Positions 1-64,000 are shown, counted from the stretch's first letter. The stretch: DNA of 64,000 nt from Collibacillus ludicampi (GCF_023705585.1 NZ_BOQE01000001.1:1985001-2049000), one strand, 5' to 3'. Program-made: numbers and translations. Notes: generated by a model from the letters alone, not told the origin.

Positions 1-2
1 AT

Positions 3-95
3 TCAATCTTTCCGCTGGGATTCCGAGGTAACGATAACGTATTTACGCATCGCACGTCGATGCTCGGTCTGGAAACGCAAGGAAAGATCCGTCAT
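3..95 (-). CDS. small hypothetical protein (30 aa)
   Basis: A 30-codon reading frame begins at an ATG preceded by a strong ribosome binding site (AAGGAGG, five bases upstream). The peptide starts MTDLSLRFQTEH, is rich in basic residues, and ends in a TGA three bases from the window edge. I do not recognise it. It could be a genuine small protein or the start of a gene cut short by a mutation; the ribosome binding site is the only positive evidence. It is divergent from tagO. Confidence 0.3.
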   Translation of the reverse strand: MTDLSLRFQTEHRRAMRKYVIVTSESQRKD

Positions 96-337
96 CAGAG
101 CCTCCTTGCAAAACTTTTATTCTTCATAATATTGTATAATAGAAGCAATAAAAAGATTACGGAGATCTGACAATGAATTTTCGTATTTGTACTCTACTCA
201 ATGAGGATGGTTCTGATATAATTCAATGTGGAATATGATTAGGACGACGCTGTGAGAAAGGGAATACCTGTTAGGAAAGTCATTTGAGATCTTGCACAAA
301 CTAGTTAAGACGACAGGCAGGTAGGAGGACTTTATCG

Positions 338-1303
338 ATGTTTATGTCACTGGCGTTGACATTCATCATAGCGTTTGGCGTTGTATACGCTCTGATCCCT
401 TTTTTAAGAAAGGTTGCTTTAAAGATCGGTTTTGTTGACATGCCGAACAAGCGGAAGATCCACCAAGATCCGATTCCACTGATCGGTGGAACAGCTATGG
501 TGATCGGATATTATGTGACTACATGTTTCATGGGAGATTACAGTGGAGATAACCGTAAGTATATCGGGATGGTTTTCGGTGGGCTCCTCATGTTTATCGT
601 CGGCTTGATCGATGATTTTGCGAAAACGAGAGGAAAAGATTTTCCGGCGTTACCCAAGCTTATGGCGCAATTTATAGCAGCGGGCATTCTGGTCTACTCG
701 GGAATCAAGATCAATGGGATCACGATTCCGTTTGGTTCTCACGGGTATCTGGTTTTTCACGAATGGGTAAAAGTATTGACTACGCTGATATGGGTCGTGG
801 CGATCACGAATATGTTTAATTTTCTTGACGGCATTGACGGTTTGGCCGGGGGAATTGCGGCTATCTCCGCCATGAGCCTCGTTTTCATATCGATCCTCAA
901 AGGTCAGCCGATTTCTGCCATGTTTGCCATGACGTTGATCGGTATATCCATTGCATTTTTGCGGCATAATTTTCATCCCGCAAGAATCTTTATGGGGGAT
1001 TCAGGGTCTACGTTTCTCGGCTTCACGTTGGCGGCGATCGCGGTTGATGGAGCGTTCAAATCCGCCACGCTGGTTTCCGTCTTGGTACCGGTCCTGGCGC
1101 TGGGCGTCCCGATCTTCGATACGTTATATGTAATCATCAAGCGGTTCCGTGAGAGACGTCCTATTTACAAAGCGGATAAGAGTCACACACACCATCAATT
1201 GATGCGCATGGGTCTCACGCAAGTACAGACGGTGTCATTCTTGTATTTGCTTGGCATCAGCTTTTCCCTGGCATCCATTGTCGTGTTGCTGCTCAATCGT
1301 TAG
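338..1303 (+). CDS. tagO: undecaprenyl-phosphate N-acetylglucosaminyl-1-phosphate transferase (TagO/WecA family)
   Basis: Integral membrane glycosyl-1-phosphate transferase of the MraY/WecA family. It transfers GlcNAc-1-phosphate from UDP-GlcNAc to undecaprenyl phosphate, the first step of wall teichoic acid or other envelope polysaccharide synthesis on the inner face of the membrane. Family motifs are present: DDFAK near residues 92-96, NFLDGIDGLAGG at 161-172, MGDSGS at 219-224 and the histidine motif SHTHHQL at 282-288. About ten hydrophobic helices span its 321 residues, slightly short of the usual 350. The ATG at 338 sits nine bases after AGGAGG. A strong terminator follows, so it is probably monocistronic. 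Confidence 0.93.
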   Translation: MFMSLALTFIIAFGVVYALIPFLRKVALKIGFVDMPNKRKIHQDPIPLIGGTAMVIGYYVTTCFMGDYSGDNRKYIGMVFGGLLMFIVGLIDDFAKTRGKDFPALPKLMAQFIAAGILVYSGIKINGITIPFGSHGYLVFHEWVKVLTTLIWVVAITNMFNFLDGIDGLAGGIAAISAMSLVFISILKGQPISAMFAMTLIGISIAFLRHNFHPARIFMGDSGSTFLGFTLAAIAVDGAFKSATLVSVLVPVLALGVPIFDTLYVIIKRFRERRPIYKADKSHTHHQLMRMGLTQVQTVSFLYLLGISFSLASIVVLLLNR

Positions 1304-1380
1304 TTAATAAGCGCAGTTACGGACAGCTAAGCGACCATTTGAACAATGGGGATCTTACGTGTAACGGTCTACCCTGCGAA

Positions 1381-1411
1381 AAGATGTGCCTTTGTGGTAC
1401 GTCTTTTTTTT
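1381..1411 (+). terminator. rho-independent terminator after tagO
   Basis: A 10-bp stem (1381-1390 with 1396-1405, two G-U pairs) with a five-base loop is followed by a run of T. It separates tagO from the gat operon. Confidence 0.8.
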
Positions 1412-1423
1412 CTGTGTTATAAT
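1395..1423 (+). promoter_or_regulatory. probable gatCAB promoter (extended -10)
   Basis: TGTTATAAT at 1415-1423 is an extended -10 (TGn plus TATAAT). The -35 region is weak, which is usual with an extended -10. It lies about 47 bases before gatC, directly after the tagO terminator. Confidence 0.5.
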
Positions 1424-1469
1424 CATGGAATGAAATTTTAGCTCGTCATTTTGAACGGGAGGTGTCTCT

Positions 1470-1760
1470 ATGGCGATCAGTTTGGAGCAAGTGGAACATG
1501 TTGCCAATTTGGCACGATTGGCTTTGGATGAGAAGGAGAAAGAGCAGTTGACTCAGCAACTCAACAAGATTCTCGAGTATGCGAATCAATTGCAGGAGCT
1601 GGATGTTGAAGATGTGCCCCCAACAAGTCACGTATTGCCTTTGAAAAATGTACTTCGAGAAGATAAGGCACGGACATGGCTCACGAATGAAGAAGCGCTC
1701 GCCAACGCGCCGGATTCGGCCGACGGACAATTCCGCGTGCCTGCGGTTTTGGAGGGATAG
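1470..1760 (+). CDS. gatC: Asp-tRNA(Asn)/Glu-tRNA(Gln) amidotransferase subunit C
   Basis: Small subunit (96 aa) of the GatCAB amidotransferase, which converts misacylated Glu-tRNA(Gln) and Asp-tRNA(Asn) to the correct amidated forms in organisms lacking the direct synthetases. The N-terminal helix with [14 protein letters not shown] and the C-terminal block LRED...[14 protein letters not shown] are typical of the family. GatC wraps around GatA and joins it to GatB. The ATG is preceded by GGGAGGTG. It is first in a gatC-gatA-gatB operon with six bases between gatC and gatA. Confidence 0.97.
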
Positions 1761-1766
1761 AAACTG

Positions 1767-3218
1767 ATGAGCATATTGGAATCATCCATTCGGGAAATAC
1801 ATACGAAAATTCGCGATAAAGAAATCAAACCGTCTGAATTGACAGAGGCAGCGCTGAAACGAATCTCTGAAACGGACGAACGCGTGAAAGCGTATTTGCT
1901 TGTTGTAGGCGAACAGGCAATGGAAGAGGCAAAAAAATTGGATCAATTACCGGAAGGAGAACTTCCGTTACTTTACGGAATCCCGGGGGCTATCAAGGAC
2001 AATATGGTAACCCGCGGAATTCGCACGACTTGCGCCAGCAAAATCCTCAGTAACTACATTCCGCCTTATAATGCGACGGCTGTTAACAAGTTGCAGGATA
2101 ACCGTTTCGTTCTGATTGGAAAAACGAATATGGATGAGTTCGCGATGGGCTCTTCCAATGAGAACTCCGGTTTCTTTTCTACAAAAAATCCATGGGATTT
2201 GGAACGCGTACCTGGCGGTTCGTCCGGAGGATCGGCCGCAACGGTGGCAGCCAAACAGGTTCCTTTCTCCCTCGGTTCCGATACGGGTGGATCGATTCGT
2301 CAACCGGCGGCCTATTGCGGTGTAGTCGGCTTAAAACCGACGTATGGTCTCGTTTCCCGTTTTGGTCTGGTCGCATTCGCTTCATCGCTGGATCAGATCG
2401 GACCTTTCACACGCACGGTGGAAGACTGTGCGATCGTCCTGCAAGCGATTGTAGGACACGATCCGAATGATTCCACTTCTGCCAACGTGGAGATTCCCGA
2501 TTACCTCTCCGCATTGACAGGGGATATTAAAGGGTTGAAGGTGGCGATCCCCAAAGAATATTTTCATGCGGAAGGCGCTGATCCGGAAGTGTTGGAACAG
2601 GTCCGGAACGCGATTCGCGTGCTGGAAGGGCTCGGGGCAACGGTTGACGAAGTCTCATTGCCGCACACGAAATATGCGGTGGCTACGTATTATTTGCTCG
2701 CACCGGCGGAGGCATCTTCCAATTTGGCCCGCTATGACGGTGTTCGTTATGGTGTGCGTGCGGAAGGTGCTATGAATCTGGTGGATATGTACAAAAAGAC
2801 GCGCTCGGAAGGATTCGGCCCGGAAGTGAAACGCCGGATCATGTTAGGTACCTATGCACTTTCTTCCGGCTATTATGATGCGTATTATTTGCGTGCGCAA
2901 AAAACACGTACATTGATCAAACAGGATTTCGATCGCGTATTCGCCGACTATGATGTGATCGTTTCGCCGACAGCGCCGACAGTCGCATTCAAGTCCGGGG
3001 AGAAGATCGACGATCCACTGACCATGTATTTGAATGATATCTATACGATTCCGGTCAATCTCGCCGGCATTCCGGCGATATCGGTTCCTTGCGGGCTCGT
3101 GAACGGACTGCCGGTTGGTTTGCAAATCATTGGGAAGGCATTCGATGAAGCGACCATGCTGCGAGTCGCTCATGCGTATGAGCAAGCGGCAGGATTTTCC
3201 GCACAGCCGCAATTGTAA
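1767..3218 (+). CDS. gatA: Asp-tRNA(Asn)/Glu-tRNA(Gln) amidotransferase subunit A
   Basis: Amidase-signature glutaminase subunit (483 aa) that hydrolyses glutamine and passes ammonia to GatB. The Ser-cisSer-Lys triad is present at the expected spacing: Lys77 in GAIKDN, Ser152 in the GGSSGGSA glycine-serine loop, and the nucleophile Ser176 in DTGGSIRQP. Length matches the family. It lies between gatC and gatB, and the ribosome binding site (GGAGGG) lies inside the end of gatC, so translation is probably coupled. Confidence 0.98.
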
Positions 3219-3236
3219 GAGGGGGTAGGAAATCAC

Positions 3237-4664
3237 ATGTTATTTGAGACAGTTATCGGCTTGGAAGTTCACGTGGAGATGGCTACCCGATCGAAAATCT
3301 TCTGCGGCTGCTCAACAGAATTCGGTGCACCTCCGAACACGAACGTGTGTCCGATTTGCCTGGGACACCCAGGAGTGTTGCCCGTACTCAATCAAAAGGC
3401 GTTGGAATTGGCGATCAAAGCCGCAATGGCTTTGAACTGTGAAATTGCAGAAGAAAGCAAGTTCGACCGGAAAAACTATTTTTACCCAGATCTCCCGAAA
3501 GCTTATCAAATCTCGCAATACGATAAGCCGATCGGTCAGAACGGCTATATCGACATCGAAGTGAATGGCGAGACGAAGCGGATTGGTATCACTCGCGTGC
3601 ATCTCGAAGAGGACGCTGGGAAGTCGAACCATGCTCCGGACGGAACCCATACGCTCGTTGATTTCAACCGGGTAGGCGTACCGCTGATCGAGATCGTTTC
3701 TGAACCGGATATCCGTTCGCCTGAAGAAGCGCGTGCCTACTTGGAAAAATTGAAAGCGATCATGCAGTATTGCGAGATTTCCGACTGCAAGATGGAAGAA
3801 GGATCGCTGCGCTGTGACGCAAACATTTCTTTACGTCCGAAGGGTTCCACTGTATTCGGAACCAAAACCGAGTTGAAGAATATGAACTCGTTCCGCAATG
3901 TGCAACGCGGTCTGGAATATGAGCAAGAGCGCCAGGCGAAAATCCTCTTGTCCGGCGGACAAGTCGTGCAGGAGACGCGTCGTTGGGACGATGTCAAGAA
4001 CGAAACGACTGTGATGCGTTCCAAGGAGGAAGCGCATGATTACCGCTACTTCCCGGAACCCGATTTGGTCAAAGTCATCATCGATGATGAGATGAAAAAG
4101 CGGATTCGCGCGACCATCCCCGAATTGCCGACGGAACGGAAAAACCGCTATATCAGGGAGTTCGGATTGCCTGCATATGATGCGGAGGTACTTACGGCTT
4201 CAAAAGCGGTGGCCGACTTCTTCGAAGCGACACTGCAGCATACAAATCAGGCGAAGGCTGTTTCGAACTGGATCATGGGTGAGCTTCTTGGCCATCTGAA
4301 TGCAGCCGGTATGGAAATTCATGATTCGAAGATCAAGCCGGAACATTTGGGTAAATTGATTAACGCGATCGAGAAAGGTACGATTTCCACCAAGATTGCG
4401 AAAACCGTTTTTGAAGAGATGTTTAATACGGGTAACGATCCTGAGACGATCATTGAAGAAAAAGGTTTGGTGCAAATTAGCGATGTAGGTGAAATCACAA
4501 GGATCGTAGACGAAGTGATCGCCGCGAATCCCAAATCTGTGGAAGACTTCAAGAACGGGAAAGAGCGGGCTTTGGGGGCGCTCGTCGGTCAAGTCATGAA
4601 AGCCACGAAAGGGAAAGCCAATCCGCAAATGGTCAATACGATCATTCGTGAACGGATTCAATAG
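3237..4664 (+). CDS. gatB: Asp-tRNA(Asn)/Glu-tRNA(Gln) amidotransferase subunit B
   Basis: Kinase-like subunit (475 aa) that binds and phosphorylates the misacylated aminoacyl-tRNA before transamidation. The N-terminal zinc site appears as FCGCSTEFG followed by CPICLG. The central GatB domain contains [16 protein letters not shown] and HLEEDAGK; the C-terminal 150 residues form the helical YqeY-like tRNA-binding tail. It is the last gene of the gat operon, 18 bases after gatA, and a short hairpin follows before dagK. Confidence 0.98.
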
Positions 4665-4679
4665 CGAAAGAGAAAGAGG

Positions 4680-4705
4680 CCCCAAGCGATTGCTTGGGGT
4701 TCCTC
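4680..4705 (+). terminator. hairpin after gatB
   Basis: Perfect 8-bp stem CCCCAAGC/GCTTGGGG with a four-base loop, followed by a weak T/C tract. Probably a partial terminator, since dagK starts only 20 bases downstream on the same strand. Confidence 0.5.
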
Positions 4706-4724
4706 CTATTGGGGGTAAGACTCG

Positions 4725-5618
4725 ATGGCGAAGCAACGACCGCGTGCAAGATTGATCTACAATCCTACATCAGGTAAGGAAATCATGCGGAACGTATTAG
4801 CTGACGTTCTGGATATCCTCGAGCAGGGGGGACTGGAGACGTCTTGCCATATGACTAAGAATATCGCGGGAGATGCGACAAGAGCGGCGGCCGAAGCGGC
4901 AAACGAAGGTTTCGATTATGTGATTGCTGCTGGCGGTGACGGAACGGTGAGTGAGGTGGTCAACGGGCTTGCTTCCGCATCCCGCCGTCCCGTACTTGGT
5001 ATCATTCCTGCCGGTACATCAAATGATTTGGCGAAGTCACTGAATATCCCGCGCGATATCAAGGCGGCCTGTAAACAGATTGTCAAGTTTCAGACAGTTC
5101 CCCTCGATATCGGCGAAGCGGATGGGAGATATTTTGTAAACATTGCCGGTTGCGGGCGTTTGACAGAGATTACATATGAGGTTCCGAGCAAACTGAAGAC
5201 GATGCTCGGACAATTGGCTTATTATGTGAAGGGATTGGAGAAACTACCGATGCTCCGTCCGATCCATATCGAAGTGGAGGCACGTAATTTTGCGTACTCC
5301 GGCAAAGCGATGCTGTGTCTCATCGCCAACTCCAATACGGTCGGGGGATTTGAAAAACTGGCACCGAAAGCCCGCCTGGATGACGGGTTGCTGGATGTGA
5401 TCATCGTTAAACAGGTGAGCCTTCCGCATTTGATCCGGCTCGCGACAGCCGCATTGCGCGGGGAACATATCGCGAGTGACCGGGTGGTTTATTATCAAAC
5501 GGATTGCCTGCGCGTACATTCCGTTGATCACGTGGATCTGAATTTCGACGGAGAATATGGGGGACCTTTGCCGAGAACGTTTAAAGCATGCAAGCACCAT
5601 CTGAAGGTCTTGATCTAA
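4725..5618 (+). CDS. dagK: diacylglycerol kinase-family lipid kinase
   Basis: Soluble DAGK-catalytic-domain lipid kinase (297 aa), homologous to Bacillus DgkB/YerQ, which phosphorylates diacylglycerol so that it re-enters phospholipid synthesis after lipoteichoic acid assembly. The nucleotide-binding motif GGDGTVSEVVNGL lies at residues 70-82, with the following PAGTSNDLAKSL loop. The C-terminal half has the beta-sandwich of the family (NFDGEYGGPLP). Order gatCAB-dagK-rlmCD is conserved in Bacillus, supporting the call. Confidence 0.93.
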   Translation: MAKQRPRARLIYNPTSGKEIMRNVLADVLDILEQGGLETSCHMTKNIAGDATRAAAEAANEGFDYVIAAGGDGTVSEVVNGLASASRRPVLGIIPAGTSNDLAKSLNIPRDIKAACKQIVKFQTVPLDIGEADGRYFVNIAGCGRLTEITYEVPSKLKTMLGQLAYYVKGLEKLPMLRPIHIEVEARNFAYSGKAMLCLIANSNTVGGFEKLAPKARLDDGLLDVIIVKQVSLPHLIRLATAALRGEHIASDRVVYYQTDCLRVHSVDHVDLNFDGEYGGPLPRTFKACKHHLKVLI

Positions 5619-5629
5619 GGAGGCATCAT

Positions 5630-6238
5630 ATGACAGCTCTCAACAGGGGAGGAGACTCGTTTATCGATCGTTCCTTACCAATGTTTTGCCAACATGTCGC
5701 GCTTCCTGATCTACCGAGTCCTACGGGTGGCGCCGTGGCAGGGGTTACAGGCGCGTTATTGGCGAGTTTGAGCGAACTCGTTTTACGCGTAACGGTAAAC
5801 CATCTGCCAGCCCATCAAAGGACGGATGATGCGAACGAATGGAAAGATCTTATCGCCGCGATGGAAGAGTTTCGCCGTAAACTGTTAGCCTACAGTGAAG
5901 AAGATGTCTATGAAGTGGAAAAGTTGGCTCATGGACAGCGGGAATCTTGTGTCCGCAAACAGATCGCTGCACTTGCGAAGATCGCGAGCCATCTGGTCAA
6001 GGTCTTGCGATCGCTCGAACAGGTCGCGGATCGTTTGCATCCATCCGTGCTGGCTGATGCACGCGCAGTCGCTCACCTGGGTAAGGGAGCGGCAGACGCG
6101 ATCTATGAGATTGAGATTGCGAATATCCGCATGCACGGAGACGGTGATTCCGTTCTCTTGCAACGGATCGCAATGTGGCGAGAGGATGCGCATCTTGCAG
6201 TCGATGGGATTTTGGCGAAAACGAATTTGATTGTCTGA
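5630..6238 (+). CDS. cyclodeaminase/cyclohydrolase (FTCD C-terminal domain) family protein
   Basis: This 202-residue, all-helical protein matches the formimidoyltetrahydrofolate cyclodeaminase / methenyltetrahydrofolate cyclohydrolase family. The N-terminal LPSPTGGAVAGVTGALLASL segment, a glycine-rich helix start that binds folate, is the diagnostic part. The reaction would be ring closure or hydrolysis on a one-carbon folate, but substrate cannot be told from sequence. I chose the ATG at 5630 because AAGGAGG lies seven bases before it; an upstream in-frame start at 5588 would overlap dagK. It is inserted between dagK and rlmCD, which are adjacent in Bacillus. Confidence 0.82.
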   Translation: MTALNRGGDSFIDRSLPMFCQHVALPDLPSPTGGAVAGVTGALLASLSELVLRVTVNHLPAHQRTDDANEWKDLIAAMEEFRRKLLAYSEEDVYEVEKLAHGQRESCVRKQIAALAKIASHLVKVLRSLEQVADRLHPSVLADARAVAHLGKGAADAIYEIEIANIRMHGDGDSVLLQRIAMWREDAHLAVDGILAKTNLIV

Positions 6239-6299
6239 ACTCCTTGGCGATCGTGCAATGTCAAAAATGAAAAGACGATCTGGAAAATGAGGTGGAAGG

Positions 6300-7685
6300 A
6301 TGGCCAAGCAGGTTCTTGGCGTACCGGTGAAGCAAAATCAAATCATTGAACTCGATATCCATGGGATGAGTCATGAAGGGGAAGGCGTCGGCAAGTACGA
6401 AGGATTTACCGTGTTTGTAGCGGGCGCTCTTACGGGAGAGCGGGTGCGCGTAAAAATCATGAAGGTACATAAAAGCTTTGCCGTGAGTCGGCTGCTTGAG
6501 GTCGTCGCCCCGAGCGATGTGCGTATGGATCCTCCTTGCCCCATTTATCACCAATGTGGCGGATGCCATCTCCAACATGTGAGCTATGAGGCGCAATTGG
6601 TTCATAAACGACAGATTGTCGTCGATGCACTGGAGCGGATCGGGAAGCTTAGCCATGTGCTTGTACATCCCACTTTAGGAATGAAGGAACCTTGGAAGTA
6701 TCGCAACAAATCCCAGGTTCCAGTGAGTCTCGTGAACGGACACGTCGTGGCAGGTTTTTATGCGCCAAGAACCCATGAAATCATCGATATGGAAGGATGC
6801 CCGATTCAGCATCCCTATGCGGATGATATACTCAAAACGGTCAAACAAGCGATCGCTGAACTGGGAGTTGTGCCTTATGATGAGATCGGTCACAAAGGAT
6901 TGATCCGCCATATCGTCTCTCGCATCGGCTTCTTTACAGGCGAAACGATGGTTGTTCTCGTGACCAATGGGCGCTATTTGCCCAAGAAAGACCGATTGAT
7001 TGAGCGGTTACGACGAGAAATTCCACATCTAGTCTCAATCGTGCAGAATATCAATACGGCAAAGACGAACGTGATTTTCGGACAGGAATCGATCACCTTA
7101 TGGGGAAAAGATACGATCACCGATTACATCGGGGACATCCAGTTTGAAATTTCTCCGCGATCCTTTTTCCAAGTGAATCCTGTACAAACGCGCGTTTTGT
7201 ATGAAAAAGCACTCGAATACGCGCAATTGACAGGAGTGGAAGAAGTAATTGACGCATATTGCGGGATCGGAACGATCTCCCTATTTCTAGCGAAAAAGGC
7301 GAGGCACGTCTATGGGGTCGAAGTCATTCCTGAAGCGATCGAAGATGCGAAGAAAAACGCCGAGCGAAACGGTATTTCGAACGTTGATTTTATCGTGGGC
7401 AAAGCGGAAGAAGTCATCCCATTTTTGAACAAAGATAAAGGGGTTTCCGCAGACGTCGTGGTCGTCGATCCTCCTCGCAAAGGATGTGACGAAGCTCTTT
7501 TGCAGACGATCGCAACGATGCGTCCGGAGCGGGTCGTTTATGTAAGTTGTAACCCGAGCACGTTGGCCAGAGACTTACGATACTTGGAGGATCACGGGTA
7601 TCAAACTCTCGAGGTACAACCGGTGGACATGTTCCCGCAAACCTATCATGTGGAAGCTGTAGTATCGATTGTACGAAATGACTAA
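6300..7685 (+). CDS. rlmCD: 23S rRNA (uracil-C5)-methyltransferase (RlmD/RlmCD family)
   Basis: SAM-dependent RNA m5U methyltransferase (461 aa). An N-terminal TRAM domain (residues 10-70) precedes a [4Fe-4S] site, Cys80, Cys86, Cys89 and Cys167. The C-terminal Rossmann domain has DAYCGIGTIS (SAM binding), VVDPPRKGC and the catalytic-cysteine motif YVSCNPSTLARDL. In Bacillus the homologue YefA modifies both U747 and U1939 of 23S rRNA; this assignment is by family and by gene order after dagK. Start ATG follows GAGGTGGAAGG. Confidence 0.93.
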   Translation: MAKQVLGVPVKQNQIIELDIHGMSHEGEGVGKYEGFTVFVAGALTGERVRVKIMKVHKSFAVSRLLEVVAPSDVRMDPPCPIYHQCGGCHLQHVSYEAQLVHKRQIVVDALERIGKLSHVLVHPTLGMKEPWKYRNKSQVPVSLVNGHVVAGFYAPRTHEIIDMEGCPIQHPYADDILKTVKQAIAELGVVPYDEIGHKGLIRHIVSRIGFFTGETMVVLVTNGRYLPKKDRLIERLRREIPHLVSIVQNINTAKTNVIFGQESITLWGKDTITDYIGDIQFEISPRSFFQVNPVQTRVLYEKALEYAQLTGVEEVIDAYCGIGTISLFLAKKARHVYGVEVIPEAIEDAKKNAERNGISNVDFIVGKAEEVIPFLNKDKGVSADVVVVDPPRKGCDEALLQTIATMRPERVVYVSCNPSTLARDLRYLEDHGYQTLEVQPVDMFPQTYHVEAVVSIVRND

Positions 7686-7713
7686 GTAAAGGTTTCCAGA
7701 ATCTAGCAGAATA

Positions 7714-7734
7714 GTTCCCTCACTCACTGGGAAC
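7714..7734 (+). terminator. weak hairpin after rlmCD
   Basis: GTTCCC and GGGAAC pair around a nine-base loop; there is no T run, so termination is uncertain. Confidence 0.3.
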
Positions 7735-7783
7735 CTCATCATTCTCGAATTGGTATTAAATTCTCGTTGGCATCTTTTTAAGC

Positions 7784-7813
7784 TTGCTGAATTTACCATG
7801 GGTTTGTTACAAT
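7784..7813 (+). promoter_or_regulatory. promoter of the DUF420 gene
   Basis: TTGCTG, 18-base spacer, then TACAAT with a TGn extension. Transcription would start near 7820, so coding must begin after that point; this decides between the possible start codons of the next gene. Confidence 0.6.
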
Positions 7814-7842
7814 CAATCCGAGTATTTTGGAGGGCGAATCCA

Positions 7843-8331
7843 TTGGAATGGGATCCCCATCAAAAGAAAGGATGGATCCAAGTCATGCTGCAGTATCTTC
7901 CCTACATAAACGAGGCTTGTATTTTGTTAAGTGCGACTTTCATGGCCATCGGGTGGAGGTTCATTCGTAAGAAGCAGATTGAAATCCATAAGCGTTTCAT
8001 GATCCTGGGGTCGGTTTTCGCAGTTCTGTTTTTCACAGGCTATGCTTTGAGAACAGTACTGGTTGGGACAACGGCATTTGGCGGACCGGAACACCTGCGA
8101 TTGCCGTATGAAATCTTTTTGCAAATGCATTCCACACTTGCCACTGTTGCAGCAATCTTGGGCATACTGGTATTACGGCTGGCATTCAAACGAAACTTTT
8201 CGAAACACCGGAAATTAGGCCCCTGGGCTGTATCCATCTGGTTTATCACGGTTGCAAGTGGACTTGTCGTATTTCTCCTGCTTTATGTCATTTTCCCATC
8301 GGGGCCGACGACGAAAGTATTCGGGTCATGA
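7843..8331 (+). CDS. DUF420 family membrane protein
   Basis: A 162-residue protein with about four to five hydrophobic helices, matching the DUF420 family (YozB/CtaM-like). Bacterial DUF420 proteins are linked to cytochrome oxidase assembly. Typical elements are IEIHKRFMILG, RLPYEIFLQMHS and SKHRKLGPW, with conserved histidines in helices. I prefer a TTG start at 7843, nine bases after GGAGG and downstream of the predicted promoter; an ATG at 7885 is the alternative, while the upstream ATG at 7798 lies inside the promoter. Its position directly before two qox operons fits a role in oxidase biogenesis. Confidence 0.75.
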   Translation: MEWDPHQKKGWIQVMLQYLPYINEACILLSATFMAIGWRFIRKKQIEIHKRFMILGSVFAVLFFTGYALRTVLVGTTAFGGPEHLRLPYEIFLQMHSTLATVAAILGILVLRLAFKRNFSKHRKLGPWAVSIWFITVASGLVVFLLLYVIFPSGPTTKVFGS

Positions 8332-8368
8332 TGCGGAAGCAGTCAAGCAACAATTTTCTGAAAGGATC

Positions 8369-8407
8369 ATGACATTTTCATGAGACGATCATGACATCTT
8401 TATGACA
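8369..8407 (+). promoter_or_regulatory. direct repeats with 11-bp period upstream of qox operon 1
   Basis: Four copies of ATGA(C/G)A start at 8370, 8381, 8392 and 8402. A period of about one helical turn is the pattern bound by OmpR-family response regulators such as PhoP or ResD in Bacillus. Which regulator binds here is not known. Confidence 0.45.
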
Positions 8408-8421
8408 CTTTAATAATCTTA

Positions 8422-8455
8422 TTGAAGGGTTTAATTTTGTGTGATAACTTTCACA
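8422..8455 (+). promoter_or_regulatory. qox operon 1 promoter with Fnr/CRP-type palindrome over the -10
   Basis: TTGAAG (8422-8427), 17-base spacer and TAACTT (8445-8450) with a TG extension form a plausible promoter. A perfect TGTGA-N6-TCACA palindrome at 8440-8455 covers the -10. This is the published Bacillus Fnr consensus (also the E. coli CRP one). A protein bound here would block RNA polymerase, so repression is inferred. Confidence 0.6.
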
Positions 8456-8461
8456 TGAGAT

Positions 8462-8498
8462 CTACGAGTGTGTGAACTTTAAACGAACTCGTAGTTTT
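8462..8498 (+). other. leader hairpin of qox operon 1
   Basis: CTACGAGT (8462-8469) pairs perfectly with ACTCGTAG (8487-8494), followed by TTTT. It lies in the 5' leader about 60 bases before qoxA and could be a weak attenuator or an mRNA-stability element. Confidence 0.4.
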
Positions 8499-8558
8499 GG
8501 CTCGTTGAGTCAAATCAGACCACTTCATGTGGAATGTTAGAAGAAAGGAGAGAGACCA

Positions 8559-9515
8559 ATGAAGCAAAGAAGGCTGTTGAATTTTGTGAAACTTGCTGTT
8601 TTGTCAGCACTGACAGCCGTATTCATGGCAGGATGCTCACCTGATGAATATATGGTACTTCATCCTGCGGGGCCGGTCGCGCGTACCGAGTATGATTTAA
8701 TCGTGCTTTCAACCATACTGGTCGCGATCGTCATCATTCCTGTCATGGCGATTCTCGCATATATCGTCTATCGTTACAGGGATGTACCGGGGAACAAAGC
8801 GCCCTATATGCCGGAATGGGCGGACAGCAAAGTCCTTGAGATCATCTGGTGGGGGATCCCGATCGTCATCATCTTGCTTCTTGCTGTTCCGACGGCGAAA
8901 ACGACATTCGCCTTGACCAAGCCGCCGGTGCAGGATGTGAAACCGGTTACCATTCAGGTGACATCCTTGAACTGGAAATGGTTATTTACTTATCCCGATC
9001 AAAAGGTGGCAACCGTCAACTATGTCGAAATCCCGGCGGGCGTTCCCGTTCAGTTTGTATTAACCTCGGATTCGCCGATGAACTCGTTCTGGATTCCGCA
9101 ACTGGGCGGACAAGAGTATACGATGCCCGGTATGGCGATGAGGCTCTGGTTGCAAGCGGATAAGCCGGGCGAGTATTTCGGAAGCGGGGCGAGCTTTACA
9201 GGTGAAGGTTTTGCGCACATGCAATTCAAAGTGATTGCAAAGCCGCAGTCCGAGTTCAATGCATGGGTGACGCAAGCGAAACAAACGTCACCTGGTTTGA
9301 CGAAAGACGGGTATGAGAAGCTGAAGCAACCAAGCGTCTTAAGTAACACTCTGACATACTCGTCATATCCACAAGGACTTTTTGAAGAAATCGTCGATAA
9401 AAACGGTGGAGAATATATGAACCACGATTTCATGGGCAATGAGCAAAAGGATCAAAGCGGAAACATGAATCATGATATGCAAAACCATCAGATGTCAGAC
9501 TCCATGAGTCACTAA
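8559..9515 (+). CDS. qoxA: cytochrome aa3-600 menaquinol oxidase subunit II, copy 1
   Basis: Lipoprotein subunit II (318 aa) of a heme-copper quinol oxidase. The signal peptide ends in the lipobox VFMAGC with Cys26 as lipidation site; two membrane helices follow (residues about 40-70 and 85-115) and then an external cupredoxin domain. The CuA ligands of cytochrome c oxidases (CxxxC) are absent; the matching region reads SGASFTGEGFAHMQFKV, so electrons come from menaquinol rather than cytochrome c. The C-terminal 30 residues are rich in His, Met and Asn and could bind metal. First gene of qoxABCD-ctaB. Confidence 0.95.
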   Translation: MKQRRLLNFVKLAVLSALTAVFMAGCSPDEYMVLHPAGPVARTEYDLIVLSTILVAIVIIPVMAILAYIVYRYRDVPGNKAPYMPEWADSKVLEIIWWGIPIVIILLLAVPTAKTTFALTKPPVQDVKPVTIQVTSLNWKWLFTYPDQKVATVNYVEIPAGVPVQFVLTSDSPMNSFWIPQLGGQEYTMPGMAMRLWLQADKPGEYFGSGASFTGEGFAHMQFKVIAKPQSEFNAWVTQAKQTSPGLTKDGYEKLKQPSVLSNTLTYSSYPQGLFEEIVDKNGGEYMNHDFMGNEQKDQSGNMNHDMQNHQMSDSMSH

Positions 9516-9540
9516 AACGACTTAAGGAAGGGGGAGAACC

Positions 9541-11508
9541 ATGTCTAGCATAAAAGATTTCGCGTCCCACTTTTTCGTCACGGGAGACCCGTTGATTTAC
9601 GGTGCGGACGTTTCTATCGTTTTAGTCAGCCTTGCGATTGTCTTCGTACTTACGTATTACAAGAAATGGGGTTGGCTGTGGCGCGAGTGGTTGACCACGG
9701 TTGACCATAAAAAAATCGGTATCATGTATATGATCGCTGCTCTTCTGATGCTGTTCCGCGGCGGTGTCGACGCTCTCTTGATGCGTATGCAGTTGGCATG
9801 GCCAAACGTGCATTTTCTTAAATCCGAGCATTACAACGAGATTTTTACCACGCACGGAACGATCATGATCCTGTTTATGGCGATGCCCCTGATTTTCGCC
9901 ATGATGAATATCGCAGTTCCGCTTCAAATCGGGGCTCGTGACGTCGCGTACCCCTATTTGAACGCGATCAGTTTTTGGTTGTTCTTCTTTGGAGCGATGC
10001 TCCTCAACCTGTCGTTCGTGATCGGTGGTTCTCCGAATTCGGGTTGGACCGCTTATCCACCATTATCAGGACTGGAATTTAACCCTGGACCCGGTGAAAA
10101 CTTCTATCTGCTTTCCCTTTCGATATCGGGGATCGGCAGTTTGGCGACAGGTATCAACTTTCTTGTGACGATCTTAAAAATGCGGGCACCCGGCATGAAA
10201 TTGATGTATATGCCGCTCTTTACTTGGTCTGTGCTTGCTACTTGTATTATCATCATTATCGCGTTTCCGGTGCTGACGGTTGCGCTCGCTCTGTTGTTTA
10301 TTGACCGGTTGGCGGGTGCCCACTTCTTCACGATGGCCGCAGGCGGGAACCCGATGATGTACATCAATCTGTTCTGGATTTGGGGTCACCCGGAAGTCTA
10401 TATCGTTGTTCTTCCTGCGTTTGGGATTTTCTCGGAAGTAGTTGCTACATTCTCGAAAAAGACAGCCTTCGGCTACAAGTCCATGGTGGCTTCGATGATG
10501 CTCATCAGCGTGATTTCCTATTTCACATGGCTGCACCACTTCTTTACCATGGGAGCCGGGGCGGATGTGAATACATTCTTCGCGATTTCTACGATGATGA
10601 TCGGTATTCCGACAGGTGTGAAGATCTTCAACTGGATGTTCACCATGTACCGTGGGCGCATCCGCCTGACATTGCCGATGTTATGGACGATCTCGTTTAT
10701 CCCTTGCTTTGCGATCGGCGGTGCGACAGGTGTCATGCTTGCGGTTGCCCCTGCAGACTATCAGTATCACAACAGTTACTTCCTGATCGCACACTTCCAC
10801 CAAGTGTTGATCGGCGGTGTGGTATTCGGTATGATCGCAGGCATGTATTATTGGTGGCCGAAAATGTTCGGTTTCAAACTGGATGAACGTCTGGGCAGAT
10901 GGGCATTCTGGTTCTGGCAAATCGGTTTCTATGTCTGCTTCATGCCGCAATACGCACTTGGATTCATGGGGATGACCAGACGGATTTACACCTACCCGGA
11001 CGGTTTGGGTTGGGGTCCGTTGAACTTCGTTTCGACCGTCGGTGCTTTCTTGATGGGGGTCGGATTTATCTTCCAAGTATGGCAAATCGTCTACAGCATC
11101 AAATACGGTGAACGCGATTTGACGGGAGATCCATGGGATGGACGCACGCTCGAGTGGTCGATTCCTTCTCCGGCACCTCATTACAATTTCGCTGTGATTC
11201 CCCATGTGAAGGGTCCCGACGCATGGTGGACGATGAAGCAAGAGATGAAGAAAGAAGCAGCGGTAAAGGTGGATCCTGCAGAGATCAAGCCGATTCATAT
11301 GCCGAAAAACTCGGGTCGTCCGTTTATCATGTCGGTATTCTTCTTTATCGCAGGCTTCGGCTTGACCTTTAACTGGATTTGGATGGGTGTCTTTGGTCTC
11401 GCTGGCGTCGCCATTTGCTTGTTACTTCGTTCGTTTGAATACGACACCGATTATTACATTCCAGTCGATGAAGTCAAACGTACCGAAGCTGCACTGGGGA
11501 GGTTGTAA
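9541..11508 (+). CDS. qoxB: cytochrome aa3-600 menaquinol oxidase subunit I, copy 1
   Basis: Catalytic 655-residue subunit with about 14-15 helices; it reduces O2 to water and pumps protons. Visible ligands: TTHGT (low-spin heme), WGHPEVYIVVLP (CuB histidine and cross-linked tyrosine, plus the D-channel glutamate), WLHHFFTMG (two CuB histidines), PTGVKIFNW (K-channel lysine) and LIAHFHQVL (both heme axial histidines). Nothing catalytic is missing. It starts 25 bases after qoxA with a GGAAGGGGGAG ribosome site and ends two bases before qoxC. Confidence 0.97.
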   Translation: MSSIKDFASHFFVTGDPLIYGADVSIVLVSLAIVFVLTYYKKWGWLWREWLTTVDHKKIGIMYMIAALLMLFRGGVDALLMRMQLAWPNVHFLKSEHYNEIFTTHGTIMILFMAMPLIFAMMNIAVPLQIGARDVAYPYLNAISFWLFFFGAMLLNLSFVIGGSPNSGWTAYPPLSGLEFNPGPGENFYLLSLSISGIGSLATGINFLVTILKMRAPGMKLMYMPLFTWSVLATCIIIIIAFPVLTVALALLFIDRLAGAHFFTMAAGGNPMMYINLFWIWGHPEVYIVVLPAFGIFSEVVATFSKKTAFGYKSMVASMMLISVISYFTWLHHFFTMGAGADVNTFFAISTMMIGIPTGVKIFNWMFTMYRGRIRLTLPMLWTISFIPCFAIGGATGVMLAVAPADYQYHNSYFLIAHFHQVLIGGVVFGMIAGMYYWWPKMFGFKLDERLGRWAFWFWQIGFYVCFMPQYALGFMGMTRRIYTYPDGLGWGPLNFVSTVGAFLMGVGFIFQVWQIVYSIKYGERDLTGDPWDGRTLEWSIPSPAPHYNFAVIPHVKGPDAWWTMKQEMKKEAAVKVDPAEIKPIHMPKNSGRPFIMSVFFFIAGFGLTFNWIWMGVFGLAGVAICLLLRSFEYDTDYYIPVDEVKRTEAALGRL

Positions 11509-11510
11509 AG

Positions 11511-12137
11511 ATGTCAATGACCGTCGATGATGTGGTTTCCCGTTCCGGTGACCATGGACACCATGATCATCATGACCATGACCAGGAAGGAATGAAAATA
11601 CTCGGATTCTGGATTTTCCTTGTCAGTGACTGCCTTTTGTTCGCTACTCTTTTCGCAACATTTCTGGTGTTGCGTACACACACGGCCGGCGGACCGACAG
11701 GAAAGGAACTGTTTGAAATTCCCGGCTTTACGGCAGAAACATTTGCTCTGTTGACGAGTAGTTTCACGAGTGGTTTGGCCGTGATGGAAATGCGCCGGGG
11801 CAATGTAAAGCGGCTGATTGGCTGGCTCATCGTTACGGCACTTTTGGGTCTGGTGTTCGTCGGCCTTGAAATCGATGAGTTTGTCAAGATGGTTTCGGAA
11901 GGTGCAACCATGCAACGCAGTGCCTTCCTCTCCGCATTCTTTACATTGGTCGGTACGCACGGCTGCCACGTCACGTTGGGGCTTTTCTGGATGACCGCGA
12001 TCATGTTCCAGCTTGCCCGTTATGGAATCAACGCGGTTACCCAAAGGAAAGTGTTTATCGCGTGTCTGTATTGGCACTTCCTTGATGTTGTATGGGTATT
12101 CCTGTTCACGGTTGTGTATCTGATGGGGGTGATGTAA
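11511..12137 (+). CDS. qoxC: cytochrome aa3-600 menaquinol oxidase subunit III, copy 1
   Basis: Subunit III (208 aa) with five hydrophobic helices, typical of the CyoC/QoxC family (ILGFWIFLVSDC, FLVLRTH, HVTLGLFWM, YWHFLDVVWVFLF). The N-terminus carries a His/Asp cluster (HGHHDHHDHD) that differs in copy 2. It stabilises subunit I during turnover. The gene lies two bases from both neighbours, so expression is tightly coupled. Confidence 0.95.
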   Translation: MSMTVDDVVSRSGDHGHHDHHDHDQEGMKILGFWIFLVSDCLLFATLFATFLVLRTHTAGGPTGKELFEIPGFTAETFALLTSSFTSGLAVMEMRRGNVKRLIGWLIVTALLGLVFVGLEIDEFVKMVSEGATMQRSAFLSAFFTLVGTHGCHVTLGLFWMTAIMFQLARYGINAVTQRKVFIACLYWHFLDVVWVFLFTVVYLMGVM

Positions 12138-12138
12138 C

Positions 12139-12465
12139 ATGGCGGGCGGACACAAACATGCCGCGCAAGCGAACCATCATGAATCACCGAAGATGTATAT
12201 CATCGGGTATATTTTGTCGCTCGTATTAACCGTTGCCGCCTTCTGGCTGGTGTTGGCACATGTGATGAGCACCACTCTGCTGATCATCACGATTTTGGTG
12301 TTGGCGACCCTGCAAATTTTCGTGCAACTGTTCTTCTTCATGCATGTGACAGAAGGAGAGGGGCCCAATTACCATGGAATGGCCCTTATTCTCGGAGCAA
12401 TTTTTATCATCACGATCGTCTTTGGCTCCCTTTGGATTATGTCGTTTAATGCGCAAGTCCAGTAA
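12139..12465 (+). CDS. qoxD: cytochrome aa3-600 menaquinol oxidase subunit IV, copy 1
   Basis: Small subunit IV (108 aa) with three membrane helices, CyoD/QoxD family. Recognisable segments are GYILSLVLTVAAFWLVL, LQIFVQLFFFMHV and the C-terminal IFGSLWIMSFNAQV-like helix. It is needed for assembly of subunit I in related oxidases. It begins one base after the qoxC stop and is followed by ctaB 26 bases downstream. Confidence 0.93.
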   Translation: MAGGHKHAAQANHHESPKMYIIGYILSLVLTVAAFWLVLAHVMSTTLLIITILVLATLQIFVQLFFFMHVTEGEGPNYHGMALILGAIFIITIVFGSLWIMSFNAQVQ

Positions 12466-12491
12466 ACCTTGTGTAGAAAGGGGTGTCGAGC

Positions 12492-13421
12492 ATGTCCATG
12501 TCGCAAAGGGACGTGTTGCCGTCTGTTGAAAGCAGCCTGTCCCCTTCCAGCTCGATGCTTCAAACCATCCAAGCGTATATCGCATTGACAAAGCCAAGAA
12601 TCCTCGTACTGATCGTCTTTACATCTCTCTGTGCAGCTTTTGTTGCACAGAGAGGCATTCCGGATCTGAGAGTCACCCTAGCTATGCTCGTCGGACTCTG
12701 GTTGTGTTCGGGCGGTTCGGCAGCCATCAATATGTGGTATGACCGAGATATCGATGCGATTATGAAACGGACATGCAAACGGCCGATCCCCGCCGGATTG
12801 GTCGAGCCAAAGGCGGCATTCTGGTTTGGCATCGCATTGGGGATTCTCTCCATCGTGATCTTTCTGGCGTTTGTCAACCCGCTTGCAGCTCTGCTGTCGT
12901 TCTTGGGATATGTCTATTACGCGGTCATATATACCATGTGGCTGAAAAGGAGCACCCCGCAGAATATCGTGATCGGTGGCGGAGCGGGCGCTGTGCCGGT
13001 TCTGATCGGTTGGGCATCCATAACAGGAAATCTCAGTCTCGCTCCTATCCTGATGTTCATGATCATTTTCCTGTGGACACCCCCTCATTCATGGGCACTT
13101 GCCTTGTACAAGAATGAGGAGTACACGCGTGCCGGTATCCCAATGATGCCTGTTGTCAGAGGGCCGCGTTCGACAAAACGCCAAAGCGTTGTGTATGCAG
13201 TCTTACTGCTCATCTGTTCTGTGGGCTTGTATTTTACAGGCGCTGTCGGAAAGCTCTATCTGATCGCTTCGATCGTGCTTGGCGTTGTATTCCTGGTCTA
13301 CAATATATTCATGTGGCGGGAAAAGGACGACCAGTTCGTTTGGGCGAAACGGACTTTCTTCTTCTCTCTCTTTTACATGTTGCTGATTTTCATATTCATG
13401 GTTATCGGAATGGCTTTTTGA
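12492..13421 (+). CDS. ctaB: protoheme IX farnesyltransferase (heme O synthase)
   Basis: Polytopic UbiA-family prenyltransferase (309 aa) that adds a farnesyl group to protoheme IX to make heme O, the precursor of the heme A needed by the qox oxidase. The aspartate-rich motif appears as NMWYDRDIDAIMKRT with KRPIPAG following, and the second motif near YDRD-like region in loop 6 (ALYKNEEYTRAGIPMMPVV). The ATG at 12492 is nine bases after GAAAGGGG; an in-frame GTG at 12483 is too close to it. Only qox operon 1 carries it. An 11-bp perfect hairpin (12625-12654) lies within the coding sequence. Confidence 0.93.
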   Translation: MSMSQRDVLPSVESSLSPSSSMLQTIQAYIALTKPRILVLIVFTSLCAAFVAQRGIPDLRVTLAMLVGLWLCSGGSAAINMWYDRDIDAIMKRTCKRPIPAGLVEPKAAFWFGIALGILSIVIFLAFVNPLAALLSFLGYVYYAVIYTMWLKRSTPQNIVIGGGAGAVPVLIGWASITGNLSLAPILMFMIIFLWTPPHSWALALYKNEEYTRAGIPMMPVVRGPRSTKRQSVVYAVLLLICSVGLYFTGAVGKLYLIASIVLGVVFLVYNIFMWREKDDQFVWAKRTFFFSLFYMLLIFIFMVIGMAF

Positions 13422-13470
13422 CGACACCTCGCTTATGATTCAGCCGTTCATGCATGTATGGTTCTGTTTT

Positions 13471-13517
13471 AAACGTCTCTGTGGAGTAGATCTACAGGGA
13501 CGTTTATTTTTTTTTCT
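13471..13517 (+). terminator. terminator of qox operon 1
   Basis: AAACGTC...GACGTTT stem of about 12 bp with a G-U pair, followed by ATTTTTTTTT. The stem closely resembles those at 17847 and 62091. Confidence 0.85.
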
Positions 13518-13779
13518 TGGTGCCATCGAAATTCTTGACATTCACAGATACAGATCTTTAAAGCGCTTGTCAAAAAATTATAGGAATTTTGTTATGAAAT
13601 GTTCACAGATCCAAAGGTGTTTCTCTGCTGGAGAGCGGTGATTCGTATATCAAGAACAAAATTCTTCTGAACTTCTAAGAATTTGCGATATAAGATCGTT
13701 CGAATGAAAAAGTCAAGAAAAACTTTTATGAACTTGATTCGGTCGAAATGACATAATTATGAATCCCTAGGGAACCTCC
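13518..13779 (+). other. qox operon 2 upstream region without genes
   Basis: No reading frame with a ribosome binding site is visible. It contains the repeated word TTCACAGATC-like (13549 and 13602), a short AAATTCTT/AAGAATTT inverted repeat (13659-13684) and A+T-rich tracts; no convincing promoter upstream of the one at 13780. Confidence 0.4.
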
Positions 13780-13814
13780 TTGATGGGGCAAATTTTCTCG
13801 TGATACTTTTCACA
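13780..13814 (+). promoter_or_regulatory. qox operon 2 promoter with Fnr/CRP-type palindrome over the -10
   Basis: TTGATG (13780-13785), 18-base spacer and TACTTT (13804-13809) with TG extension. The palindrome CGTGA-N6-TCACA (13799-13814) differs from consensus by one base and covers the -10 exactly as in operon 1, so the same repression is inferred. Confidence 0.55.
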
Positions 13815-13934
13815 TGTAATCATCATTTACGATCGTGCAGGGGAGGGGATGTGGGGTTTCAACCAAATGTACCGATCATTGGGTCAGGAGGATTCTCTAA
13901 AACGGGAGGAACATGAGAAAGGGGGAAAGGAGAA

Positions 13935-14882
13935 ATGAAAAGGCTGCAACATGTTGCCACTCTATCCGTGATAGCAGTCATGACAGCTCTGTTTATCTCA
14001 GGATGCGGACCTGAATATATGGTACTTCATCCTGCGGGGCCGGTCGCGCGTACTGAGTTTGACTTGATCGTGCTTTCAACCATACTGGTCGCGATCGTCA
14101 TCATCCCTGTCATGGCGATTCTCGCGTATATCGTCTATCGTTACAGGGATGTACCGGGAAATAAAGCGCCTTATATGCCGGAATGGGCTGACAGTAAAGT
14201 CCTTGAGGTCATCTGGTGGAGGATCCCGATCGTCATCATCGTGCTCCTCGCTGTACCGACGGCGAAAACGACATTCGCCTTGACCAAGCCGCCGGTGCAG
14301 GATGTAAAACCGGTTACCATTCAGGTGACATCCTTGAACTGGAAATGGTTATTTACTTATCCCGACCAAAAGGTAGCAACTGTCAATTATGTCGAAATCC
14401 CGGCGGGCGTTCCCGTCCAGTTTGTTTTAACCTCCGATTCGCCGATGAACTCGTTCTGGGTTCCGCAACTGGGCGGACAAGAGTACACGATGCCCGGCAT
14501 GGCGATGAGGCTCTGGCTGCAAGCGGATAAACCGGGCGAGTATTTCGGAAGCGGCGCGAGCTTTACGGGTGAAGGTTTCGCTCATATGAGATTCAAAGTG
14601 GTTGCAAAGCCGCAGTCCGAGTTCAATGCATGGGTGGAGCAAGCAAAACAAACATCACCCGCCTTGACGAAAGACGGGTATGAAAAGCTGAAGCAACCCA
14701 ATGTCTTAAACAACACCTTGACATACTCGTCATACCCACAAGGACTCTTTGAAGAAATCGTCGATAAAAACGGCGGGATCTATATGAACCATGATTTCAT
14801 GGGCAATAAGCAAAAGGATCAAAGTGGGAACATGAATCATGATATGCAAAACCATCAGATGTTAGAGTCTATGAGTCACTAA
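13935..14882 (+). CDS. qoxA: cytochrome aa3-600 menaquinol oxidase subunit II, copy 2
   Basis: Second qoxA (315 aa), nearly identical to copy 1 from residue 25 onward; the signal peptide is different (lipobox LFISGC, Cys24). The CuA motif is again absent, and the His/Met-rich tail is kept. A substitution WWRIPI for WWGIPI lies at the start of the second membrane helix. Unlike copy 1, nothing upstream but its own promoter; operon 2 is qoxABCD without ctaB. Confidence 0.95.
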   Translation: MKRLQHVATLSVIAVMTALFISGCGPEYMVLHPAGPVARTEFDLIVLSTILVAIVIIPVMAILAYIVYRYRDVPGNKAPYMPEWADSKVLEVIWWRIPIVIIVLLAVPTAKTTFALTKPPVQDVKPVTIQVTSLNWKWLFTYPDQKVATVNYVEIPAGVPVQFVLTSDSPMNSFWVPQLGGQEYTMPGMAMRLWLQADKPGEYFGSGASFTGEGFAHMRFKVVAKPQSEFNAWVEQAKQTSPALTKDGYEKLKQPNVLNNTLTYSSYPQGLFEEIVDKNGGIYMNHDFMGNKQKDQSGNMNHDMQNHQMLESMSH

Positions 14883-14907
14883 AACGAAATAAGGAAGGGG
14901 GATATTC

Positions 14908-16845
14908 ATGTCAAGCATAAAAGATTTCGCTTCCCATTTTTTTGTCACGGGTGATCCGCTGATTTACGGTTCGGATGTTGCCATCGTTTTAGTCAGTCTC
15001 GCGATCATCTTCGTGCTGACGTATTTCAAGAAATGGGGATGGTTGTGGCGTGAATGGTTGACCACAGTTGACCACAAGAAGATTGCCATCATGTATTTGA
15101 TCGCTTCGCTGTTGATGCTTCTCCGCGGCGGTATTGACGCAATTCTGATGCGTATTCAGTTAGCATTCCCGAATATGCATTTTCTCCAGTCGGAGCATTA
15201 TAACGAGATTTTCACCACGCACGGAACGATCATGATTCTGTTTATGGCGATGCCGTTCATGTTCGCCTTGTACAACGCTGTTGTTCCGCTCCAAATTGGC
15301 GCGCGGGATGTTGCGTTCCCCTATTTGAATGCGGTGAGTTTTTGGTTGTTCTTCTTCGGAGCATTGCTCCTCAACATATCGTTCGTAATCGGTGGTTCTC
15401 CAAATGCGGGTTGGACCGCTTATCCACCCTTATCAGGACTCGAATTTAACCCTGGACCTGGTGAAAACTTCTATCTGCTCGCCCTTTCGATTTCGGGGAT
15501 CGGCAGTTTGGCGACAGGCATCAACTTCTTGGTGACGATCTTAAAAATGCGGGCACCGGGCATGAAATTGATGGACATGCCGCTCTTTACCTGGTCCGTG
15601 TTAGCATCTTGTGTCATCATCATCTTTGCGTTCCCTCCGCTGACCGTCGCACTTGCCTTGTTGCTCATTGACCGTCTGTTAGGTGCCCATTTCTTCACGA
15701 TGGCCGCAGGCGGAAACCCGATGATGTATATCAACTTGTTCTGGATTTGGGGTCACCCGGAAGTCTATATCGTCCTCCTTCCGGCATTCGGTGTCTACTC
15801 TGAAGTTGTATCGACATTCTCGAAGAAGAAGATCTTCGGTTACAAATCCATGGTGGCTTCGATGATGATCATCAGTGTGGTCTCCTACTTCACATGGTTG
15901 CATCACTTCTTCACCATGGGAGCTGGGGCGGATGTGAACACATTCTTCGCGATTGCCACGATGTTGATCGGTATTCCGACAGGTGTGAAGATCTTTAACT
16001 GGATATTCACCATGTTTAGGGGACGCATCCGCTTGACTCAGGCCATGTTATGGACGATCGCCTTTATTCCTTGTTTCGCGATCGGCGGTGCGACAGGTGT
16101 CATGCTCGCGATTGCCCCTGCGGACTATCAATATCACAACAGTTACTTCTTGATCGGGCACTTCCACCAAGCTTTGATCGGTGGTGTGGTATTCGGTTAT
16201 CTTGCCGGTCTCTATTATTGGTGGCCGAAAATGTTCGGTTTCAAACTGGATGAACGTTTGGGCGTATGGGCATTCTGGTTCTGGCAAATCGGTTTCTATG
16301 TCTGCTTTATGCCGCAATACGCGCTCGGCTTCATGGGGATGACTCGTCGTATTTACACATATCCGGATGGCTTGGGATGGGGTTCTTTGAATCTCGTATC
16401 CACAGTCGGCGCCTTCCTGATGGGGGTCGGGTTTATCATCCAAGTATGGCAAATTCTCTACAGCATTAAATATGGTGAACGCGATGTAACGGGAGATCCG
16501 TGGGACGGTCGTACGCTCGAGTGGTCGATTCCTTCGCCGGCGCCCCTCTATAATTTTGCTGTCATTCCACATGTAAAAGGAATGGATGCATGGTGGATGA
16601 TGAAGCAAGAGATGAAGGAGAAGCCTGCACAGATCAAGCCCATTCACATGCCGAAAAACTCCGGGATTCCATTTATCATGTCGGTATTCTTCTTTATCGC
16701 AGGCTTTGGTTTAACATTCCATTGGTTCTGGATGGGAGGCTTCGGGTTGCTGGGAGTGGCCGTTTGTATGTTCATTCGTTCGTTTGATTACGATACCGAC
16801 TATTACATTACAGTCGATGAGATCAAACGCGCCGAAGCTTCATAG
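14908..16845 (+). CDS. qoxB: cytochrome aa3-600 menaquinol oxidase subunit I, copy 2
   Basis: Second catalytic subunit (645 aa). All heme and CuB ligands and the proton-channel residues listed for copy 1 are kept (TTHGT, WGHPEVY, WLHHFFTMG, PTGVKIFNW, LIGHFHQAL). It is ten residues shorter, mainly from a gap in the linker before QIKPIHMPKNSG. Substitutions cluster in membrane helices (for example MFALYNAVVPLQ for IFAMMNIAVPLQ), more divergence than in qoxC and qoxD. Both copies look functional. Confidence 0.97.
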   Translation: MSSIKDFASHFFVTGDPLIYGSDVAIVLVSLAIIFVLTYFKKWGWLWREWLTTVDHKKIAIMYLIASLLMLLRGGIDAILMRIQLAFPNMHFLQSEHYNEIFTTHGTIMILFMAMPFMFALYNAVVPLQIGARDVAFPYLNAVSFWLFFFGALLLNISFVIGGSPNAGWTAYPPLSGLEFNPGPGENFYLLALSISGIGSLATGINFLVTILKMRAPGMKLMDMPLFTWSVLASCVIIIFAFPPLTVALALLLIDRLLGAHFFTMAAGGNPMMYINLFWIWGHPEVYIVLLPAFGVYSEVVSTFSKKKIFGYKSMVASMMIISVVSYFTWLHHFFTMGAGADVNTFFAIATMLIGIPTGVKIFNWIFTMFRGRIRLTQAMLWTIAFIPCFAIGGATGVMLAIAPADYQYHNSYFLIGHFHQALIGGVVFGYLAGLYYWWPKMFGFKLDERLGVWAFWFWQIGFYVCFMPQYALGFMGMTRRIYTYPDGLGWGSLNLVSTVGAFLMGVGFIIQVWQILYSIKYGERDVTGDPWDGRTLEWSIPSPAPLYNFAVIPHVKGMDAWWMMKQEMKEKPAQIKPIHMPKNSGIPFIMSVFFFIAGFGLTFHWFWMGGFGLLGVAVCMFIRSFDYDTDYYITVDEIKRAEAS

Positions 16846-16860
16846 GGGGAGGTTGTAAAG

Positions 16861-17487
16861 ATGTCAATGACCGTCAATGAAGTGGTTTCCCGTTTCGGCG
16901 ATCGAAGACTCCATGATGATCATGACCATGACCAGGAAGGAATGAAAATACTCGGATTCTGGATTTTCCTTGTCAGTGACTGCCTTTTATTCGCGAGTCT
17001 GTTCGCAACATTTCTGGTGTTGCGTACACACATAGCCGGCGGACCGTCAGGAAAAGAACTGTTTGAAATGCCCGGAGTTACGGCGGAAACATTCGCCCTG
17101 TTGACGAGTAGTTTTACAAGTGGGTTAGCTGTGATGGAAATGCGGCGGGGCAATGTAAAGCGGTTGATTGGCTGGCTCATCGTTACGGCACTTTTGGGTC
17201 TGGTGTTCGTCGGCCTTGAAATCGATGAGTTTGTCAAAATGGTTTCGGAAGGTGCAACCATCCAACACAGTGCCTTCCTCTCCGCATTCTTTACATTGGT
17301 CGGAACGCACGGCTGCCATGTCACGTTGGGTCTTTTCTGGATGACCGCGATCATGTTCCAGCTTGCCCGTTATGGAATCAACGCGGTTACCCAGAGGAAA
17401 GTGTTTATCGCGTGTCTGTATTGGCACTTCCTTGATGTTGTATGGGTATTCCTGTTCACGGTTGTGTATCTGATGGGGGTGATGTAA
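16861..17487 (+). CDS. qoxC: cytochrome aa3-600 menaquinol oxidase subunit III, copy 2
   Basis: Second qoxC (208 aa). It differs from copy 1 at only some fifteen to twenty positions, most of them in the first 20 residues, where the His cluster is partly lost (GDRRLHDDHDHD). The remaining 180 residues are almost unchanged, and DNA identity is very high. Starts 15 bases after qoxB and ends one base before qoxD. Confidence 0.95.
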   Translation: MSMTVNEVVSRFGDRRLHDDHDHDQEGMKILGFWIFLVSDCLLFASLFATFLVLRTHIAGGPSGKELFEMPGVTAETFALLTSSFTSGLAVMEMRRGNVKRLIGWLIVTALLGLVFVGLEIDEFVKMVSEGATIQHSAFLSAFFTLVGTHGCHVTLGLFWMTAIMFQLARYGINAVTQRKVFIACLYWHFLDVVWVFLFTVVYLMGVM

Positions 17488-17488
17488 C

Positions 17489-17815
17489 ATGGCGGGCGGA
17501 CACAAACATGCCGCGCAAGCGAACCATCATGAATCACCGAAGATGTATATCAACGGGTATATTTTGTCGCTCGTATTAACCGTTGCCGCCTTTTGGCTGG
17601 TGTTGGCACATGTGATGAGCACCACTCCGCTGGTGATCACGATTTTGGCGTTAGCGACCCTGCAAATTTTCGTGCAGCTGTTCTTCTTCATGCATGTGAA
17701 AGAAGGAGAGGGGCCCAATTATCATGGAATGGCCCTTATTCTCGGAGCCATTTTTATCATCACGATTGTCTTTGGCTCCATCTGGATTATGTCGTTTAAC
17801 GCGCAAGTCCAGTAA
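17489..17815 (+). CDS. qoxD: cytochrome aa3-600 menaquinol oxidase subunit IV, copy 2
   Basis: Second qoxD (108 aa) with three helices, differing from copy 1 at about six residues (for example YINGYI for YIIGYI, HVKEGE for HVTEGE). The DNA is nearly identical to 12139-12465. Last gene of operon 2; no ctaB follows, and a strong terminator comes 31 bases later. Confidence 0.93.
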   Translation: MAGGHKHAAQANHHESPKMYINGYILSLVLTVAAFWLVLAHVMSTTPLVITILALATLQIFVQLFFFMHVKEGEGPNYHGMALILGAIFIITIVFGSIWIMSFNAQVQ

Positions 17816-17846
17816 GTAAACCTCAATGCCCGCCATATCCTCTGCA

Positions 17847-17887
17847 AAACGTCTCTGTGGATGGAATCCGCAGGGGCGTTTATTTTT
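17847..17887 (+). terminator. terminator of qox operon 2
   Basis: Stem AAACGTCTCTGTGGAT with ATCCGCAGGGGCGTTT (some G-U pairs), followed by ATTTTTTT. Same family as the terminators at 13471 and 62091. Confidence 0.85.
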
Positions 17888-17942
17888 TTATCTCCGGTGT
17901 ACTCGATGCATTCGAACTTCATATATATACGGTAGGAACATT

Positions 17943-17983
17943 TCGTCACAAATTTGTCAAAGGTTTGTCAATGAATTGTCACT
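17943..17983 (+). promoter_or_regulatory. four TTGTCA-type direct repeats with exact 11-bp period
   Basis: GTCA occurs at 17945, 17956, 17967 and 17978, each preceded by TT or TTT (first copy TTC). This regular array upstream of the RDD gene resembles PhoP- or ResD-type response-regulator sites. The core TGTCA is the complement of the TGACA repeated before qox operon 1. Confidence 0.5.
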
Positions 17984-18017
17984 ACTGATGACTTGCATCC
18001 ATAAGGGGGAAACCGGG

Positions 18018-18542
18018 GTGGAACATGCGGGATTTTGGTTGAGATTGATTGCGTTTGTCATTGACAGTATCCTGGTCTTGTCTATCGGTTTCATTCTATA
18101 TTTCATCTTTGGGGTTTCTGCTTTGGCGATCGTGGCTCATTCGACGAAACCGGACGATGCAACCGCTTACCTCGTGGGAGCATTTTTCTTGTATTGTGCA
18201 TTCCTGATCGTCAGTACGTGGATGTATTTTGCTTGTATGGAAAGTTCACCACGACAAGGTACACTTGGAAAACTGGTTGTGGGATTGCACGTTTCCGATG
18301 CGAACGGATGTCGCATTTCTTTTTGGCGGGCAACGGGACGTTTCTTTGGAAAGTTCATTTCCGGCATCCTTTTCTGCATCGGCTTTCTGATGACAGGGTG
18401 GACTCAGAAAAAACAAGCGTTACACGATTTGATGGCAGGCACCATCGTTTTCAAAGGATCCATTATACCGGTCTTGCTTTTGGTACAAACACCCTCACAA
18501 AGAACACAGGGCATGCCGCTCATAGAGAAAGAAACCATATAG
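18018..18542 (+). CDS. RDD family membrane protein
   Basis: RDD-domain protein of 174 residues with three to four hydrophobic helices. Family hallmarks are GFWLRLIAFVIDS at the N-terminus (the conserved Arg and Asp in helix 1), GTLGKLVVGLHV in the middle and KKQALHDLMAGTIV near the end. Function of most RDD proteins is unknown; some act in ion transport. I chose the GTG at 18018, eight bases after AAGGGGG; upstream in-frame starts have no ribosome site and run through the repeat array. Confidence 0.82.
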   Translation: MEHAGFWLRLIAFVIDSILVLSIGFILYFIFGVSALAIVAHSTKPDDATAYLVGAFFLYCAFLIVSTWMYFACMESSPRQGTLGKLVVGLHVSDANGCRISFWRATGRFFGKFISGILFCIGFLMTGWTQKKQALHDLMAGTIVFKGSIIPVLLLVQTPSQRTQGMPLIEKETI

Positions 18543-18570
18543 ACTGCTAGAACCCATTCAACAACAGTAA

Positions 18571-18606
18571 CCTCTGTCTCTTTGAGACAGGGGTCTTGAT
18601 TGTTTT
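18571..18606 (+). terminator. terminator after RDD gene
   Basis: CCTCTGTCTC/GAGACAGGGG stem with a three-base loop, followed after a few bases by a T run. Confidence 0.7.
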
Positions 18607-18636
18607 TAAGGGTGGCTTCTAAGAGAGAAAGGATAA

Positions 18637-18652
18637 TAGAAAACGCTTACAA
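18637..18652 (+). promoter_or_regulatory. putative CcpA cre site
   Basis: TAGAAAACGCTTACAA matches the cre consensus WTGNAARCGNWWWCAW with one mismatch. It lies just upstream of the -35 of the amino-acid transporter promoter, a position compatible with activation. Confidence 0.4.
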
Positions 18653-18661
18653 AAAAACCAT

Positions 18662-18691
18662 TTGACGGTCTAATTGTGCAAATGATAGAAT
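18662..18691 (+). promoter_or_regulatory. promoter of the amino-acid ABC transporter operon
   Basis: TTGACG, 18-base spacer, TAGAAT with a TG extension. About 80 bases before the substrate-binding protein gene. Confidence 0.6.
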
Positions 18692-18770
18692 TCCTCTTGC
18701 GGATTTATAATATTTTGTCGAATTCGAATGAAACTATTTTTGAAGAATCTATAGGAAAGGGGTCAATAGG

Positions 18771-19565
18771 ATGAAAAAATTAAAAATGATTGCGTTTGCT
18801 GCGGTGGCAAGCGTTCTTGCAATGTCCATGGCAGGTTGCGGAACGAGCAAGGAAACAGCACAAACCAATGGGGAAAGCGGCAAAAACAATAAAGTGACGG
18901 TTGCCGTGATCAACGATTATCCTCCGTTTGAGTATAAGAAAGACGGAAAATTAACCGGTTTTGATATCGATTTGGTGAACGCGATCGCCAAAAAGGAAAA
19001 CCTGCAAGTCGATTGGAAGGAAATGAAGTTTGATGGAATCATCCCCGCTTTGCAAGCGAAACAGGTCGATGCGGCGGTTTCAGCCATCACGATTCGCGAT
19101 GATCGTAAGCAGGTCGTTGATTTCACGAATCCTTATTTCAAATCTGGCCTCTCGATCGTCGTGAAAAAGGATAGTCCGATCCAAAAGCTTGAAGATTTAA
19201 AAGGAAAAACGATCGTGGCCAAGCAGGGAACCACAGGTTTGGCGAAAGCAAAAGAATTGGCTGAGAAATACGGGGCGAAAGTAAAAACGCTGCAAGATGA
19301 CACAGCGCTTTATTTGGATGTAGAATCTGGAAACTCGGATGCGACCATAAACGATTTCCCAGGAGCTGCGTATAAAATTAAAGTCGATGGCGAAAAATCC
19401 AACCTCCGTATCTTAGGAGATAAATTGACGGGCGAAGACTATGGAATCGCGGTTGCAAAGGGCAACAAGGAATTGTTGGACAAATTCAATCAGGGATTGA
19501 AGGAACTGCAAGACAGCGGAGAATTCCAAAAGCTGTATGACACATACTTCAGTAGCAGCAAATAA
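18771..19565 (+). CDS. amino-acid ABC transporter substrate-binding lipoprotein
   Basis: Type II periplasmic-binding fold lipoprotein (264 aa), lipobox SMAGC with Cys23, then a short flexible spacer. Signature segments of the polar amino-acid family (SBP_bac_3) are VAVINDYPPFEYKKDGKLTGFDIDL-like N-terminus, AAVSAITIRDDRKQVVDFTNPY and the LKGKTIVAKQGTTG loop. It would capture a polar amino acid such as glutamine, arginine or cystine outside the cell; specificity cannot be read. A hairpin after the gene separates it from its permease. Confidence 0.9.
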   Translation: MKKLKMIAFAAVASVLAMSMAGCGTSKETAQTNGESGKNNKVTVAVINDYPPFEYKKDGKLTGFDIDLVNAIAKKENLQVDWKEMKFDGIIPALQAKQVDAAVSAITIRDDRKQVVDFTNPYFKSGLSIVVKKDSPIQKLEDLKGKTIVAKQGTTGLAKAKELAEKYGAKVKTLQDDTALYLDVESGNSDATINDFPGAAYKIKVDGEKSNLRILGDKLTGEDYGIAVAKGNKELLDKFNQGLKELQDSGEFQKLYDTYFSSSK

Positions 19566-19589
19566 ATCAAGATCAACGATTCAAATAAA

Positions 19590-19619
19590 AAGGGTGTGGA
19601 ATAACCGCACTCTTTTTTT
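19590..19619 (+). terminator. intra-operon terminator between binding protein and permease
   Basis: AAAGGGTGTGG pairs with CCGCACTCTTT around a five-base loop and a T run follows. Such a partial terminator would give more binding protein than permease. Confidence 0.75.
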
Positions 19620-19639
19620 AAGAAGGTGGGAGTCGTAGC

Positions 19640-20293
19640 ATGCAAACCTGGGGTATTATCAAAGACGCACTACCGTATCTATTAGACGGTGCCATTTTAA
19701 CCTTGCAAATCACCGTCATCTCATTACTGATCGCGCTTTTGATCGGACTTTTTTTTGGGATGTTGCGCATTTCAAACAACCGTATTTTGCGTTTCATCGC
19801 AGCGGTCTATGTGAACTTGATTCGCGGAACGCCCCTATTGATTCAGATCTTATTTATTTATATCGGTCTGCCGGCCGCTTTGGATTTCAAACTGCCTCCT
19901 TTCGCAGCCGGAGTGATTGCCATCAGTATCAATGCGGGCGCCTATCTGGTGGAAATTTTCCGTGCGGGAATCGAGTCGATCGATAAAGGACAGATGGAAG
20001 CGGGACGTTCACTCGGTTTTACTTACGGACAAACGATGCGTTTGATTATACTCCCACAAGCGGTTCGACGGATGATTCCGGCGTTTGTCAATCAATTTAT
20101 CATCAGTCTGAAAGACACTTCACTTCTCTCGGTCATCGGGCTGGCGGAACTGACGATGCAAGGTCAATCGATCTATTCGGTGAATTTCCGTGCATTCCAG
20201 ATTTTAAGTGCGGTAGGTCTCATCTACTTTATCATCATCTATGCTTTAACTTTGGTTTCTCATTGGCTTGAACGGAGGCTTTCGACGACTTGA
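19640..20293 (+). CDS. amino-acid ABC transporter permease
   Basis: Membrane subunit (217 aa) of the HisM/GlnP family with five helices. The EAA loop that docks the ATPase is present (GQMEAGRSLGFTYGQTMRLIILPQA). N-terminal AILTLQITVISLLIALLIG and RGTPLLIQ are typical. The expected next gene, the ATP-binding subunit, overlaps its stop codon (TGATG) but is reduced to a stub, so this importer has no local ATPase. Confidence 0.92.
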   Translation: MQTWGIIKDALPYLLDGAILTLQITVISLLIALLIGLFFGMLRISNNRILRFIAAVYVNLIRGTPLLIQILFIYIGLPAALDFKLPPFAAGVIAISINAGAYLVEIFRAGIESIDKGQMEAGRSLGFTYGQTMRLIILPQAVRRMIPAFVNQFIISLKDTSLLSVIGLAELTMQGQSIYSVNFRAFQILSAVGLIYFIIIYALTLVSHWLERRLSTT

Positions 20294-20403
20294 TGAGGTC
20301 AAATCTCTCAAAAAACGTACTGGAGGTTTTGAAGGACATCCATCTGAAAATCAGGGAGCGGGAAGTCGTCTGTATCAATGAGCTGTCTAAAACTTGTCTA
20401 TGA
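20293..20403 (+). pseudogene. remnant of amino-acid ABC transporter ATP-binding protein
   Basis: A 36-codon frame starts at an ATG overlapping the permease stop and reads NLSKNVLEVLKDIHLKIREREVVCI, the N-terminal strand pattern of GlnQ-type ATPases up to the residues just before the Walker A loop. After EVVCI the similarity ends, seven unrelated residues follow, and a stop occurs. More than 200 residues, including Walker A, Q-loop, signature motif and Walker B, are missing, and the very N-terminus is also altered. A deletion is the simplest explanation. Confidence 0.75.
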
Positions 20404-20408
20404 ACCTG

Positions 20409-20437
20409 TTGATAAAGATCGCTAGATAAGCTACACT
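20409..20437 (+). promoter_or_regulatory. promoter-like sequence before the NCS2 permease
   Basis: TTGATA, 17-base spacer, TACACT. It is followed directly by a terminator hairpin, so transcripts would have to read through; a leader attenuator is possible. Confidence 0.45.
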
Positions 20438-20442
20438 AAAAC

Positions 20443-20481
20443 GGACCGCTGGTTCATCCTGGCGGTCCTTTCGCTTTTTTT
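20443..20481 (+). terminator. terminator between transporter remnant and NCS2 permease
   Basis: GGACCGC/GCGGTCC stem followed by a short spacer and eight T residues. Confidence 0.75.
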
Positions 20482-20515
20482 GTTGAAAAATCTGTACATA
20501 AGGAGGTCTGGTCAA

Positions 20516-21835
20516 TTGGAAGCTCGTGAAAATAATCAACCGGAAGGTGCTGCTCATCTGACGGTTGGTGTGGAAGAGAAACTTCCGCCGGTCAAAAGCT
20601 TGCTCTATGCACTACAGCACGTATTTGTTTCCAATGTATGGCTTGATCCTGTCTTTGTGGCTTCGATGATCGGGTTACCTTTAGCGCTCTCGGCCAACAT
20701 GGTCAATGCCATTTTTATAGCGGCAGGATTGGTCACACTGACACAAGCCACCCGACTGGTGCGATTACCCGTGATTCAAGGTCCGTCTGCCGCGTTCGAT
20801 TCATTGATGATTACAGCGGGAAAAGCGAACGGGTTGGCGGCCGCAGCGGGGGGAATCATTCTCAGCGCATTATTCGTTTTTATTCTGGCGGTTACAGGTT
20901 TGATAGGCCGTCTGCGATCCGTCTTCACTCCAGTCGTAACGGGAAGCGTCATTTTCATTGTGGGTGTTGCCCTATCCGGATTCACCTTGTTCGAGTTTCT
21001 GGGGGGATCGCCTGGAATGAGTACGTTCCTTGCGAAGCCCGTATTGCTCATGTCCATCTCGACATCGCTTGTTGTCATCGTTCTTTCCGTTTTTGGGAAA
21101 GGGATTTGGCGTTCCTACGCATTTTTAATCGGCTTGGTCGTAGGAGATATCATCGCTTGGTCATTAGGAAAGATTGATGTCTCGGCAGTTGCGGAGAAAG
21201 CTTGGTTTGGTTTCCCGCAGTTGCTTCCTTACGGGCCGCTCGAAATCAATGGGAAGGCTTTCACGACCTTTTTCTTCGCGTATATCGTTGCTGTGATAGA
21301 AGCCATGGGTGTCTATCATGCCGCTGCCGAAGTCGTCCGTATACCGTTGGACGAAAAACGCATTCGCTACGGCTTCATGGGTGAATCGCTCGGTTCGATC
21401 GTTTCCTCGTTCATCGGCGGGTTTCCTACAACTGCTTTCGGTCAAAATGTCGGTTTGCTGCGATTGACAGGGGTTGCCTCTCGACATGTGGTGATCGTAG
21501 CAGGCGTGATTTTTCTCGTTCTCGGTTTTGTACCCAAAGCGGGGGCCTTGCTGGCATTGACACCCGATGCCGTAGTAGGCGGACTCTTCTTACCCGCAGC
21601 CGCTTCTTTGATCTTCAGCGGGATCGGGCTTCTGGCGCGCATGGAAAAGAACGATGTCAACTATATGATCGCAGGGATGTCTATTTTATTGGCGATTGCG
21701 CTGCCGGAAAACTTTAAAGGAATGGAAGGTATCATCGCTGAATTTTTGTCAAACACCATCTTGGTGGGAGCGATGACAGCCATCTTACTACAGATTCTTC
21801 TCGTGAATCTCCCGCGAATGGTAAGGAGATCATGA
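20516..21835 (+). CDS. NCS2 family uracil/xanthine-type permease
   Basis: Nucleobase:cation symporter-2 protein (439 aa) with about 12-14 helices. The NAT signature is present as FGQNVGLLRLTG, and the QGPSAAF segment matches the substrate-site helix-3 region. It would import a purine or pyrimidine base with H+ or Na+. I place the start at TTG 20516, nine bases after AAGGAGG; the in-frame upstream extension crosses the terminator. It has no neighbour that fixes the substrate. Confidence 0.87.
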   Translation: MEARENNQPEGAAHLTVGVEEKLPPVKSLLYALQHVFVSNVWLDPVFVASMIGLPLALSANMVNAIFIAAGLVTLTQATRLVRLPVIQGPSAAFDSLMITAGKANGLAAAAGGIILSALFVFILAVTGLIGRLRSVFTPVVTGSVIFIVGVALSGFTLFEFLGGSPGMSTFLAKPVLLMSISTSLVVIVLSVFGKGIWRSYAFLIGLVVGDIIAWSLGKIDVSAVAEKAWFGFPQLLPYGPLEINGKAFTTFFFAYIVAVIEAMGVYHAAAEVVRIPLDEKRIRYGFMGESLGSIVSSFIGGFPTTAFGQNVGLLRLTGVASRHVVIVAGVIFLVLGFVPKAGALLALTPDAVVGGLFLPAAASLIFSGIGLLARMEKNDVNYMIAGMSILLAIALPENFKGMEGIIAEFLSNTILVGAMTAILLQILLVNLPRMVRRS

Positions 21836-21969
21836 CGAAGCCTGTGATTGAATGACACTCCATCCGGTTATATTGGGAAATAGATCCTCTTTTCGTTGAA
21901 GGGGGATCTAGCGAAGAAGAACATGCGCTTCAATGGTCATCCGTTGAAGTTCGAAGATGGAGTGATAGG

Positions 21970-22797
21970 ATGAAACATTTCTCGAACGAGGTCGCAGTTA
22001 TCGTCGGAGGATCCAGCGGGATCGGAAAAGAAACGGCCCTGCGGTTTGCCGATCGAGGTGCACAGATCATATTGATCGCGCGGGGTATCGAGCGTCTGCA
22101 GGAAGTTGTTGCCGAGATTCGCAAGCGGGGGGGCAAGGCCGAGGCGTTTTCTGCAGATGTCTCGAATATGGAAGATGTGAAAAAAGCGGTGCGCCGAATA
22201 GAGGAGACATATGGCCGGGTGGATGTCCTGGTTTACAGTGCAGCCATTTTTTATTTATCTTCCGTGGAAGCGTTGGATATTCGTCTCGCCAAACAATCGA
22301 TGGAGATCAATTATTGGGGCGCCGTGCACGTGACCCGGGAAATCTTGCCTCTGATTCGCAAAGGAAAACGCAAATCAATCGTTTATGTTACCTCCTTATC
22401 GGCGCAATGTACTCCCCCCTTTTTCACGGCATATGCCGCATCCAAACACGCGCTCAGGGGGTTTATCCTTTCCCTGAGGCAGGAACTTCGCCCGGAAGGC
22501 ATACATGTCGGCATGGTTTCACCGGGGCCGGTCAACACACCTTTAATCGAAAATGACATTCACAAAAATATGTATCGTTTGCCGCCCGGAGTTCCTGTTT
22601 TAAAAACGCAACCGGTGGCGGAGGGGATACTGTCGACCGTTGTCAAAAGGAGAAAAGAGCTCGTGCTCCCGCGTCGCATGACGGCAGCGGCACGGCTTGC
22701 CAGCGCTTTTCCTTCATGCGTCGAGTGGTATTACCGCTTGTCCGTCCCCGGTTGGGACAAACTGATCCGAGCCCAGATCAAAAGACCCACGGTATGA
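21970..22797 (+). CDS. short-chain dehydrogenase/reductase
   Basis: Classical SDR (275 aa): nucleotide-binding GGSSGIGKE at residues 13-21, the DVSNMEDV segment, the structural Asn in MEINYWG, the catalytic Ser in VTSLSAQ and the YxxxK motif YAASK. Arg39 after the second strand (IARGIERL) suggests NADPH preference. C-terminal 60 residues resemble membrane-associated SDRs acting on lipids or ketoacyl substrates, but substrate is unknown. Its stop codon sits in the loop of the following terminator. Confidence 0.88.
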   Translation: MKHFSNEVAVIVGGSSGIGKETALRFADRGAQIILIARGIERLQEVVAEIRKRGGKAEAFSADVSNMEDVKKAVRRIEETYGRVDVLVYSAAIFYLSSVEALDIRLAKQSMEINYWGAVHVTREILPLIRKGKRKSIVYVTSLSAQCTPPFFTAYAASKHALRGFILSLRQELRPEGIHVGMVSPGPVNTPLIENDIHKNMYRLPPGVPVLKTQPVAEGILSTVVKRRKELVLPRRMTAAARLASAFPSCVEWYYRLSVPGWDKLIRAQIKRPTV

Positions 22798-22812
22798 GCA
22801 CCGTGGGTCTTT
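22781..22812. terminator. bidirectional terminator between SDR and aldolase-II-like gene
   Basis: Perfect 13-bp stem AAAGACCCACGGT/ACCGTGGGTCTTT with a six-base loop that holds the SDR stop codon; A and T flanks allow use on both strands. Confidence 0.85.
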
Positions 22813-22819
22813 CTCCAAA

Positions 22820-23908
22820 TTAATTCATCGGAACCTGTGGAATAATCTTTCCTTCGATACGTTCGAAGATATCGTCGAGATCTGGGCCCGTGATCGTCAA
22901 ACCATGGTTCTTTAGCCCGATAATCGCGCGGGTCGGTTCATCCGCCTGGCGTACCAGCTCTGCTACCGCCTGAGCAAGTTCAAGCGTACCGCAGGGATAA
23001 TTGATCTGTGTGGAAGGGATTCCTTCCATCCAGGCATGAATATGAACGATGGCTCCGACCTTCGGATGTTCCGTGTAAATCATCCAGTGTTCAATCGCAT
23101 CCACTGAAACGCGACGCGGCTGAACATTCGGCGGAACGCTCAACAACATCGTCTGTCGATCCGAATCGAAACCTTTGATATAAAGAATATCCTGTCCGAT
23201 CCTGCGCAAATCTCCTTTGTTGACCCCGCTGCCGCTCATCCAAAAATGGTTTTCGTTCTTGCGGGCACTGACATTTCCGTAACTGAGACCGCCGATTCCG
23301 TATAATCGCTTGACGTGGCGGAAATCATCCGGAGGCAAAATCTCCTGGATGGGAAAAGGGGCGGGCCATAAGTTCATCGCTTCAATTTTTCGTCCCGCTT
23401 GATACATTTTTTGGGTTACGTCATCCCCCTCCCAAAGATCTTGCGGAAGATCCGGGTGAAAATCGTTGTTAATGATCAAGTGGGAAGATGCGAGAGGTTC
23501 CAAACGCTTGAACATTTGATCGAAATATACTTCATCTTGCCCGTCTTGATACGGTACATTATAGTACCCTTGCTCCAATGTCACAAAATAGGTATCAAAC
23601 TGTTCCGGCGTCCGAACGATATAAATCAGCAGGTTTGAAAGTGTACGAACCAACAACGGGTATCCAGCTTTCAAGATGTTGTCCGGAACTTCGTTCGCTT
23701 CGATGATCGTTACCACGTATGTAGCTTGTGCTTTGCGACGATAGGGACGTGCCGATGACGCATCCGCGAATTGTAAGACCAGACGGATATTGTCTTGTGA
23801 TTCGTCGACATTCTGATACCCGTTCTCGGTCAGCTTTCGATGTAAGCCCTCCATTAACCATTGTTGAAAGTCATTCTGAATCTCTCCGATGATCGAATAG
23901 AATCCCAT
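22820..23908 (-). CDS. class II aldolase/adducin-fold protein with long N-terminal extension
   Basis: A 362-residue protein whose C-terminal ~190 residues match the class II aldolase/adducin fold: GNVSARKNENHFWMSGSG (phosphate loop), VGAIVHIHAW (zinc histidines) and a later catalytic-site histidine in LKNHGLTI. The first ~160 residues are not recognised; they look like a mixed alpha/beta domain with LIIYIVRTPEQFDTYFVT. The ATG at 23908 directly follows AGGAGGGCTCT; a longer frame starts 13 codons earlier without a ribosome site. Enzymatic function is unproven. Confidence 0.75.
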   Translation of the reverse strand: MGFYSIIGEIQNDFQQWLMEGLHRKLTENGYQNVDESQDNIRLVLQFADASSARPYRRKAQATYVVTIIEANEVPDNILKAGYPLLVRTLSNLLIYIVRTPEQFDTYFVTLEQGYYNVPYQDGQDEVYFDQMFKRLEPLASSHLIINNDFHPDLPQDLWEGDDVTQKMYQAGRKIEAMNLWPAPFPIQEILPPDDFRHVKRLYGIGGLSYGNVSARKNENHFWMSGSGVNKGDLRRIGQDILYIKGFDSDRQTMLLSVPPNVQPRRVSVDAIEHWMIYTEHPKVGAIVHIHAWMEGIPSTQINYPCGTLELAQAVAELVRQADEPTRAIIGLKNHGLTITGPDLDDIFERIEGKIIPQVPMN

Positions 23909-23979
23909 AGAGCCCTCCTGAATGTATCCGATGAACTTACACATCAAGTATTCCCTTGATTTAACTTAAAAATAAGTAA

Positions 23980-24020
23980 TTGTGAAATCTGAGAATAAAA
24001 GTTGTTTAAATTTCACACAA
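23980..24020. promoter_or_regulatory. TGTGAAAT inverted repeat in divergent intergenic region
   Basis: TTGTGAAAT (23980-23988) and ATTTCACACAA (24010-24020) form an inverted repeat with a 21-base gap, between the divergent aldolase-II-like gene and the small zinc-ribbon gene. Half-sites resemble those of Fnr boxes but the spacing is wrong, so the binding protein is unknown. Confidence 0.3.
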
Positions 24021-24057
24021 TGGCAGATGACAAATCATGAGGGCAGGAGGGTTTTGT

Positions 24058-24192
24058 GTGGAAGAAACGATCCATACAAGGGATGTTACATGTTGTATCA
24101 TCTGTGGAATGGAAGTGGACGACCCCAATTTCCAACTTTGTGACAAGGAAGAATGTGCCGAACGATTCAGGGATTTGTACCTTCAGGTATAA
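24058..24192 (+). CDS. small zinc-ribbon-like protein (44 aa)
   Basis: GTG start about nine bases after AGGAGG. The peptide has CCIICG near residues 12-17 and C...C in LCDKEECAERF, a pattern of four closely spaced cysteines typical of a small zinc finger or zinc ribbon. No longer homologue is recognised. Its stop codon abuts the terminator of the convergent VanW gene. The clear ribosome binding site and cysteine pattern make it likely to be real. Confidence 0.6.
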   Translation: MEETIHTRDVTCCIICGMEVDDPNFQLCDKEECAERFRDLYLQV

Positions 24193-24213
24193 AAAAACCG
24201 CCTGAACCGGCGG
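24191..24213 (-). terminator. terminator of the VanW gene
   Basis: On the minus strand CCGCC/GGCGG stem with a six-base loop followed by seven T residues; the plus strand shares the stem after the small zinc-ribbon gene. Confidence 0.75.
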
Positions 24214-24220
24214 AACATGC

Positions 24221-25126
24221 TTACGGACTCGAGGTTTTTTCTTTTTGATAAAAGGTGACATACACACGGTCAGCTTCCACCCAGCTTTTGATAATCACAG
24301 GATCTTTCGTCGGATTGATAAAACGAAAATCTTTGTCATCATAAATGGTGGCGTCATGTCCCTGCCGGACATAGGGGACAGGCTTCGAATGGGGATGGCG
24401 TTCAGTCACTTTCATTCCAGCGTTGAGAGCTACGTTGTACAGTGTAGAGGAAACTTGACACATGCCTCCGCCGATTTCCTGTTGAATTATTACCCCATCC
24501 CCATAGACAGTCCTCTGTGTGAACCCTTTTTCACGCGTGGCCATACCTACCACTCGATGAAAAGAAAACTCATGTCCAGGTTCGAGAACGGTATTGTTCA
24601 GTAATTGAGTCGTTCTTTTGATCGTTTCCATACGTGTAGTTTCCCGATCGAGGATGGGAGTGGAAAACGTCCCTATCCTCCGGCTGTTCGGGGGGATCGG
24701 GACCATCAAATCATCTTTTGTTATCTTTGGAGGAATGGTTTTCACGACGGGTTCCACGTTTTCACCCGGTTGCGCCAAGCGGATTTTCTTGACGGTGGCA
24801 TCCACGTCCACTTGCCAGCCTTTTTCTTCGGGAATAATCCCTGTTTGTTTCTCTCGTTTATAGGCATCCGACGGCATTTTGTCGATGCGATACGCCAGCA
24901 ATTTCACGAATGAACGCACCTCTTCTTCTGTCTTCCCCTCGATCACATTCCCTTGCAATCTTACACCGTTTGCTACTGTGAACGCTTGAGGATGATAAAA
25001 TGTGCGACCAGGAGCTTTCATGATGTGCGGTTTTGTCGGAGAGGGGGAAGTGGATCCACATCCTATCGCCACCAGGAAGACGATACTGCACACACCGATT
25101 GCCGTATTCCGACCCCATTTCCGCAT
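24221..25126 (-). CDS. VanW family lipoprotein
   Basis: Secreted lipoprotein (301 aa) with lipobox VAIGC (Cys23). The VanW domain fills the C-terminal half: FSTPILDRETTRMETIKRTTQLLN-like start, LEPGHEFSFHRVVG, IGGGMCQVSSTLYN with the conserved Cys, and ERHPHSKPVPYV. VanW proteins are associated with the envelope and vancomycin-resistance clusters, but their biochemical role is unknown. A G5-like or peptidoglycan-binding domain precedes it weakly. It stands alone with its own terminator. Confidence 0.88.
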   Translation of the reverse strand: MRKWGRNTAIGVCSIVFLVAIGCGSTSPSPTKPHIMKAPGRTFYHPQAFTVANGVRLQGNVIEGKTEEEVRSFVKLLAYRIDKMPSDAYKREKQTGIIPEEKGWQVDVDATVKKIRLAQPGENVEPVVKTIPPKITKDDLMVPIPPNSRRIGTFSTPILDRETTRMETIKRTTQLLNNTVLEPGHEFSFHRVVGMATREKGFTQRTVYGDGVIIQQEIGGGMCQVSSTLYNVALNAGMKVTERHPHSKPVPYVRQGHDATIYDDKDFRFINPTKDPVIIKSWVEADRVYVTFYQKEKTSSP

Positions 25127-25244
25127 AAGCGATCACCTCGTAAATAGTGTGCGCCCTTTCCTGAAGAGGCCATTCGTCCACATGTTGGTACCTGAGCGAT
25201 ACGCGATCAACTTTTTAAAAAGGTCCACTGTTGAAATTAGTATC

Positions 25245-25272
25245 TTAACAGAACAAAAAAAAGATGTAAAAT
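25245..25272 (+). promoter_or_regulatory. probable metA promoter
   Basis: TTAACA, 16-base spacer, TAAAAT, about 50 bases before metA. No S-box or T-box leader is present between it and the gene. Confidence 0.45.
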
Positions 25273-25321
25273 ATTCGTATTACATGCAACTCTATAACTA
25301 GCCGGTGAAGGGAAGATGTTT

Positions 25322-26239
25322 ATGCCGATTAAAATACCTGACAATCTCCCAGCCAAGGAGATTCTCAATAAGGAAAATATCTTCGTCATGGGCGAGAGCC
25401 GCGCGTTTCATCAGGATATCCGCCCGCTCAGGATCGCGATTCTCAATTTAATGCCGATCAAACATGTAACAGAAACTCAGATTCTGCGTTTGCTGGGAAA
25501 CTCACCGCTTCAAGTAGAAATCGTTCTCGTTCATCCGAAAACACATACATCGAAAAATACTTCGGAGGAATATCTGGCTACTTTTTACCGTACGTTCGAT
25601 GACATAAAGGACGAAAAATTTGACGGCATGATCATCACAGGTGCCCCGGTCGAACATCTTTCATTTGAGGAAGTGAACTACTGGGAAGAGCTAAAAGAGA
25701 TCATGGATTGGAAAATGGAGAACGTGACTTCAACGTTACACATTTGTTGGGGAGCGCAGGCGGGGCTCTACCATCATTATGGGATACCGAAATACCCTCT
25801 TCCCGAGAAAATGTTCGGTATTTTCCCGCATACAATCAGCAAACAAGGGGTCACTCTGCTGCGCGGTTTTGATGATGTATTCTATGCGCCCCATTCCAGA
25901 CATACGGAAAATCGCCGGGAGGATATCGAAAAAGTTCCGGAGCTTGAGATTTTGTCGGAATCGGAAGAGGCTGGCGTGTATATCGTGGCGACAAAAGACG
26001 GCCGGCAGATTTTTATCACCGGACATTCCGAATATGATCTCCTGACTCTTCAAGAAGAGTATGAGCGTGACCGGAGGCAAGGGCTCACTGTCTCTATGCC
26101 GAAACATTATTATCCCGATGACGATCCGACGAAGAAGCCTGTGCAAACATGGCGTTCCCATGCCAATTTATTGTTCTCCAATTGGTTGAACTATTATGTA
26201 TATCAAGAAACACCTTACGATTTATATAGTAAGAAGTAG
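25322..26239 (+). CDS. metA: homoserine O-acetyltransferase (MetAA type)
   Basis: Homoserine O-acyltransferase (305 aa), first committed step of methionine synthesis. The nucleophile Cys lies in HICWGAQAG, the catalytic His and Glu in [10 protein letters not shown] and GHSEYD. Residue 111 is Glu (GAPVE); in Bacillus cereus MetA this residue gives acetyl-CoA rather than succinyl-CoA specificity, so acetylation is the likely reaction. The second ATG (25322) is better spaced from GAAGGGAAG than the one at 25316. Confidence 0.93.
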
Positions 26240-26282
26240 ATGTCAGACTTTTTGGCGAACAAAATAATAAAAATCACAATAA

Positions 26283-26320
26283 AAAGTTCGGGAAAATACC
26301 GTTTCCGAGCTTTCTTTTTT
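26283..26320 (+). terminator. metA terminator
   Basis: Imperfect stem AAAGTTCGGGAAA/TTTCCGAGCTTT followed by CTTTTTTTT. Confidence 0.7.
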
Positions 26321-26333
26321 TCGATTTCTGCGT

Positions 26334-26339
26334 TATAAT
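26334..26339 (+). promoter_or_regulatory. -10 of the xpt-pbuX promoter
   Basis: TATAAT about 28 bases upstream of the riboswitch aptamer; the -35 (TTTCTT, 17 bases upstream) is weak and overlaps the metA terminator tail. Confidence 0.45.
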
Positions 26340-26367
26340 CGAAGCACAACAATCAAATAACGAACAA

Positions 26368-26436
26368 ACTCGTATAATTGTAGGAATATGGCCTACGAGT
26401 CTCTACCGAACCACCGTAAATGGTTCGACTACGAGT
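26368..26436 (+). promoter_or_regulatory. purine riboswitch aptamer, guanine type
   Basis: P1 is ACTCGTA/TACGAGT. The conserved core words TATAAT, GGAATATGG, GTCTCTACC, CCGTAAATGG and CGACTACGAG occur in order. The specificity position (residue 74 of the xpt numbering) is C in GACTACG, which selects guanine or hypoxanthine rather than adenine. It precedes xpt and pbuX, the standard target. Confidence 0.95.
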
Positions 26437-26442
26437 GAGCAG

Positions 26443-26567
26443 GATATCAGAGGGCGTAGTGTCGCCATTTTTGATATCATTTGTTGTTTTTGAGCATGAG
26501 AGCTCGAAAGACAGCGGTTCACTCAACGGGTGATGTGAGGAACACTGTTTTTCGAGCTCTTCTATAT
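26443..26567 (+). terminator. expression platform of the purine riboswitch
   Basis: Two stems follow the aptamer: GATATCA (26443-26449) with TGATATC (26472-26478) around a GGCG/CGCC core, then a T-rich stretch; and GAGAGCTCGAAA (26498-26509) with its partner ending near 26562, then TATATTTT. The P1 3' strand (GAGTGA) can alternatively pair with TCACTC at 26519-26524. The exact switching pairing is inferred, not proved. Confidence 0.55.
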
Positions 26568-26578
26568 TTTAGAGGGGG

Positions 26579-27175
26579 ATGTCTAGTGGAAATTCTGAAG
26601 GAAAGGATCCTGCGGGAAGGATTGTCGTCTCCGATGCCGTGCTAAAGATTGATTCTTTTCTCAACCAGCAGGTAGATCCTGATCTGATGAATGAGATCGG
26701 AAGAGAATTTGCCGCACGTTTCGCGAGCGAATCGATCACGAAAGTGTTAACGATCGAGTCTTCCGGTATAGCGCCCGCGCTCATGACAGCCATGCGGTTG
26801 CGCGTGCCTATGATTTTTGCCCGGAAGAAAAAGTCAATCACGATGCAAGGAGACCTGTACGCCGCTCCGGTCTATTCCTATACGAAACAAGAAGTGAATG
26901 AAGTGACGGTTGCGAAGAAATTTTTATCTGTGAATGACCGTGTACTGATCATCGACGATATTCTCGCGAACGGGGCGGCTGCCCTTGGATTGGCGCAAAT
27001 CGTCGAACAAGCACAAGCGAAAGTCGCGGGGATCGGGATCGTGCTTGAAAAATCGTTCCAAGAAGGCGCAAGCAAACTCAAGGAAGCCGGTTATCGTGTG
27101 GAATCCTTGGTGAAAGTGGCCTCTTTGCAAAACCAACAGATTCGCTTTCTTGAAGATGTACCTGTAAAAGGGTAA
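26579..27175 (+). CDS. xpt: xanthine phosphoribosyltransferase (apparent 5' frameshift)
   Basis: Purine salvage enzyme making XMP from xanthine and PRPP, 198 codons in the open frame. The PRPP-binding motif is [16 protein letters not shown], and [14 protein letters not shown] is typical of Xpt. The 5' end is odd: the in-frame ATG at 26579 touches the ribosome site (AGAGGGGG) with no spacing, whereas a GTG at 26586 is seven bases away and, in the next frame, encodes [12 protein letters not shown], the genuine Xpt N-terminus. The two frames would join near 26620 if one base were added. Either the gene carries a one-base deletion or the sequence has an error. Confidence 0.85.
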
Positions 27176-27213
27176 GAACATATCACATGAATGGACTTGA
27201 GGAGGTATTCTCA

Positions 27214-28554
27214 ATGGAGAATAAGTTGGGGTTCTGGAGATTGGGAACGCTCGGCTTCCAGCATGTATTGGCCATGTATGCGGGAGCGGTCGTCGTTCCA
27301 TTGCTTGTCGGTCCGTCCATCGGCATGACACAGGATCAAGTGGCTTATCTGATTTCCATCGATTTATTAACTTGTGGGGTCGCATCCCTCTTTCAGGTTA
27401 TTGGCGGCAAGTATTTCGGCGTGAAATTGCCGATCCTCATGGGATGTGCGTTTCAGGCTGTCGGGCCGATGATTGCGATCGGCAAAATGCAAGGAATTAC
27501 ATCCGTCTACGGGGCGATCATCGCTGCGGGACTCATTGTCATGATCCTCGCACAGTTCATGAATAAAATTCTCAAGTTTTTCCCTCCCGTCGTGACGGGT
27601 TCTGTTGTAACCATTATTGGAGCATCTCTCATCGGCGCCGCGATGGGGAACATTGTCGGACAACCGAATACCCCCTCTTTCGCGAGCGTAACGAACCTGT
27701 TTTTGGCTTCTGTGACTTTATTTTCGATCGTAATCATGAATCGATTCTTCAGAGGATATCTCAAATCAATTTCCGTTTTGCTGTCGCTGGTCATCGGAAC
27801 TGGAGTTGCTTCCATCATGGGACTGGTGGACTTCTCTGTTGTGGGTAAAGCTTCTTGGTTTCATATGGTTGAACCTCTTCGCTTCGGTATGCCGACATTC
27901 CATGCATCGGCCATCATCAGCATGGTATTGGTTGGGATCGTAAGCATGATTGAATCCACCGGAGTTTTCTTTGCGCTTGCTGACGTTTGCGAAAAGAAAC
28001 TGGACGGAGATGATATCAAACGCGGCTTGAGAGCCGAAGGTATCGCACAAGTGATCGGCGGGATTTTCCAGGCGTTCCCGTACACCACGTATTCACAGAA
28101 TGTTGGATTGGTGGCGCTTACCGGGGTTAAGACGAGAAAAGTGGTCATTGCCGCTTGCCTGATCATCATGGCGCTTGGTCTTCTACCGAAAGTCGCAGCC
28201 TTGACGACCATCATTCCGAATCCGGTACTTGGCGGAGCGATGCTGCCGATGTTTGGCATGGTCATGGCTTCCGGAGTTCGTCAATTGTCTCGGGTCAATT
28301 TCCAACGCGTTGAGAACATGTTAATCGTCGCTACATCTGTGGGTCTCGGTTTGGGTGTCTCGATTTCACCGGATGTATTCTCACATCTCCCGGAGAGTAT
28401 CCGATTGATCATGGAAAGCGGAATTGTCACGGGAAGTATCGCGGCGATCCTTCTGAATCTGCTATTAAATGGAACGAACAATCAAAATGTAAACGAGACC
28501 ATTGAAGTATACAAATCGGAACACGCGATCGAACATACCGTTAAAGTTTCATAA
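27214..28554 (+). CDS. pbuX: xanthine permease (NCS2 family)
   Basis: Purine base symporter (446 aa), 12-14 helices, with the NAT signature YSQNVGLVALTG and the FQAVGPMIA helix-3 region. Cotranscribed with xpt behind the guanine riboswitch, as in Bacillus, so xanthine is the likely substrate. The ATG at 27214 follows AGGAGG by eight bases; the ATG at 27187 would only add nine residues that contain the ribosome site. Confidence 0.93.
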   Translation: MENKLGFWRLGTLGFQHVLAMYAGAVVVPLLVGPSIGMTQDQVAYLISIDLLTCGVASLFQVIGGKYFGVKLPILMGCAFQAVGPMIAIGKMQGITSVYGAIIAAGLIVMILAQFMNKILKFFPPVVTGSVVTIIGASLIGAAMGNIVGQPNTPSFASVTNLFLASVTLFSIVIMNRFFRGYLKSISVLLSLVIGTGVASIMGLVDFSVVGKASWFHMVEPLRFGMPTFHASAIISMVLVGIVSMIESTGVFFALADVCEKKLDGDDIKRGLRAEGIAQVIGGIFQAFPYTTYSQNVGLVALTGVKTRKVVIAACLIIMALGLLPKVAALTTIIPNPVLGGAMLPMFGMVMASGVRQLSRVNFQRVENMLIVATSVGLGLGVSISPDVFSHLPESIRLIMESGIVTGSIAAILLNLLLNGTNNQNVNETIEVYKSEHAIEHTVKVS

Positions 28555-28566
28555 AGATGATGGATA

Positions 28567-28601
28567 CAGGTTGGAGCGAAATGTCTCCAACCTGTTTTTT
28601 T
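28567..28601 (+). terminator. xpt-pbuX operon terminator
   Basis: Perfect 10-bp stem CAGGTTGGAG/CTCCAACCTG followed by a run of T. Confidence 0.9.
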
Positions 28602-28702
28602 ATGACTGAAACGCATAGATACCCGCATCCCGATTGATATTTTCAAGAATGGGGAGGGAATCTAAGGAGGAAGTATACAGTAGAAGGAAAGAAGGGGACT
28701 CA

Positions 28703-29728
28703 GTGAAAATCTTTAAACCTGATCTGGCATTCTTTGAACCGGCTGCACTCGATTATCCGATAGGGGTTTCCATTTATCGAAAACTGAAGAAAATGGGAGT
28801 GGAAATTCGCCGCACGACCAGTCATAATCGGGTCACCGGGATCCCTGGGAATACCGAATGGGAGAAATATAAAATCTCGAAGCGAACACTTGTTGTCGGT
28901 GTTCGCAAAACGCTTGAATTTGACAGTTCGAAACCGTCCGCCGAGTATGCCCTTCCGATCTCAACAGGATGTATGGGACACTGCCACTATTGCTATTTGC
29001 AAACCACGATGGGGAGTAAGCCCTATGTTCGCGTCTACGTGAATATGGATGAGATACTGGAAGCGGCAAAGAAATATATTGATGAAAGGGCTCCGGAGAT
29101 CACCCGGTTTGAAGCTGCATGTACATCGGATCCCGTCAGTCTCGAACCGCTCACAGGAAATTTAAAGAGAGTCATTGAATTCATGGGTAAAGAAGAATTC
29201 GGCAGGTTGCGATTCGTCACGAAATACGATACGGTCGATTCACTCTTGGATGCGGATCATCGGGGTCATACGCGTTTCCGTTTCAGCGTGAATGCCGCTT
29301 ATGTGATTAAAAACTTCGAACCGGCTACTTCTTCTTTTGAAGAACGAGTCATTGCGGCTGGTAAAGTCTCACGCGCCGGATATCCCCTCGGCTTTATTGT
29401 CGCGCCGATCATCCGTTTCGAGGGATGGAAACAAGGGTACCGGGAATTGATGGAGAGGCTGGCCAAAGAACTTGACGGCGCTTCCCATGAAAACCTGACA
29501 TTTGAATTGATTCAACACAGGTTTACGAAAACGGCGAAACATGTCATTCTAAAGAGGTACCCGAAAACGAAATTGGAGATGAACGAAGAAGAGCGTAAGT
29601 ACAAGTGGGGCCGTTACGGGCGCGGCAAATACGTCTATCGCGATGATGAACAAGAAGAGATCCGGGAATTGTTTCACGACCTGGTTGAACGATATTTTCC
29701 TCAAGCAACCATTGAATATTTTACCTAA
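28703..29728 (+). CDS. splB: spore photoproduct lyase
   Basis: Radical-SAM enzyme (341 aa) that reverses the spore photoproduct (5-thyminyl-5,6-dihydrothymine) during germination. The CxxxCxxC cluster motif is Cys90, Cys94 and Cys97 (STGCMGHCHYCYLQ), and Cys140 in FEAACTSD corresponds to the hydrogen-donor cysteine (Cys141 in Bacillus subtilis). Length equals the Bacillus enzyme when translation begins at GTG 28703, six bases after AGAAGGGG. Marks the organism as a spore former. Confidence 0.95.
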   Translation: MKIFKPDLAFFEPAALDYPIGVSIYRKLKKMGVEIRRTTSHNRVTGIPGNTEWEKYKISKRTLVVGVRKTLEFDSSKPSAEYALPISTGCMGHCHYCYLQTTMGSKPYVRVYVNMDEILEAAKKYIDERAPEITRFEAACTSDPVSLEPLTGNLKRVIEFMGKEEFGRLRFVTKYDTVDSLLDADHRGHTRFRFSVNAAYVIKNFEPATSSFEERVIAAGKVSRAGYPLGFIVAPIIRFEGWKQGYRELMERLAKELDGASHENLTFELIQHRFTKTAKHVILKRYPKTKLEMNEEERKYKWGRYGRGKYVYRDDEQEEIRELFHDLVERYFPQATIEYFT

Positions 29729-29779
29729 ACATCTATAGGGAAATTCAAGTTTATGATGGAAGTGTAAGGAGGCAGGGAG

Positions 29780-30733
29780 ATGAGGAAACGGTACGAAAAT
29801 TTGGATGGGGTCACAACCGATAAGACGTTCCGCGATTTTCTGAAATGGAGACGGGACAGGCGACATAAACTGAAACAGGACACTTACGAGATCGAACAAG
29901 AGCCCCATCCTCTCGTCTCTTATCTGCAGAAAAACCGGGAAGATACCACAATCACGTGGGTGGGCCATTCAACCTTTCTCATCCAGATGAACGGATTGTC
30001 CATCTTGACCGATCCAGAGTGGGCGAAACGCATGGGATTAGAAAAAAGGCTCACACCCCCCGGCTTACCGCTCGACGAACTGCCGAACATCGACGTGGTA
30101 CTCATTTCCCATAGTCACTATGATCACCTTCATTATGGCACATTAAAACGATTGAACGGGGATTTTCAACTTCTTGTTCCCATCGGGTTGAAAAGGAAAA
30201 TGGAGGCGAAAGGATTTTCCCGCGTTGCCGAACTGGATTGGTGGGAACATTACCGGATGGGAGACATTCTCTTTCACTTCGTTCCTGCACAACACTGGTC
30301 GAAACGCACCTTGAATGATACGAACACATCCCTTTGGGGAGGGTTCGTCATCGAAGGGGAGCAAACTGTCTATTTCGCCGGTGATAGCGGATATTTTCGA
30401 GGGTTTCGCGAGATTGGCCAGCGATATGAGATCGACTATGCGTTGATGCCGATCGGTGCTTACGAACCGGAATGGTTGCTGTCGGTACAGCATGTGAACC
30501 CGGAACAGGCGGTTCGCGCGTATCTCGATGTCGGAGCGAAATATTTTATCCCTATGCATTACGGAACGTTTCGTTTGGGGGATGAAACGCCACAGGAAGC
30601 ACTGGCGCGCCTGCGTGCCGAGTGGAACCGACTCCGATTGGATCCGGCAGGACTTTATATACTGAAGATTGGCTCTACAATTGTTTGGTCGCCATCAAAA
30701 TCAGAATCAACAATATATCCGTATACAAAATAG
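29780..30733 (+). CDS. MBL-fold metallohydrolase (NAPE-PLD/UlaG-like)
   Basis: Metallo-beta-lactamase-fold hydrolase (317 aa). The metal site is visible as WVGHSTFLIQ, SHSHYDHLHYG, PAQHWS, FAGDSGYF and PMHYGTF, the order found in NAPE-phospholipase-D-like and UlaG-like enzymes. The substrate may be a phosphodiester or lactone; it cannot be told. The last 14 codons run past the usual end of the family (IGSTIVW) and overlap the convergent DUF2269 gene by 59 bases. Confidence 0.85.
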   Translation: MRKRYENLDGVTTDKTFRDFLKWRRDRRHKLKQDTYEIEQEPHPLVSYLQKNREDTTITWVGHSTFLIQMNGLSILTDPEWAKRMGLEKRLTPPGLPLDELPNIDVVLISHSHYDHLHYGTLKRLNGDFQLLVPIGLKRKMEAKGFSRVAELDWWEHYRMGDILFHFVPAQHWSKRTLNDTNTSLWGGFVIEGEQTVYFAGDSGYFRGFREIGQRYEIDYALMPIGAYEPEWLLSVQHVNPEQAVRAYLDVGAKYFIPMHYGTFRLGDETPQEALARLRAEWNRLRLDPAGLYILKIGSTIVWSPSKSESTIYPYTK

Positions 30734-31127
30734 ACTGACATGCATTCCATCGTTTCTTCACTTCATAATACGCTTGGGGAATTTCTTCACCTTCTGCGTT
30801 TTTAAGAATTTCTCTCATTTTTTTTGTACAGGGGGCAACAAAAAGGAAGACAATCACACTCAGGAGTGCTGTAAGCAATAGAGAGAGATTTAACCACATC
30901 ATATGAAAACCTGTATTCAATTCAATCATCAGCCAAACTCCACTTCCAATTAAAGTCGTGCTTCCTATGGAATGAAAAATATTGATTTTCGTAATGATCC
31001 GGAAAACAAACCGAAGCTGAGAAACTGTCTTCGCAGAACCAATGAGAAACGGGTAGATAAAAATGGGTCCAATGCCAATTACGGCAGAAACAATATGGAG
31101 AGTAAACAAGACATGTATACCGTTCAT
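30675..31127 (-). CDS. DUF2269-like membrane protein
   Basis: A 150-residue protein with four hydrophobic helices and the pattern of DUF2269 (MNGIHVLFTLHIVSAVIGIGPIF, with helix-embedded His and conserved Gly/Pro). Function unknown; related proteins are predicted heme-binding or redox membrane proteins. The codon usage and gene are A+T-richer than the neighbouring MBL gene. Its 3' end overlaps the MBL gene convergently, and it lies downstream of hcp on the same strand, with a 133-base gap. Confidence 0.7.
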   Translation of the reverse strand: MNGIHVLFTLHIVSAVIGIGPIFIYPFLIGSAKTVSQLRFVFRIITKINIFHSIGSTTLIGSGVWLMIELNTGFHMMWLNLSLLLTALLSVIVFLFVAPCTKKMREILKNAEGEEIPQAYYEVKKRWNACQSILYTDILLILILMATKQL

Positions 31128-31260
31128 TTATATCCCTCGAATTCCAATTCTCTTTCGAAAAGAGTGCACCATTGTATTGCGGAGGAGACCGATCGCTTCA
31201 TCGTCGGACACATCCACAAAAATGGTGCACCGTCATTCCGTTCATTAGGTACAGAGAAAG

Positions 31261-32550
31261 TTACATGGCAAGCATCTCAGCCAAATCTTCTTGAGCGTCT
31301 CCGATGAGCTTAAGATTAAATGTTTCTTGCAAGAAGTTTAACACACCTGGTGTTAAAAATTCCGGAGCTTTCGGACCAATTCGTATATCTTTGATTCCTA
31401 TGCTGAATAATCCAAGTAATATGGCAATGGCTTTCTGTTCAAACCAAGACAATACAATGCTGACGGGCAACTCGTTGATTTCACATTGGAAAGCGTCAGC
31501 CAACGCACGGGCAATCTTTACAGTGGAAATGGAGTTATTGCATTGCCCCAAATCGATATATCTCGGGATACCCGTATCTCCTACGGTTCCAAAATCAATG
31601 TCGTTAAAACGAAATTTCCCGCAGGAAGTGGTTAAAATGACCGTATCATTAGGAAGCAACGTAGCTAATTCCCGATAATAATTACCACCCCGTCCGGGAG
31701 CGTCACAACCGGCGATCACAAAGAATCTTCGAATCTTGCCTTCTTTTACGGCCGAGATAATTTCCGGTGCCAAACCGATCACCGTTTGGTGGTGATAGCC
31801 GGTGACCAGCGTCTGATCCGAGTCGATATTTGCCGATGGCAATTGCAAAGCTTTTTCGATGAGTGGAGTGAAATCATTATTTTCGATTTTCGTCACGCCT
31901 TCCAAACCTGCTACTTCATAGGAGAAGAATCGGTCGGAGTAGGTTCCTTTTATCGGCATCACGCAATTGGTGGTTGCCAATATGGCACCGGGGAATTCTT
32001 CAAACAATCTTCGTTGATCATGCCATGCCTTCCCGATGTTGCCCTTTAAATGAGGATATTTTTTCAATTCCGGATACCCGTGGGCAGGCAGCATCTCCGA
32101 GTGAGTATAAATATTGATGCCTTTGCCTTCCGTTTGTTTCAGCAATTCTTCTAAGGCAAATAAATTATGACCGGTTACGACGATACATTTCCCTTCGATT
32201 TTATTTTGCGTGACAGTAATAGGCTGAGGGATACCAAACCGTTCTGTATGTGCACGATCCAGCAAATCCATCACTTTGATTGCGGCTGAACCCACTTTCA
32301 TGGCCATATCAATATGCTCTTGTAAATTAAAGTTTACATTTGTTAATGTGAAGTATAAAGCCTCATGTGTAATCGCATCAACTTCGGGATCCGTGTATCC
32401 CAATTCCCTTGCATGCGTTGCATATGCAGCGATTCCTTTAAGAGCAAATATAATCGTATCTTGTATGCTTGCCAGATCTTCATTTTTCCCACATACGCCG
32501 ACAACTTTGCAACCGCCAATCGCTGTTTGCTCACATTGATAACAAAACAC
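31261..32550 (-). CDS. hcp: hybrid cluster protein (hydroxylamine/NO reductase)
   Basis: Short-form hybrid cluster protein (429 aa). N-terminal cluster ligands Cys3, Cys6, Cys14 and Cys20 follow the CX2CX7CX5C spacing of [4Fe-4S] forms. The hybrid 4Fe-2O-2S cluster ligands are represented by VTGHN, ATTNCVMP, AGCDAPG, TTSCGKF, LGQCN and the late Glu/Lys region. Hcp reduces NO to N2O (in E. coli) and hydroxylamine in vitro, protecting against nitrosative stress under anaerobiosis. No hcr reductase gene is adjacent. Two Fnr-type boxes lie upstream. Confidence 0.95.
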   Translation of the reverse strand: MFCYQCEQTAIGGCKVVGVCGKNEDLASIQDTIIFALKGIAAYATHARELGYTDPEVDAITHEALYFTLTNVNFNLQEHIDMAMKVGSAAIKVMDLLDRAHTERFGIPQPITVTQNKIEGKCIVVTGHNLFALEELLKQTEGKGINIYTHSEMLPAHGYPELKKYPHLKGNIGKAWHDQRRLFEEFPGAILATTNCVMPIKGTYSDRFFSYEVAGLEGVTKIENNDFTPLIEKALQLPSANIDSDQTLVTGYHHQTVIGLAPEIISAVKEGKIRRFFVIAGCDAPGRGGNYYRELATLLPNDTVILTTSCGKFRFNDIDFGTVGDTGIPRYIDLGQCNNSISTVKIARALADAFQCEINELPVSIVLSWFEQKAIAILLGLFSIGIKDIRIGPKAPEFLTPGVLNFLQETFNLKLIGDAQEDLAEMLAM

Positions 32551-32614
32551 GGATATGGCCTCCTTATCCTAATAATTCTTTTGGATGTAACTCCTCTTGT
32601 TTTATCTCTGTGTC

Positions 32615-32683
32615 TATATCCATTATTCTTTGAAATCAGTGGTTCTGGTGTGATAAGAATCACACTTTGTGATCTGTTTCACA
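32615..32683 (-). promoter_or_regulatory. hcp promoter with two Fnr-type boxes
   Basis: Two perfect TGTGA-N6-TCACA palindromes at 32649-32664 and 32668-32683. On the minus strand AATAAT (32627-32622) is a -10 placed so that the proximal box centre is at -41.5 and the distal one at -60.5. This is the class II activation geometry known for Bacillus Fnr. Confidence 0.8.
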
Positions 32684-32705
32684 AACTAGACAAAATTCAG
32701 CAAAG

Positions 32706-32748
32706 AAAGAGCCTGTTTCAAAAAAGTGATTGAACCAGGCTCTTTTTT
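32706..32748. terminator. terminator between cupin-hemerythrin gene and hcp
   Basis: AAAGAGCCTGTTTCA pairs with TGAACCAGGCTCTTT, flanked by A and T tracts. It lies downstream of the cupin-hemerythrin gene on the minus strand and belongs to a family with the hairpins at 54803 and 56455. Confidence 0.85.
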
Positions 32749-32826
32749 GAGGCTATTGATTCTATTGTTTGTGGAGTCTATTGACACCCGGTCGGAACAT
32801 GATTGTTTTTCGAGAAAAGATATAAT

Positions 32827-33633
32827 TTACAATTGTTTTTCCTCATTCACTTTGCGAGCGACCTCATTTTTATCCTCTTCCGACATGACACTGCTCGCCA
32901 TAGGGAATAATACGTTGTCTTCTTTCATGATATGTGCCCGTAATACACTTTCCAACGGCTTGAACGCCTGTACTACGTCGGACTCACTGCCCTTATGATT
33001 TTTCAAATCTTGAAGACGCTTCCGAAAGGTCTCGTGGTTGTCCCGGATGATCTTGTGTTCGGAAAGCATGACCGCGATCGGGCCTGCATTTGTCCCGATA
33101 TATTTCCCCAAAAGCGGAAATAAGATTTCCTCTTCGTAACGAAAATGTTTGTTAAGCTCTTCATGAACCATTTTGTCTGCTAGGTCGTAGGTTTCAGCAT
33201 GATAACCGCCTGCCGTCCGGTCTAACACTTCCAGCAGTTCCGCATGTTCTTCGACAAACGACCATAATTGCGGGGAGACAGCCGCTTTCGCGTTCGAACT
33301 GTTCTCAACACTTTTTCTTGGTTCGCTTCCTATTTCCTGATTGGATACTGGACTCGGGGTGAGTACCAGCACCACCAGACTTTCCTCGATCGCTTCGATC
33401 GAGTGCTCTACATGTTTTTCGAGGCTTACCATATCGCCAGATTGTAGGATCACTTCTTCGTTTGCCTTGAATCGGATTTTACCCTGCAGCACGAATACCA
33501 AAATATCACTGGATGTCTTATGTTTCTCCAGAACCTTCCCTTTCGAAAAGGAGAATTGAACCACTTTTGACACCCCGTTATCCAACACGGGTCGGATAAA
33601 CGATTCCGTAAAGTTTAAATGATAGACTTTCAT
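32827..33633 (-). CDS. cupin-hemerythrin fusion protein
   Basis: A 268-residue fusion of an N-terminal cupin (about residues 1-95; HVEHSIEAI metal-side loop) with a C-terminal hemerythrin HHE four-helix domain (about 120-260). Di-iron ligands appear as EEHAEL, NKHFRYEEEILFP, LSEHKIIRDNHE and RAHIMKEDNVLFP. Hemerythrin domains bind O2 or NO, and RIC/YtfE-like members repair iron-sulfur or di-iron centres after nitrosative damage. AAGGAGG precedes the ATG. A partial copy of the hemerythrin half lies at 54227-54783. Confidence 0.88.
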   Translation of the reverse strand: MKVYHLNFTESFIRPVLDNGVSKVVQFSFSKGKVLEKHKTSSDILVFVLQGKIRFKANEEVILQSGDMVSLEKHVEHSIEAIEESLVVLVLTPSPVSNQEIGSEPRKSVENSSNAKAAVSPQLWSFVEEHAELLEVLDRTAGGYHAETYDLADKMVHEELNKHFRYEEEILFPLLGKYIGTNAGPIAVMLSEHKIIRDNHETFRKRLQDLKNHKGSESDVVQAFKPLESVLRAHIMKEDNVLFPMASSVMSEEDKNEVARKVNEEKQL

Positions 33634-33881
33634 CTGAATCCTCCTTTGAAGCGTGTCGATGGTTTTCTGGCTTTCGATTCGGCTTCAACCCGAATGTTGA
33701 CTACACGCATGGGTATGAAAGGCATCGTATTATCAGTTTTCCTCCATAATAAACATTGATAATTTAACCTATCGCGAGTGATTCCCAGGAGTGTCAAAAG
33801 GTTGTTATTGCCCTGATACAAGTTCAAAAAGTACTGACTGTGAAGGCAGTACTCGATACGCGAACCGAATCGGAAGCTTTG
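33634..33881 (-). other. long 5' leader of the cupin-hemerythrin gene
   Basis: About 250 bases between predicted transcription start and ATG. An 86-codon frame crosses it but begins upstream of the predicted start and lacks a ribosome binding site. A TTGACA-like -35 around 33800 could mark a second promoter. No known riboswitch is seen. Confidence 0.35.
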
Positions 33882-33931
33882 TACATTCATAATAGAGTGG
33901 GGAAATCATCCGAGTTGTGATATAAATCACA
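33882..33931 (-). promoter_or_regulatory. Fnr-type promoter of the cupin-hemerythrin gene
   Basis: Perfect palindrome TGTGA-TATAAA-TCACA at 33916-33931 and TATTAT (-10, minus strand) at 33894-33889, placing the box at -41.5. The start near 33882 leaves a leader of about 250 bases, without recognised riboswitch, before the ATG at 33633. Confidence 0.75.
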
Positions 33932-34013
33932 ATCAACTTTCAATGTAGCCCTCCATGCCGCAAGCGACGGCGCCATCAGAAGATGATAAGTTTCTTGTGT
34001 GGGAAGAGAGATT

Positions 34014-34296
34014 TAAGCTGCCTAATGCAACGGAGTATCTTTTGGGTGGGTTGTATCGCTTTGCAGCGCAGAGGTGAGTTGAAGGTCGTTCCGCTTCCTT
34101 AAACCGTTCAAGAGGCCATATGCTTTGCGCATAATAGCGACCTTGGAGGTCGTCTTGCAACATTTGTTTATTATTCCATGCAAGACGACCTCCACGGAGC
34201 ATGAGCGCAAAGCATATGCCTCAATGACGACCTTCATCGAACCCAAGCGCAAAGCGATACACCCACCCAAGCACTCATTTTGAAGCAGCCTCAACC
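34014..34296. repeat. long imperfect palindromic element (about 280 bp)
   Basis: The two arms meet at a 19-base centre (34160-34178). Matched segments, from inside out: 34145-34159 with 34179-34193 (15 bp perfect), 34112-34130 with 34205-34222, 34080-34089 with 34227-34236, 34042-34064 with 34249-34270, and AGCTGC near 34017 with GCAGCC near 34285. Words such as GCGCAAAGC recur within the arms. There is no transposase. It may be a MITE-like repeat or a large folded RNA or DNA structure. Confidence 0.75.
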
Positions 34297-34482
34297 TCAC
34301 GTTAAAGGTTTAGGCTGCTTATGTGTAGACTGAATGAAACGATCCTCCCCATAGATAACTCCCTTACCGTACGCATCTTTGAAAATGAATATTTAGCTGT
34401 TCAAAACTTCATATGAGAATCAATCATGCAATGAGTTTCGCATAACAATGAATAACAAGACTTTTGTGAGAGGTGTTCCTCC
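34297..34482. other. intergenic stretch before the YheC/D gene
   Basis: Nothing recognised apart from one more AGGCTGCTT word related to the end of the palindromic element and a GAGAGGTG ribosome site before the next ATG. Confidence 0.4.
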
Positions 34483-35640
34483 ATGAAACCGATTCTCGGG
34501 ATCCTCTCTGTATGGCAGGGGGATGAAAGTAAAGACCGTCCTTTCGGTTTACAGACCTCGTTCTTTGAAGCGATCCATAAGGCTGCATACTCATTAGGAA
34601 TTGGTTGTTACGTTTTTTTTCCTCAAGATCTGGGCAACACAAACGGAAAACTACGTGCGTACTCCTTTCAAGGCAACACATGGATTGAATCTTTTGTCCC
34701 ATTCCCGCATGTGGTTTACGATCGAATTCCGTTACGTTCTCTTGAAACTGATCCCGATTACATCAATTTCAAACGATCCATTCTCAAGTATACGGGTGGA
34801 CGAATGTTCAATCGTACCGGGTTTTTCTCCAAATGGCAGATTTACTCCCAATGTAAGAAAGATCTCCCTAAAGACTTGCTCCTTCCTAAAACCGAGATGG
34901 TCGTTAAAGCTCAAAGCGTCATTCGGAGAGCATCTGACTGGGAAGAGGTTTGGTTAAAGCCGGATGCAGGAAGCTTGGGGAGAGGTGTTTATCGTCTGGT
35001 TAAGGAACCGTTTGGCTTTACTCTGGAATCCAGTGATCATTCTTCAATGGATCAACTAGGAGAAACGGAATTGGTATCCTTCTTGAAAGAACTGCTATCG
35101 ACCGAGCATTATCTCATACAACAGGGGATTTCACGTGCTGAGTACAACCGCCATCCCTTTGATATTCGCATCTTGGTTCAAAAAAACGGCAACGGAAAAT
35201 TTGTGATCACCAATCAATTCGCTCGTCTTGCCGCTCACGGACAAATCGTTTCCAACATACATGCGGGGGCTAACGGACATCCCCTAAAAGATTTACTCAC
35301 TCAAGCCGAACGAAGCACGTTACGCAAACATGCACTTGCTTGTGCCCATCATCTCGATTCTGTTCTTCCGGGGACTATAGGGGAATTAGGGCTTGATATG
35401 ATTCTTGACCGAAACAGGCGTTTCTGGTTTCTCGAAGCAAATGCCAAGCCTTTTTTAAAGATGGAAGAAGCCGATCCACGTTCTCAAAAGATAGCGAAGA
35501 GAATTGTTGAGTTTGCCATCTATTTATGCAAACAACCGCCTAAATACACATCAAATTTACTAAAAAAGGAAAGGAAAAATCGACAACGAAAAAAATTACT
35601 CCTCGATCAAGACCGAAGCTCTATCCGCACGCTTCGATAG
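34483..35640 (+). CDS. YheC/YheD family spore-coat-associated ATP-grasp protein
   Basis: ATP-grasp-fold protein (385 aa) of the YheC/YheD family, small endospore coat proteins whose ligation substrate is unknown. The family begins with LGILSV and VPFPHVVYDRIP; the ATP-grasp part shows VWLKPDAGSLGRGVYRL (lysine and glycine-rich loop), HPFDIRILVQKN and ELGLDMILDRN...FLEANAKPF (Mg2+ ligands). A Lys/Arg-rich tail overlaps the convergent DUF2935 gene by 45 bases. Start ATG follows GAGAGGTG. Confidence 0.87.
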   Translation: MKPILGILSVWQGDESKDRPFGLQTSFFEAIHKAAYSLGIGCYVFFPQDLGNTNGKLRAYSFQGNTWIESFVPFPHVVYDRIPLRSLETDPDYINFKRSILKYTGGRMFNRTGFFSKWQIYSQCKKDLPKDLLLPKTEMVVKAQSVIRRASDWEEVWLKPDAGSLGRGVYRLVKEPFGFTLESSDHSSMDQLGETELVSFLKELLSTEHYLIQQGISRAEYNRHPFDIRILVQKNGNGKFVITNQFARLAAHGQIVSNIHAGANGHPLKDLLTQAERSTLRKHALACAHHLDSVLPGTIGELGLDMILDRNRRFWFLEANAKPFLKMEEADPRSQKIAKRIVEFAIYLCKQPPKYTSNLLKKERKNRQRKKLLLDQDRSSIRTLR

Positions 35641-36414
35641 GTCATTAAGAATGGAGAGAAACTTATTCGCTTCACGAGTAACATGATCGGCCAGTATTGG
35701 ATTGATCAGACTTAAAACTTTGCATTGTCGGATCAGATCACGTGCATCTTTCTTAAAGTTACGCAGATCGGTGGTTGCCGACTGAACATCTCCCGTGAAG
35801 CGGGTGAGTGTTTGGAAGAACGAAGGTTCTGTCTGCTTCACCATAGATTCGAGATCGCGAGCTTGGGCTAACAGTTGATCAAACTCATCAGAGAATGTGC
35901 TTGCGACTGTCACCAGCTTTCTCTCCGATGGATCGAGTAACGAGGCAATAAATTTACTATGGTCGGCCATGATCCGAAGCCAAAATACATTTTCATCTAC
36001 AATCTTATCTGCAAGAGGTTCGGACTTCCCTGCATTCAGATTTTCAAGTGTGAGAACAAAATACCCGGCTTCGCGGGCAGTGTGATCAATGAGTAGTGGA
36101 AAGTTAAAGCCCCTGATTTTGCAAGTGATGATCAACAAGAGAACTTTTGACTTGAAGTCTCGAAAGCGTCTCGTCAATGAAATGCTCCCCTCATTGAATC
36201 GGCGTACAACATCGGCATCCAGGCGCAACGATCTTGTTTCCGTCAATCGCCTGTCAAACATGTCGAAGAACTGATCCGCCTCCCGGATTAAATCCTTATC
36301 GTTTCGATCAAATCCTTCAGACATGAACAGCGCATGCTCCTTCATGATGCGTAACCAGAACAGATTTTCATTGATTGATTCCCTGATAAATTCCGATTCG
36401 GTTAAAACCGCCAT
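35596..36414 (-). CDS. DUF2935 tandem-domain protein
   Basis: An all-helical protein (272 aa) composed of two DUF2935 units. Each starts with a NLFWLRIMKEHALFM- or NVFWLRIMADHSKFI-like helix and later has LLIDHTAREAGYFV or ILADHVTREANKFL, with conserved His and Glu that suggest a ferritin-like di-metal site. Known members are Bacillus proteins of unknown function. RBS AGGGGGAAG precedes the start. The pair of iron-type helical domains fits the iron/NO theme of nearby genes, by inference only. Confidence 0.85.
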   Translation of the reverse strand: MAVLTESEFIRESINENLFWLRIMKEHALFMSEGFDRNDKDLIREADQFFDMFDRRLTETRSLRLDADVVRRFNEGSISLTRRFRDFKSKVLLLIITCKIRGFNFPLLIDHTAREAGYFVLTLENLNAGKSEPLADKIVDENVFWLRIMADHSKFIASLLDPSERKLVTVASTFSDEFDQLLAQARDLESMVKQTEPSFFQTLTRFTGDVQSATTDLRNFKKDARDLIRQCKVLSLINPILADHVTREANKFLSILNDLSKRADRASVLIEE

Positions 36415-36589
36415 CGTACTTCCCCCTCTTCATATACGCTACTCTAATGGTACGAATACCAAAAGGCTCATGCTCTCAGTCAAATACATATATTTCTGAA
36501 AAAAGGCTTGTCTCTGTATACTGATGACAACACCGTTTCGCGGAAGGACATAAGATAACTATAAATCCATCAAAAAGAGAAGGAGCCGA

Positions 36590-36829
36590 GTGATAAACAT
36601 GAGCTTTCCGCTGTTTTGTTATACCGCCGGCCGAAACTGTCCAACCCCCGATACGAATATTCGATTATCAGAACTGATCGGGAGTCCTCAGGATATCACA
36701 AGACTGGAAAATGAGTTAGGAACCGGACTTCGTCGCGAATTGAATCGACTTGGTCGCAGGGCACTATCTCCTCTGCGTCGCCAGCATAAACGACCGTCTA
36801 TCGAGTGCAAAATTCTCACCTTCCAATAA
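36590..36829 (+). CDS. hypothetical protein (79 aa)
   Basis: Small frame starting at GTG 36590 (AAGGAG four bases upstream) or ATG 36599. It begins MSFPLFCYTAGRN, then an acidic-to-basic segment with RRELNRLGRRALSPLRR, highly basic toward the end. I do not recognise it. The single ribosome binding site and lack of an overlapping frame support it as possibly real. It precedes the broken DUF1259 gene by 105 bases. Confidence 0.4.
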   Translation: MINMSFPLFCYTAGRNCPTPDTNIRLSELIGSPQDITRLENELGTGLRRELNRLGRRALSPLRRQHKRPSIECKILTFQ

Positions 36830-36934
36830 CGAAAAAGAGATCGGATCACCCTATACTTTTTTTAATAATTGACTAGCGTCAGAATCAAAAACTTCTATCC
36901 TTCCATAGCTTATCTATAAAAGGGAGGGATAAGA

Positions 36935-37344
36935 ATGGCTGTTAGTAGGTTATGTAGAGAATTTGCTAGAATTTTAGGTGCTCAACCATCTGTCATCAAC
37001 GGTGTACTGCAACCCGTTCCCGTCTTAACATTAAAGCAAGGATTTTGGGAAGGAAGTCGAAATCGTTTCTGACGGTTCCACAGGCTTTCACGTTTGAATC
37101 AAGAGATGCAAGAGGGCGGGCTTTATGTCAAGGGGAAACCGTAATCTTGCAACGAGAGATTAACCCGTTTGTTTCTAAACTCCGTCAACATGGAATTAAG
37201 GTTACGGCATTACACAATCACTGGTTATTCGAAAAGCCGCGGTTGATGTTTATCCACTTTGAATCGATTGACCACCCGCTGGCTTTTGCCCGAAAAGTCC
37301 GTGATGCTCTGAGCGTTCTGACAAACCAATCAGTTGACCCGTAA
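36935..37344 (+). pseudogene. DUF1259 (LppY/LpqO-like) protein, frameshifted
   Basis: Together the two frames encode a nearly full single DUF1259 domain (about 136 codons). Frame one from ATG 36935 (AGGGAGGG upstream) gives LCREFARILGAQPSVINGV and then leaves the family; frame two gives CTATRSRLNIKARILGRKS followed by FLTVPQAFTFESRD, GETVILQREINPF and KVTALHNHWLFEKPRLMFIHFE. The switch falls near 37003, a one- or two-base indel. DUF1259 function is unknown; conserved HNHW suggests metal binding. Confidence 0.75.
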
Positions 37345-37412
37345 TGAAATAGAGTAGGCCGGAATGTAAAAATGAAAACGGTTGTAGTGAAAGGGAGAGC
37401 CCGAGTAACAAC

Positions 37413-37447
37413 GTAAAAACACCGTCCCATAATTGAGGGACGGTGTT
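37413..37447 (-). terminator. terminator of the DUF2249-DUF59 operon
   Basis: Perfect 11-bp stem AACACCGTCCC/GGGACGGTGTT with an eight-base loop, followed on the minus strand by a T run. It lies 20 bases after the DUF59 gene. Confidence 0.85.
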
Positions 37448-37467
37448 GCCATGTAAAGGATCGCTTA

Positions 37468-37761
37468 TTAGAAGCCAAGACGCGTTTTCGCTTCCTCTGA
37501 CATCTTGTCGGGTGACCATGGCGGATCCCAGACGACGTCGACCTTGACGGAGCGAATACCCGGTTGACGCCGCAACAACCGTTCGGCACCGCCGGCAATG
37601 GTATCGTGCATCGGGCAGCCTGGTGTCGTCAGCGTCATGCGAATATAAACGTCCCCATCCTCATTGCGAATCTCATACACGAGTCCAAGATCGATAATGT
37701 TGATGCCGAGTTCGGGGTCGTATACCTGTTTCAACAACTTGCGAATATCTGCAGTCTCCAT
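37468..37761 (-). CDS. DUF59/MIP18-family metal-sulfur cluster assembly protein
   Basis: A 97-residue protein of the MIP18/PaaD/SufT family with DPELGINIIDLGLVYEI, the cysteine motif TTPGCPMHD and KVDVVWDPPW. Such proteins help load iron-sulfur clusters onto targets. The ATG at 37761 follows AGAGGTGG; a longer frame by three codons is unlikely. It follows the oxidase-like membrane protein on the same strand after 53 bases and ends the operon, so it may serve cluster insertion for this operon or for hcp. Confidence 0.88.
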   Translation of the reverse strand: METADIRKLLKQVYDPELGINIIDLGLVYEIRNEDGDVYIRMTLTTPGCPMHDTIAGGAERLLRRQPGIRSVKVDVVWDPPWSPDKMSEEAKTRLGF

Positions 37762-37814
37762 ACAAACCACCTCTCGTATTCATACCAGGTTTCCCTACTC
37801 AAGATCTGATCTGC

Positions 37815-39047
37815 CTAACGGGTGAACACTTTCGCAATCATGCACACATAGAACAGCGAGAAAAGAGAAAGCGCAACGCCGCTCCATTGCGTCCATACCA
37901 TGTTGTTTAATCCAAGACTGACAATTTGAACGACCAGACTTGCTGCGATAGCAGCCAGCCCATAAGCGACACAACGGTCTTTCAGCAGATCGGCCATCGT
38001 TGGGATATTCCCTTTGCCGACATGAGGCCCATATTTGTGCGTCCACCAAAGAAATGGTACGATCTTCGATAAATATCCGAGAATCGTTAAGGCGACCCAT
38101 CCCCACAGGTAAGCCCAAACGATGATCACAATCGCCCTTTCATCCATTACCCGCTCGGGAGCGAACAGAGTGCATGCGAGTGCGACCGTACTGATTACGG
38201 CAAGCGCCCGCGCACTGTAGACGGCCGCCAAAACGCCTGCGCCAGGACTTTTTTTGTGACGCGCATTACGGATACGCGTGATATGCATGTTGTATGCGTA
38301 CACCGCTAATGTCAACAAACCGACAGCCGCACGGACAGCAGGAATGGGTGCGGCCGTCAGGAAGGCGACGGCTCCCGTAAAGACGGCGGCGTTCCACAAG
38401 AATAAAACGACGTATGACGTTCGGTTGGATACACCGTGCGACAAATAAAACATCGGCAACATTTTGTAGCTGAATCCTGTGATCAACAACCCAAACCACC
38501 CGATCGTTCCCATCCAGATATGGGTGTAAAACAGTCTTTCATGCCAAGCGGGCCACCATTGGAAGGCGAAATTGAGACCCATGAGGAGCCCGATCAGACC
38601 TGTCAGAAAGAGGAAGAGAAGCGCGCACGATGTACTGAGAGTGATCAGATTCCACTCTGCAGCCTGGATCAGTGTCAGCGTGATATTCACGACGAACAGG
38701 ACGATACCGATCCAGGCCAGTGTGGCGAAGATGGCGATCCATTGTGCTTGCCCGGCGGCAAACCCGACAAGCAAACCGGCGGTGCCTACGGTATACAGCA
38801 CATAGTGGACATACCCCAATGTACGGCTGAACACGTCCTTTTGGAGTACAACGCGTATGAGCTGATACACCGCTCCCATAGCGATCATCGTCGCCCAACC
38901 GAGTACCAGCAAATGAACGTGAAACCATCCCGCCGGGCTTCGCGGCTGATGAGTGATCCAACCGGCGAACTGCAAAAGCGTCGTGATATTGAACAGGGCG
39001 AAAGAGACAAGCCCCGTTGCGATAAAAAGAAAAGGAAGGAGGAACAT
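37815..39047 (-). CDS. heme-copper-oxidase-I/NnrS-like polytopic membrane protein
   Basis: A 410-residue protein with about 12 hydrophobic helices. Histidines sit in helices as in heme-copper oxidase subunit I: FHVHLLVLGWATM in helix 2, HYVLYTVG, WHERLFYTHIWMGTIGW and YLSHGVSN. The full CuB set (HPEVY, HH pair) of qoxB is absent, so it is not a standard oxidase; NnrS or small cbb3/NOR-like proteins are the nearest type I can name. It lies between DUF2249 proteins and a DUF59 protein, under an Fnr-type promoter, which suggests a role in NO or low-oxygen metabolism. Confidence 0.68.
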   Translation of the reverse strand: MFLLPFLFIATGLVSFALFNITTLLQFAGWITHQPRSPAGWFHVHLLVLGWATMIAMGAVYQLIRVVLQKDVFSRTLGYVHYVLYTVGTAGLLVGFAAGQAQWIAIFATLAWIGIVLFVVNITLTLIQAAEWNLITLSTSCALLFLFLTGLIGLLMGLNFAFQWWPAWHERLFYTHIWMGTIGWFGLLITGFSYKMLPMFYLSHGVSNRTSYVVLFLWNAAVFTGAVAFLTAAPIPAVRAAVGLLTLAVYAYNMHITRIRNARHKKSPGAGVLAAVYSARALAVISTVALACTLFAPERVMDERAIVIIVWAYLWGWVALTILGYLSKIVPFLWWTHKYGPHVGKGNIPTMADLLKDRCVAYGLAAIAASLVVQIVSLGLNNMVWTQWSGVALSLFSLFYVCMIAKVFTR

Positions 39048-39061
39048 GAGAGAGCCCTCCT

Positions 39062-39610
39062 TTACGTTTTTTGGATCATAACCCGCGCCGATCCATCTGG
39101 TTGATCCTCGATAGTATACGGATACCCGAGTGCCGTCAACTCTTCGAGCAAAAACACGGGAACCCGATCGTTATGAATGACGACCCGGTCACCTTTCCGG
39201 CATGTTTCCAAAGCTTTTAGGGTGCGGACCATCGGCTGCGGTGGCTCAAGTCCTCGGTTATCTAACTCAATCGTCCGCGGAGAATCGGCGTTCACCTCCA
39301 TCGGAGCGATGGTTTGTCCCTTGTTGGGGAAACTGCCTTCGTCCCATTCTTTCTCCTTCAATTCTTTTTTTCGGCTCTTGGGAACAAATGTCACTTTCCA
39401 ATGGTCTTTTGCCAACTGCTCCGTCTTGTAAGCAAAACCTTTCGCTCTCATGAGTCCAAGCAGCGGAACGGGTTTGAAGGTCGTGTGCAAAATGAACGTA
39501 TCTGCAGGATCAAGCGTTCTGACCGTATCCATTATCAGTTGAAAAGGCTCAAGTTTTTTGCGCAAATGAGGGCGGACGTCCAATTCCACAGTTTGAGGGG
39601 CAGCTCCCAT
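39062..39610 (-). CDS. tandem DUF2249 protein
   Basis: Two DUF2249 domains in 182 residues, separated by a charged linker around residues 80-105. The first reads VELDVRPHLRKKLEPFQLIMDTV...FILHTTFKPVPLLGLM and the second TIELDNRGLEPPQPMVRTLKAL...VVIHNDRVPVFLLEEL. DUF2249 has a TusA-like fold found in denitrification and sulfur-transfer contexts. The third ATG (39610) is best spaced from AAGGAG. It ends 14 bases before the oxidase-like gene starts. Confidence 0.8.
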   Translation of the reverse strand: MGAAPQTVELDVRPHLRKKLEPFQLIMDTVRTLDPADTFILHTTFKPVPLLGLMRAKGFAYKTEQLAKDHWKVTFVPKSRKKELKEKEWDEGSFPNKGQTIAPMEVNADSPRTIELDNRGLEPPQPMVRTLKALETCRKGDRVVIHNDRVPVFLLEELTALGYPYTIEDQPDGSARVMIQKT

Positions 39611-39623
39611 TGTCATCATCTCC

Positions 39624-39971
39624 TTACTGTGGCTGATCCATCACAACGGGACGGAGCGCTGCTTTTGCCGATTCGTACAGAGCCGCCATTCCGCCGTAAA
39701 GAGCATAGAAGAAAGCATCGGGCGCATCGAGCGAAAAAGACAAATACTGCTTCGGATCGATGCCCAGCATGTGTTCAAACAGGGCGGCGCTGTCATAGGC
39801 GTAAAAACAAAAATAAACGAATTGAAACTCTGGCATTTTCTCGTAAATGGTCGTAATGTCTTTGGCATAGAGCTCCACATGCTGCTCTGCCTCACGAATC
39901 ATGGCGATGGCATCATCGAGGTCCACTACAATCCTGATCGTTTTCTCGTCGAGAACGGTAACTTTCGCCAT
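39624..39971 (-). CDS. conserved-looking hypothetical protein (115 aa)
   Basis: Compact 115-residue alpha/beta protein beginning MAKVTVLDEKTIRIVVDLDDAIAM; the centre is aromatic-rich (QFVYFCFYAYDS), then LFEHMLGIDPKQYLSFSLDAPDAFFYALYGGM. No family is recognised. The start follows AAGGAGGTCCC by five bases and the gene fits exactly between two DUF2249 genes, with 14 bases on either side, so it is part of the operon. No signal peptide or membrane helix is clear. Confidence 0.65.
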   Translation of the reverse strand: MAKVTVLDEKTIRIVVDLDDAIAMIREAEQHVELYAKDITTIYEKMPEFQFVYFCFYAYDSAALFEHMLGIDPKQYLSFSLDAPDAFFYALYGGMAALYESAKAALRPVVMDQPQ

Positions 39972-39984
39972 GGTAGGGACCTCC

Positions 39985-40217
39985 TTATTTTTTTTCGATT
40001 TTTACCTGGAATAGGTCGGGTCCTTCTTCGAGATATTCCCAAGTGAATTGCCCCGGATGATCGATTCAAACTGGTATCGAAGAGGAATCGGATTATGGTC
40101 GTTAATCAGTAGCATGGCTTCTCCGGGCTTCAATTTCTCAAATGTTTCAAAAATCACCTTGTGTTTCAAATAAGGCGGATATTCCGGCGCGCGAACCGTG
40201 GCTGCAAATTCGTTCAT
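39985..40217 (-). pseudogene. single-domain DUF2249 protein, frameshifted
   Basis: The first gene of the operon. From ATG 40217 (GGAGGAG upstream) it reads a DUF2249 domain, EYPPYLKHKVIFETFEKL and AMLLINDHNPIPLRYQFE. After that the open frame leaves the family and ends at 40002. The alternative frame continues DHPGQFTWEYLEEGPDLFQVKIEKK and stops at 39985, the typical end. The two join near 40066 if one base is added or two removed. Whether this is a true mutation or a sequence error is open. Confidence 0.75.
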
Positions 40218-40251
40218 TTATAATCTCCTCCTCGGGATGTGGTAACGGGAT

Positions 40252-40301
40252 ACCACTGATTATAAAAAGTTTAACCTCTTCTCATTGTGATGAGCGTCAC
40301 A
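40252..40301 (-). promoter_or_regulatory. Fnr-type promoter of the DUF2249 operon
   Basis: Perfect palindrome TGTGA-TGAGCG-TCACA at 40286-40301 and a perfect TATAAT (-10) on the minus strand at 40264-40259; the centre falls at -41.5 from the predicted start at 40252. The operon would be activated by an Fnr-type regulator. Confidence 0.8.
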
Positions 40302-40493
40302 TTCGCTAGAAGGAGGTGAGTCCGGCACAGAAATGCTTGCATGTATTGCCGCTGCCGTACAGGTAAGATTGATTCCAGCCAATTTTTTCTCTGAACTCTA
40401 TTTTTTTAAAATAGTTAACCTAGATTTTTGTAAGCTCGTCCTCTATACTTTAGGGCGAAAAGCTGTTTTTTAGGTGCCTGTCCGACATAGGAG

Positions 40494-41506
40494 ATGATCG
40501 TTTTGCTTTTTACATCCAAGAAAAAGGAACACTCATCATTTCCTTTAAAAAACAAAAACACTCGCATGGGATCTATCATTACCATCACCATGGTCATGAT
40601 CATCTATATGATCACTTCAACAGTTGCACTCGTCCTGTATGGACCATTTGAAAATCTGCGCAGTGCAGTGATAGGTGCCATACTCACAAGCCGACATCCT
40701 TGGGTCATCACTCCTTTTTATTCGGCAGCTACCTTGGCAAAGTACCGTCCTGTTTCCTTCGATACGATGGATCGGGGAACGTTGCCGGCCGGCGACTTTG
40801 CGAACATTCACGATGACGAAATCGAAGTGGTTCCGATCCAAACGGCCAAATATTCCGGCAGTTTATTGATCGTTCATGATCCAAAACGCGTACATGTGGC
40901 AGTGACAAAACATTTAAACTCTGTCGGGGAAACAGTCAGTGAAATGGTGAAAGATTCCGGTTCGATCGCCGGTATTAATGCTGGAGGATTTTCTGACGGC
41001 GGACATGGTACGGGCGGTATACCGCTCGGTATTACCGTTTCACGAGGAAAATTCATATGTGGGGATAAAACCTCCCGCGAACCTGTTATTGGAATCACGA
41101 AAAGCGGCGCACTGATCGTCGGCAAATATACGTTTCAAGAGCTCGAACAATTGGGATCGAAGATGCGGTCTCATTCGGGCCGGAATTGGTTCGCGACGGG
41201 AAGCCTTTTTTAAAGGCGACCGATGGATCCTGGGGCTTCGCGCCGAGATCCGCAATTGGTCAACGCAGCGATGGAGCGATTTTGTTACTTGCCCTCTCAG
41301 GGCGGGGGAATGGTGGAATTGGCGCAAGCTTGCTCGATTGCGAGCAAGTGATGTTGGAGCATGGAGCTTATGTGGCGGCCAATCTGGATGGAGGATACAG
41401 TTCCGAGCTTTATTATAAGAATCAATTTCTTGTGCCTCCGTCGAATCCCCTTGGAGAAAGATACGTGGCGACAAGCTTCGTCGTGGATGGGGGAAATAAA
41501 ACATGA
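40494..41506 (+). pseudogene. phosphodiester glycosidase (NAGPA/DUF2233) family protein, frameshifted
   Basis: Frame one (40494-41213) encodes a membrane anchor (residues about 25-45) and the domain up to YTFQELEQLG; frame two resumes with IEDAVSFGPELVRDGKPFLK and continues through SAIGQRSDGAILLLALSGR and VAANLDGGYSS, the conserved catalytic-site region, to 41506. The frames join near 41156 with one added base. Family members cleave GlcNAc or similar phosphodiesters in the wall or outside the cell. The start region has AGGAG almost touching the ATG, so the first residues are uncertain. Confidence 0.75.
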
Positions 41507-42438
41507 GAAAAAAGTGGAGGATGAACAAAAAAATATCTATATGGACAGGAGTTTTTACCTTGTTTACGTTGATCCAACTGGTGACACTCCATGAGATCGA
41601 TAAGTTTTTGCAGCCTCCCATTTCCCCGGTAATGGAAAGGAATACAACAACCAAGGAACAAGAAACAGTAACCGTCATGCCCCCAAATAACGCTGAGCAA
41701 GTGATGTACAGCCAAGATAAACAGTATATGGCTTATACAACAAAGGATACACTGACGATAGCCGGAAAGGGAGGAACCATTTTTCAACAAACGGTAGGGC
41801 AGGTATCCTATCTGAAATGGCTGGGAAATACGAACACTCTATTATATTTTGTCCAAGGCTCTTATTTGGACGCTTATTTACTGCCATTGCATGAAGCGAA
41901 ACCCTATTTGATCTACGAATGGTTTGGAGATCATCGGACGGTTGAGAACACCTTTTTTTCCCCGTACATGGAATACTTGTATATTGAAATGAAAAACGGC
42001 TCGATGAATGAAATTTACAAGTATGACGCGGTAAGCGGAATCCGTCAATTGCCATTGGGAGATATTCAAATCTCACGCATTGATTATGACGAGCTTTCCG
42101 ATACGATGAATATAACCAGTTCTTTTGGAGGAGTCTGGCGTTACATGAATGATCGATTGTACCGTCCGGACGGTTCGGTCGTCATACCGGCTGTCGCGGT
42201 TCATCAGCCGAATCCAAAAGTTGATAACCATCAACATCTTGAGGAAAAGAAACCATCATCCACGTCAAACAATGAAATGAAGAGACCCCACGGCAATACA
42301 TCCAAAGAGTCTCCAGGCAACATGAAACAGGCTAATGCTACCGTCTCGCCGCCTGCAGCAAAAACAACAGGAAGTACGGAGGCGGACAAATCGCTAGCTG
42401 GTTCTTCTCCCCAGGTGAAAGCTCAAGTACAAAAATAA
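41503..42438 (+). CDS. secreted or membrane-anchored hypothetical protein (311 aa)
   Basis: Overlaps the preceding glycosidase by four bases (ATGA), implying translational coupling. One N-terminal helix (residues about 10-28), then a region with repeated strand-like units (MYSQDKQYMAYTT, YLKWLGNTNTLLYFVQGS, FFSPYMEYLYIEM, QISRIDYDELSDTMN) that suggests a small beta-propeller, and a low-complexity Lys/Pro/Ser/Asn tail of about 80 residues. No family is recognised. Probably acts outside the membrane together with the glycosidase. Confidence 0.65.
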   Translation: MRKKWRMNKKISIWTGVFTLFTLIQLVTLHEIDKFLQPPISPVMERNTTTKEQETVTVMPPNNAEQVMYSQDKQYMAYTTKDTLTIAGKGGTIFQQTVGQVSYLKWLGNTNTLLYFVQGSYLDAYLLPLHEAKPYLIYEWFGDHRTVENTFFSPYMEYLYIEMKNGSMNEIYKYDAVSGIRQLPLGDIQISRIDYDELSDTMNITSSFGGVWRYMNDRLYRPDGSVVIPAVAVHQPNPKVDNHQHLEEKKPSSTSNNEMKRPHGNTSKESPGNMKQANATVSPPAAKTTGSTEADKSLAGSSPQVKAQVQK

Positions 42439-42560
42439 GTGATATCGCATCTTTTAAAGGAATTACGTAAAAATCAGAGGTAATAAGAGCAAAGATCATA
42501 CGCTTATGTAAAGTTTGTTTTTTCTTGGTCAAAATCGCTATAAATCACCAACGGGACGAA

Positions 42561-42588
42561 TTGCTTTCCCTTCTTTGAGGGATATAAT
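42561..42588 (+). promoter_or_regulatory. promoter of the kimA transcription unit
   Basis: TTGCTT, 16-base spacer, TATAAT; start near 42595, just before the c-di-AMP riboswitch. Confidence 0.65.
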
Positions 42589-42599
42589 GAATATCAACA

Positions 42600-42725
42600 T
42601 TTGCAAAACGCCGAATCTGTGAAGACAGAGCGGAGGACCCAATTTGTGGGGTGAATCCAAATGATTTGGTAGGGTGTTCTTCTGCCGCCCGAACCCGTCA
42701 GCTAACTTCGTAGGCGATCTGCAGA
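42600..42725 (+). promoter_or_regulatory. c-di-AMP riboswitch (ydaO-yuaA type)
   Basis: Conserved words occur in order: CGCCGAATCTGTG, AGAGCGGAGGACCC, GGGGTGAATCC, GGTAGGG, CCCGAACCCGTCAGCTAAC and TCGTAGGCG. CGCC and GGCG close the outer stem. c-di-AMP binding turns such leaders off, and a terminator follows at 42743. The regulated gene is the potassium importer kimA, a known target. Confidence 0.93.
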
Positions 42726-42742
42726 AGCGGTCGAATGACGTC

Positions 42743-42769
42743 AAACGACCCTTCGTGGTCGTTTTTTGC
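42743..42769 (+). terminator. terminator in the kimA leader
   Basis: AAACGACC/GGTCGTTT with a six-base loop and T runs; the probable off-state of the c-di-AMP riboswitch. Confidence 0.8.
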
Positions 42770-42835
42770 TTTTTTTAGAGCAGCAATTGGGAAAACTACA
42801 TGGGATCACCCAGTGAAGGGAGAGCGTTTTTCACG

Positions 42836-44740
42836 ATGGTACATAGTCATTTGCTTCATCCTCTTCTCGTTATCGCCGCGGTCGTGGCTATCCTGTTTGC
42901 CATATCCAATTTCAGCAGCTTGAAGAGGATCATCATCGGGCGGCCGATGCGAACGAAGGAACTGTACGCGAAACATAATAAACTTTTCTGGTTTATGGCA
43001 TTGCTCGTATTGGCGGCGGATCTCTATTCATCGGTTGCGTATGGTCCCGAAGCCGGTATGACAGAATTGGCTTCCCTGGGATCTGATGTGAAGTGGTTAA
43101 TTTTACCGATCACGATAGCCACCGTGATTCTTCTCGGAATCTTGATCGCCTCTTATATCATGGGGGTGATGGCGTATCCCAATGGTGGAGGGGCTTACAC
43201 GATCGCAAAGGAAAATTTTGATAAACCTTGGGTTTCGTTGATCGCATCCAGTGCCTTGCTGGTCGATTACGTCCTGACCGTAGCCGTTTCGGTGTCGGCA
43301 GGTGTGCAAGCTGTTGCTTCCGCTTATCCGGTGATTGCGCCACATGCGACGACCATTTCCGTTCTTTGTGTGATCGTGATTCTAATCGTGAATTTGAGGG
43401 GAATCTCAGAATCCGCCACGGTATTTGCATGGCCTACTCTCTTTTTCATGATCTGCATGGGGATTCTCATCCTCACGGGAATTTCTGATCAGTTCCAACA
43501 CGGTTTTGTACAGCCGTCAACTCCGCCGTTTGGGGTCATGCCAAAGGGATTGACAACACTTTTGATCCTCAAAGCATTTAGTGCAGCGTGTTCATCGCTC
43601 ACAGGGATCGAAACCATTTCCAACTCGGTGCCGGTTTTTCGCGATCCTGCCACGAAAAATGCCGTAAAAGCCTATATCGCTCTCGGTCTTATCACCGGAG
43701 CTACGCTCTTGGGTTATTCTTATGAACTTTATGTCAAGGGAATCTCCGTGAATCCGCAGAATACCATGTTATCTCAATTAGCGGGCGTCTATTTTGGACA
43801 TAGTATCGTTTATCAAATCATGATCTGGTCTACATTTATCGTTCTTATCTTGGCCGCCAATTCTACGTTCACGGGCTTCCCGCAACTTGCGGCGCTTGTC
43901 GCGTCTGACGGATTTTTGCCGCGTGCCTTGACGGTTCGTGGCGACCGTTTGGGATATTCGAACGGAATGCTGATTTTAACAGCTCTTGCATCCCTGTTAA
44001 TCATTGGATTTGAAGCGAGGACGGAAGCTCTGATTCCGCTCTATTCGATCGGTGTATTTGTGTCGTTTACCATCGCACAGATCGGTCTAGTACGCCGTTG
44101 GATCCGCGTGAAAGGTTCCTACTGGAAGGTAAAAATGTCCATGAACGCCATTGGCGCTCTTACGACCATCAGTGTTTTGATCGTTGTCGCTTCAACGAAG
44201 TTTACAGAAGGGGCATGGATTGTACTCATCGTCTTGCCCGCAATCATCTTCGGTTGCTTAGGTATAAAACGTCATTATAACCAAGTGGCCAATGAGTTGC
44301 GCATTGATTTTGAAACTCATAAACCGAGTTCCCATCACATACTAACCATTGTGCTCATCTCGGGGATCCACCGTGTTGTACTCAATACGATATCGTTTGC
44401 GCAGAGTCTCAACACCGATGTGGTTGCTGTATACGTGGGGTTTAACGAACAGGATATTGAACGAATGGAACAGAAATGGGAGGACTGGGGTTCTCCTTGC
44501 CGTTTGATCACGCTCAAGAGCGAATATAGGTCTCTCCTTGGTCCAATCACCCGTTTTCTTAAACGGATGGAAACGAAAGAAGGGAGGCCGGATCATGTTC
44601 ACATCATCATTCCGCAATTTATTCCGAGAAAATGGTGGCACTATTTCTTGCATAATCAAAGTGCCCTGCTCTTGCGTGCCTGGTTATTGAGAAACAAAGA
44701 CGTTGTGATTACCACTGTACCGTATCACTTACAAAAATAA
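42836..44740 (+). CDS. kimA: potassium importer KimA (APC family)
   Basis: High-affinity K+:H+ symporter of the KUP/APC superfamily (634 aa), formerly YdaO. About 12 helices (for example ADLYSSVAYGPEAG, YPNGGGAYTIAKENF, ACSSLTGIETISNSVP) are followed by a cytosolic domain of about 150 residues. Compared with Bacillus KimA it has an extra N-terminal helix before SLKRIIIGRPMRTKEL. I chose ATG 42836, after GAAGGGAGAG; the in-frame ATG at 42800 lacks a ribosome site. Expression is limited by the c-di-AMP riboswitch. Confidence 0.92.
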   Translation: MVHSHLLHPLLVIAAVVAILFAISNFSSLKRIIIGRPMRTKELYAKHNKLFWFMALLVLAADLYSSVAYGPEAGMTELASLGSDVKWLILPITIATVILLGILIASYIMGVMAYPNGGGAYTIAKENFDKPWVSLIASSALLVDYVLTVAVSVSAGVQAVASAYPVIAPHATTISVLCVIVILIVNLRGISESATVFAWPTLFFMICMGILILTGISDQFQHGFVQPSTPPFGVMPKGLTTLLILKAFSAACSSLTGIETISNSVPVFRDPATKNAVKAYIALGLITGATLLGYSYELYVKGISVNPQNTMLSQLAGVYFGHSIVYQIMIWSTFIVLILAANSTFTGFPQLAALVASDGFLPRALTVRGDRLGYSNGMLILTALASLLIIGFEARTEALIPLYSIGVFVSFTIAQIGLVRRWIRVKGSYWKVKMSMNAIGALTTISVLIVVASTKFTEGAWIVLIVLPAIIFGCLGIKRHYNQVANELRIDFETHKPSSHHILTIVLISGIHRVVLNTISFAQSLNTDVVAVYVGFNEQDIERMEQKWEDWGSPCRLITLKSEYRSLLGPITRFLKRMETKEGRPDHVHIIIPQFIPRKWWHYFLHNQSALLLRAWLLRNKDVVITTVPYHLQK

Positions 44741-44756
44741 TACATCCATGTAAAGG

Positions 44757-44787
44757 AAAACTCCCCTGGCATTCGCAGGGGAGTTTT
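44757..44787. terminator. bidirectional terminator between kimA and prsW
   Basis: AAAACTCCCCTG/CAGGGGAGTTTT with a seven-base loop. Confidence 0.88.
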
Positions 44788-44858
44788 ACATATATGTTCC
44801 ATATGAAACCGGTACAAACGCATGATCACACTCTTTACGCGTAGATGATTCCAAATAG

Positions 44859-45518
44859 CTAGAACATAGGCGCATGTCTCAACCGCCGTATGTATTTAAA
44901 GCTTAAGCCGATCAAAAAGAGTAAAAACAAAAGAAGCGCCAAACTTCCCCAGACTCCGCCGATCATGGCGAACGAATCATAGATTCCATGTAAGAAAGCA
45001 GGAATGATATAAGCCCGATGGATAGGACCGATTCCCATTTTTGCAAGCGAAAAATAATATCCCATCGCAATACCGAAAAGCATATGCGCGGGAATCGCTG
45101 TGATGGATCGCAAAAACGCGACGGTGAGACCATAGCTTGTTACGTATAAAACATTTTCGACCATCGCGAACCCTAGCGCGACAGCGACGGCATATACGAC
45201 TCCGTCGATGGGCTCTTCAAATTCACGATGGCGGTAGATCCCTCTTTGGAAAAATCCCGCTTTTAAAAACTCTTCCACCATACCCGCTACAAAAAAAGCC
45301 GTGAACAAAATCGGGTAGAGACCGTGGTGATCTGGATGCAAGGCTCTGCTTACGAGCAGTTGACGTTCAACGAGTCCGGCAGGGAAAGGGACAAGAGCTC
45401 CCATGATAAACATCCGCACAACTTCATGCTTAGGTTCCAGATTTCGTTGATCAATACCGTAAATCAAAAACATCAAAATGATGGCTGGTAAAATGGCGCT
45501 ATAGATCAATATCAGCAC
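44859..45518 (-). CDS. prsW: PrsW family intramembrane glutamic protease
   Basis: Polytopic protein (219 aa) with the PrsW active-site elements: MVEEFLKAG (EExxK) in one helix, FAMVENVLYV (conserved Glu-Asn) and FLHGIYDS (His and Asp) near the end. In Bacillus subtilis PrsW makes the site-1 cut of anti-sigma factor RsiW after envelope stress; here the target is unknown because no sigma/anti-sigma pair is in the window. Well-spaced ribosome site (GAAGGAGGGCG) precedes the start. It appears monocistronic. Confidence 0.88.
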   Translation of the reverse strand: MLILIYSAILPAIILMFLIYGIDQRNLEPKHEVVRMFIMGALVPFPAGLVERQLLVSRALHPDHHGLYPILFTAFFVAGMVEEFLKAGFFQRGIYRHREFEEPIDGVVYAVAVALGFAMVENVLYVTSYGLTVAFLRSITAIPAHMLFGIAMGYYFSLAKMGIGPIHRAYIIPAFLHGIYDSFAMIGGVWGSLALLLFLLFLIGLSFKYIRRLRHAPMF

Positions 45519-45709
45519 TTGACGCCCTCCTTCTATAAAGGAAATACGTTAACGATTGATAGTCTGTCCAGTTGTCCACGGATCAACAAACAGATTGAAC
45601 AACGAATGTGATTGGGGCGAATCATGATCAGACGATCACTGAATGAAAACCATGAAGTTGAGCAGAATACCTCTTGAATTCATGATGATTTTGATTCAGG
45701 AGGCATTTT

Positions 45710-46531
45710 ATGAAAAACAGATACAGATTATTGCTCATATCACTCCTCATGATCTTACTATTGGATATAACAGCGTGTACGCGAGGTCAGGTCATGCGGG
45801 AACCGAATCAGCGTGCCAAAGTTCAGCAGATTCACTATAAGGAATGGTTGGAAGCGGCCAACCGAATGCCGTACGAAGAGCATCGCAAACATATACAAAA
45901 TATGTCGCAATTATTTCCCGGTGTTGTTTTTTACAAAGGGAATCCCAATAAAAAATGGGTGGCATTGACGTTTGACGACGGTCCCGATAACTATTACACC
46001 TATAAAATCTTGGACATTCTTCACGAGAAGAAAGCTCCGGCGACTTTTTTCATCGTCGGAAAGGAAGCCAAGATGTTTCCCGAAGTGTTAAAAAGGATTG
46101 TCAGTGAAGGGCACGACATAGGGAATCATACGTGGGATCACATGAATTTCAACTCTCTAAATACCTCGAAAGTGAAACAAGAAATTCAAAAGGCAGAAGA
46201 TGAGATTCAGAGAATTACAGGAAAAAGGACGGATTTGTTTCGCCCGCCATATGGTATAGCTACCGTCGAGGATATAAAGGAGATTCATAATCTCGGGTAT
46301 CGAGTGATCGACTGGTCTGTCGATACAGTCGATTGGAAAGGGAGTTCCGCCCGGGAAATCCTTACGTTCGTCAATCAGGAGGTATCTCCCGGGGGGATTA
46401 TCGTGCAACACTGTATGGCAGGGAAGAAAGGTGAACTAGACGGAACTGTGAAAGCGCTGCCTAGAATCATCGATCGATTGAGAGCGCAGGGTTACGAGTT
46501 TGTCACCGTCCATACACTTCTTGGTAGTTAG
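45710..46531 (+). CDS. polysaccharide deacetylase lipoprotein
   Basis: NodB-homology deacetylase (273 aa) with lipobox DITAC (Cys23). Motifs: ALTFDDGPD (catalytic and metal Asp), HTWDHMNF (metal histidines), RPPYGIA, IDWSVDTVDW and the C-terminal IIVQHC with the catalytic His. Such enzymes remove N-acetyl groups from peptidoglycan or other glycans at the cell surface. About 60 residues of helical spacer precede the domain. The ATG follows CAGGAGG. Confidence 0.9.
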   Translation: MKNRYRLLLISLLMILLLDITACTRGQVMREPNQRAKVQQIHYKEWLEAANRMPYEEHRKHIQNMSQLFPGVVFYKGNPNKKWVALTFDDGPDNYYTYKILDILHEKKAPATFFIVGKEAKMFPEVLKRIVSEGHDIGNHTWDHMNFNSLNTSKVKQEIQKAEDEIQRITGKRTDLFRPPYGIATVEDIKEIHNLGYRVIDWSVDTVDWKGSSAREILTFVNQEVSPGGIIVQHCMAGKKGELDGTVKALPRIIDRLRAQGYEFVTVHTLLGS

Positions 46532-46569
46532 AAACGTTGTCTATCACTGGAATAAATACGTTCCCGGAA

Positions 46570-46612
46570 GCAAGTGAAGATCGGGCAGATGCCCATACTT
46601 CCTTGCTTTTTT
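46570..46612 (+). terminator. terminator after deacetylase
   Basis: GCAAG-GAAG and CTTC-CTTGC pair with an inner GGGC/GCCC helix, followed by six T. Confidence 0.75.
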
Positions 46613-46707
46613 GTTCATAAATTTTTTTGAAGAGTTCGCAAAAGGTAGGACTCATTTTTGCATGTCATGGTATACTGAGAGAAAACCATTCGGAGGTTCT
46701 GCCGTTT

Positions 46708-47832
46708 ATGTTTACCATGATTCTCTTCGACGTCGATGGCGTCATGTTGAGTGAAGAAAGGTATTTTGACGCTTCCGCACTTACGGTGCATGAATTGATC
46801 AATAGTCCGCAATATCTGCGGGGGCGGGATGAGTTCTCTCCTCAACCGCAGGAAGAGGAGATCCGCAGGATTCGCAAAGAGGTTTTTGCTGACGATAAGG
46901 TACTTAACTTTATGAAGAGCCGCGGAATCAATGCGAACTGGGATATGGTGTTTTTACAATTTTCGTATCAGTTTGTCCGTGCGCTTTCATTCTTACATAA
47001 GAAACATGCGGGATTGGTGGAGCGGATCGCGCAGGAAGGAATCTCGCGTGACACTTTGCGCCAGGTGGGCGAATATCTGGAAGGCAGCGATTTTGCGCCC
47101 GATTATGCGGGATTTGTGCAAACGTTTCAAGCTTCAACGGCACAAAAACACGAACTTTTACTTTACCTAAACACTTTATTAACGCAGGAAACAGGCGTAT
47201 CTGCGGAATTGTTTTCCCGCAACAGTTCCTTGTGGGTGATTTGCCAGGAAACGTTCCAAGAGTGGTATGTCGGTGACGAGCTCTATGAAAAAACGACCGG
47301 TGAAAAAACGCGCCAACCGGGAAAAAGAGGATTTCTCAAAGATGAAATTGCGATCGTGAATCCCCAGGCATTTGCCGCAATGCTCGCAGAACTGAAAGAT
47401 AAGGGCGTGGAGCTAGGGATCGCGACAGGGCGGCCAACGCTGGAAACTCATGTTCCGCTAGAAGAGATGGGTGTTTTCTCCTACTTCAATCCTCGAAGGG
47501 TCTCGACCGCATCGGATGTGCTCGCAGCGGAAGAACAATACCCGGAGCGCGCGCCGCTGAGCAAACCGCAGCCGTTCCAATATCTGCGCAGCTTTCTGGG
47601 GGCGGATACGCCTTTGGCGGAAATCATGAATTACGAGATACCGTTGAAAAATGGGGACGAGATTCTGATCGTCGGCGATTCCGTAGCCGATTTCCTTGCC
47701 GCCCGCTCTCTCGGCTGCAAATTTGCCGCTACCCTCACCGGTTTGACCGGGCAGGAGGCAAGAGCAAAGTTTGAAGAATTGGGTGCTGACTACATTCTCA
47801 ATGATGTATTGGAGTTAAAACAGATCGTGTGA
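46708..47832 (+). CDS. HAD-superfamily hydrolase
   Basis: A 374-residue HAD phosphatase. Motif I is ILFDVDGVM at the N-terminus, motif II is GIATGRPT around residue 245, and motif IV is ILIVGDSVADFLAA. A large helical cap of about 200 residues follows motif I, longer than in typical small phosphatases. It most resembles predicted phosphoglycolate-phosphatase-like Bacillus proteins; substrate unknown. ATG 46708 has CGGAGG eleven bases upstream; ATG 46717 is also possible. Not in an obvious operon. Confidence 0.83.
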   Translation: MFTMILFDVDGVMLSEERYFDASALTVHELINSPQYLRGRDEFSPQPQEEEIRRIRKEVFADDKVLNFMKSRGINANWDMVFLQFSYQFVRALSFLHKKHAGLVERIAQEGISRDTLRQVGEYLEGSDFAPDYAGFVQTFQASTAQKHELLLYLNTLLTQETGVSAELFSRNSSLWVICQETFQEWYVGDELYEKTTGEKTRQPGKRGFLKDEIAIVNPQAFAAMLAELKDKGVELGIATGRPTLETHVPLEEMGVFSYFNPRRVSTASDVLAAEEQYPERAPLSKPQPFQYLRSFLGADTPLAEIMNYEIPLKNGDEILIVGDSVADFLAARSLGCKFAATLTGLTGQEARAKFEELGADYILNDVLELKQIV

Positions 47833-47855
47833 TTATCGTTCGCTTTGTTCACTCT

Positions 47856-47882
47856 ATGCGCCGCCAAAAAAGTGCGGCGCAT
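47856..47882 (+). terminator. hairpin after HAD gene
   Basis: ATGCGCCGC/GCGGCGCAT with a nine-base loop, 24 bases after the stop; no T run follows, so terminator function is doubtful. Confidence 0.4.
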
Positions 47883-48074
47883 GAGATGAGGCGGCCAGTG
47901 GTGATAAGTTCAATCCACTTTCCTGTCTGATAGGATGAATTTGAGTCATTGACAGCATCCTTTCCATCTTCCCTTCCAATCTTTTGGCCAACGAGAAGGG
48001 GATTGAATGTTAGTGGTGCTGGCAATGGCTTTTCTTTTTCCAGCTATAGATGGCACTCGTTACGAAGAGCTTCA

Positions 48075-49019
48075 TCATGGATTCTGGTTTTTGAGGTGTT
48101 TCCCACCATTTTTGAAGATCGGATCGGTTCTATGAATGAACTGTTGCAACGTATCCATATTTACGAGAATGATGCCAATGAGAATGACAAAAACACCTAA
48201 AAGCGATGCCCATGAAACTGCTTCGTGATACAAGAAAAACCCCAATCCCATGGCGATTAAGGGAGAGATATAAAGCCAAGTGGAAGGAAATACAGGATTC
48301 GTTTTGGCCACAAGCCAATAAAATAAGCTATGTCCTAACATGGAACCGAAAACGATTAAATACAAGAGTGAGAATATCGCATGTAGCTTCAGCATCCCCT
48401 CCATATGCACCCGTTCCGTAATCATCGACAGAATCAGTAGCAGAATTCCTCCATACATCATCTGAGCTGCATTCAATGCAATCGACGAATTATTCGAAAA
48501 ACGTGGGATCACATGTTTCGAATACAAGGCCCCCATCGAATAACTGATTTCACCGATCAAAATCACGATACATCCGAGCATCCAAAGCATGCTTATGTGA
48601 ACGGAAACATTAGGTAAAAGTAAAATGACAACGCCTATAAATCCTATGATACAACCCATGATGGATTTCATGGATGCCTGTTTACGAAGAACAAGGATCT
48701 GTAGCAATAAAATCATGATGGGCCCCGTAGCGGATAAGACCGCTGCGATTCCAGAAGTGACATATTGCTCACCCCAATATAAGGTGGAAAACGTGCCAAA
48801 CGTTAAACACATTCCTGTGAATACCATCTCTTTTTTCAACAGCAGCGACCACTCAGCCCCTTTTTTCCACGCCATCCAAAGGAACAAAATCAGGCCTGCC
48901 AGAAAAAAACGAAGACCCGCTGAAAAAAGCGGAGGTGCTCCCGCATCAATTCCAACCTTAATTGCCAAAAATGTAGTTCCAAAAATCAAGCACATCAGAA
49001 CATACCCAATTAGGATCAT
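48075..49019 (-). CDS. EamA family (DMT) exporter
   Basis: Drug/metabolite-transporter superfamily protein (314 aa) with ten hydrophobic helices arranged as two EamA repeats (N-terminal FGTTFLAIKVGIDAGAPPLFSAGLRFFLAGLI; C-terminal LLGVFVILIGIILVN). Such carriers export amino acids or related metabolites. It is divergent from a MocR regulator 139 bases away, a common arrangement in which the regulator controls the exporter. Start codon follows AAGGAGGAGCG. Confidence 0.87.
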   Translation of the reverse strand: MILIGYVLMCLIFGTTFLAIKVGIDAGAPPLFSAGLRFFLAGLILFLWMAWKKGAEWSLLLKKEMVFTGMCLTFGTFSTLYWGEQYVTSGIAAVLSATGPIMILLLQILVLRKQASMKSIMGCIIGFIGVVILLLPNVSVHISMLWMLGCIVILIGEISYSMGALYSKHVIPRFSNNSSIALNAAQMMYGGILLLILSMITERVHMEGMLKLHAIFSLLYLIVFGSMLGHSLFYWLVAKTNPVFPSTWLYISPLIAMGLGFFLYHEAVSWASLLGVFVILIGIILVNMDTLQQFIHRTDPIFKNGGKHLKNQNP

Positions 49020-49090
49020 ACCTCGCTCCTCCTTACATCTTCATTGCCTTACAACCCTGGTTCTTTTTGCAAGTATAACGGAAGGAATAC

Positions 49091-49117
49091 AGAACAGATA
49101 TGTTAGAATAGAACAGA
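49091..49117 (+). promoter_or_regulatory. AGAACAGA direct repeat in the EamA-MocR intergenic region
   Basis: Two AGAACAGA copies (49091-49098 and 49110-49117) flank a TAGAAT -10-like hexamer. MocR/GabR regulators bind spaced direct repeats, so this may be the operator; inference only. Confidence 0.35.
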
Positions 49118-49158
49118 ATCCGGTTATCATGGCACGTGATGAAAGGGGGATCTCAAGG

Positions 49159-50307
49159 ATGATAACAAAATCTCCTGTACAGGGTTTGGCAGGTCAAACC
49201 CATCGTCTGTTCGAGCAGGTGTATGATTATATCCTGAACCGGATTGAATCTGGAGAATGGAAGGCACATGACAAACTCCCCTCCGTTCGGTCCTTAGCCC
49301 AAGAACTGAACGTCCATCGATTGACCGTCTTTAAGGCTTATCAATTACTAAAACAGAACGGGAAAGTATATGTGAAAGATAAATCTGGCTATTTTGTCCA
49401 TCCCGACTGTAGCTTGGCAGCAGAACATTTGGATGATCCCATCATTTCTTCCTATTTTCTAAAGCATCATCTATCGGAAATTCATGAAGCTCCGGTAACC
49501 TATTACAGTACCGCCATTGATATGTTCCGCTATCAAGGTGCTCGGATCATTCCCGTAGATATCGGTCCGGATGGTTATCATTTAGAACAGGTCGAAGTTT
49601 ATATGAAGCAGTATAAACCTCGTCTCTTTTACATGAATCCCACATTTCAAAACCCGACCGGCTATATCGTTCCATCGGAACAGCGTAAGAAGTTGGTTGA
49701 GCTTGCTGAACAATATCGCTGTCTTCTCGTCGAGGATGATCCATTTCGCGATATTTATTTTGGTCAAGAGCCGCCTTCACCACTTTTTATTTATGACACG
49801 GCAGGGTGTGCCATCTATATCCGAAGCTTCAGCAAATATGTGGCTCCTGGTCTACGTATTGCCGTTGTGGCATGCCGTCCCGTCTTGATGAAAACTCTTT
49901 TGACCGCGAAGTCCTTATTCGACAACGGCACGCCTTTGTTGAATCAAAAGATCTTTCTGCATTATTTCTTTTCTTCACGATTGCAACAACATCTGAAAAA
50001 GCTCCGGATAGCATTACATATCCGTAAACAAATGATGGAGGAAGAATTGGCTTCTACCGATTGGAAATGGATGGGCCCAAAAGGAGGTCTCAACTTATGG
50101 GTGAAACTGCCGGATACGATCTCCATGGACTTGCTCCTTGCCAAAAGTTTGGAACAGTCTCTTTCCTTTGTTCCGGGTGCCATCTGCGACCCACTGAAGG
50201 AGCTAACCTCGTGGATTCGGTTGAGCTACTCCTATGTGAACGAGCAGCAATTGCGAGAGGGTGTAAAACGCCTGGTTGATCTCTACCAATCGTTAATCGC
50301 AAAATAG
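49159..50307 (+). CDS. MocR-type GntR/aminotransferase regulator with internal loss
   Basis: Winged-helix GntR domain (residues 12-80; LPSVRSLAQELNVHRLTVFKAYQLL) joined to a fold-type I aminotransferase domain with PLP lysine Lys226 in RSFSKYVAPGLRI. At 382 residues it is about 90 shorter than usual. The sequence passes from YYSTA (117-119 region) straight into IDMFRYQGARIIPVD, skipping the segment that normally carries the SGAQQ cofactor loop and preceding helices. This is an in-frame deletion, so the effector domain may be inactive. Start ATG is nine bases after AAGGGGG. Confidence 0.83.
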   Translation: MITKSPVQGLAGQTHRLFEQVYDYILNRIESGEWKAHDKLPSVRSLAQELNVHRLTVFKAYQLLKQNGKVYVKDKSGYFVHPDCSLAAEHLDDPIISSYFLKHHLSEIHEAPVTYYSTAIDMFRYQGARIIPVDIGPDGYHLEQVEVYMKQYKPRLFYMNPTFQNPTGYIVPSEQRKKLVELAEQYRCLLVEDDPFRDIYFGQEPPSPLFIYDTAGCAIYIRSFSKYVAPGLRIAVVACRPVLMKTLLTAKSLFDNGTPLLNQKIFLHYFFSSRLQQHLKKLRIALHIRKQMMEEELASTDWKWMGPKGGLNLWVKLPDTISMDLLLAKSLEQSLSFVPGAICDPLKELTSWIRLSYSYVNEQQLREGVKRLVDLYQSLIAK

Positions 50308-50551
50308 GGGGGTGACACCCAGTATGTTAACAGGAGGTACTTTTCTTTTTCAAAGTGAATCTTTTTTTCGTTAACCATTTTTACAAGTATATCGGACTCA
50401 ACTTCAAAGGGTTGAGGGGAGAGATACCTCCTCTGCGTCGGTTTAAGATTGTTTGATTTTGGTTGTTATCTTTTGGGGATACGTTCAGTAAGTGGGCGTT
50501 GATAGAATGAAGACCAGAATTATTAACGCTATATTTAGAGGTGAATATACA

Positions 50552-51028
50552 ATGGCCATGAAGACAACAGCTTGCCGCATACTGGACACTCTCAAAATTC
50601 CATATACGCTACACGAATACGATTGGGACGAAGATTCACTAGATGCCGTTACAGTAGCAGGAAAATTGGGGATTTCGCCGGAGCAAATTTTCAAGACACT
50701 AGTGGTACGAGGGGATAAAACAGGTGTTTTTATGGTATGTATTCCGGGTAATAAAAAACTAGACCTAAAAGTGTTAGCAACCGTCAGCAAAAATAAGAAG
50801 GTCGAAATGGTTCCAGTCAATGATCTGCAAGCTTTGACTGGGTACATCCGAGGTGGCGTTTCACCACTTGGTGTAAAGAAACGTTATCCGATTTACATTG
50901 ATGAATCCGTTGAAGACTTAGATCCTGTAATTATAAGTGGTGGGCGTCGGGGTCTCTCAATCTCTTTAAAAGGTGCAGACCTTGTGAGAGCATGTAAAGC
51001 GACCCTCTGCCCCACATCTCGAAGCTAA
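50552..51028 (+). CDS. ybaK: YbaK/EbsC-type Cys-tRNA(Pro) deacylase
   Basis: A 158-residue editing-domain protein that hydrolyses mischarged Cys-tRNA(Pro) and related products. Motifs include KTLVVRG, MVCIPGNKKLDLKVLA with the catalytic-site lysine (KKLD, corresponding to Lys46 of YbaK), GYIRGGVSPLGVKK and VIISGGRRGLSISL. The ATG at 50552 follows AGAGGTG by eight bases; the longer frame from 50492 has no ribosome site. Monocistronic. Confidence 0.92.
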   Translation: MAMKTTACRILDTLKIPYTLHEYDWDEDSLDAVTVAGKLGISPEQIFKTLVVRGDKTGVFMVCIPGNKKLDLKVLATVSKNKKVEMVPVNDLQALTGYIRGGVSPLGVKKRYPIYIDESVEDLDPVIISGGRRGLSISLKGADLVRACKATLCPTSRS

Positions 51029-51100
51029 TATCTACAACCATTCATGCTTTCACAAGAACGGTGGGGGAGAAAAATATGATGAATCTGCATATTCTTTTAA

Positions 51101-51147
51101 AAGGGGCTATCCCCAGTAGATTTTATCTACTTTTGGGACAGCCCCTT
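51101..51147. terminator. terminator between ybaK and alcohol dehydrogenase gene
   Basis: Long stem AAGGGGCT-TCCCC-AGTAGA with its complement ending AGCCCCTT, six bases before the stop codon of the minus-strand dehydrogenase. Confidence 0.75.
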
Positions 51148-51153
51148 CTCGTG

Positions 51154-52194
51154 TCAATCGTTGAATAAAATCACTTTCATCGCTTTTTCTTTGGCAGCAT
51201 TGCTAAACACCTCATACGCCTTCATGATCTGATCCAACGGAAAGCGGTGGGTGATCAATTGTTCTGGTTTGATCTTCCCAGACTGCACGGTATTTAACAG
51301 CATCGGTGTCGTACTCGTACTAACCAGTCCGGTCGTGATCTTCACATTGCGAATCCACAATTGTTCCAAATGAAGCTCGACAGGCTTGCCGTGTACACCG
51401 ACGTTGGCCAACCGTCCGCCGGGCTTGAGGATTTGCTGACAGATATCGAAGGTCACCGGGAACCCAACGGCCTCAATCGCTACATCGACGCCTTTTCTAT
51501 CTGTTAATTCCATCACTTGCTCAACCGCATTTCTCACGGAGCTGTTGACTGTTTTGGTGGCTCCGAATTTTTTGGACTGCTCCAAGCGGTTTTCGTCGAG
51601 GTCGACCATGATGATCTCGGCCGGCGAATAAAGTTGCGCTCCCAAGAGTGCCGACATCCCGACTGGACCGGCTCCAACAATGGCGACCGTATCCCCCGGC
51701 TGAACTTCGCCGTTGATCACTCCGATTTCAAAACCCGTCGGCAAGATGTCGCTCAACATGACAAGTGCTTCCTCATCGCTTCCCGGAGGAATATGATACA
51801 TGCTCGTATCGGCATAAGGGATACGGACATATTCCGCCTGGGTACCGTCGATCAGGTGCCCCAGAATCCAACCTCCGTCTTCACAGTGGGCGAACATCGC
51901 TTTTTTGCAATAATCACATTTTCCACAGGCAGTGACACAAGAAATCAACACTCGGTCGCCAGGCTTAAAATTGCTCACAGCCGAACCGACTTCTTCCACA
52001 ATTCCGACACCTTCGTGTCCCAGGGTTCGGCCATCAGTTACTGCCGGTACATCACCGCCTAAGATATGCAAATCCGTGCCGCAAATCGTCGTTTTGGTGA
52101 TTCTTACGATTGCATCCGTCGGTTTCTGAATCGTCGGCTTGTCCTTCTCCACCCACTCGATCTTTCTCGGTCCACGGAACACAAGCGCTTTCAT
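51154..52194 (-). CDS. zinc-dependent alcohol dehydrogenase (MDR family)
   Basis: Medium-chain dehydrogenase (346 aa). Catalytic zinc ligands: Cys in TICGTD, His and Glu in GHEGVG; structural zinc: CGKCDYCKKAMFAHC. The Rossmann motif is VAIVGAGPVG, with the acidic end IMVDLDENR indicating NAD+. It resembles zinc alcohol dehydrogenases acting on primary or secondary alcohols; the substrate is not determined. AGGAGG lies upstream of the start. The gene stands alone. Confidence 0.92.
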   Translation of the reverse strand: MKALVFRGPRKIEWVEKDKPTIQKPTDAIVRITKTTICGTDLHILGGDVPAVTDGRTLGHEGVGIVEEVGSAVSNFKPGDRVLISCVTACGKCDYCKKAMFAHCEDGGWILGHLIDGTQAEYVRIPYADTSMYHIPPGSDEEALVMLSDILPTGFEIGVINGEVQPGDTVAIVGAGPVGMSALLGAQLYSPAEIIMVDLDENRLEQSKKFGATKTVNSSVRNAVEQVMELTDRKGVDVAIEAVGFPVTFDICQQILKPGGRLANVGVHGKPVELHLEQLWIRNVKITTGLVSTSTTPMLLNTVQSGKIKPEQLITHRFPLDQIMKAYEVFSNAAKEKAMKVILFND

Positions 52195-52550
52195 AAATGA
52201 TACCTCCTAAGTTTTAGTCGCATCGGTCTAATCCAGACCGATTCTATGAATCCTCTACCGCTGTCCAACGTTACAATCATTCGTGCCATCTTCGCTTTTG
52301 TTAAACGTGATGAAGGCCCATTTTGGATAGTCATATATTCTCCGAAATCCCCATCTATCATGTATTTACCTATGTATCGGTTTCAGCGCATAAGAGGTTG
52401 TGCTGTTCATGTTCACTGGATTTGTTATTCGACCTGTGTTGGATACTGGTTATCAAATGTAGAGAACCCTTTGTTGTCAAACTGAGAATAAAAAATCTTT
52501 ACTTGGATTAAATTACCTTCGATGAATGAATGACATTGAGGTGATTACTC
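52195..52550. other. intergenic region between alcohol dehydrogenase and broken norB
   Basis: Nothing recognised: no Fnr-type palindrome, no clear promoter for norB, and no credible small gene. A GAGGTG ribosome site lies before the norB ATG. Confidence 0.4.
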
Positions 52551-54226
52551 ATGCGTTACACTCGATTGTGGATGAGTTTGACGATCGTATTTGTGCTGTC
52601 ATTTGCAGTACTTGGTTACTATGGCAAAGAAATTTATCATGTCATGCCTCCCATACCAAAGCGAGTAGTAACAAATACATGTCATGTATTGTTTACCGAA
52701 CAGAATATCAAAGAAGGCCAAAACGTATGGCAGTCCATGGGTGGGCAAGAGGTGGGAAGCGTTTGGGGCCACGGCGCCTATGTCGCCCCGGATTGGACAG
52801 CCGATTGGCTCCATCGGGAATGCGTCTGGATTTTAAATACGTGGGCACAGGCACAATACGGGAAAACCTATGATGCGCTTGATGAAGAAACAAAGGCGGC
52901 ACTTCAAACAAGATTGCAGAAAGAAATGCGAACAAATACTTATGATCCGAATACCGGTGACTTGGTAATTTCCCCTCTACGGGCTCAGGCTTTTGCAGCT
53001 ATAAGCCAACATTACTATTCATTATTCACGAATGATCCCAAGCTCGCTAACTTGCGTGATGCGTATGCCATCCACGAAAATGCCATTAAAAATCCTAATC
53101 TTGTTCCATCTCTAAATGCATTTCTGTGATGGGCGACATGGTCTTGTGCGACCAATCGTCCGGGTGATACGATTACCTATACCAACAACTGGCCGCATGA
53201 ACCGCTCATTGCCAACAATGCCACGGGTTCGATGGTTGTTTGGTCCGTCGTGAGTTTTGTGCTGCTTCTTGCAGGGATTGGTGCTTTGGCTTGGTATTAT
53301 GCGATCCAAAAGCATGCTGAAACAGAGGAAACGTTTCCCGAGAAGGATCCGTTACTTGCTCTATCCCCAACACCGTCCATGAAAGCGACGCTAAAGTATT
53401 TCTGGGTCGTCGCAGCTTTGTGGGTCGTGCAGGTGGCATTAGGTGCCATCACAGGTCACTATTAAGTGGAAGGAAGCAGTTTTTACGGAATTCCGATCGC
53501 AAAATGGATTCCTTATTCCATCACGCGGACGTGGCACACGCAATTGGGCATCTTCTGGATTGCCACCGCTTGGCTCGCCACGGGTTTATTCATGGCCCCA
53601 GCGGTTTCCGGGTATGAACCTAAATTCCAACGATTTGGCGTCAATTTTCTGTTTGTCTGTTTGCTCATCATTGTGGTCGGCTCAATGGCCGGTCAATGGT
53701 TTGCCGTCATGCAGAGACTTGGTTTGAACACGAACTTTTGGTTCGGTCACCAAGGATATGAGTACACGGACCTCGGCCGGTTCTGGCAGCTCTTTCTGAC
53801 AGTAGGACTTTTTCTCTGGTTATTCTTGATGGGACGGGCACTTTGGCCAGCGTTCCGTAAATCCGAAGAGAATCGGCATTTGCTCGCTTTGTTTTTACTC
53901 GCGTCCACAGCGATTCCGGTTTTCTATATACCCGCTTTGTTGTGGGGACAACATACCCATCTTGCCATTGCCGAGTATTGGCGCTGGTGGCTGGTCCATC
54001 TGTGGGTGGAAGGCTTCTTCGAAGTTTTTGCGACCGTGGTCATCGCGTTCCTGTTTACCCGTATGGGGCTGCTGAGAATTCAAACGGCGACCTCTTCCGT
54101 TCTTTTTTCGACGATCGTCTTCTTGTTTGGTGGGATTATCGGGAGGTTCCATCATTTGTACTTCAGCGGAACTCCGACCGGAGTCTTGGCGTATGGAGCA
54201 ACCTTTAGCGCGCTTGAAGTGGTACC
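52551..54226 (+). pseudogene. norB: quinol-dependent nitric oxide reductase (qNor), disrupted
   Basis: Clear qNorB: MPPIPKRV, the heme-c-like-fold replacement domain with GQNVWQSMGGQEVGSVWGHGAYVAPDWTADWLHRE, NRPGDTITYTNNWPHEPLI, TWHTQLGIFWIATAWL (heme His), HLWVEGFFEVFATV and GRFHHLYFSGTP (FeB/heme His). It would reduce NO to N2O. The frame from ATG 52551 is unbroken except for two stops within it, TGA at 53127-53129 (in place of an aromatic codon before WATW) and TAA at 53463-53465 (after GHY). It then ends at GATFSALEVVP, about 200 residues short, where a foreign sequence joins. Confidence 0.9.
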
Positions 54227-54783
54227 CTCCGAGTCCAACCGCCCATTCTGTATCGAAACCTGTTAACGGATTGGAGAAAAACGGAGAACCAAGAAAAAGT
54301 GTCGAGAACAGTTCGAACGTGAAAGCGGCTGTCTCCCCGCAATTATGGTCGTTTGTCGAGGAACATGCGGAACTGCTGGAAGTGTTAGACCGGGCGGCAG
54401 GCGGTTATCAGGCTGAACCCTACGACTTAGCAGACAAAATGATTCATGAAGAACTGAACAAACATTTTCGTTACGAAGAGGAAATCTTATTTCCGCTTCT
54501 GGGGAAATATATCGGGACAAATGCAGGCCCGATCGCGGTCATGCTTTCCGAACACAAGATCATTCGGGATAACCACGAGACCTTTCGGAAGCGTCTTCAA
54601 GATTTGAAAAAACATAAGTGCAGTGAGTCAGATGTCGTACAGGCGTTCAAGCCATTGGAAAGTGTATTACGGGCACATATCATGAAAGAAGACAATGTAT
54701 TATTCCCGATGGCGAGCAGTGTGATGTCGGAAGAGGATCAAAATGAGGTCGCTTGCAGAGTGAATGAGGAAAAGCAAAAGTAA
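54227..54783 (+). pseudogene. truncated hemerythrin half of a cupin-hemerythrin gene
   Basis: From the junction with norB, the next frame reads PSPTAHSVSKPVNGLEKNG and then EPRKSVENSSNVKAAVSPQ, the linker and full HHE domain of the gene at 32827-33633, with about ten differences in 160 residues. The N-terminal cupin is missing. There is no ribosome binding site; the LEKNGEP start (TTG near 54270) is weak. The di-iron ligands are kept. The DNA shows a second cupin-hemerythrin gene once followed norB and that a deletion fused the two. Confidence 0.8.
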
Positions 54784-54802
54784 CTCATAAATCAATAGCC
54801 TA

Positions 54803-54848
54803 GAAAGAGAGCCTTTTTCAATAAAAAATGATTGAAAAGGCTCTTTCT
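54803..54848 (+). terminator. terminator after hemerythrin fragment
   Basis: GAAAGAG-AGCCTTTTTCAAT pairs with ATTGAAAAGGCT-CTTTC. Related to the hairpins at 32706 and 56455. Confidence 0.7.
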
Positions 54849-54908
54849 ATGTGGAACGATTAACATAACCCAAGTGAACAAAATTGTTAAAACAGGGGGT
54901 ATCTAAAG

Positions 54909-54968
54909 ATGAGAGAACGAGTGGGTAACTGTGTACGTTTGAAAAGTAGAAATATAGAAGCACCGTAA
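54909..54968 (+). CDS. possible 19-aa peptide
   Basis: ATG after an AGGGGG ribosome site gives MRERVGNCVRLKSRNIEAP, with the stop codon inside the first arm of a strong terminator. The unit lies alone between the hemerythrin fragment and hmp. It could be a leader peptide, a small RNA with a chance frame, or a gene remnant. Not recognised. Confidence 0.3.
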   Translation: MRERVGNCVRLKSRNIEAP

Positions 54969-55008
54969 AATCATCTGCGAAGAAGCAAATGTTTTACGGT
55001 GCTTTTTT
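54959..55008 (+). terminator. strong terminator before hmp
   Basis: Perfect 12-bp stem AGCACCGTAAAA/TTTTACGGTGCT followed by six T; insulates hmp from upstream transcription. Confidence 0.88.
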
Positions 55009-55079
55009 CATGATAACGATCGAATCATCCCTTATGGGTTAAGCTCCTCTCAAACTGTTCAACTATTCCTTACATTGAT

Positions 55080-55129
55080 TGTGATTTATATCACAATGTG
55101 AAGATTTCCCCTGCTCTATAATGGTTTCA
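55080..55129 (+). promoter_or_regulatory. Fnr-type promoter of hmp
   Basis: Perfect palindrome TGTGA-TTTATA-TCACA (55080-55095) and a perfect TATAAT (55117-55122); the box centre is at -41.5 from a start at 55129. Confidence 0.82.
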
Positions 55130-55174
55130 TCACGGTTCTATTCGAAGTCAACCAGAAGAAGAGAGGGTGTTCAC

Positions 55175-56389
55175 ATGTTACGTGCGAAAACGTTAGAAAT
55201 TGTTAAATCCACGGTACCTGTATTAGAACAACATGGGAAAGAGATCACTACCCATTTTTACAAGATGATGTTGGGCAATCACCCAGAGCTGTTGAATATA
55301 TTTAACCATGCAAACCAAAAACAAGGTAGACAACAAACGGCGCTTGCCAATGCTGTTTATGCGGCTGCGGCACATATCGACAATCTTGAGGCGATCATGC
55401 CAACCGTTATACAAATTGCTCACAAACACAGAAGCTTAGGCATTAAACCAGAGCATTATCCAATTGTGGGTAAGTACTTACTGATGGCCATTAAAGATGT
55501 ACTGGGAGATGCAGCAACGGATGAAATCATCGAAGCATGGAGGGAAGCGTATCAAGCCATTGCCGATGTATTCATCAGCGTGGAAGCGGACATGTACCGG
55601 CAAGCCGAACAACAAGAGGGCGGTTGGGCAGACTTCAGGAATTTTGTGGTAGACAAAAAAGTGAAAGAAAGCGATGTGATCACGTCTTTCTATTTAAAAC
55701 CGGAAGATGGCAAGGCGATCGCTTCATTTCTACCCGGACAGTATATCAGTGTAAAAGTGTCGATCCCAGGAGACCAATACACGCATATTCGTCAATACAG
55801 TTTATCTGACTCACCAGGTAAAGATTACTACCGCATCAGTGTCAAACGTGAAGACGGAAGTGCTGACAAGCAAGCAGGGGTTGTCTCCACGTTCCTGCAC
55901 AATCATGTACAAGAAGGCGACATTTTGCGAATCAGCGCGCCCGCAGGAGATTTTGTGCTGAATATGGAAAAAGAGACGCCTGTTGTACTGCTCAGTGGCG
56001 GGGTTGGATTGACGCCTATGATCAGCATGTTGAATACGATTGTTGAAAAACAGCCTGGACGTGAAGTCACGTTCATTCACGCAGCGATCAACAGTAAAGT
56101 GCACGCGATGAGAGAGCATGTCGCCCGCTTGGCGGCCGAACGGGAACATGTACGCTCTTTTGTATGCTACTCAAATCCAACGGATGAAGACAGAAAGTCC
56201 GGCAATTTTGATAAAGAAGGTTTTGTCGATTTGGAATGGCTTCAGACCATCGTGCCTTCTCCTCAAGCGGACTTCTATTTCTGCGGCCCTGTTCCCTTTA
56301 TGAGGTCGATTTATCATGCTTTGAAACAATGGGGAGTAGCCGAAGAAGCGATCCACTTCGAATTCTTTGGTCCCAAAGGGGAACTGTAA
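55175..56389 (+). CDS. hmp: flavohemoglobin (nitric oxide dioxygenase)
   Basis: Flavohemoglobin (404 aa) that turns NO and O2 into nitrate, or reduces NO anaerobically. Globin domain residues 1-140 with Tyr29, Gln53 and proximal His85 (IAHKHRSLG) as in E. coli Hmp. FAD domain from about 155 (RQYSLSD), NAD domain with LLSGGVGLTPM and the C-terminal FYFCGPVPFM and HFEFFGP. The ATG at 55175, five bases after AGAGGGTG, gives the family length. Transcribed from an Fnr-type promoter. Confidence 0.96.
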   Translation: MLRAKTLEIVKSTVPVLEQHGKEITTHFYKMMLGNHPELLNIFNHANQKQGRQQTALANAVYAAAAHIDNLEAIMPTVIQIAHKHRSLGIKPEHYPIVGKYLLMAIKDVLGDAATDEIIEAWREAYQAIADVFISVEADMYRQAEQQEGGWADFRNFVVDKKVKESDVITSFYLKPEDGKAIASFLPGQYISVKVSIPGDQYTHIRQYSLSDSPGKDYYRISVKREDGSADKQAGVVSTFLHNHVQEGDILRISAPAGDFVLNMEKETPVVLLSGGVGLTPMISMLNTIVEKQPGREVTFIHAAINSKVHAMREHVARLAAEREHVRSFVCYSNPTDEDRKSGNFDKEGFVDLEWLQTIVPSPQADFYFCGPVPFMRSIYHALKQWGVAEEAIHFEFFGPKGEL

Positions 56390-56454
56390 GAACAACCTGT
56401 TCTGAAGTCAGAATGAATATGTAAACTCCAGAATCAATGGATCACAAAGGAAGG

Positions 56455-56502
56455 AAAGAGCCTGTTTTCAATCACTTATTATTGAAACAGGCTCTTTTTT
56501 TT
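56455..56502 (+). terminator. hmp terminator
   Basis: AAAGAGCCTGTTTTCAAT pairs with ATTGAAACAGGCTCTTT, followed by a T run. Same family as 32706 and 54803. Confidence 0.9.
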
Positions 56503-56553
56503 GTGCGGAACGAGCGAAACTCGATCCGTTTCAACCGATTCGTGATTTCCAAT

Positions 56554-56603
56554 AGTGATTCATGTCACAATGATTATTCGTCGACAGGATTATAATGAGA
56601 CCA
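56554..56603 (+). promoter_or_regulatory. Fnr-type promoter upstream of the cupin gene
   Basis: AGTGA-TTCATG-TCACA (one mismatch, 56554-56569) and perfect TATAAT (56591-56596), again with the box centred at -41.5 (start near 56603). The transcript has a leader of about 230 bases before the cupin gene. Confidence 0.75.
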
Positions 56604-56648
56604 ATCAAGGTGTTTCCACAGTAGGATTCGATCGAATCATATGCTGAA

Positions 56649-56729
56649 GGGAGATTTCATCAATATGTCTACTCTTGAATGACCACATGTTGAATGACCA
56701 CATGTTGAATGACCACATGAAATCTCCCG
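56649..56729 (+). repeat. three perfect 15-bp tandem repeats inside an inverted repeat
   Basis: TTGAATGACCACATG occurs three times head to tail (56675-56689, 56690-56704, 56705-56719). GGGAGATTTCAT before the array and ATGAAATCTCCC after it are a perfect 12-bp inverted repeat, and CTCCC-GTC-GGGAG follows at once. A five-codon frame (MSTLE, with GAAGGGAG upstream) ends in the first repeat; in another frame the repeats read MLNDH twice. This sits in the cupin leader. Function unknown. Confidence 0.7.
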
Positions 56730-56831
56730 TCGGGAGAAAGTAGAGATTTGCCGCATGGTTGCTATCGGTTAGGAGAAAAATAAGGCGAAAAAACTTCTAT
56801 TTAAGTAATAAATAATAGGGAGGACGATCAT

Positions 56832-57293
56832 ATGTCTGTTCATCAAACTTCGTCGATCGCATGGGAAAGGACTCATATAGAAGGAATATTGAGCAAGAAT
56901 CTCATCGAATATCCGGAGGGTACGGTAAAACTTGTTTTGTTGGAGTCTGGTTCTGCATATCCGGAGCATCAACATCCAGACCGGACAGAGTATGTATACG
57001 TTTTGGAAGGATCCGTGGTCTTGTCGGTTGGGGAGAGTGAGTACACTTGTCAGATTGGAGATTGTATTATTATTCCTGTCAATGAACGTCATGCGCTTCA
57101 CAATCAGACGGATAAACGAACGGTTTTATTGATAGGCGCTATTTTCCATCAGAAGGACGAATCTGAAATCACCAAGCAAAGAGTTCGTCAAGAAAACCTG
57201 AAAAACATTATTCGTGAAATCATACAGGAGGAATTACAAAGCTTTTATCAAAAGATTGAAGATCTCATTACATTTGATAATACGAAAAAATAA
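56832..57293 (+). CDS. cupin-domain protein
   Basis: A 153-residue single-cupin protein: motif 1 around EHQHPDRTEYVYVLEG and motif 2 around IIIPVNERHALHN supply the usual His/Glu metal ligands. The C-terminal 45 residues are helical (IIREIIQEELQSFYQKIEDL). It differs from the cupin half of the 32827 gene. It may sense or bind a small ligand, but no activity can be assigned. GGGAGG precedes the ATG, and the predicted promoter upstream carries an Fnr-type box. Confidence 0.85.
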   Translation: MSVHQTSSIAWERTHIEGILSKNLIEYPEGTVKLVLLESGSAYPEHQHPDRTEYVYVLEGSVVLSVGESEYTCQIGDCIIIPVNERHALHNQTDKRTVLLIGAIFHQKDESEITKQRVRQENLKNIIREIIQEELQSFYQKIEDLITFDNTKK

Positions 57294-57411
57294 AGAAAAC
57301 GCCATTCATTGCCGTTTGAAGGGCTTATTCTATCAAAACCAATTGCTAGAGTATAGATTCCCTTTTCCCCGTCCAAAATGAAACTATCAAAAGGTTTCGG
57401 GGGGAAGAGAC

Positions 57412-58170
57412 ATGCGCAAGCTGGTTTCCTATCTATGTCTGATCGTGATGGCGGTCGGTATGGTGACCTTGCTTACATCACAAGGGACGAAAGCGGAAAT
57501 GGAAAATTCGTCTTCCGTATTGGAGCAGGCGTTTCTAGCGACAGATGCTCAAGTGGAACAGTATTCGGTACGCGGTTTTGCCGTGAAGAAGAACCAATGG
57601 ATGGAATGGGAAGACGTTTCCCGTCTGGCACATGCCTTGGCCGCTTCCATGAACATGAAGAACATCAAACAGGAGAATACAAAGCAAGCGGATGAAAACC
57701 AAGTGCGTCTCTACGGACAATGGGATGATCAGACACATATTATGGTATCGGTTCTCAGCATGAAAAAGTCGCAGATGGACGTACAAACGATAACGATCAT
57801 CAAAGTGGATCGGCAGGGGAATTCTTGGCAGCCATTGAATTCCATCCAGAAACGCCTTCGTTATACAGCTCTTTTCTACGGCATTCCTATGGAAATCAGC
57901 ACGACATTGCAAGGAACAGTTGCTGCCTATTGGAATGAAAAGCAGCAAGAACAAATCATCGGCCGCGTGTTCAGAACCGTGGGAGCGAAAGAAGTGGAAG
58001 GTTTGCAATCTCCAAAAGTAACCAGCATTTCTGCGTATACCCCTAAGATTGCAGAGCATATCGTAAGCCGTCAACGGCCGATCAATCTTCAAGTTGCGGC
58101 ACATTATGATCAGTACCGTCAGAAAACGCATGTCGTGATCGGGAGTCCAGTGATCACGGTGGAATACTGA
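57412..58170 (+). CDS. YwmB family secreted protein
   Basis: A 252-residue protein with a signal peptide or anchor (residues 4-24) and the YwmB/DUF1779 domain. Recognisable are the late ENQVRLYGQWDDQTHIMV-type strands, ALFYGIPMEISTTLQG, and ISAYTPKIAEHI...INLQVAAHYD with VVIGSPVITVEY at the end. Structure of the family has a TATA-binding-protein-like fold; function is unknown. Ribosome site GGGGGGAAG precedes the ATG. The dynamin gene follows after 89 bases. Confidence 0.85.
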   Translation: MRKLVSYLCLIVMAVGMVTLLTSQGTKAEMENSSSVLEQAFLATDAQVEQYSVRGFAVKKNQWMEWEDVSRLAHALAASMNMKNIKQENTKQADENQVRLYGQWDDQTHIMVSVLSMKKSQMDVQTITIIKVDRQGNSWQPLNSIQKRLRYTALFYGIPMEISTTLQGTVAAYWNEKQQEQIIGRVFRTVGAKEVEGLQSPKVTSISAYTPKIAEHIVSRQRPINLQVAAHYDQYRQKTHVVIGSPVITVEY

Positions 58171-58259
58171 GGACGATTGGTAAGAAATCAATCTTCTCAA
58201 CCCTTCAAGAATTTGTTACGATAAACGTAAATTTTTGTGAATGGTGAGGAAGAGTTGAG

Positions 58260-61200
58260 ATGACTCCAGTACAGGGTGCAGTCACTGTCAATACGCGTCA
58301 AGAACTTTCTGAGAAACTGGCGGCTATTGCGCATGCATTCGCTCTTGCAGGTGATGAAGTCAATCGCCGTAAAATGAACGATTTATTGCAAAAATTGCAA
58401 AATAATACGTTCGTGCTTGCGTTTTGCGGACATTTTTCCGCGGGAAAATCGAGTATGATCAATGCGTTAATCGGTGAACAGTTATTGCCGACGAGCCCGA
58501 TTCCTACCAGTGCGAATGTGGTAACGATTCGTTCGGGGGAATCGTTCGCCAGAGCGTATCTGTTAAGCGGAGACATGATTGAATTCGATTCCGCAGAACA
58601 TCTGGATGAGATCAAAAACTATTGTATCAATGGCGACACGGTGGAAGCGGTTGAAATCAGTCACCCAACGGAGAAATTGCCTTCTGGGGTGCAAGTGATG
58701 GATACACCGGGGATCGATTCGACGGATGATGCACATAAAATTGCGACCGAATCGGCGCTTCACTTGGCTGACGTGATTCTTTATGTGATGGATTATAATC
58801 ACGTCCAGTCCGAAGTGAACTTCGAATTCACGAAGACATTGAAAGAACGAAACAAGCCGGTTTATCTCGTGATCAATCAGATCGATAAACACAATGATTG
58901 GGAACTCACGTTTGAAGAATTTAAACAGAGTGTACAGGAAGGATTCTCCACATGGCAAATTGAACCCGACGGGATGTATTTCACGACATTGGCTGAGCCG
59001 TTCCATCCCGAAAATCAATTGAGGGAATTGTCACAGCGCATTCAACAACTGTTCGCAGTCAAAGATCAATTGATCCTCCACAGCGTGTTGCACACGGCCG
59101 CTTATCTGATCGAGGAACATGGCAAGTGGAAAGCGAAGGAGAATGACGAAGAGCGGCAGATGTATCAAACGGTGCTTGCGGAGGCGGAGAATGTACAAGA
59201 AACGCTGGATCGTTTCGCTGTTCTGCAAAGCGAGATGAAAGCGCTGGAACAAAAGCCCGGTCAATTGGAACATGAATTAAAACAAGAGCTTTTTTCCTTG
59301 ATCGATCATGCGATTTTGACACCGTTTTCAACCACCGAGCGGGCGCGCTTGTATTTGCAAAGCCGCAAACCGGGTTTCAAAGTCGGTTTCTTTTTTGCCG
59401 CAAATAAAACGAAGGCAGAAAAGGAAAGCCGCTTGCAAGCGCTTTACGAAGAACTGCGGGAACGGGTGTCTTCCCAGTTGGATTGGCATATGAAAGAGCT
59501 TCTTGCAAGAATTCCCGAACGTTTTGGCCCAGTGCCGGAAGAATATTTACAAAAGGTGTATGCGATCGATCTCTCCTTTGGTCCTGATTTGATCGAGCGC
59601 TCGGTCAAAGAAGGGGCATTAAGTCACGTGGAGGAATATGTTTACAATTTCACAAAAGAACTCGCGGGTGAGATCAGAAGTATGTACCGCCGTACCGCTT
59701 CGGCTTTTATCGAAGAAGCGGTGGCATACTGCCAACAAGCGGTTCAACGGGAAATCGCCTCGCTTCGTGAGGAGAGTCAGGAACTGACCCGTGTGATCGA
59801 AGCGAAAACGCGTTTGCAAGAGATTGCCGAGGCTGAACAAAGATATGTGGCCGCTTTACAGAATCAATTGCAGATCGATTGGGAACTCGATCCGGAGCGC
59901 ATGCTTGTGTGTCAGCCGGAAGGGGGCGTCGAGACGGATTCCGTATTGTTTGCGGAGCCTACTTTTCCGTTGCAAAGAAAAGAATCGGCTGCCATTGTTT
60001 CGAAGATCGTCGATGTTCCAAAGACTCCATCCTCCGAAGACGGTGGTAATCTTTTTGCTGAAAAGGAACCGGAACAGCCAGGAGAAAGCACCGGCAATGA
60101 GACCTATAAAGAACAGCTGCGCCATACAGCGAACATGTTGCGGAATGCGTCGAAAGTCATCTCCGATGTCATCGGCATGCAATCGGCAGCCAAGGCGATG
60201 GTGCAACGGGCGGAAAGGCTTGAAAACAATCTCTTTACCGTGGCTTTATTCGGTGCTTTCAGTGCCGGCAAATCATCGTTCGCGAACGCACTCATGGGAA
60301 ACCGCGTTTTGCCAGTGTCCCCGAATCCGACGACGGCTGCCATCAATAAGATTCTGCCGCCCACCGAGAAGTATCCGCATGGAACGGTTCGCGTGAAGAT
60401 CAAGAGTCTGGATGAAATGATGGCAGATGTCTGCCATTCGCTCTCCTATTTTGAACGGCAGGCGCAAGACTTCGACGAAGCCGTCGCGCACATCGAAACG
60501 CTTGAAGGCACAGCGATCCATCCCAACGCGAAGCCTCATTATACGTTTTTAAAAGCGGTCGCGAGGGGGATCGAAGAGATGCGTCCCCATTTGGGAGGAG
60601 AACAGCTTGTCGATCTCAATGCCTTTCAGGAGTTTGTGGCGCGAGAGGAAAAAGCGTGTTTTGCCGAGTGGATCGAATTGTACTATGATTGTCCATTGAC
60701 TGCGCAAGGCATAGCCCTGGTAGACACGCCGGGCGCCGATTCGATTAATGCCCGTCATACGGGAGTGGCTTTCGAATATATCAAAAATGCGGATGCGGTC
60801 TTGTTTGTGACGTATTACAACCATGCCTTCTCTTTTGCGGACCGCGAGTTTCTGATCCAATTGGGACGCGTGAAAGATACGTTTGAAATGGATAAAATGT
60901 TCTTCATCGTCAACGCGGCAGATCTGGCCCACTCGGAGGAAGAATTGTCCGGAGTGGTCGCACATGTGCGGAAAAATCTCGTTTCATGCGGGATTTCGAT
61001 GCCGCGCATCTATCCGGTTTCCAGTCAAACGGCACTCTTGGCGCGCATGCACGGAAAAGGGCTGTTGTCCGATGGAGAAGAAAAATTGTACAGACAACGG
61101 ATGGGAATCGGTTCGGACTCGCCCTTGCCGGATACGAAGAGCGGACTTGAGCGATCGGGACTTGCAACATTCGAGAAAGACTTTTTTACTTTCACGATTG

Positions 61201-62069
61201 AAGAATTGACGGCGATCGCTGTCAAAGCCGCTTATGCAGAAGTGAAGCAATCCCTTGCCGCGCTGGACGAATTAATCGCTATGGCCAATGAAGCGGAATC
61301 GGCTCGTACGGCAAAACTCGCGGAGATTGCGCGAGGGCGACAAAGTATCGAACAGGGGATCCGGGAGATCGAGACCGCATCAGAAGAGCGTTCGATCGAG
61401 AAGGAAATCAGCGAATTAATGTACTATGTAAAACAGCGTATTTTCCTGCGCTTCCCTGATCTCTTCAAAACATCGTTCAATCCGGCTGTCTTGAAGGACG
61501 ATGGAAGGGATATCAAGAAGACCCTATCACAGTGTCTCGATGAACTTTTACGCTTTATCGGTTATGATCTGGCACAGGAAATGCGTGCGACCGCCTTGCG
61601 GGTAGAAAAAGCGGCAGGAAAAAGTGTGCAGCGCATTCACGACAAGATCACGGACGTGGTGAAAGGTGTATGGCCGGCATGCATGTTGCAAGCCCCTATG
61701 CCCTTTACCCGCGAGACCCCTGAGTTTAGTGAACAACTGCCTGGGGATCGGGGAACATTCGCACCTTCACTAAGCTTTTATAAGAACGCTAAAGATTTTT
61801 TTGAGAACAATATGAAAGAGAAAATGAAAGAGGATCTGGAGAAGCGGCTTCAAGAACCCGTCACTGCCTATCTGCAGGCTGCGGAAGAGAGGCTTAAAGC
61901 TGTTTATCTGGAATCGTTCCGCCAAGCGGCGCAAGAGGATAAGTCGATAGTACATGCGGAAATTGAAGAATATGCGAAAGGGCTTGAGGCAGCGCTTTCG
62001 TTGCAGATGGATGTACGTGAGTTGGAAGAGAAGCGTCTGTCCTTGATGGCTTTGATGGCCGATTCTTGA
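58260..62069 (+). CDS. dynA: double dynamin-family GTPase (DynA-like)
   Basis: A 1269-residue protein made of two fused dynamin units. First G domain: GHFSAGKSS (P-loop, residues 57-65), VMDTPGIDST (146-155) and NQID. Second: GAFSAGKSS (665-673) and VDTPGADS (about 821-828). Each is followed by long helical, coiled-coil stalk regions; the linker around 600 is low in hydrophobicity. Bacillus DynA (about 1190 aa) tethers and fuses membranes and protects against membrane damage and phage. Both GTPase heads look intact. Confidence 0.93.
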   Translation: MTPVQGAVTVNTRQELSEKLAAIAHAFALAGDEVNRRKMNDLLQKLQNNTFVLAFCGHFSAGKSSMINALIGEQLLPTSPIPTSANVVTIRSGESFARAYLLSGDMIEFDSAEHLDEIKNYCINGDTVEAVEISHPTEKLPSGVQVMDTPGIDSTDDAHKIATESALHLADVILYVMDYNHVQSEVNFEFTKTLKERNKPVYLVINQIDKHNDWELTFEEFKQSVQEGFSTWQIEPDGMYFTTLAEPFHPENQLRELSQRIQQLFAVKDQLILHSVLHTAAYLIEEHGKWKAKENDEERQMYQTVLAEAENVQETLDRFAVLQSEMKALEQKPGQLEHELKQELFSLIDHAILTPFSTTERARLYLQSRKPGFKVGFFFAANKTKAEKESRLQALYEELRERVSSQLDWHMKELLARIPERFGPVPEEYLQKVYAIDLSFGPDLIERSVKEGALSHVEEYVYNFTKELAGEIRSMYRRTASAFIEEAVAYCQQAVQREIASLREESQELTRVIEAKTRLQEIAEAEQRYVAALQNQLQIDWELDPERMLVCQPEGGVETDSVLFAEPTFPLQRKESAAIVSKIVDVPKTPSSEDGGNLFAEKEPEQPGESTGNETYKEQLRHTANMLRNASKVISDVIGMQSAAKAMVQRAERLENNLFTVALFGAFSAGKSSFANALMGNRVLPVSPNPTTAAINKILPPTEKYPHGTVRVKIKSLDEMMADVCHSLSYFERQAQDFDEAVAHIETLEGTAIHPNAKPHYTFLKAVARGIEEMRPHLGGEQLVDLNAFQEFVAREEKACFAEWIELYYDCPLTAQGIALVDTPGADSINARHTGVAFEYIKNADAVLFVTYYNHAFSFADREFLIQLGRVKDTFEMDKMFFIVNAADLAHSEEELSGVVAHVRKNLVSCGISMPRIYPVSSQTALLARMHGKGLLSDGEEKLYRQRMGIGSDSPLPDTKSGLERSGLATFEKDFFTFTIEELTAIAVKAAYAEVKQSLAALDELIAMANEAESARTAKLAEIARGRQSIEQGIREIETASEERSIEKEISELMYYVKQRIFLRFPDLFKTSFNPAVLKDDGRDIKKTLSQCLDELLRFIGYDLAQEMRATALRVEKAAGKSVQRIHDKITDVVKGVWPACMLQAPMPFTRETPEFSEQLPGDRGTFAPSLSFYKNAKDFFENNMKEKMKEDLEKRLQEPVTAYLQAAEERLKAVYLESFRQAAQEDKSIVHAEIEEYAKGLEAALSLQMDVRELEEKRLSLMALMADS

Positions 62070-62090
62070 TCATGACTGAATCATGCTCCG

Positions 62091-62125
62091 AAACGCTCTT
62101 GTGGATGGTTTCCGCAAGGGCGTTT
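62091..62125 (+). terminator. terminator after dynA
   Basis: AAACGC-CTTG-GGA pairs with TCC-CAAG-GCGTTT. The same design as the qox terminators, with a weak T tract. Confidence 0.65.
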
Positions 62126-62199
62126 GGTTATAGTAAGTCAATCTCTTGCGGCGTGAACGCAATGCCTGCCGTATGAGAGTAAGCCGGCAAATTCATGAA

Positions 62200-62574
62200 T
62201 CAATCAAAAATCAAATCGCGCCGTTTCATTCTTTGATACATGTCTTCCGGGTTAACAGGTTTGGTGTTGATGCGTTTCCCCACCGCTAAATAGTAGATGG
62301 TATCATTGGACGCGTCATAGCGGTAAATCAGACGCATGTCAGGAGTTTCCCCCTCTGGCGGACGGCGAACAGAGAAAAACTTTTTCTTCCGATAATCTTT
62401 AAGCGGTGGAAATACACATGGGCTCGAACCATTATTTATAGGGTCTCGTTGAATGAAGTCGATCTCTTTTTTCAAACACTGTGCAAACTCTAGGTACTGT
62501 CTTGCGTTCATAACGGCTGCAATTTTCGGTAAGTCAGTCACTCTAAATTCTCGATGAAATATTTCCTTCCTCAT
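62200..62574 (-). CDS. probable toxin of a toxin-antitoxin-like pair
   Basis: A 124-residue basic protein beginning MRKEIFHREFRVTDLP, with a C-terminal section RPPEGETPDMRLIYRYDASNDTIYYLAVGKRI resembling the beta-sheet core of RelE/ParE-type proteins (arginine, then strand-turn-strand). Its start overlaps the stop of the upstream small gene by four bases (ATGA). Toxin identity is inferred from size, basic charge, overlap and operator; no family is certain. Confidence 0.55.
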   Translation of the reverse strand: MRKEIFHREFRVTDLPKIAAVMNARQYLEFAQCLKKEIDFIQRDPINNGSSPCVFPPLKDYRKKKFFSVRRPPEGETPDMRLIYRYDASNDTIYYLAVGKRINTKPVNPEDMYQRMKRRDLIFD

Positions 62575-62933
62575 TCGGCCGACCGACCCTTTTCATGAAT
62601 CGTCCCTTGCAAAAACCAATCCACGTAAGATATCACTTCAGGTTTTGCTTCCCATTCGGTGTTTAAAGCATGAACACGATCCCCTAACGTCTTAGCCAAT
62701 TCCATATCCTCGACAAGATCCTCTAACTCTCTGATCCGTTTTACCATGGCTTCCAGGGTTTCCACTTCTAACATGACTATTTTTAACTCGTCGTTGACAA
62801 TTAAACCGAGTTTCTCATGTCTTGACAATAATTCTAATAATTCCTTTTGAGATAAGGTTCGCAAACTTCTTGCGGGGAGAGTTTCTTCTTTCGAAAACGT
62901 GACCATATGGAGAAACTCCTTTCGTTTACTCAT
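62571..62933 (-). CDS. probable antitoxin of a toxin-antitoxin-like pair
   Basis: A 120-residue acidic protein with RSLRTLSQKELLELLSRHEKLGLIVNDELKIVMLEVETLEAMVKRI, like the Phd/YefM-type antitoxin pattern of a short N-terminal DNA-binding part followed by helices. It precedes the toxin-like gene with a four-base overlap. ATG 62933 is seven bases after AGGTG; a GTG three codons earlier lies within that site. A near-palindrome covers the promoter. Confidence 0.55.
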   Translation of the reverse strand: MSKRKEFLHMVTFSKEETLPARSLRTLSQKELLELLSRHEKLGLIVNDELKIVMLEVETLEAMVKRIRELEDLVEDMELAKTLGDRVHALNTEWEAKPEVISYVDWFLQGTIHEKGRSAE

Positions 62934-62950
62934 TGATTTCACCTACCTTC

Positions 62951-62980
62951 ATTATAATACAATGAGCAAATATTTGTTCA
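62951..62980 (-). promoter_or_regulatory. promoter and palindromic operator of the TA-like pair
   Basis: TATAAT on the minus strand (62956-62951) and an 18-bp near-perfect palindrome TGAGCAAATATTTGTTCA at 62963-62980. The palindrome covers the spacer/-35 region, as expected for autorepression by an antitoxin. Confidence 0.6.
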
Positions 62981-63152
62981 TTTAATTGTGCAAATAATTG
63001 TGTATTATTGTATTCAAAGTATACCCAAAGGGTGAGTCATATAGACCTGAAATAACCATTGCATATCCATCCCACTGACTGATTTTCTCGATGTATAATA
63101 ATGGGGATTTTGAATCAGAGAATCGGACGAATGTAAAAAAGGAGGGAGCCGT

Positions 63153-63593
63153 ATGAGAGACGCCCGCTCTAATCATGTTCTCCAAGAAAACCTAAAGGGT
63201 GCGATCGTTCTCTTCGATGGGAAGTGTCTTTTTTGCAACTTTTGGGTTTCTTTCATTGTGCGTCATGACCCATTGGCGTATTTTCGTTTCGCTTCTCTTC
63301 AATCGGACATCGCCCGTTCCCTGTTGCTTTCTTATGCGATGAATGTGGAAGCCATGGACTCGGTCGTTCTCTTAGAGAAGCGGAAATGCTATACCCACTC
63401 GACAGCGGTGCTTCGCATCTTTAGAAAGTTAAAGGGGCCATGGAAACTTTTCTATGTTTTTATGCTCGTCCCAAAGCTCGTGCGGGATGCGGTGTACCGA
63501 TGGTTGGCGAAAAACCGGTACAGGATTTTTGGGAAAAGAGAGCATTGCCCAATACCGACGAAAGAAATCCGGGAGAGATTACTCGATTCATGA
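63153..63593 (+). CDS. DCC-family thiol-disulfide oxidoreductase-like protein (DUF393)
   Basis: A 146-residue DUF393 protein with the DCC motif FDGKCLFCNF near residue 23-30, a CxxC-like redox site, followed by FRFASLQSD and HSTAVLRIF, all typical. Probably a small thioredoxin-like reductant; partners unknown. ATG follows GGAGGGAG. The C-terminus (HCPIPTKEIRERLL) has one further cysteine. Confidence 0.87.
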   Translation: MRDARSNHVLQENLKGAIVLFDGKCLFCNFWVSFIVRHDPLAYFRFASLQSDIARSLLLSYAMNVEAMDSVVLLEKRKCYTHSTAVLRIFRKLKGPWKLFYVFMLVPKLVRDAVYRWLAKNRYRIFGKREHCPIPTKEIRERLLDS

Positions 63594-63665
63594 AGGAAAC
63601 AGAAGAGGTTCTTATTTCACGTACTCCTGTCGATGCGTTTGTTCAAGATTCACCGATCGTTTGAC

Positions 63666-63694
63666 TTGTACGCGGGGCGTGTACGTGATAGGAT
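63666..63694 (+). promoter_or_regulatory. tRNA-Pro promoter
   Basis: TTGTAC, 17-base spacer, TAGGAT, about 28 bases upstream of the tRNA. Confidence 0.6.
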
Positions 63695-63721
63695 AGCATA
63701 TGTTGCGTGAGATCGACGTCT

Positions 63722-63798
63722 CGGGATATAGCGCAGCCTGGTAGCGCGCACCCTTGGGGTGGGTGAGGTCGTGGGTTCAAATCCCGCTATCCCGACCA
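63722..63798 (+). tRNA. tRNA-Pro (anticodon GGG)
   Basis: Full cloverleaf of 77 bases with encoded ACCA end: acceptor CGGGATA/TATCCCG, D stem GCGC/GCGC, anticodon stem CACCC/GGGTG with loop TTGGGGT, and T arm containing GTTCAAATC. The anticodon at positions 34-36 is GGG, reading CCC and CCU. Confidence 0.95.
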
Positions 63799-63811
63799 GA
63801 GGTATAAGGCC

Positions 63812-63880
63812 AAAAGAAATCGCTCCTTTCGGAATGGGTTCTCGACAACTCTTATCATACCTGGGGGCGATTTCTTTTTG
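63812..63880 (+). terminator. possible terminator after tRNA-Pro
   Basis: AAAAGAAATCGC pairs with GCGATTTCTTTT across a loop of about 45 bases and a T-rich end. Confidence 0.5.
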
Positions 63881-63898
63881 TTTACAAATGTAACATTT

Positions 63899-63953
63899 GA
63901 AAAGAGGGGGTCCCTTGAACTCACACGTTTGGGACACCCTCTTTTCTTTTATT
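63899..63953. terminator. hairpin near the window end
   Basis: GAAAAGAGGG-GTCCC pairs with GGGAC-CCCTCTTTTC around a 16-base loop; T-rich on the plus strand. Likely terminator for a gene beyond the window or for the tRNA unit. Nothing further is seen to the end. Confidence 0.65.
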
Positions 63954-64000
63954 CAAGAATCACTAAAAATCAAAGGGGATTTATTTTTGTATTTTTCTAA

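Follow-up and report, generated by a model that had tools for sequence, protein, structure and literature searches.

A five-gene, Crp/Fnr-boxed operon of Collibacillus ludicampi as a candidate accessory module for nitric oxide tolerance

Catalytic heme-copper oxidases and nitric oxide (NO) reductases have six histidine ligands, contributed by transmembrane helix (TM) 2, TM6, TM7 (two) and TM10 (two). The TM7 histidine pair and the HxH motif of TM10 hold CuB or FeB and the hemes, and the fold as a whole has a three-fold pseudo-symmetry. In 2014 Pei, Li, Kinch and Grishin (Protein Sci 23:1220) reportedly described heme-copper oxidase homology (HCOH) proteins, with 12 TM helices and two conserved histidines. 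They are said to have noted the DUF2249 context of the HCOH proteins and to have suggested a role in denitrification or with NO.

The DUF2249 family has been tied to denitrification in print (PMC11218638, PMC6282519), and its link to the heme-copper superfamily is published as well (Pei et al. 2014, as cited in PMC11218638). In Thermus thermophilus, the single and double DUF2249 proteins DrpA and DrpB are tied to nitrate respiration, and a sensing role has been proposed for them (PMC6282519). A Thermus drpAB double mutant makes NarG and has little nitrate reductase activity (PMC6282519). In the archaeon Haloferax mediterranei, DUF2249 genes lie near nirK and nor and are induced under denitrification (PMC11218638).

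Here we describe an operon of five minus-strand genes from Collibacillus ludicampi that combines DUF2249 genes with a heme-copper oxidase homologue. All coordinates are those of the window, the whole 64,000-nt stretch of DNA that was analysed. We put at roughly one in two the probability that the operon is an accessory NO-tolerance module of nitrate respiration and denitrification, under Crp/Fnr control and composed of a membrane heme protein with iron-sulfur or metal helper proteins; in looser terms, the module probably helps cells to tolerate or handle NO. Its features are as follows, in the order of transcription:

40286-40301, minus strand: Crp/Fnr-type box TGTGA-N6-TCACA, TGTGACGCTCATCACA, a perfect palindrome
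40259-40264, minus strand: -10 hexamer TATAAT, 29.5 nt from the centre of the box
40002-40217, minus strand: D1, single DUF2249 protein of 71 aa, truncated by a frameshift relative to its relatives (Pfam DUF2249, E 2.8e-14)
39624-39971, minus strand: U115, protein of 115 aa belonging to no known family (no match in Pfam, NCBIfam or PHROG searches)
39062-39619, minus strand: DD, double DUF2249 protein of 185 aa (Pfam DUF2249 in two stretches, E 3e-30)
37815-39047, minus strand: M410, protein of 410 aa, predicted 12-TM heme-copper oxidase homologue (66-homologue alignment and AlphaFold)
37468-37761, minus strand: D59, DUF59 / metal-sulfur cluster assembly factor (Pfam PF01883, E 5e-23)
37406-37446, minus strand: intrinsic terminator, 10 bp of unbroken pairing (-19.6 kcal/mol, z -6) and then a U5 tract

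Gaps of 30, 4, 14 and 53 nt separate the five ORFs, in the same order. An earlier reading of the sequence alone had proposed this layout, with five minus-strand genes between a perfect Fnr box at -41.5 and a terminator; all five ORFs and the hairpin were recovered, and the palindrome and its spacing from TATAAT agree with the proposed position, which is about -41.5 when transcription is taken to start 7 nt past the -10 hexamer. TGTGA-N6-TCACA is the Bacillus Fnr consensus. Five Crp/Fnr homologues were found in the C. ludicampi genome, and none has a clear Bacillus-type C-terminal cysteine triad. Among relatives whose operon starts at the single DUF2249 gene, the box is present in 39 of 41, in most of those 39 about 77 nt 5' of the start codon, against a background rate of 6.7% of random 460-nt windows. 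Twelve other operons start with NirK instead, on the same strand, directly upstream and in the same apparent transcription unit.

A single scan over 84,980 species genomes yielded 478 relatives of M410, of which the best 80 were kept. The scattering of genes in relatives that would speak against a functional unit, as the sequence-only reading had noted, is not seen: the core of DD, M410 and D59 is linked in 78 of these 80 loci, and all five genes are together in 33. Homologues of U115 number 34 in the same 80 loci, at the same position in the operon, and D1 and U115 travel as a pair, D1 being present in 31 of the 32 long loci that have U115. The neighbours of the module include narGHJI, moaA, nirK, RIC and qNor, as well as cupredoxin genes. 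Clustering of neighbours over 96 loci gave MoaA (41), Crp/Fnr (34), NirK (31), NarK (28), NarH (27), NarG (18), RIC/ScdA (12) and qNor (9). The neighbouring NirKs carry copper ligands, and nearly all have the catalytic histidine motif that has been used to define NirK (PMC4770552).

The AlphaFold model of M410, built with 66 homologues, has 12 TM helices at pLDDT 94.2, and Foldseek and VIA-align place it on NorB and CcoN (Z 36.1 and rmsd 2.8 over 380 residues with NorB 4xyd_A; CcoN ties). Sequence comparison gives much less: Pfam COX1 matches weakly (19.6 bits, E 5e-4, under the curated cut-off of 34.8) and is the only profile listed at E up to 1, the NnrS profile giving no match. A search of solved structures with M410 and its profile returned nothing meaningful, and profile-profile comparisons with qNor and O2-oxidase alignments were not significant, the template alignments being too shallow. 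Across the 66 homologues the only invariant helix histidines are H45 (TM2) and H176 (TM6); H204, in the loop after TM6, comes in addition, and both the TM7 histidine pair and the TM10 HxH are absent. As modelled, M410 is a full-length heme-copper oxidase fold that lacks the standard CuB set, which bears out the sequence-only description of a 12-helix protein with oxidase-type histidines. Because only the TM2 and TM6 histidines are kept, one b-type heme would be expected, at most a single bis-histidine heme, and no standard binuclear centre. Given the three-fold pseudo-symmetry of the fold, this TM2-TM6 pair would place the heme in a pocket that is left empty in the oxidases. No experiment on any M410 homologue was found in the literature.

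Both DUF2249 proteins exceed the gathering score of PF10006 (29.5 bits), D1 with 53.1 and DD with 104.3 bits. D1 is one base short relative to its relatives, loses the frame after about residue 53 and lacks the C-terminal third, a region conserved across the alignment of 46 homologues. The loss of the base could be an assembly error; because D1 is frameshifted, the operon copy in C. ludicampi may be impaired. DUF2249 is kin to TusA (Pfam TusA, E 2e-8), and the two proteins had been proposed to be TusA-like persulfide carriers in a sulfur-relay or membrane redox system. Against this, no cysteine is conserved among the 46 D1 homologues, in which H19 and H41 are invariant, and DD likewise lacks a conserved cysteine, has H45, H73 and H149 as its conserved histidines, and reads PPxP for the CPxP motif of TusA in 66 of 66 sequences. 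With no conserved cysteine and PPxP in every DD, persulfide transfer of the TusA kind is not the chemistry of these two proteins, and we give the sulfur-carrier proposal almost no credence.

U115 had been called unrecognised and so it stays after structural comparison. Its AlphaFold model has a pLDDT of 91, Foldseek against solved structures found no confident match (best E 2.0), and the best VIA-align hit, to Cmr5 (Z 3.8 over 78 residues), was treated as no match. No U115 relatives were found in viral contigs. D59, taken earlier for a member of an iron-sulfur assembly factor family, is upheld as such by its PF01883 match (81.6 bits, gathering score 23.5) and its conserved C49, which together with H52 is invariant in 73 of 73 homologues; it scores below the equivalog cut-off of SUF_assoc TIGR02945 (106.2 versus 143.4 bits).

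Within about 25 kb of the operon, on the same contig, lie hcp, hemerythrin, hmp and qNor genes:

31261-32550, minus strand: Hcp, hybrid cluster protein (Prismane, E 1e-123), preceded by two perfect boxes (32649-32664 and 32668-32683)
32827-33633, minus strand: cupin-hemerythrin protein, with a box at 33916-33931
52551-54266, plus strand: qNor pseudogene with two in-frame stops
55121-56389, plus strand: Hmp, flavohemoglobin (globin, FAD and NAD domains), with a box at 55080-55095

The hcp and cupin-hemerythrin genes probably belong to the same regulon as the operon and not to the operon itself. For Hmp a start at 55175 is more likely. In place of its own C-terminus the qNor pseudogene carries what is nearly a second copy of the hemerythrin sequence; in view of this and of the two in-frame stops, an assembly error was rejected as the source of the broken gene. 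Elsewhere the C. ludicampi genome yields no narG over the cut-off, nothing of NirK grade and no further or working qNor. The operon is kept, then, where no known denitrification enzyme is encoded, which fits protection better than a role devoted to serving NirK.

Co-occurrence was evaluated in 300 Bacilli genomes, with the M410 family called at a score of at least 260 bits and present in 57. Since none of the 300 genomes passed the curated cut-off for NirK, that protein was called at a score of at least 140 bits, with the addition of one genome where the match is in two pieces. The M410 family is found in 31 of 35 NirK genomes (OR 71, p 3e-22), 25 of 35 qNor genomes (OR 18), 31 of 83 narG genomes (OR 4.4) and 24 of 75 RIC genomes (OR 2.7); the association with nir and nor genes that the sequence-only reading had put forward as a check is present in Bacilli. 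Because relatedness among genomes inflates p-values, the association was also evaluated at genus level, where that with NirK has p 8e-10. Inside one genus (g32) the family is present in 10 of 10 genomes with NirK and in 0 of the 5 listed without it. In Bacilli, the link of the module to copper nitrite reductase is closer than that of qNor. NirK is absent from 26 of the 57 M410 genomes, and narG, NirK and qNor are all absent from 10 of them. The latter figure was counted against a role in NO tolerance, as were the frameshift in D1 and the fact that the denitrification co-occurrence also fits electron transfer, sensing or NO reduction.

In the mechanism that we prefer, low oxygen or nitrogen oxides would cause a Crp/Fnr-family regulator to switch the operon on. 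M410 would then stand in the membrane with a NorB-like fold, two of the six usual histidines and one b-type heme, and this heme would bind NO at the membrane or hand electrons to a partner. Supply and repair of iron-sulfur or metal centres may fall to the DUF2249 proteins, with their conserved histidines, and to the DUF59 factor, and nitrate reductase and other iron-sulfur enzymes would in this way stay active during NO production. The best experimental hint, by analogy, is the drpAB phenotype, since NarG protein with little activity suggests a defect of maturation or protection. The earlier proposal of a membrane redox system for low oxygen or NO holds as regards a box-controlled membrane module among denitrification neighbours; it fails as regards the sulfur carriers, and the redox function is a prediction.

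The close association with NirK can also be read as a sign of an electron conduit, in which M410 would oxidise menaquinol through its one heme and feed NirK or a cupredoxin outside the membrane, with the DUF2249 and DUF59 proteins assembling or regulating M410. NirK is the tightest partner of the module and is joined to it in the 12 loci mentioned above, and the cupredoxin genes among the neighbours fit as well. However, the many M410 genomes without NirK include C. ludicampi itself, and five-gene operons have NirK nearby less often (5/32 versus 22/41). We consider the conduit unlikely. Rather doubtful, too, is a part in nitrogen-oxide sensing, by which the DUF2249 proteins and the membrane heme protein would sense nitrate or NO and adjust nar and nir expression. 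Thermus drpA and drpB mutants do change nar and dnr expression (PMC6282519), and a Thermus plasmid joins DrpA- and DrpB-like genes with an M410 homologue and DUF59; yet the module has no output domain, DUF59 is a poor fit, and the missing reductase activity of the drpAB double mutant, although the protein is present, points to maturation.

M410 might itself reduce NO in a non-canonical way and take the place of NorB, its best structural match alongside CcoN. Eighteen genomes have NirK and the M410 family without qNor, and in the Paenibacillus among those 18 every examined copy of the best-scoring COX1 proteins has HPEVY, the motif of O2 oxidases; it is these genomes, with NirK and the module, no qNor and COX1 of the HPEVY type, that keep NO reduction under consideration. 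True NO reduction is nevertheless very unlikely because the ligands are missing: with two invariant helix histidines only, no TM7 pair and no TM10 HxH, M410 cannot accommodate heme b3 together with FeB. Moreover, M410 occurs alongside qNor in 25 genomes, and most of the NirK-bearing, qNor-less Paenibacillus genomes carry Hmp. A more speculative form, to us a long shot, would cast M410 as the enzyme, otherwise missing, that handles NO in Paenibacillus with NirK and no NOR, with a single heme in the third pseudo-symmetric TM2-TM6 pocket, NO consumed by chemistry other than that of NorB, and U115, DUF2249 and DUF59 proteins as dedicated partners. The module as a whole, whichever reading is right, has implications for how a denitrifier that lacks any recognisable NO reductase copes with the NO it makes, and through this for the emission of NO and N2O. 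It also offers two concrete targets: M410, in which a NorB fold is combined with fewer ligands, and U115, which belongs to no known family.

The module spreads over Bacilli, rhizobia, Thermus, haloarchaea and Campylobacterota. The plasmid record of Rhizobium etli p42f has the order norQD-hemN-DUF2249-M410 homologue-double DUF2249-DUF59-nnrS-nirK-Crp/Fnr-nnrU, and this arrangement places the module between norCBQD and nnrS-nirK. On pSymA of S. meliloti the same four genes (DUF2249, M410 homologue, double DUF2249 and DUF59) lie beside nnrS-nirK; a literature search on these copies by locus tag found nothing usable. In the haloarchaeon Haloprofundus the module, with three DUF2249 genes, adjoins nirK, and Aliarcobacter has a partial form. 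By inspection of the sequences, both M410 histidines are kept in the R. etli, S. meliloti, Haloprofundus, Thermus and Aliarcobacter copies.

The sequence-only reading knew of no description of this gene set as a functional unit. That claim needs narrowing, as the links of DUF2249 to denitrification and to heme-copper proteins are already in print (PMC11218638, PMC6282519); it stands for the five-gene form of the Bacilli. New here are that form with its U115 gene, the conserved box, the quantitative association with NirK and the rejection of the sulfur-carrier role.

NorB and qNor have a predicted fold in common with M410, and differ from it in having the TM7 and TM10 histidines of the binuclear centre. 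The HCOH proteins, as reportedly described, resemble M410 in their 12 TM helices, two conserved histidines and DUF2249 and denitrification context; the U115-bearing operon of the Bacilli and the NirK statistics come from the present analysis. Proteins of the NnrS family are also 12-TM, heme-copper-like and found in NO regulons, and they adjoin the module in R. etli and S. meliloti, but NnrS is a separate gene of the same cluster and its Pfam profile does not match M410. DrpA and DrpB are homologous to D1 and DD, and the match of DD to a DrpB-like protein of Thermus extends over 180 aa. In DrpB the two DUF2249 domains are preceded by an N-terminal DUF1858, whereas DD contains no domain beyond its two DUF2249 copies, and the drp operon as described is bicistronic (PMC6282519), unlike the five-gene operon. 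The Haloferax DUF2249 genes are archaeal and are treated singly (PMC11218638), whereas the Bacilli case is a multi-gene operon.

Downstream of the five-gene operon, the window carries two further features:

35596-36414, minus strand, double DUF2935 protein
37045-37344, plus strand, DUF1259-type fragment

The fragment covers only positions 34-120 of the 121 in the profile and is probably a gene remnant.

A qNor pseudogene (52551-54783, plus strand) has two in-frame stops, lacks its C-terminal part and is joined to a second copy of the cupin-hemerythrin gene of 32827-33633. The promoters of hmp, the flavohemoglobin gene (55060-55110, plus strand), and of the hemerythrin gene (33880-33940, minus strand) share the Crp/Fnr-type box TGTGATTTATATCACA and are also alike downstream of it (GATTTCCCC..CTCTAT), reading as if one promoter had been duplicated. 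A further perfect TGTGA-N6-TCACA box is found at 8440-8455.

The 410-aa heme-copper-oxidase homologue has a second paralogue, 30-34% identical and often a few kb or less from the operon, in loci numbered by their own positions:

L038, 14351-15634
L039, 12405-13781
L066, 7444-8691
L104, 9616-10983

In the one copy aligned, that of L038, arginine replaces H204, the histidine in the loop after TM6. In the Thermus plasmid operon (L149), additional genes at 7548-7982 and 7985-8824 encode a possible globin-like protein and a small protein with the look of a heme-copper homologue reduced to a single unit (4-TM).
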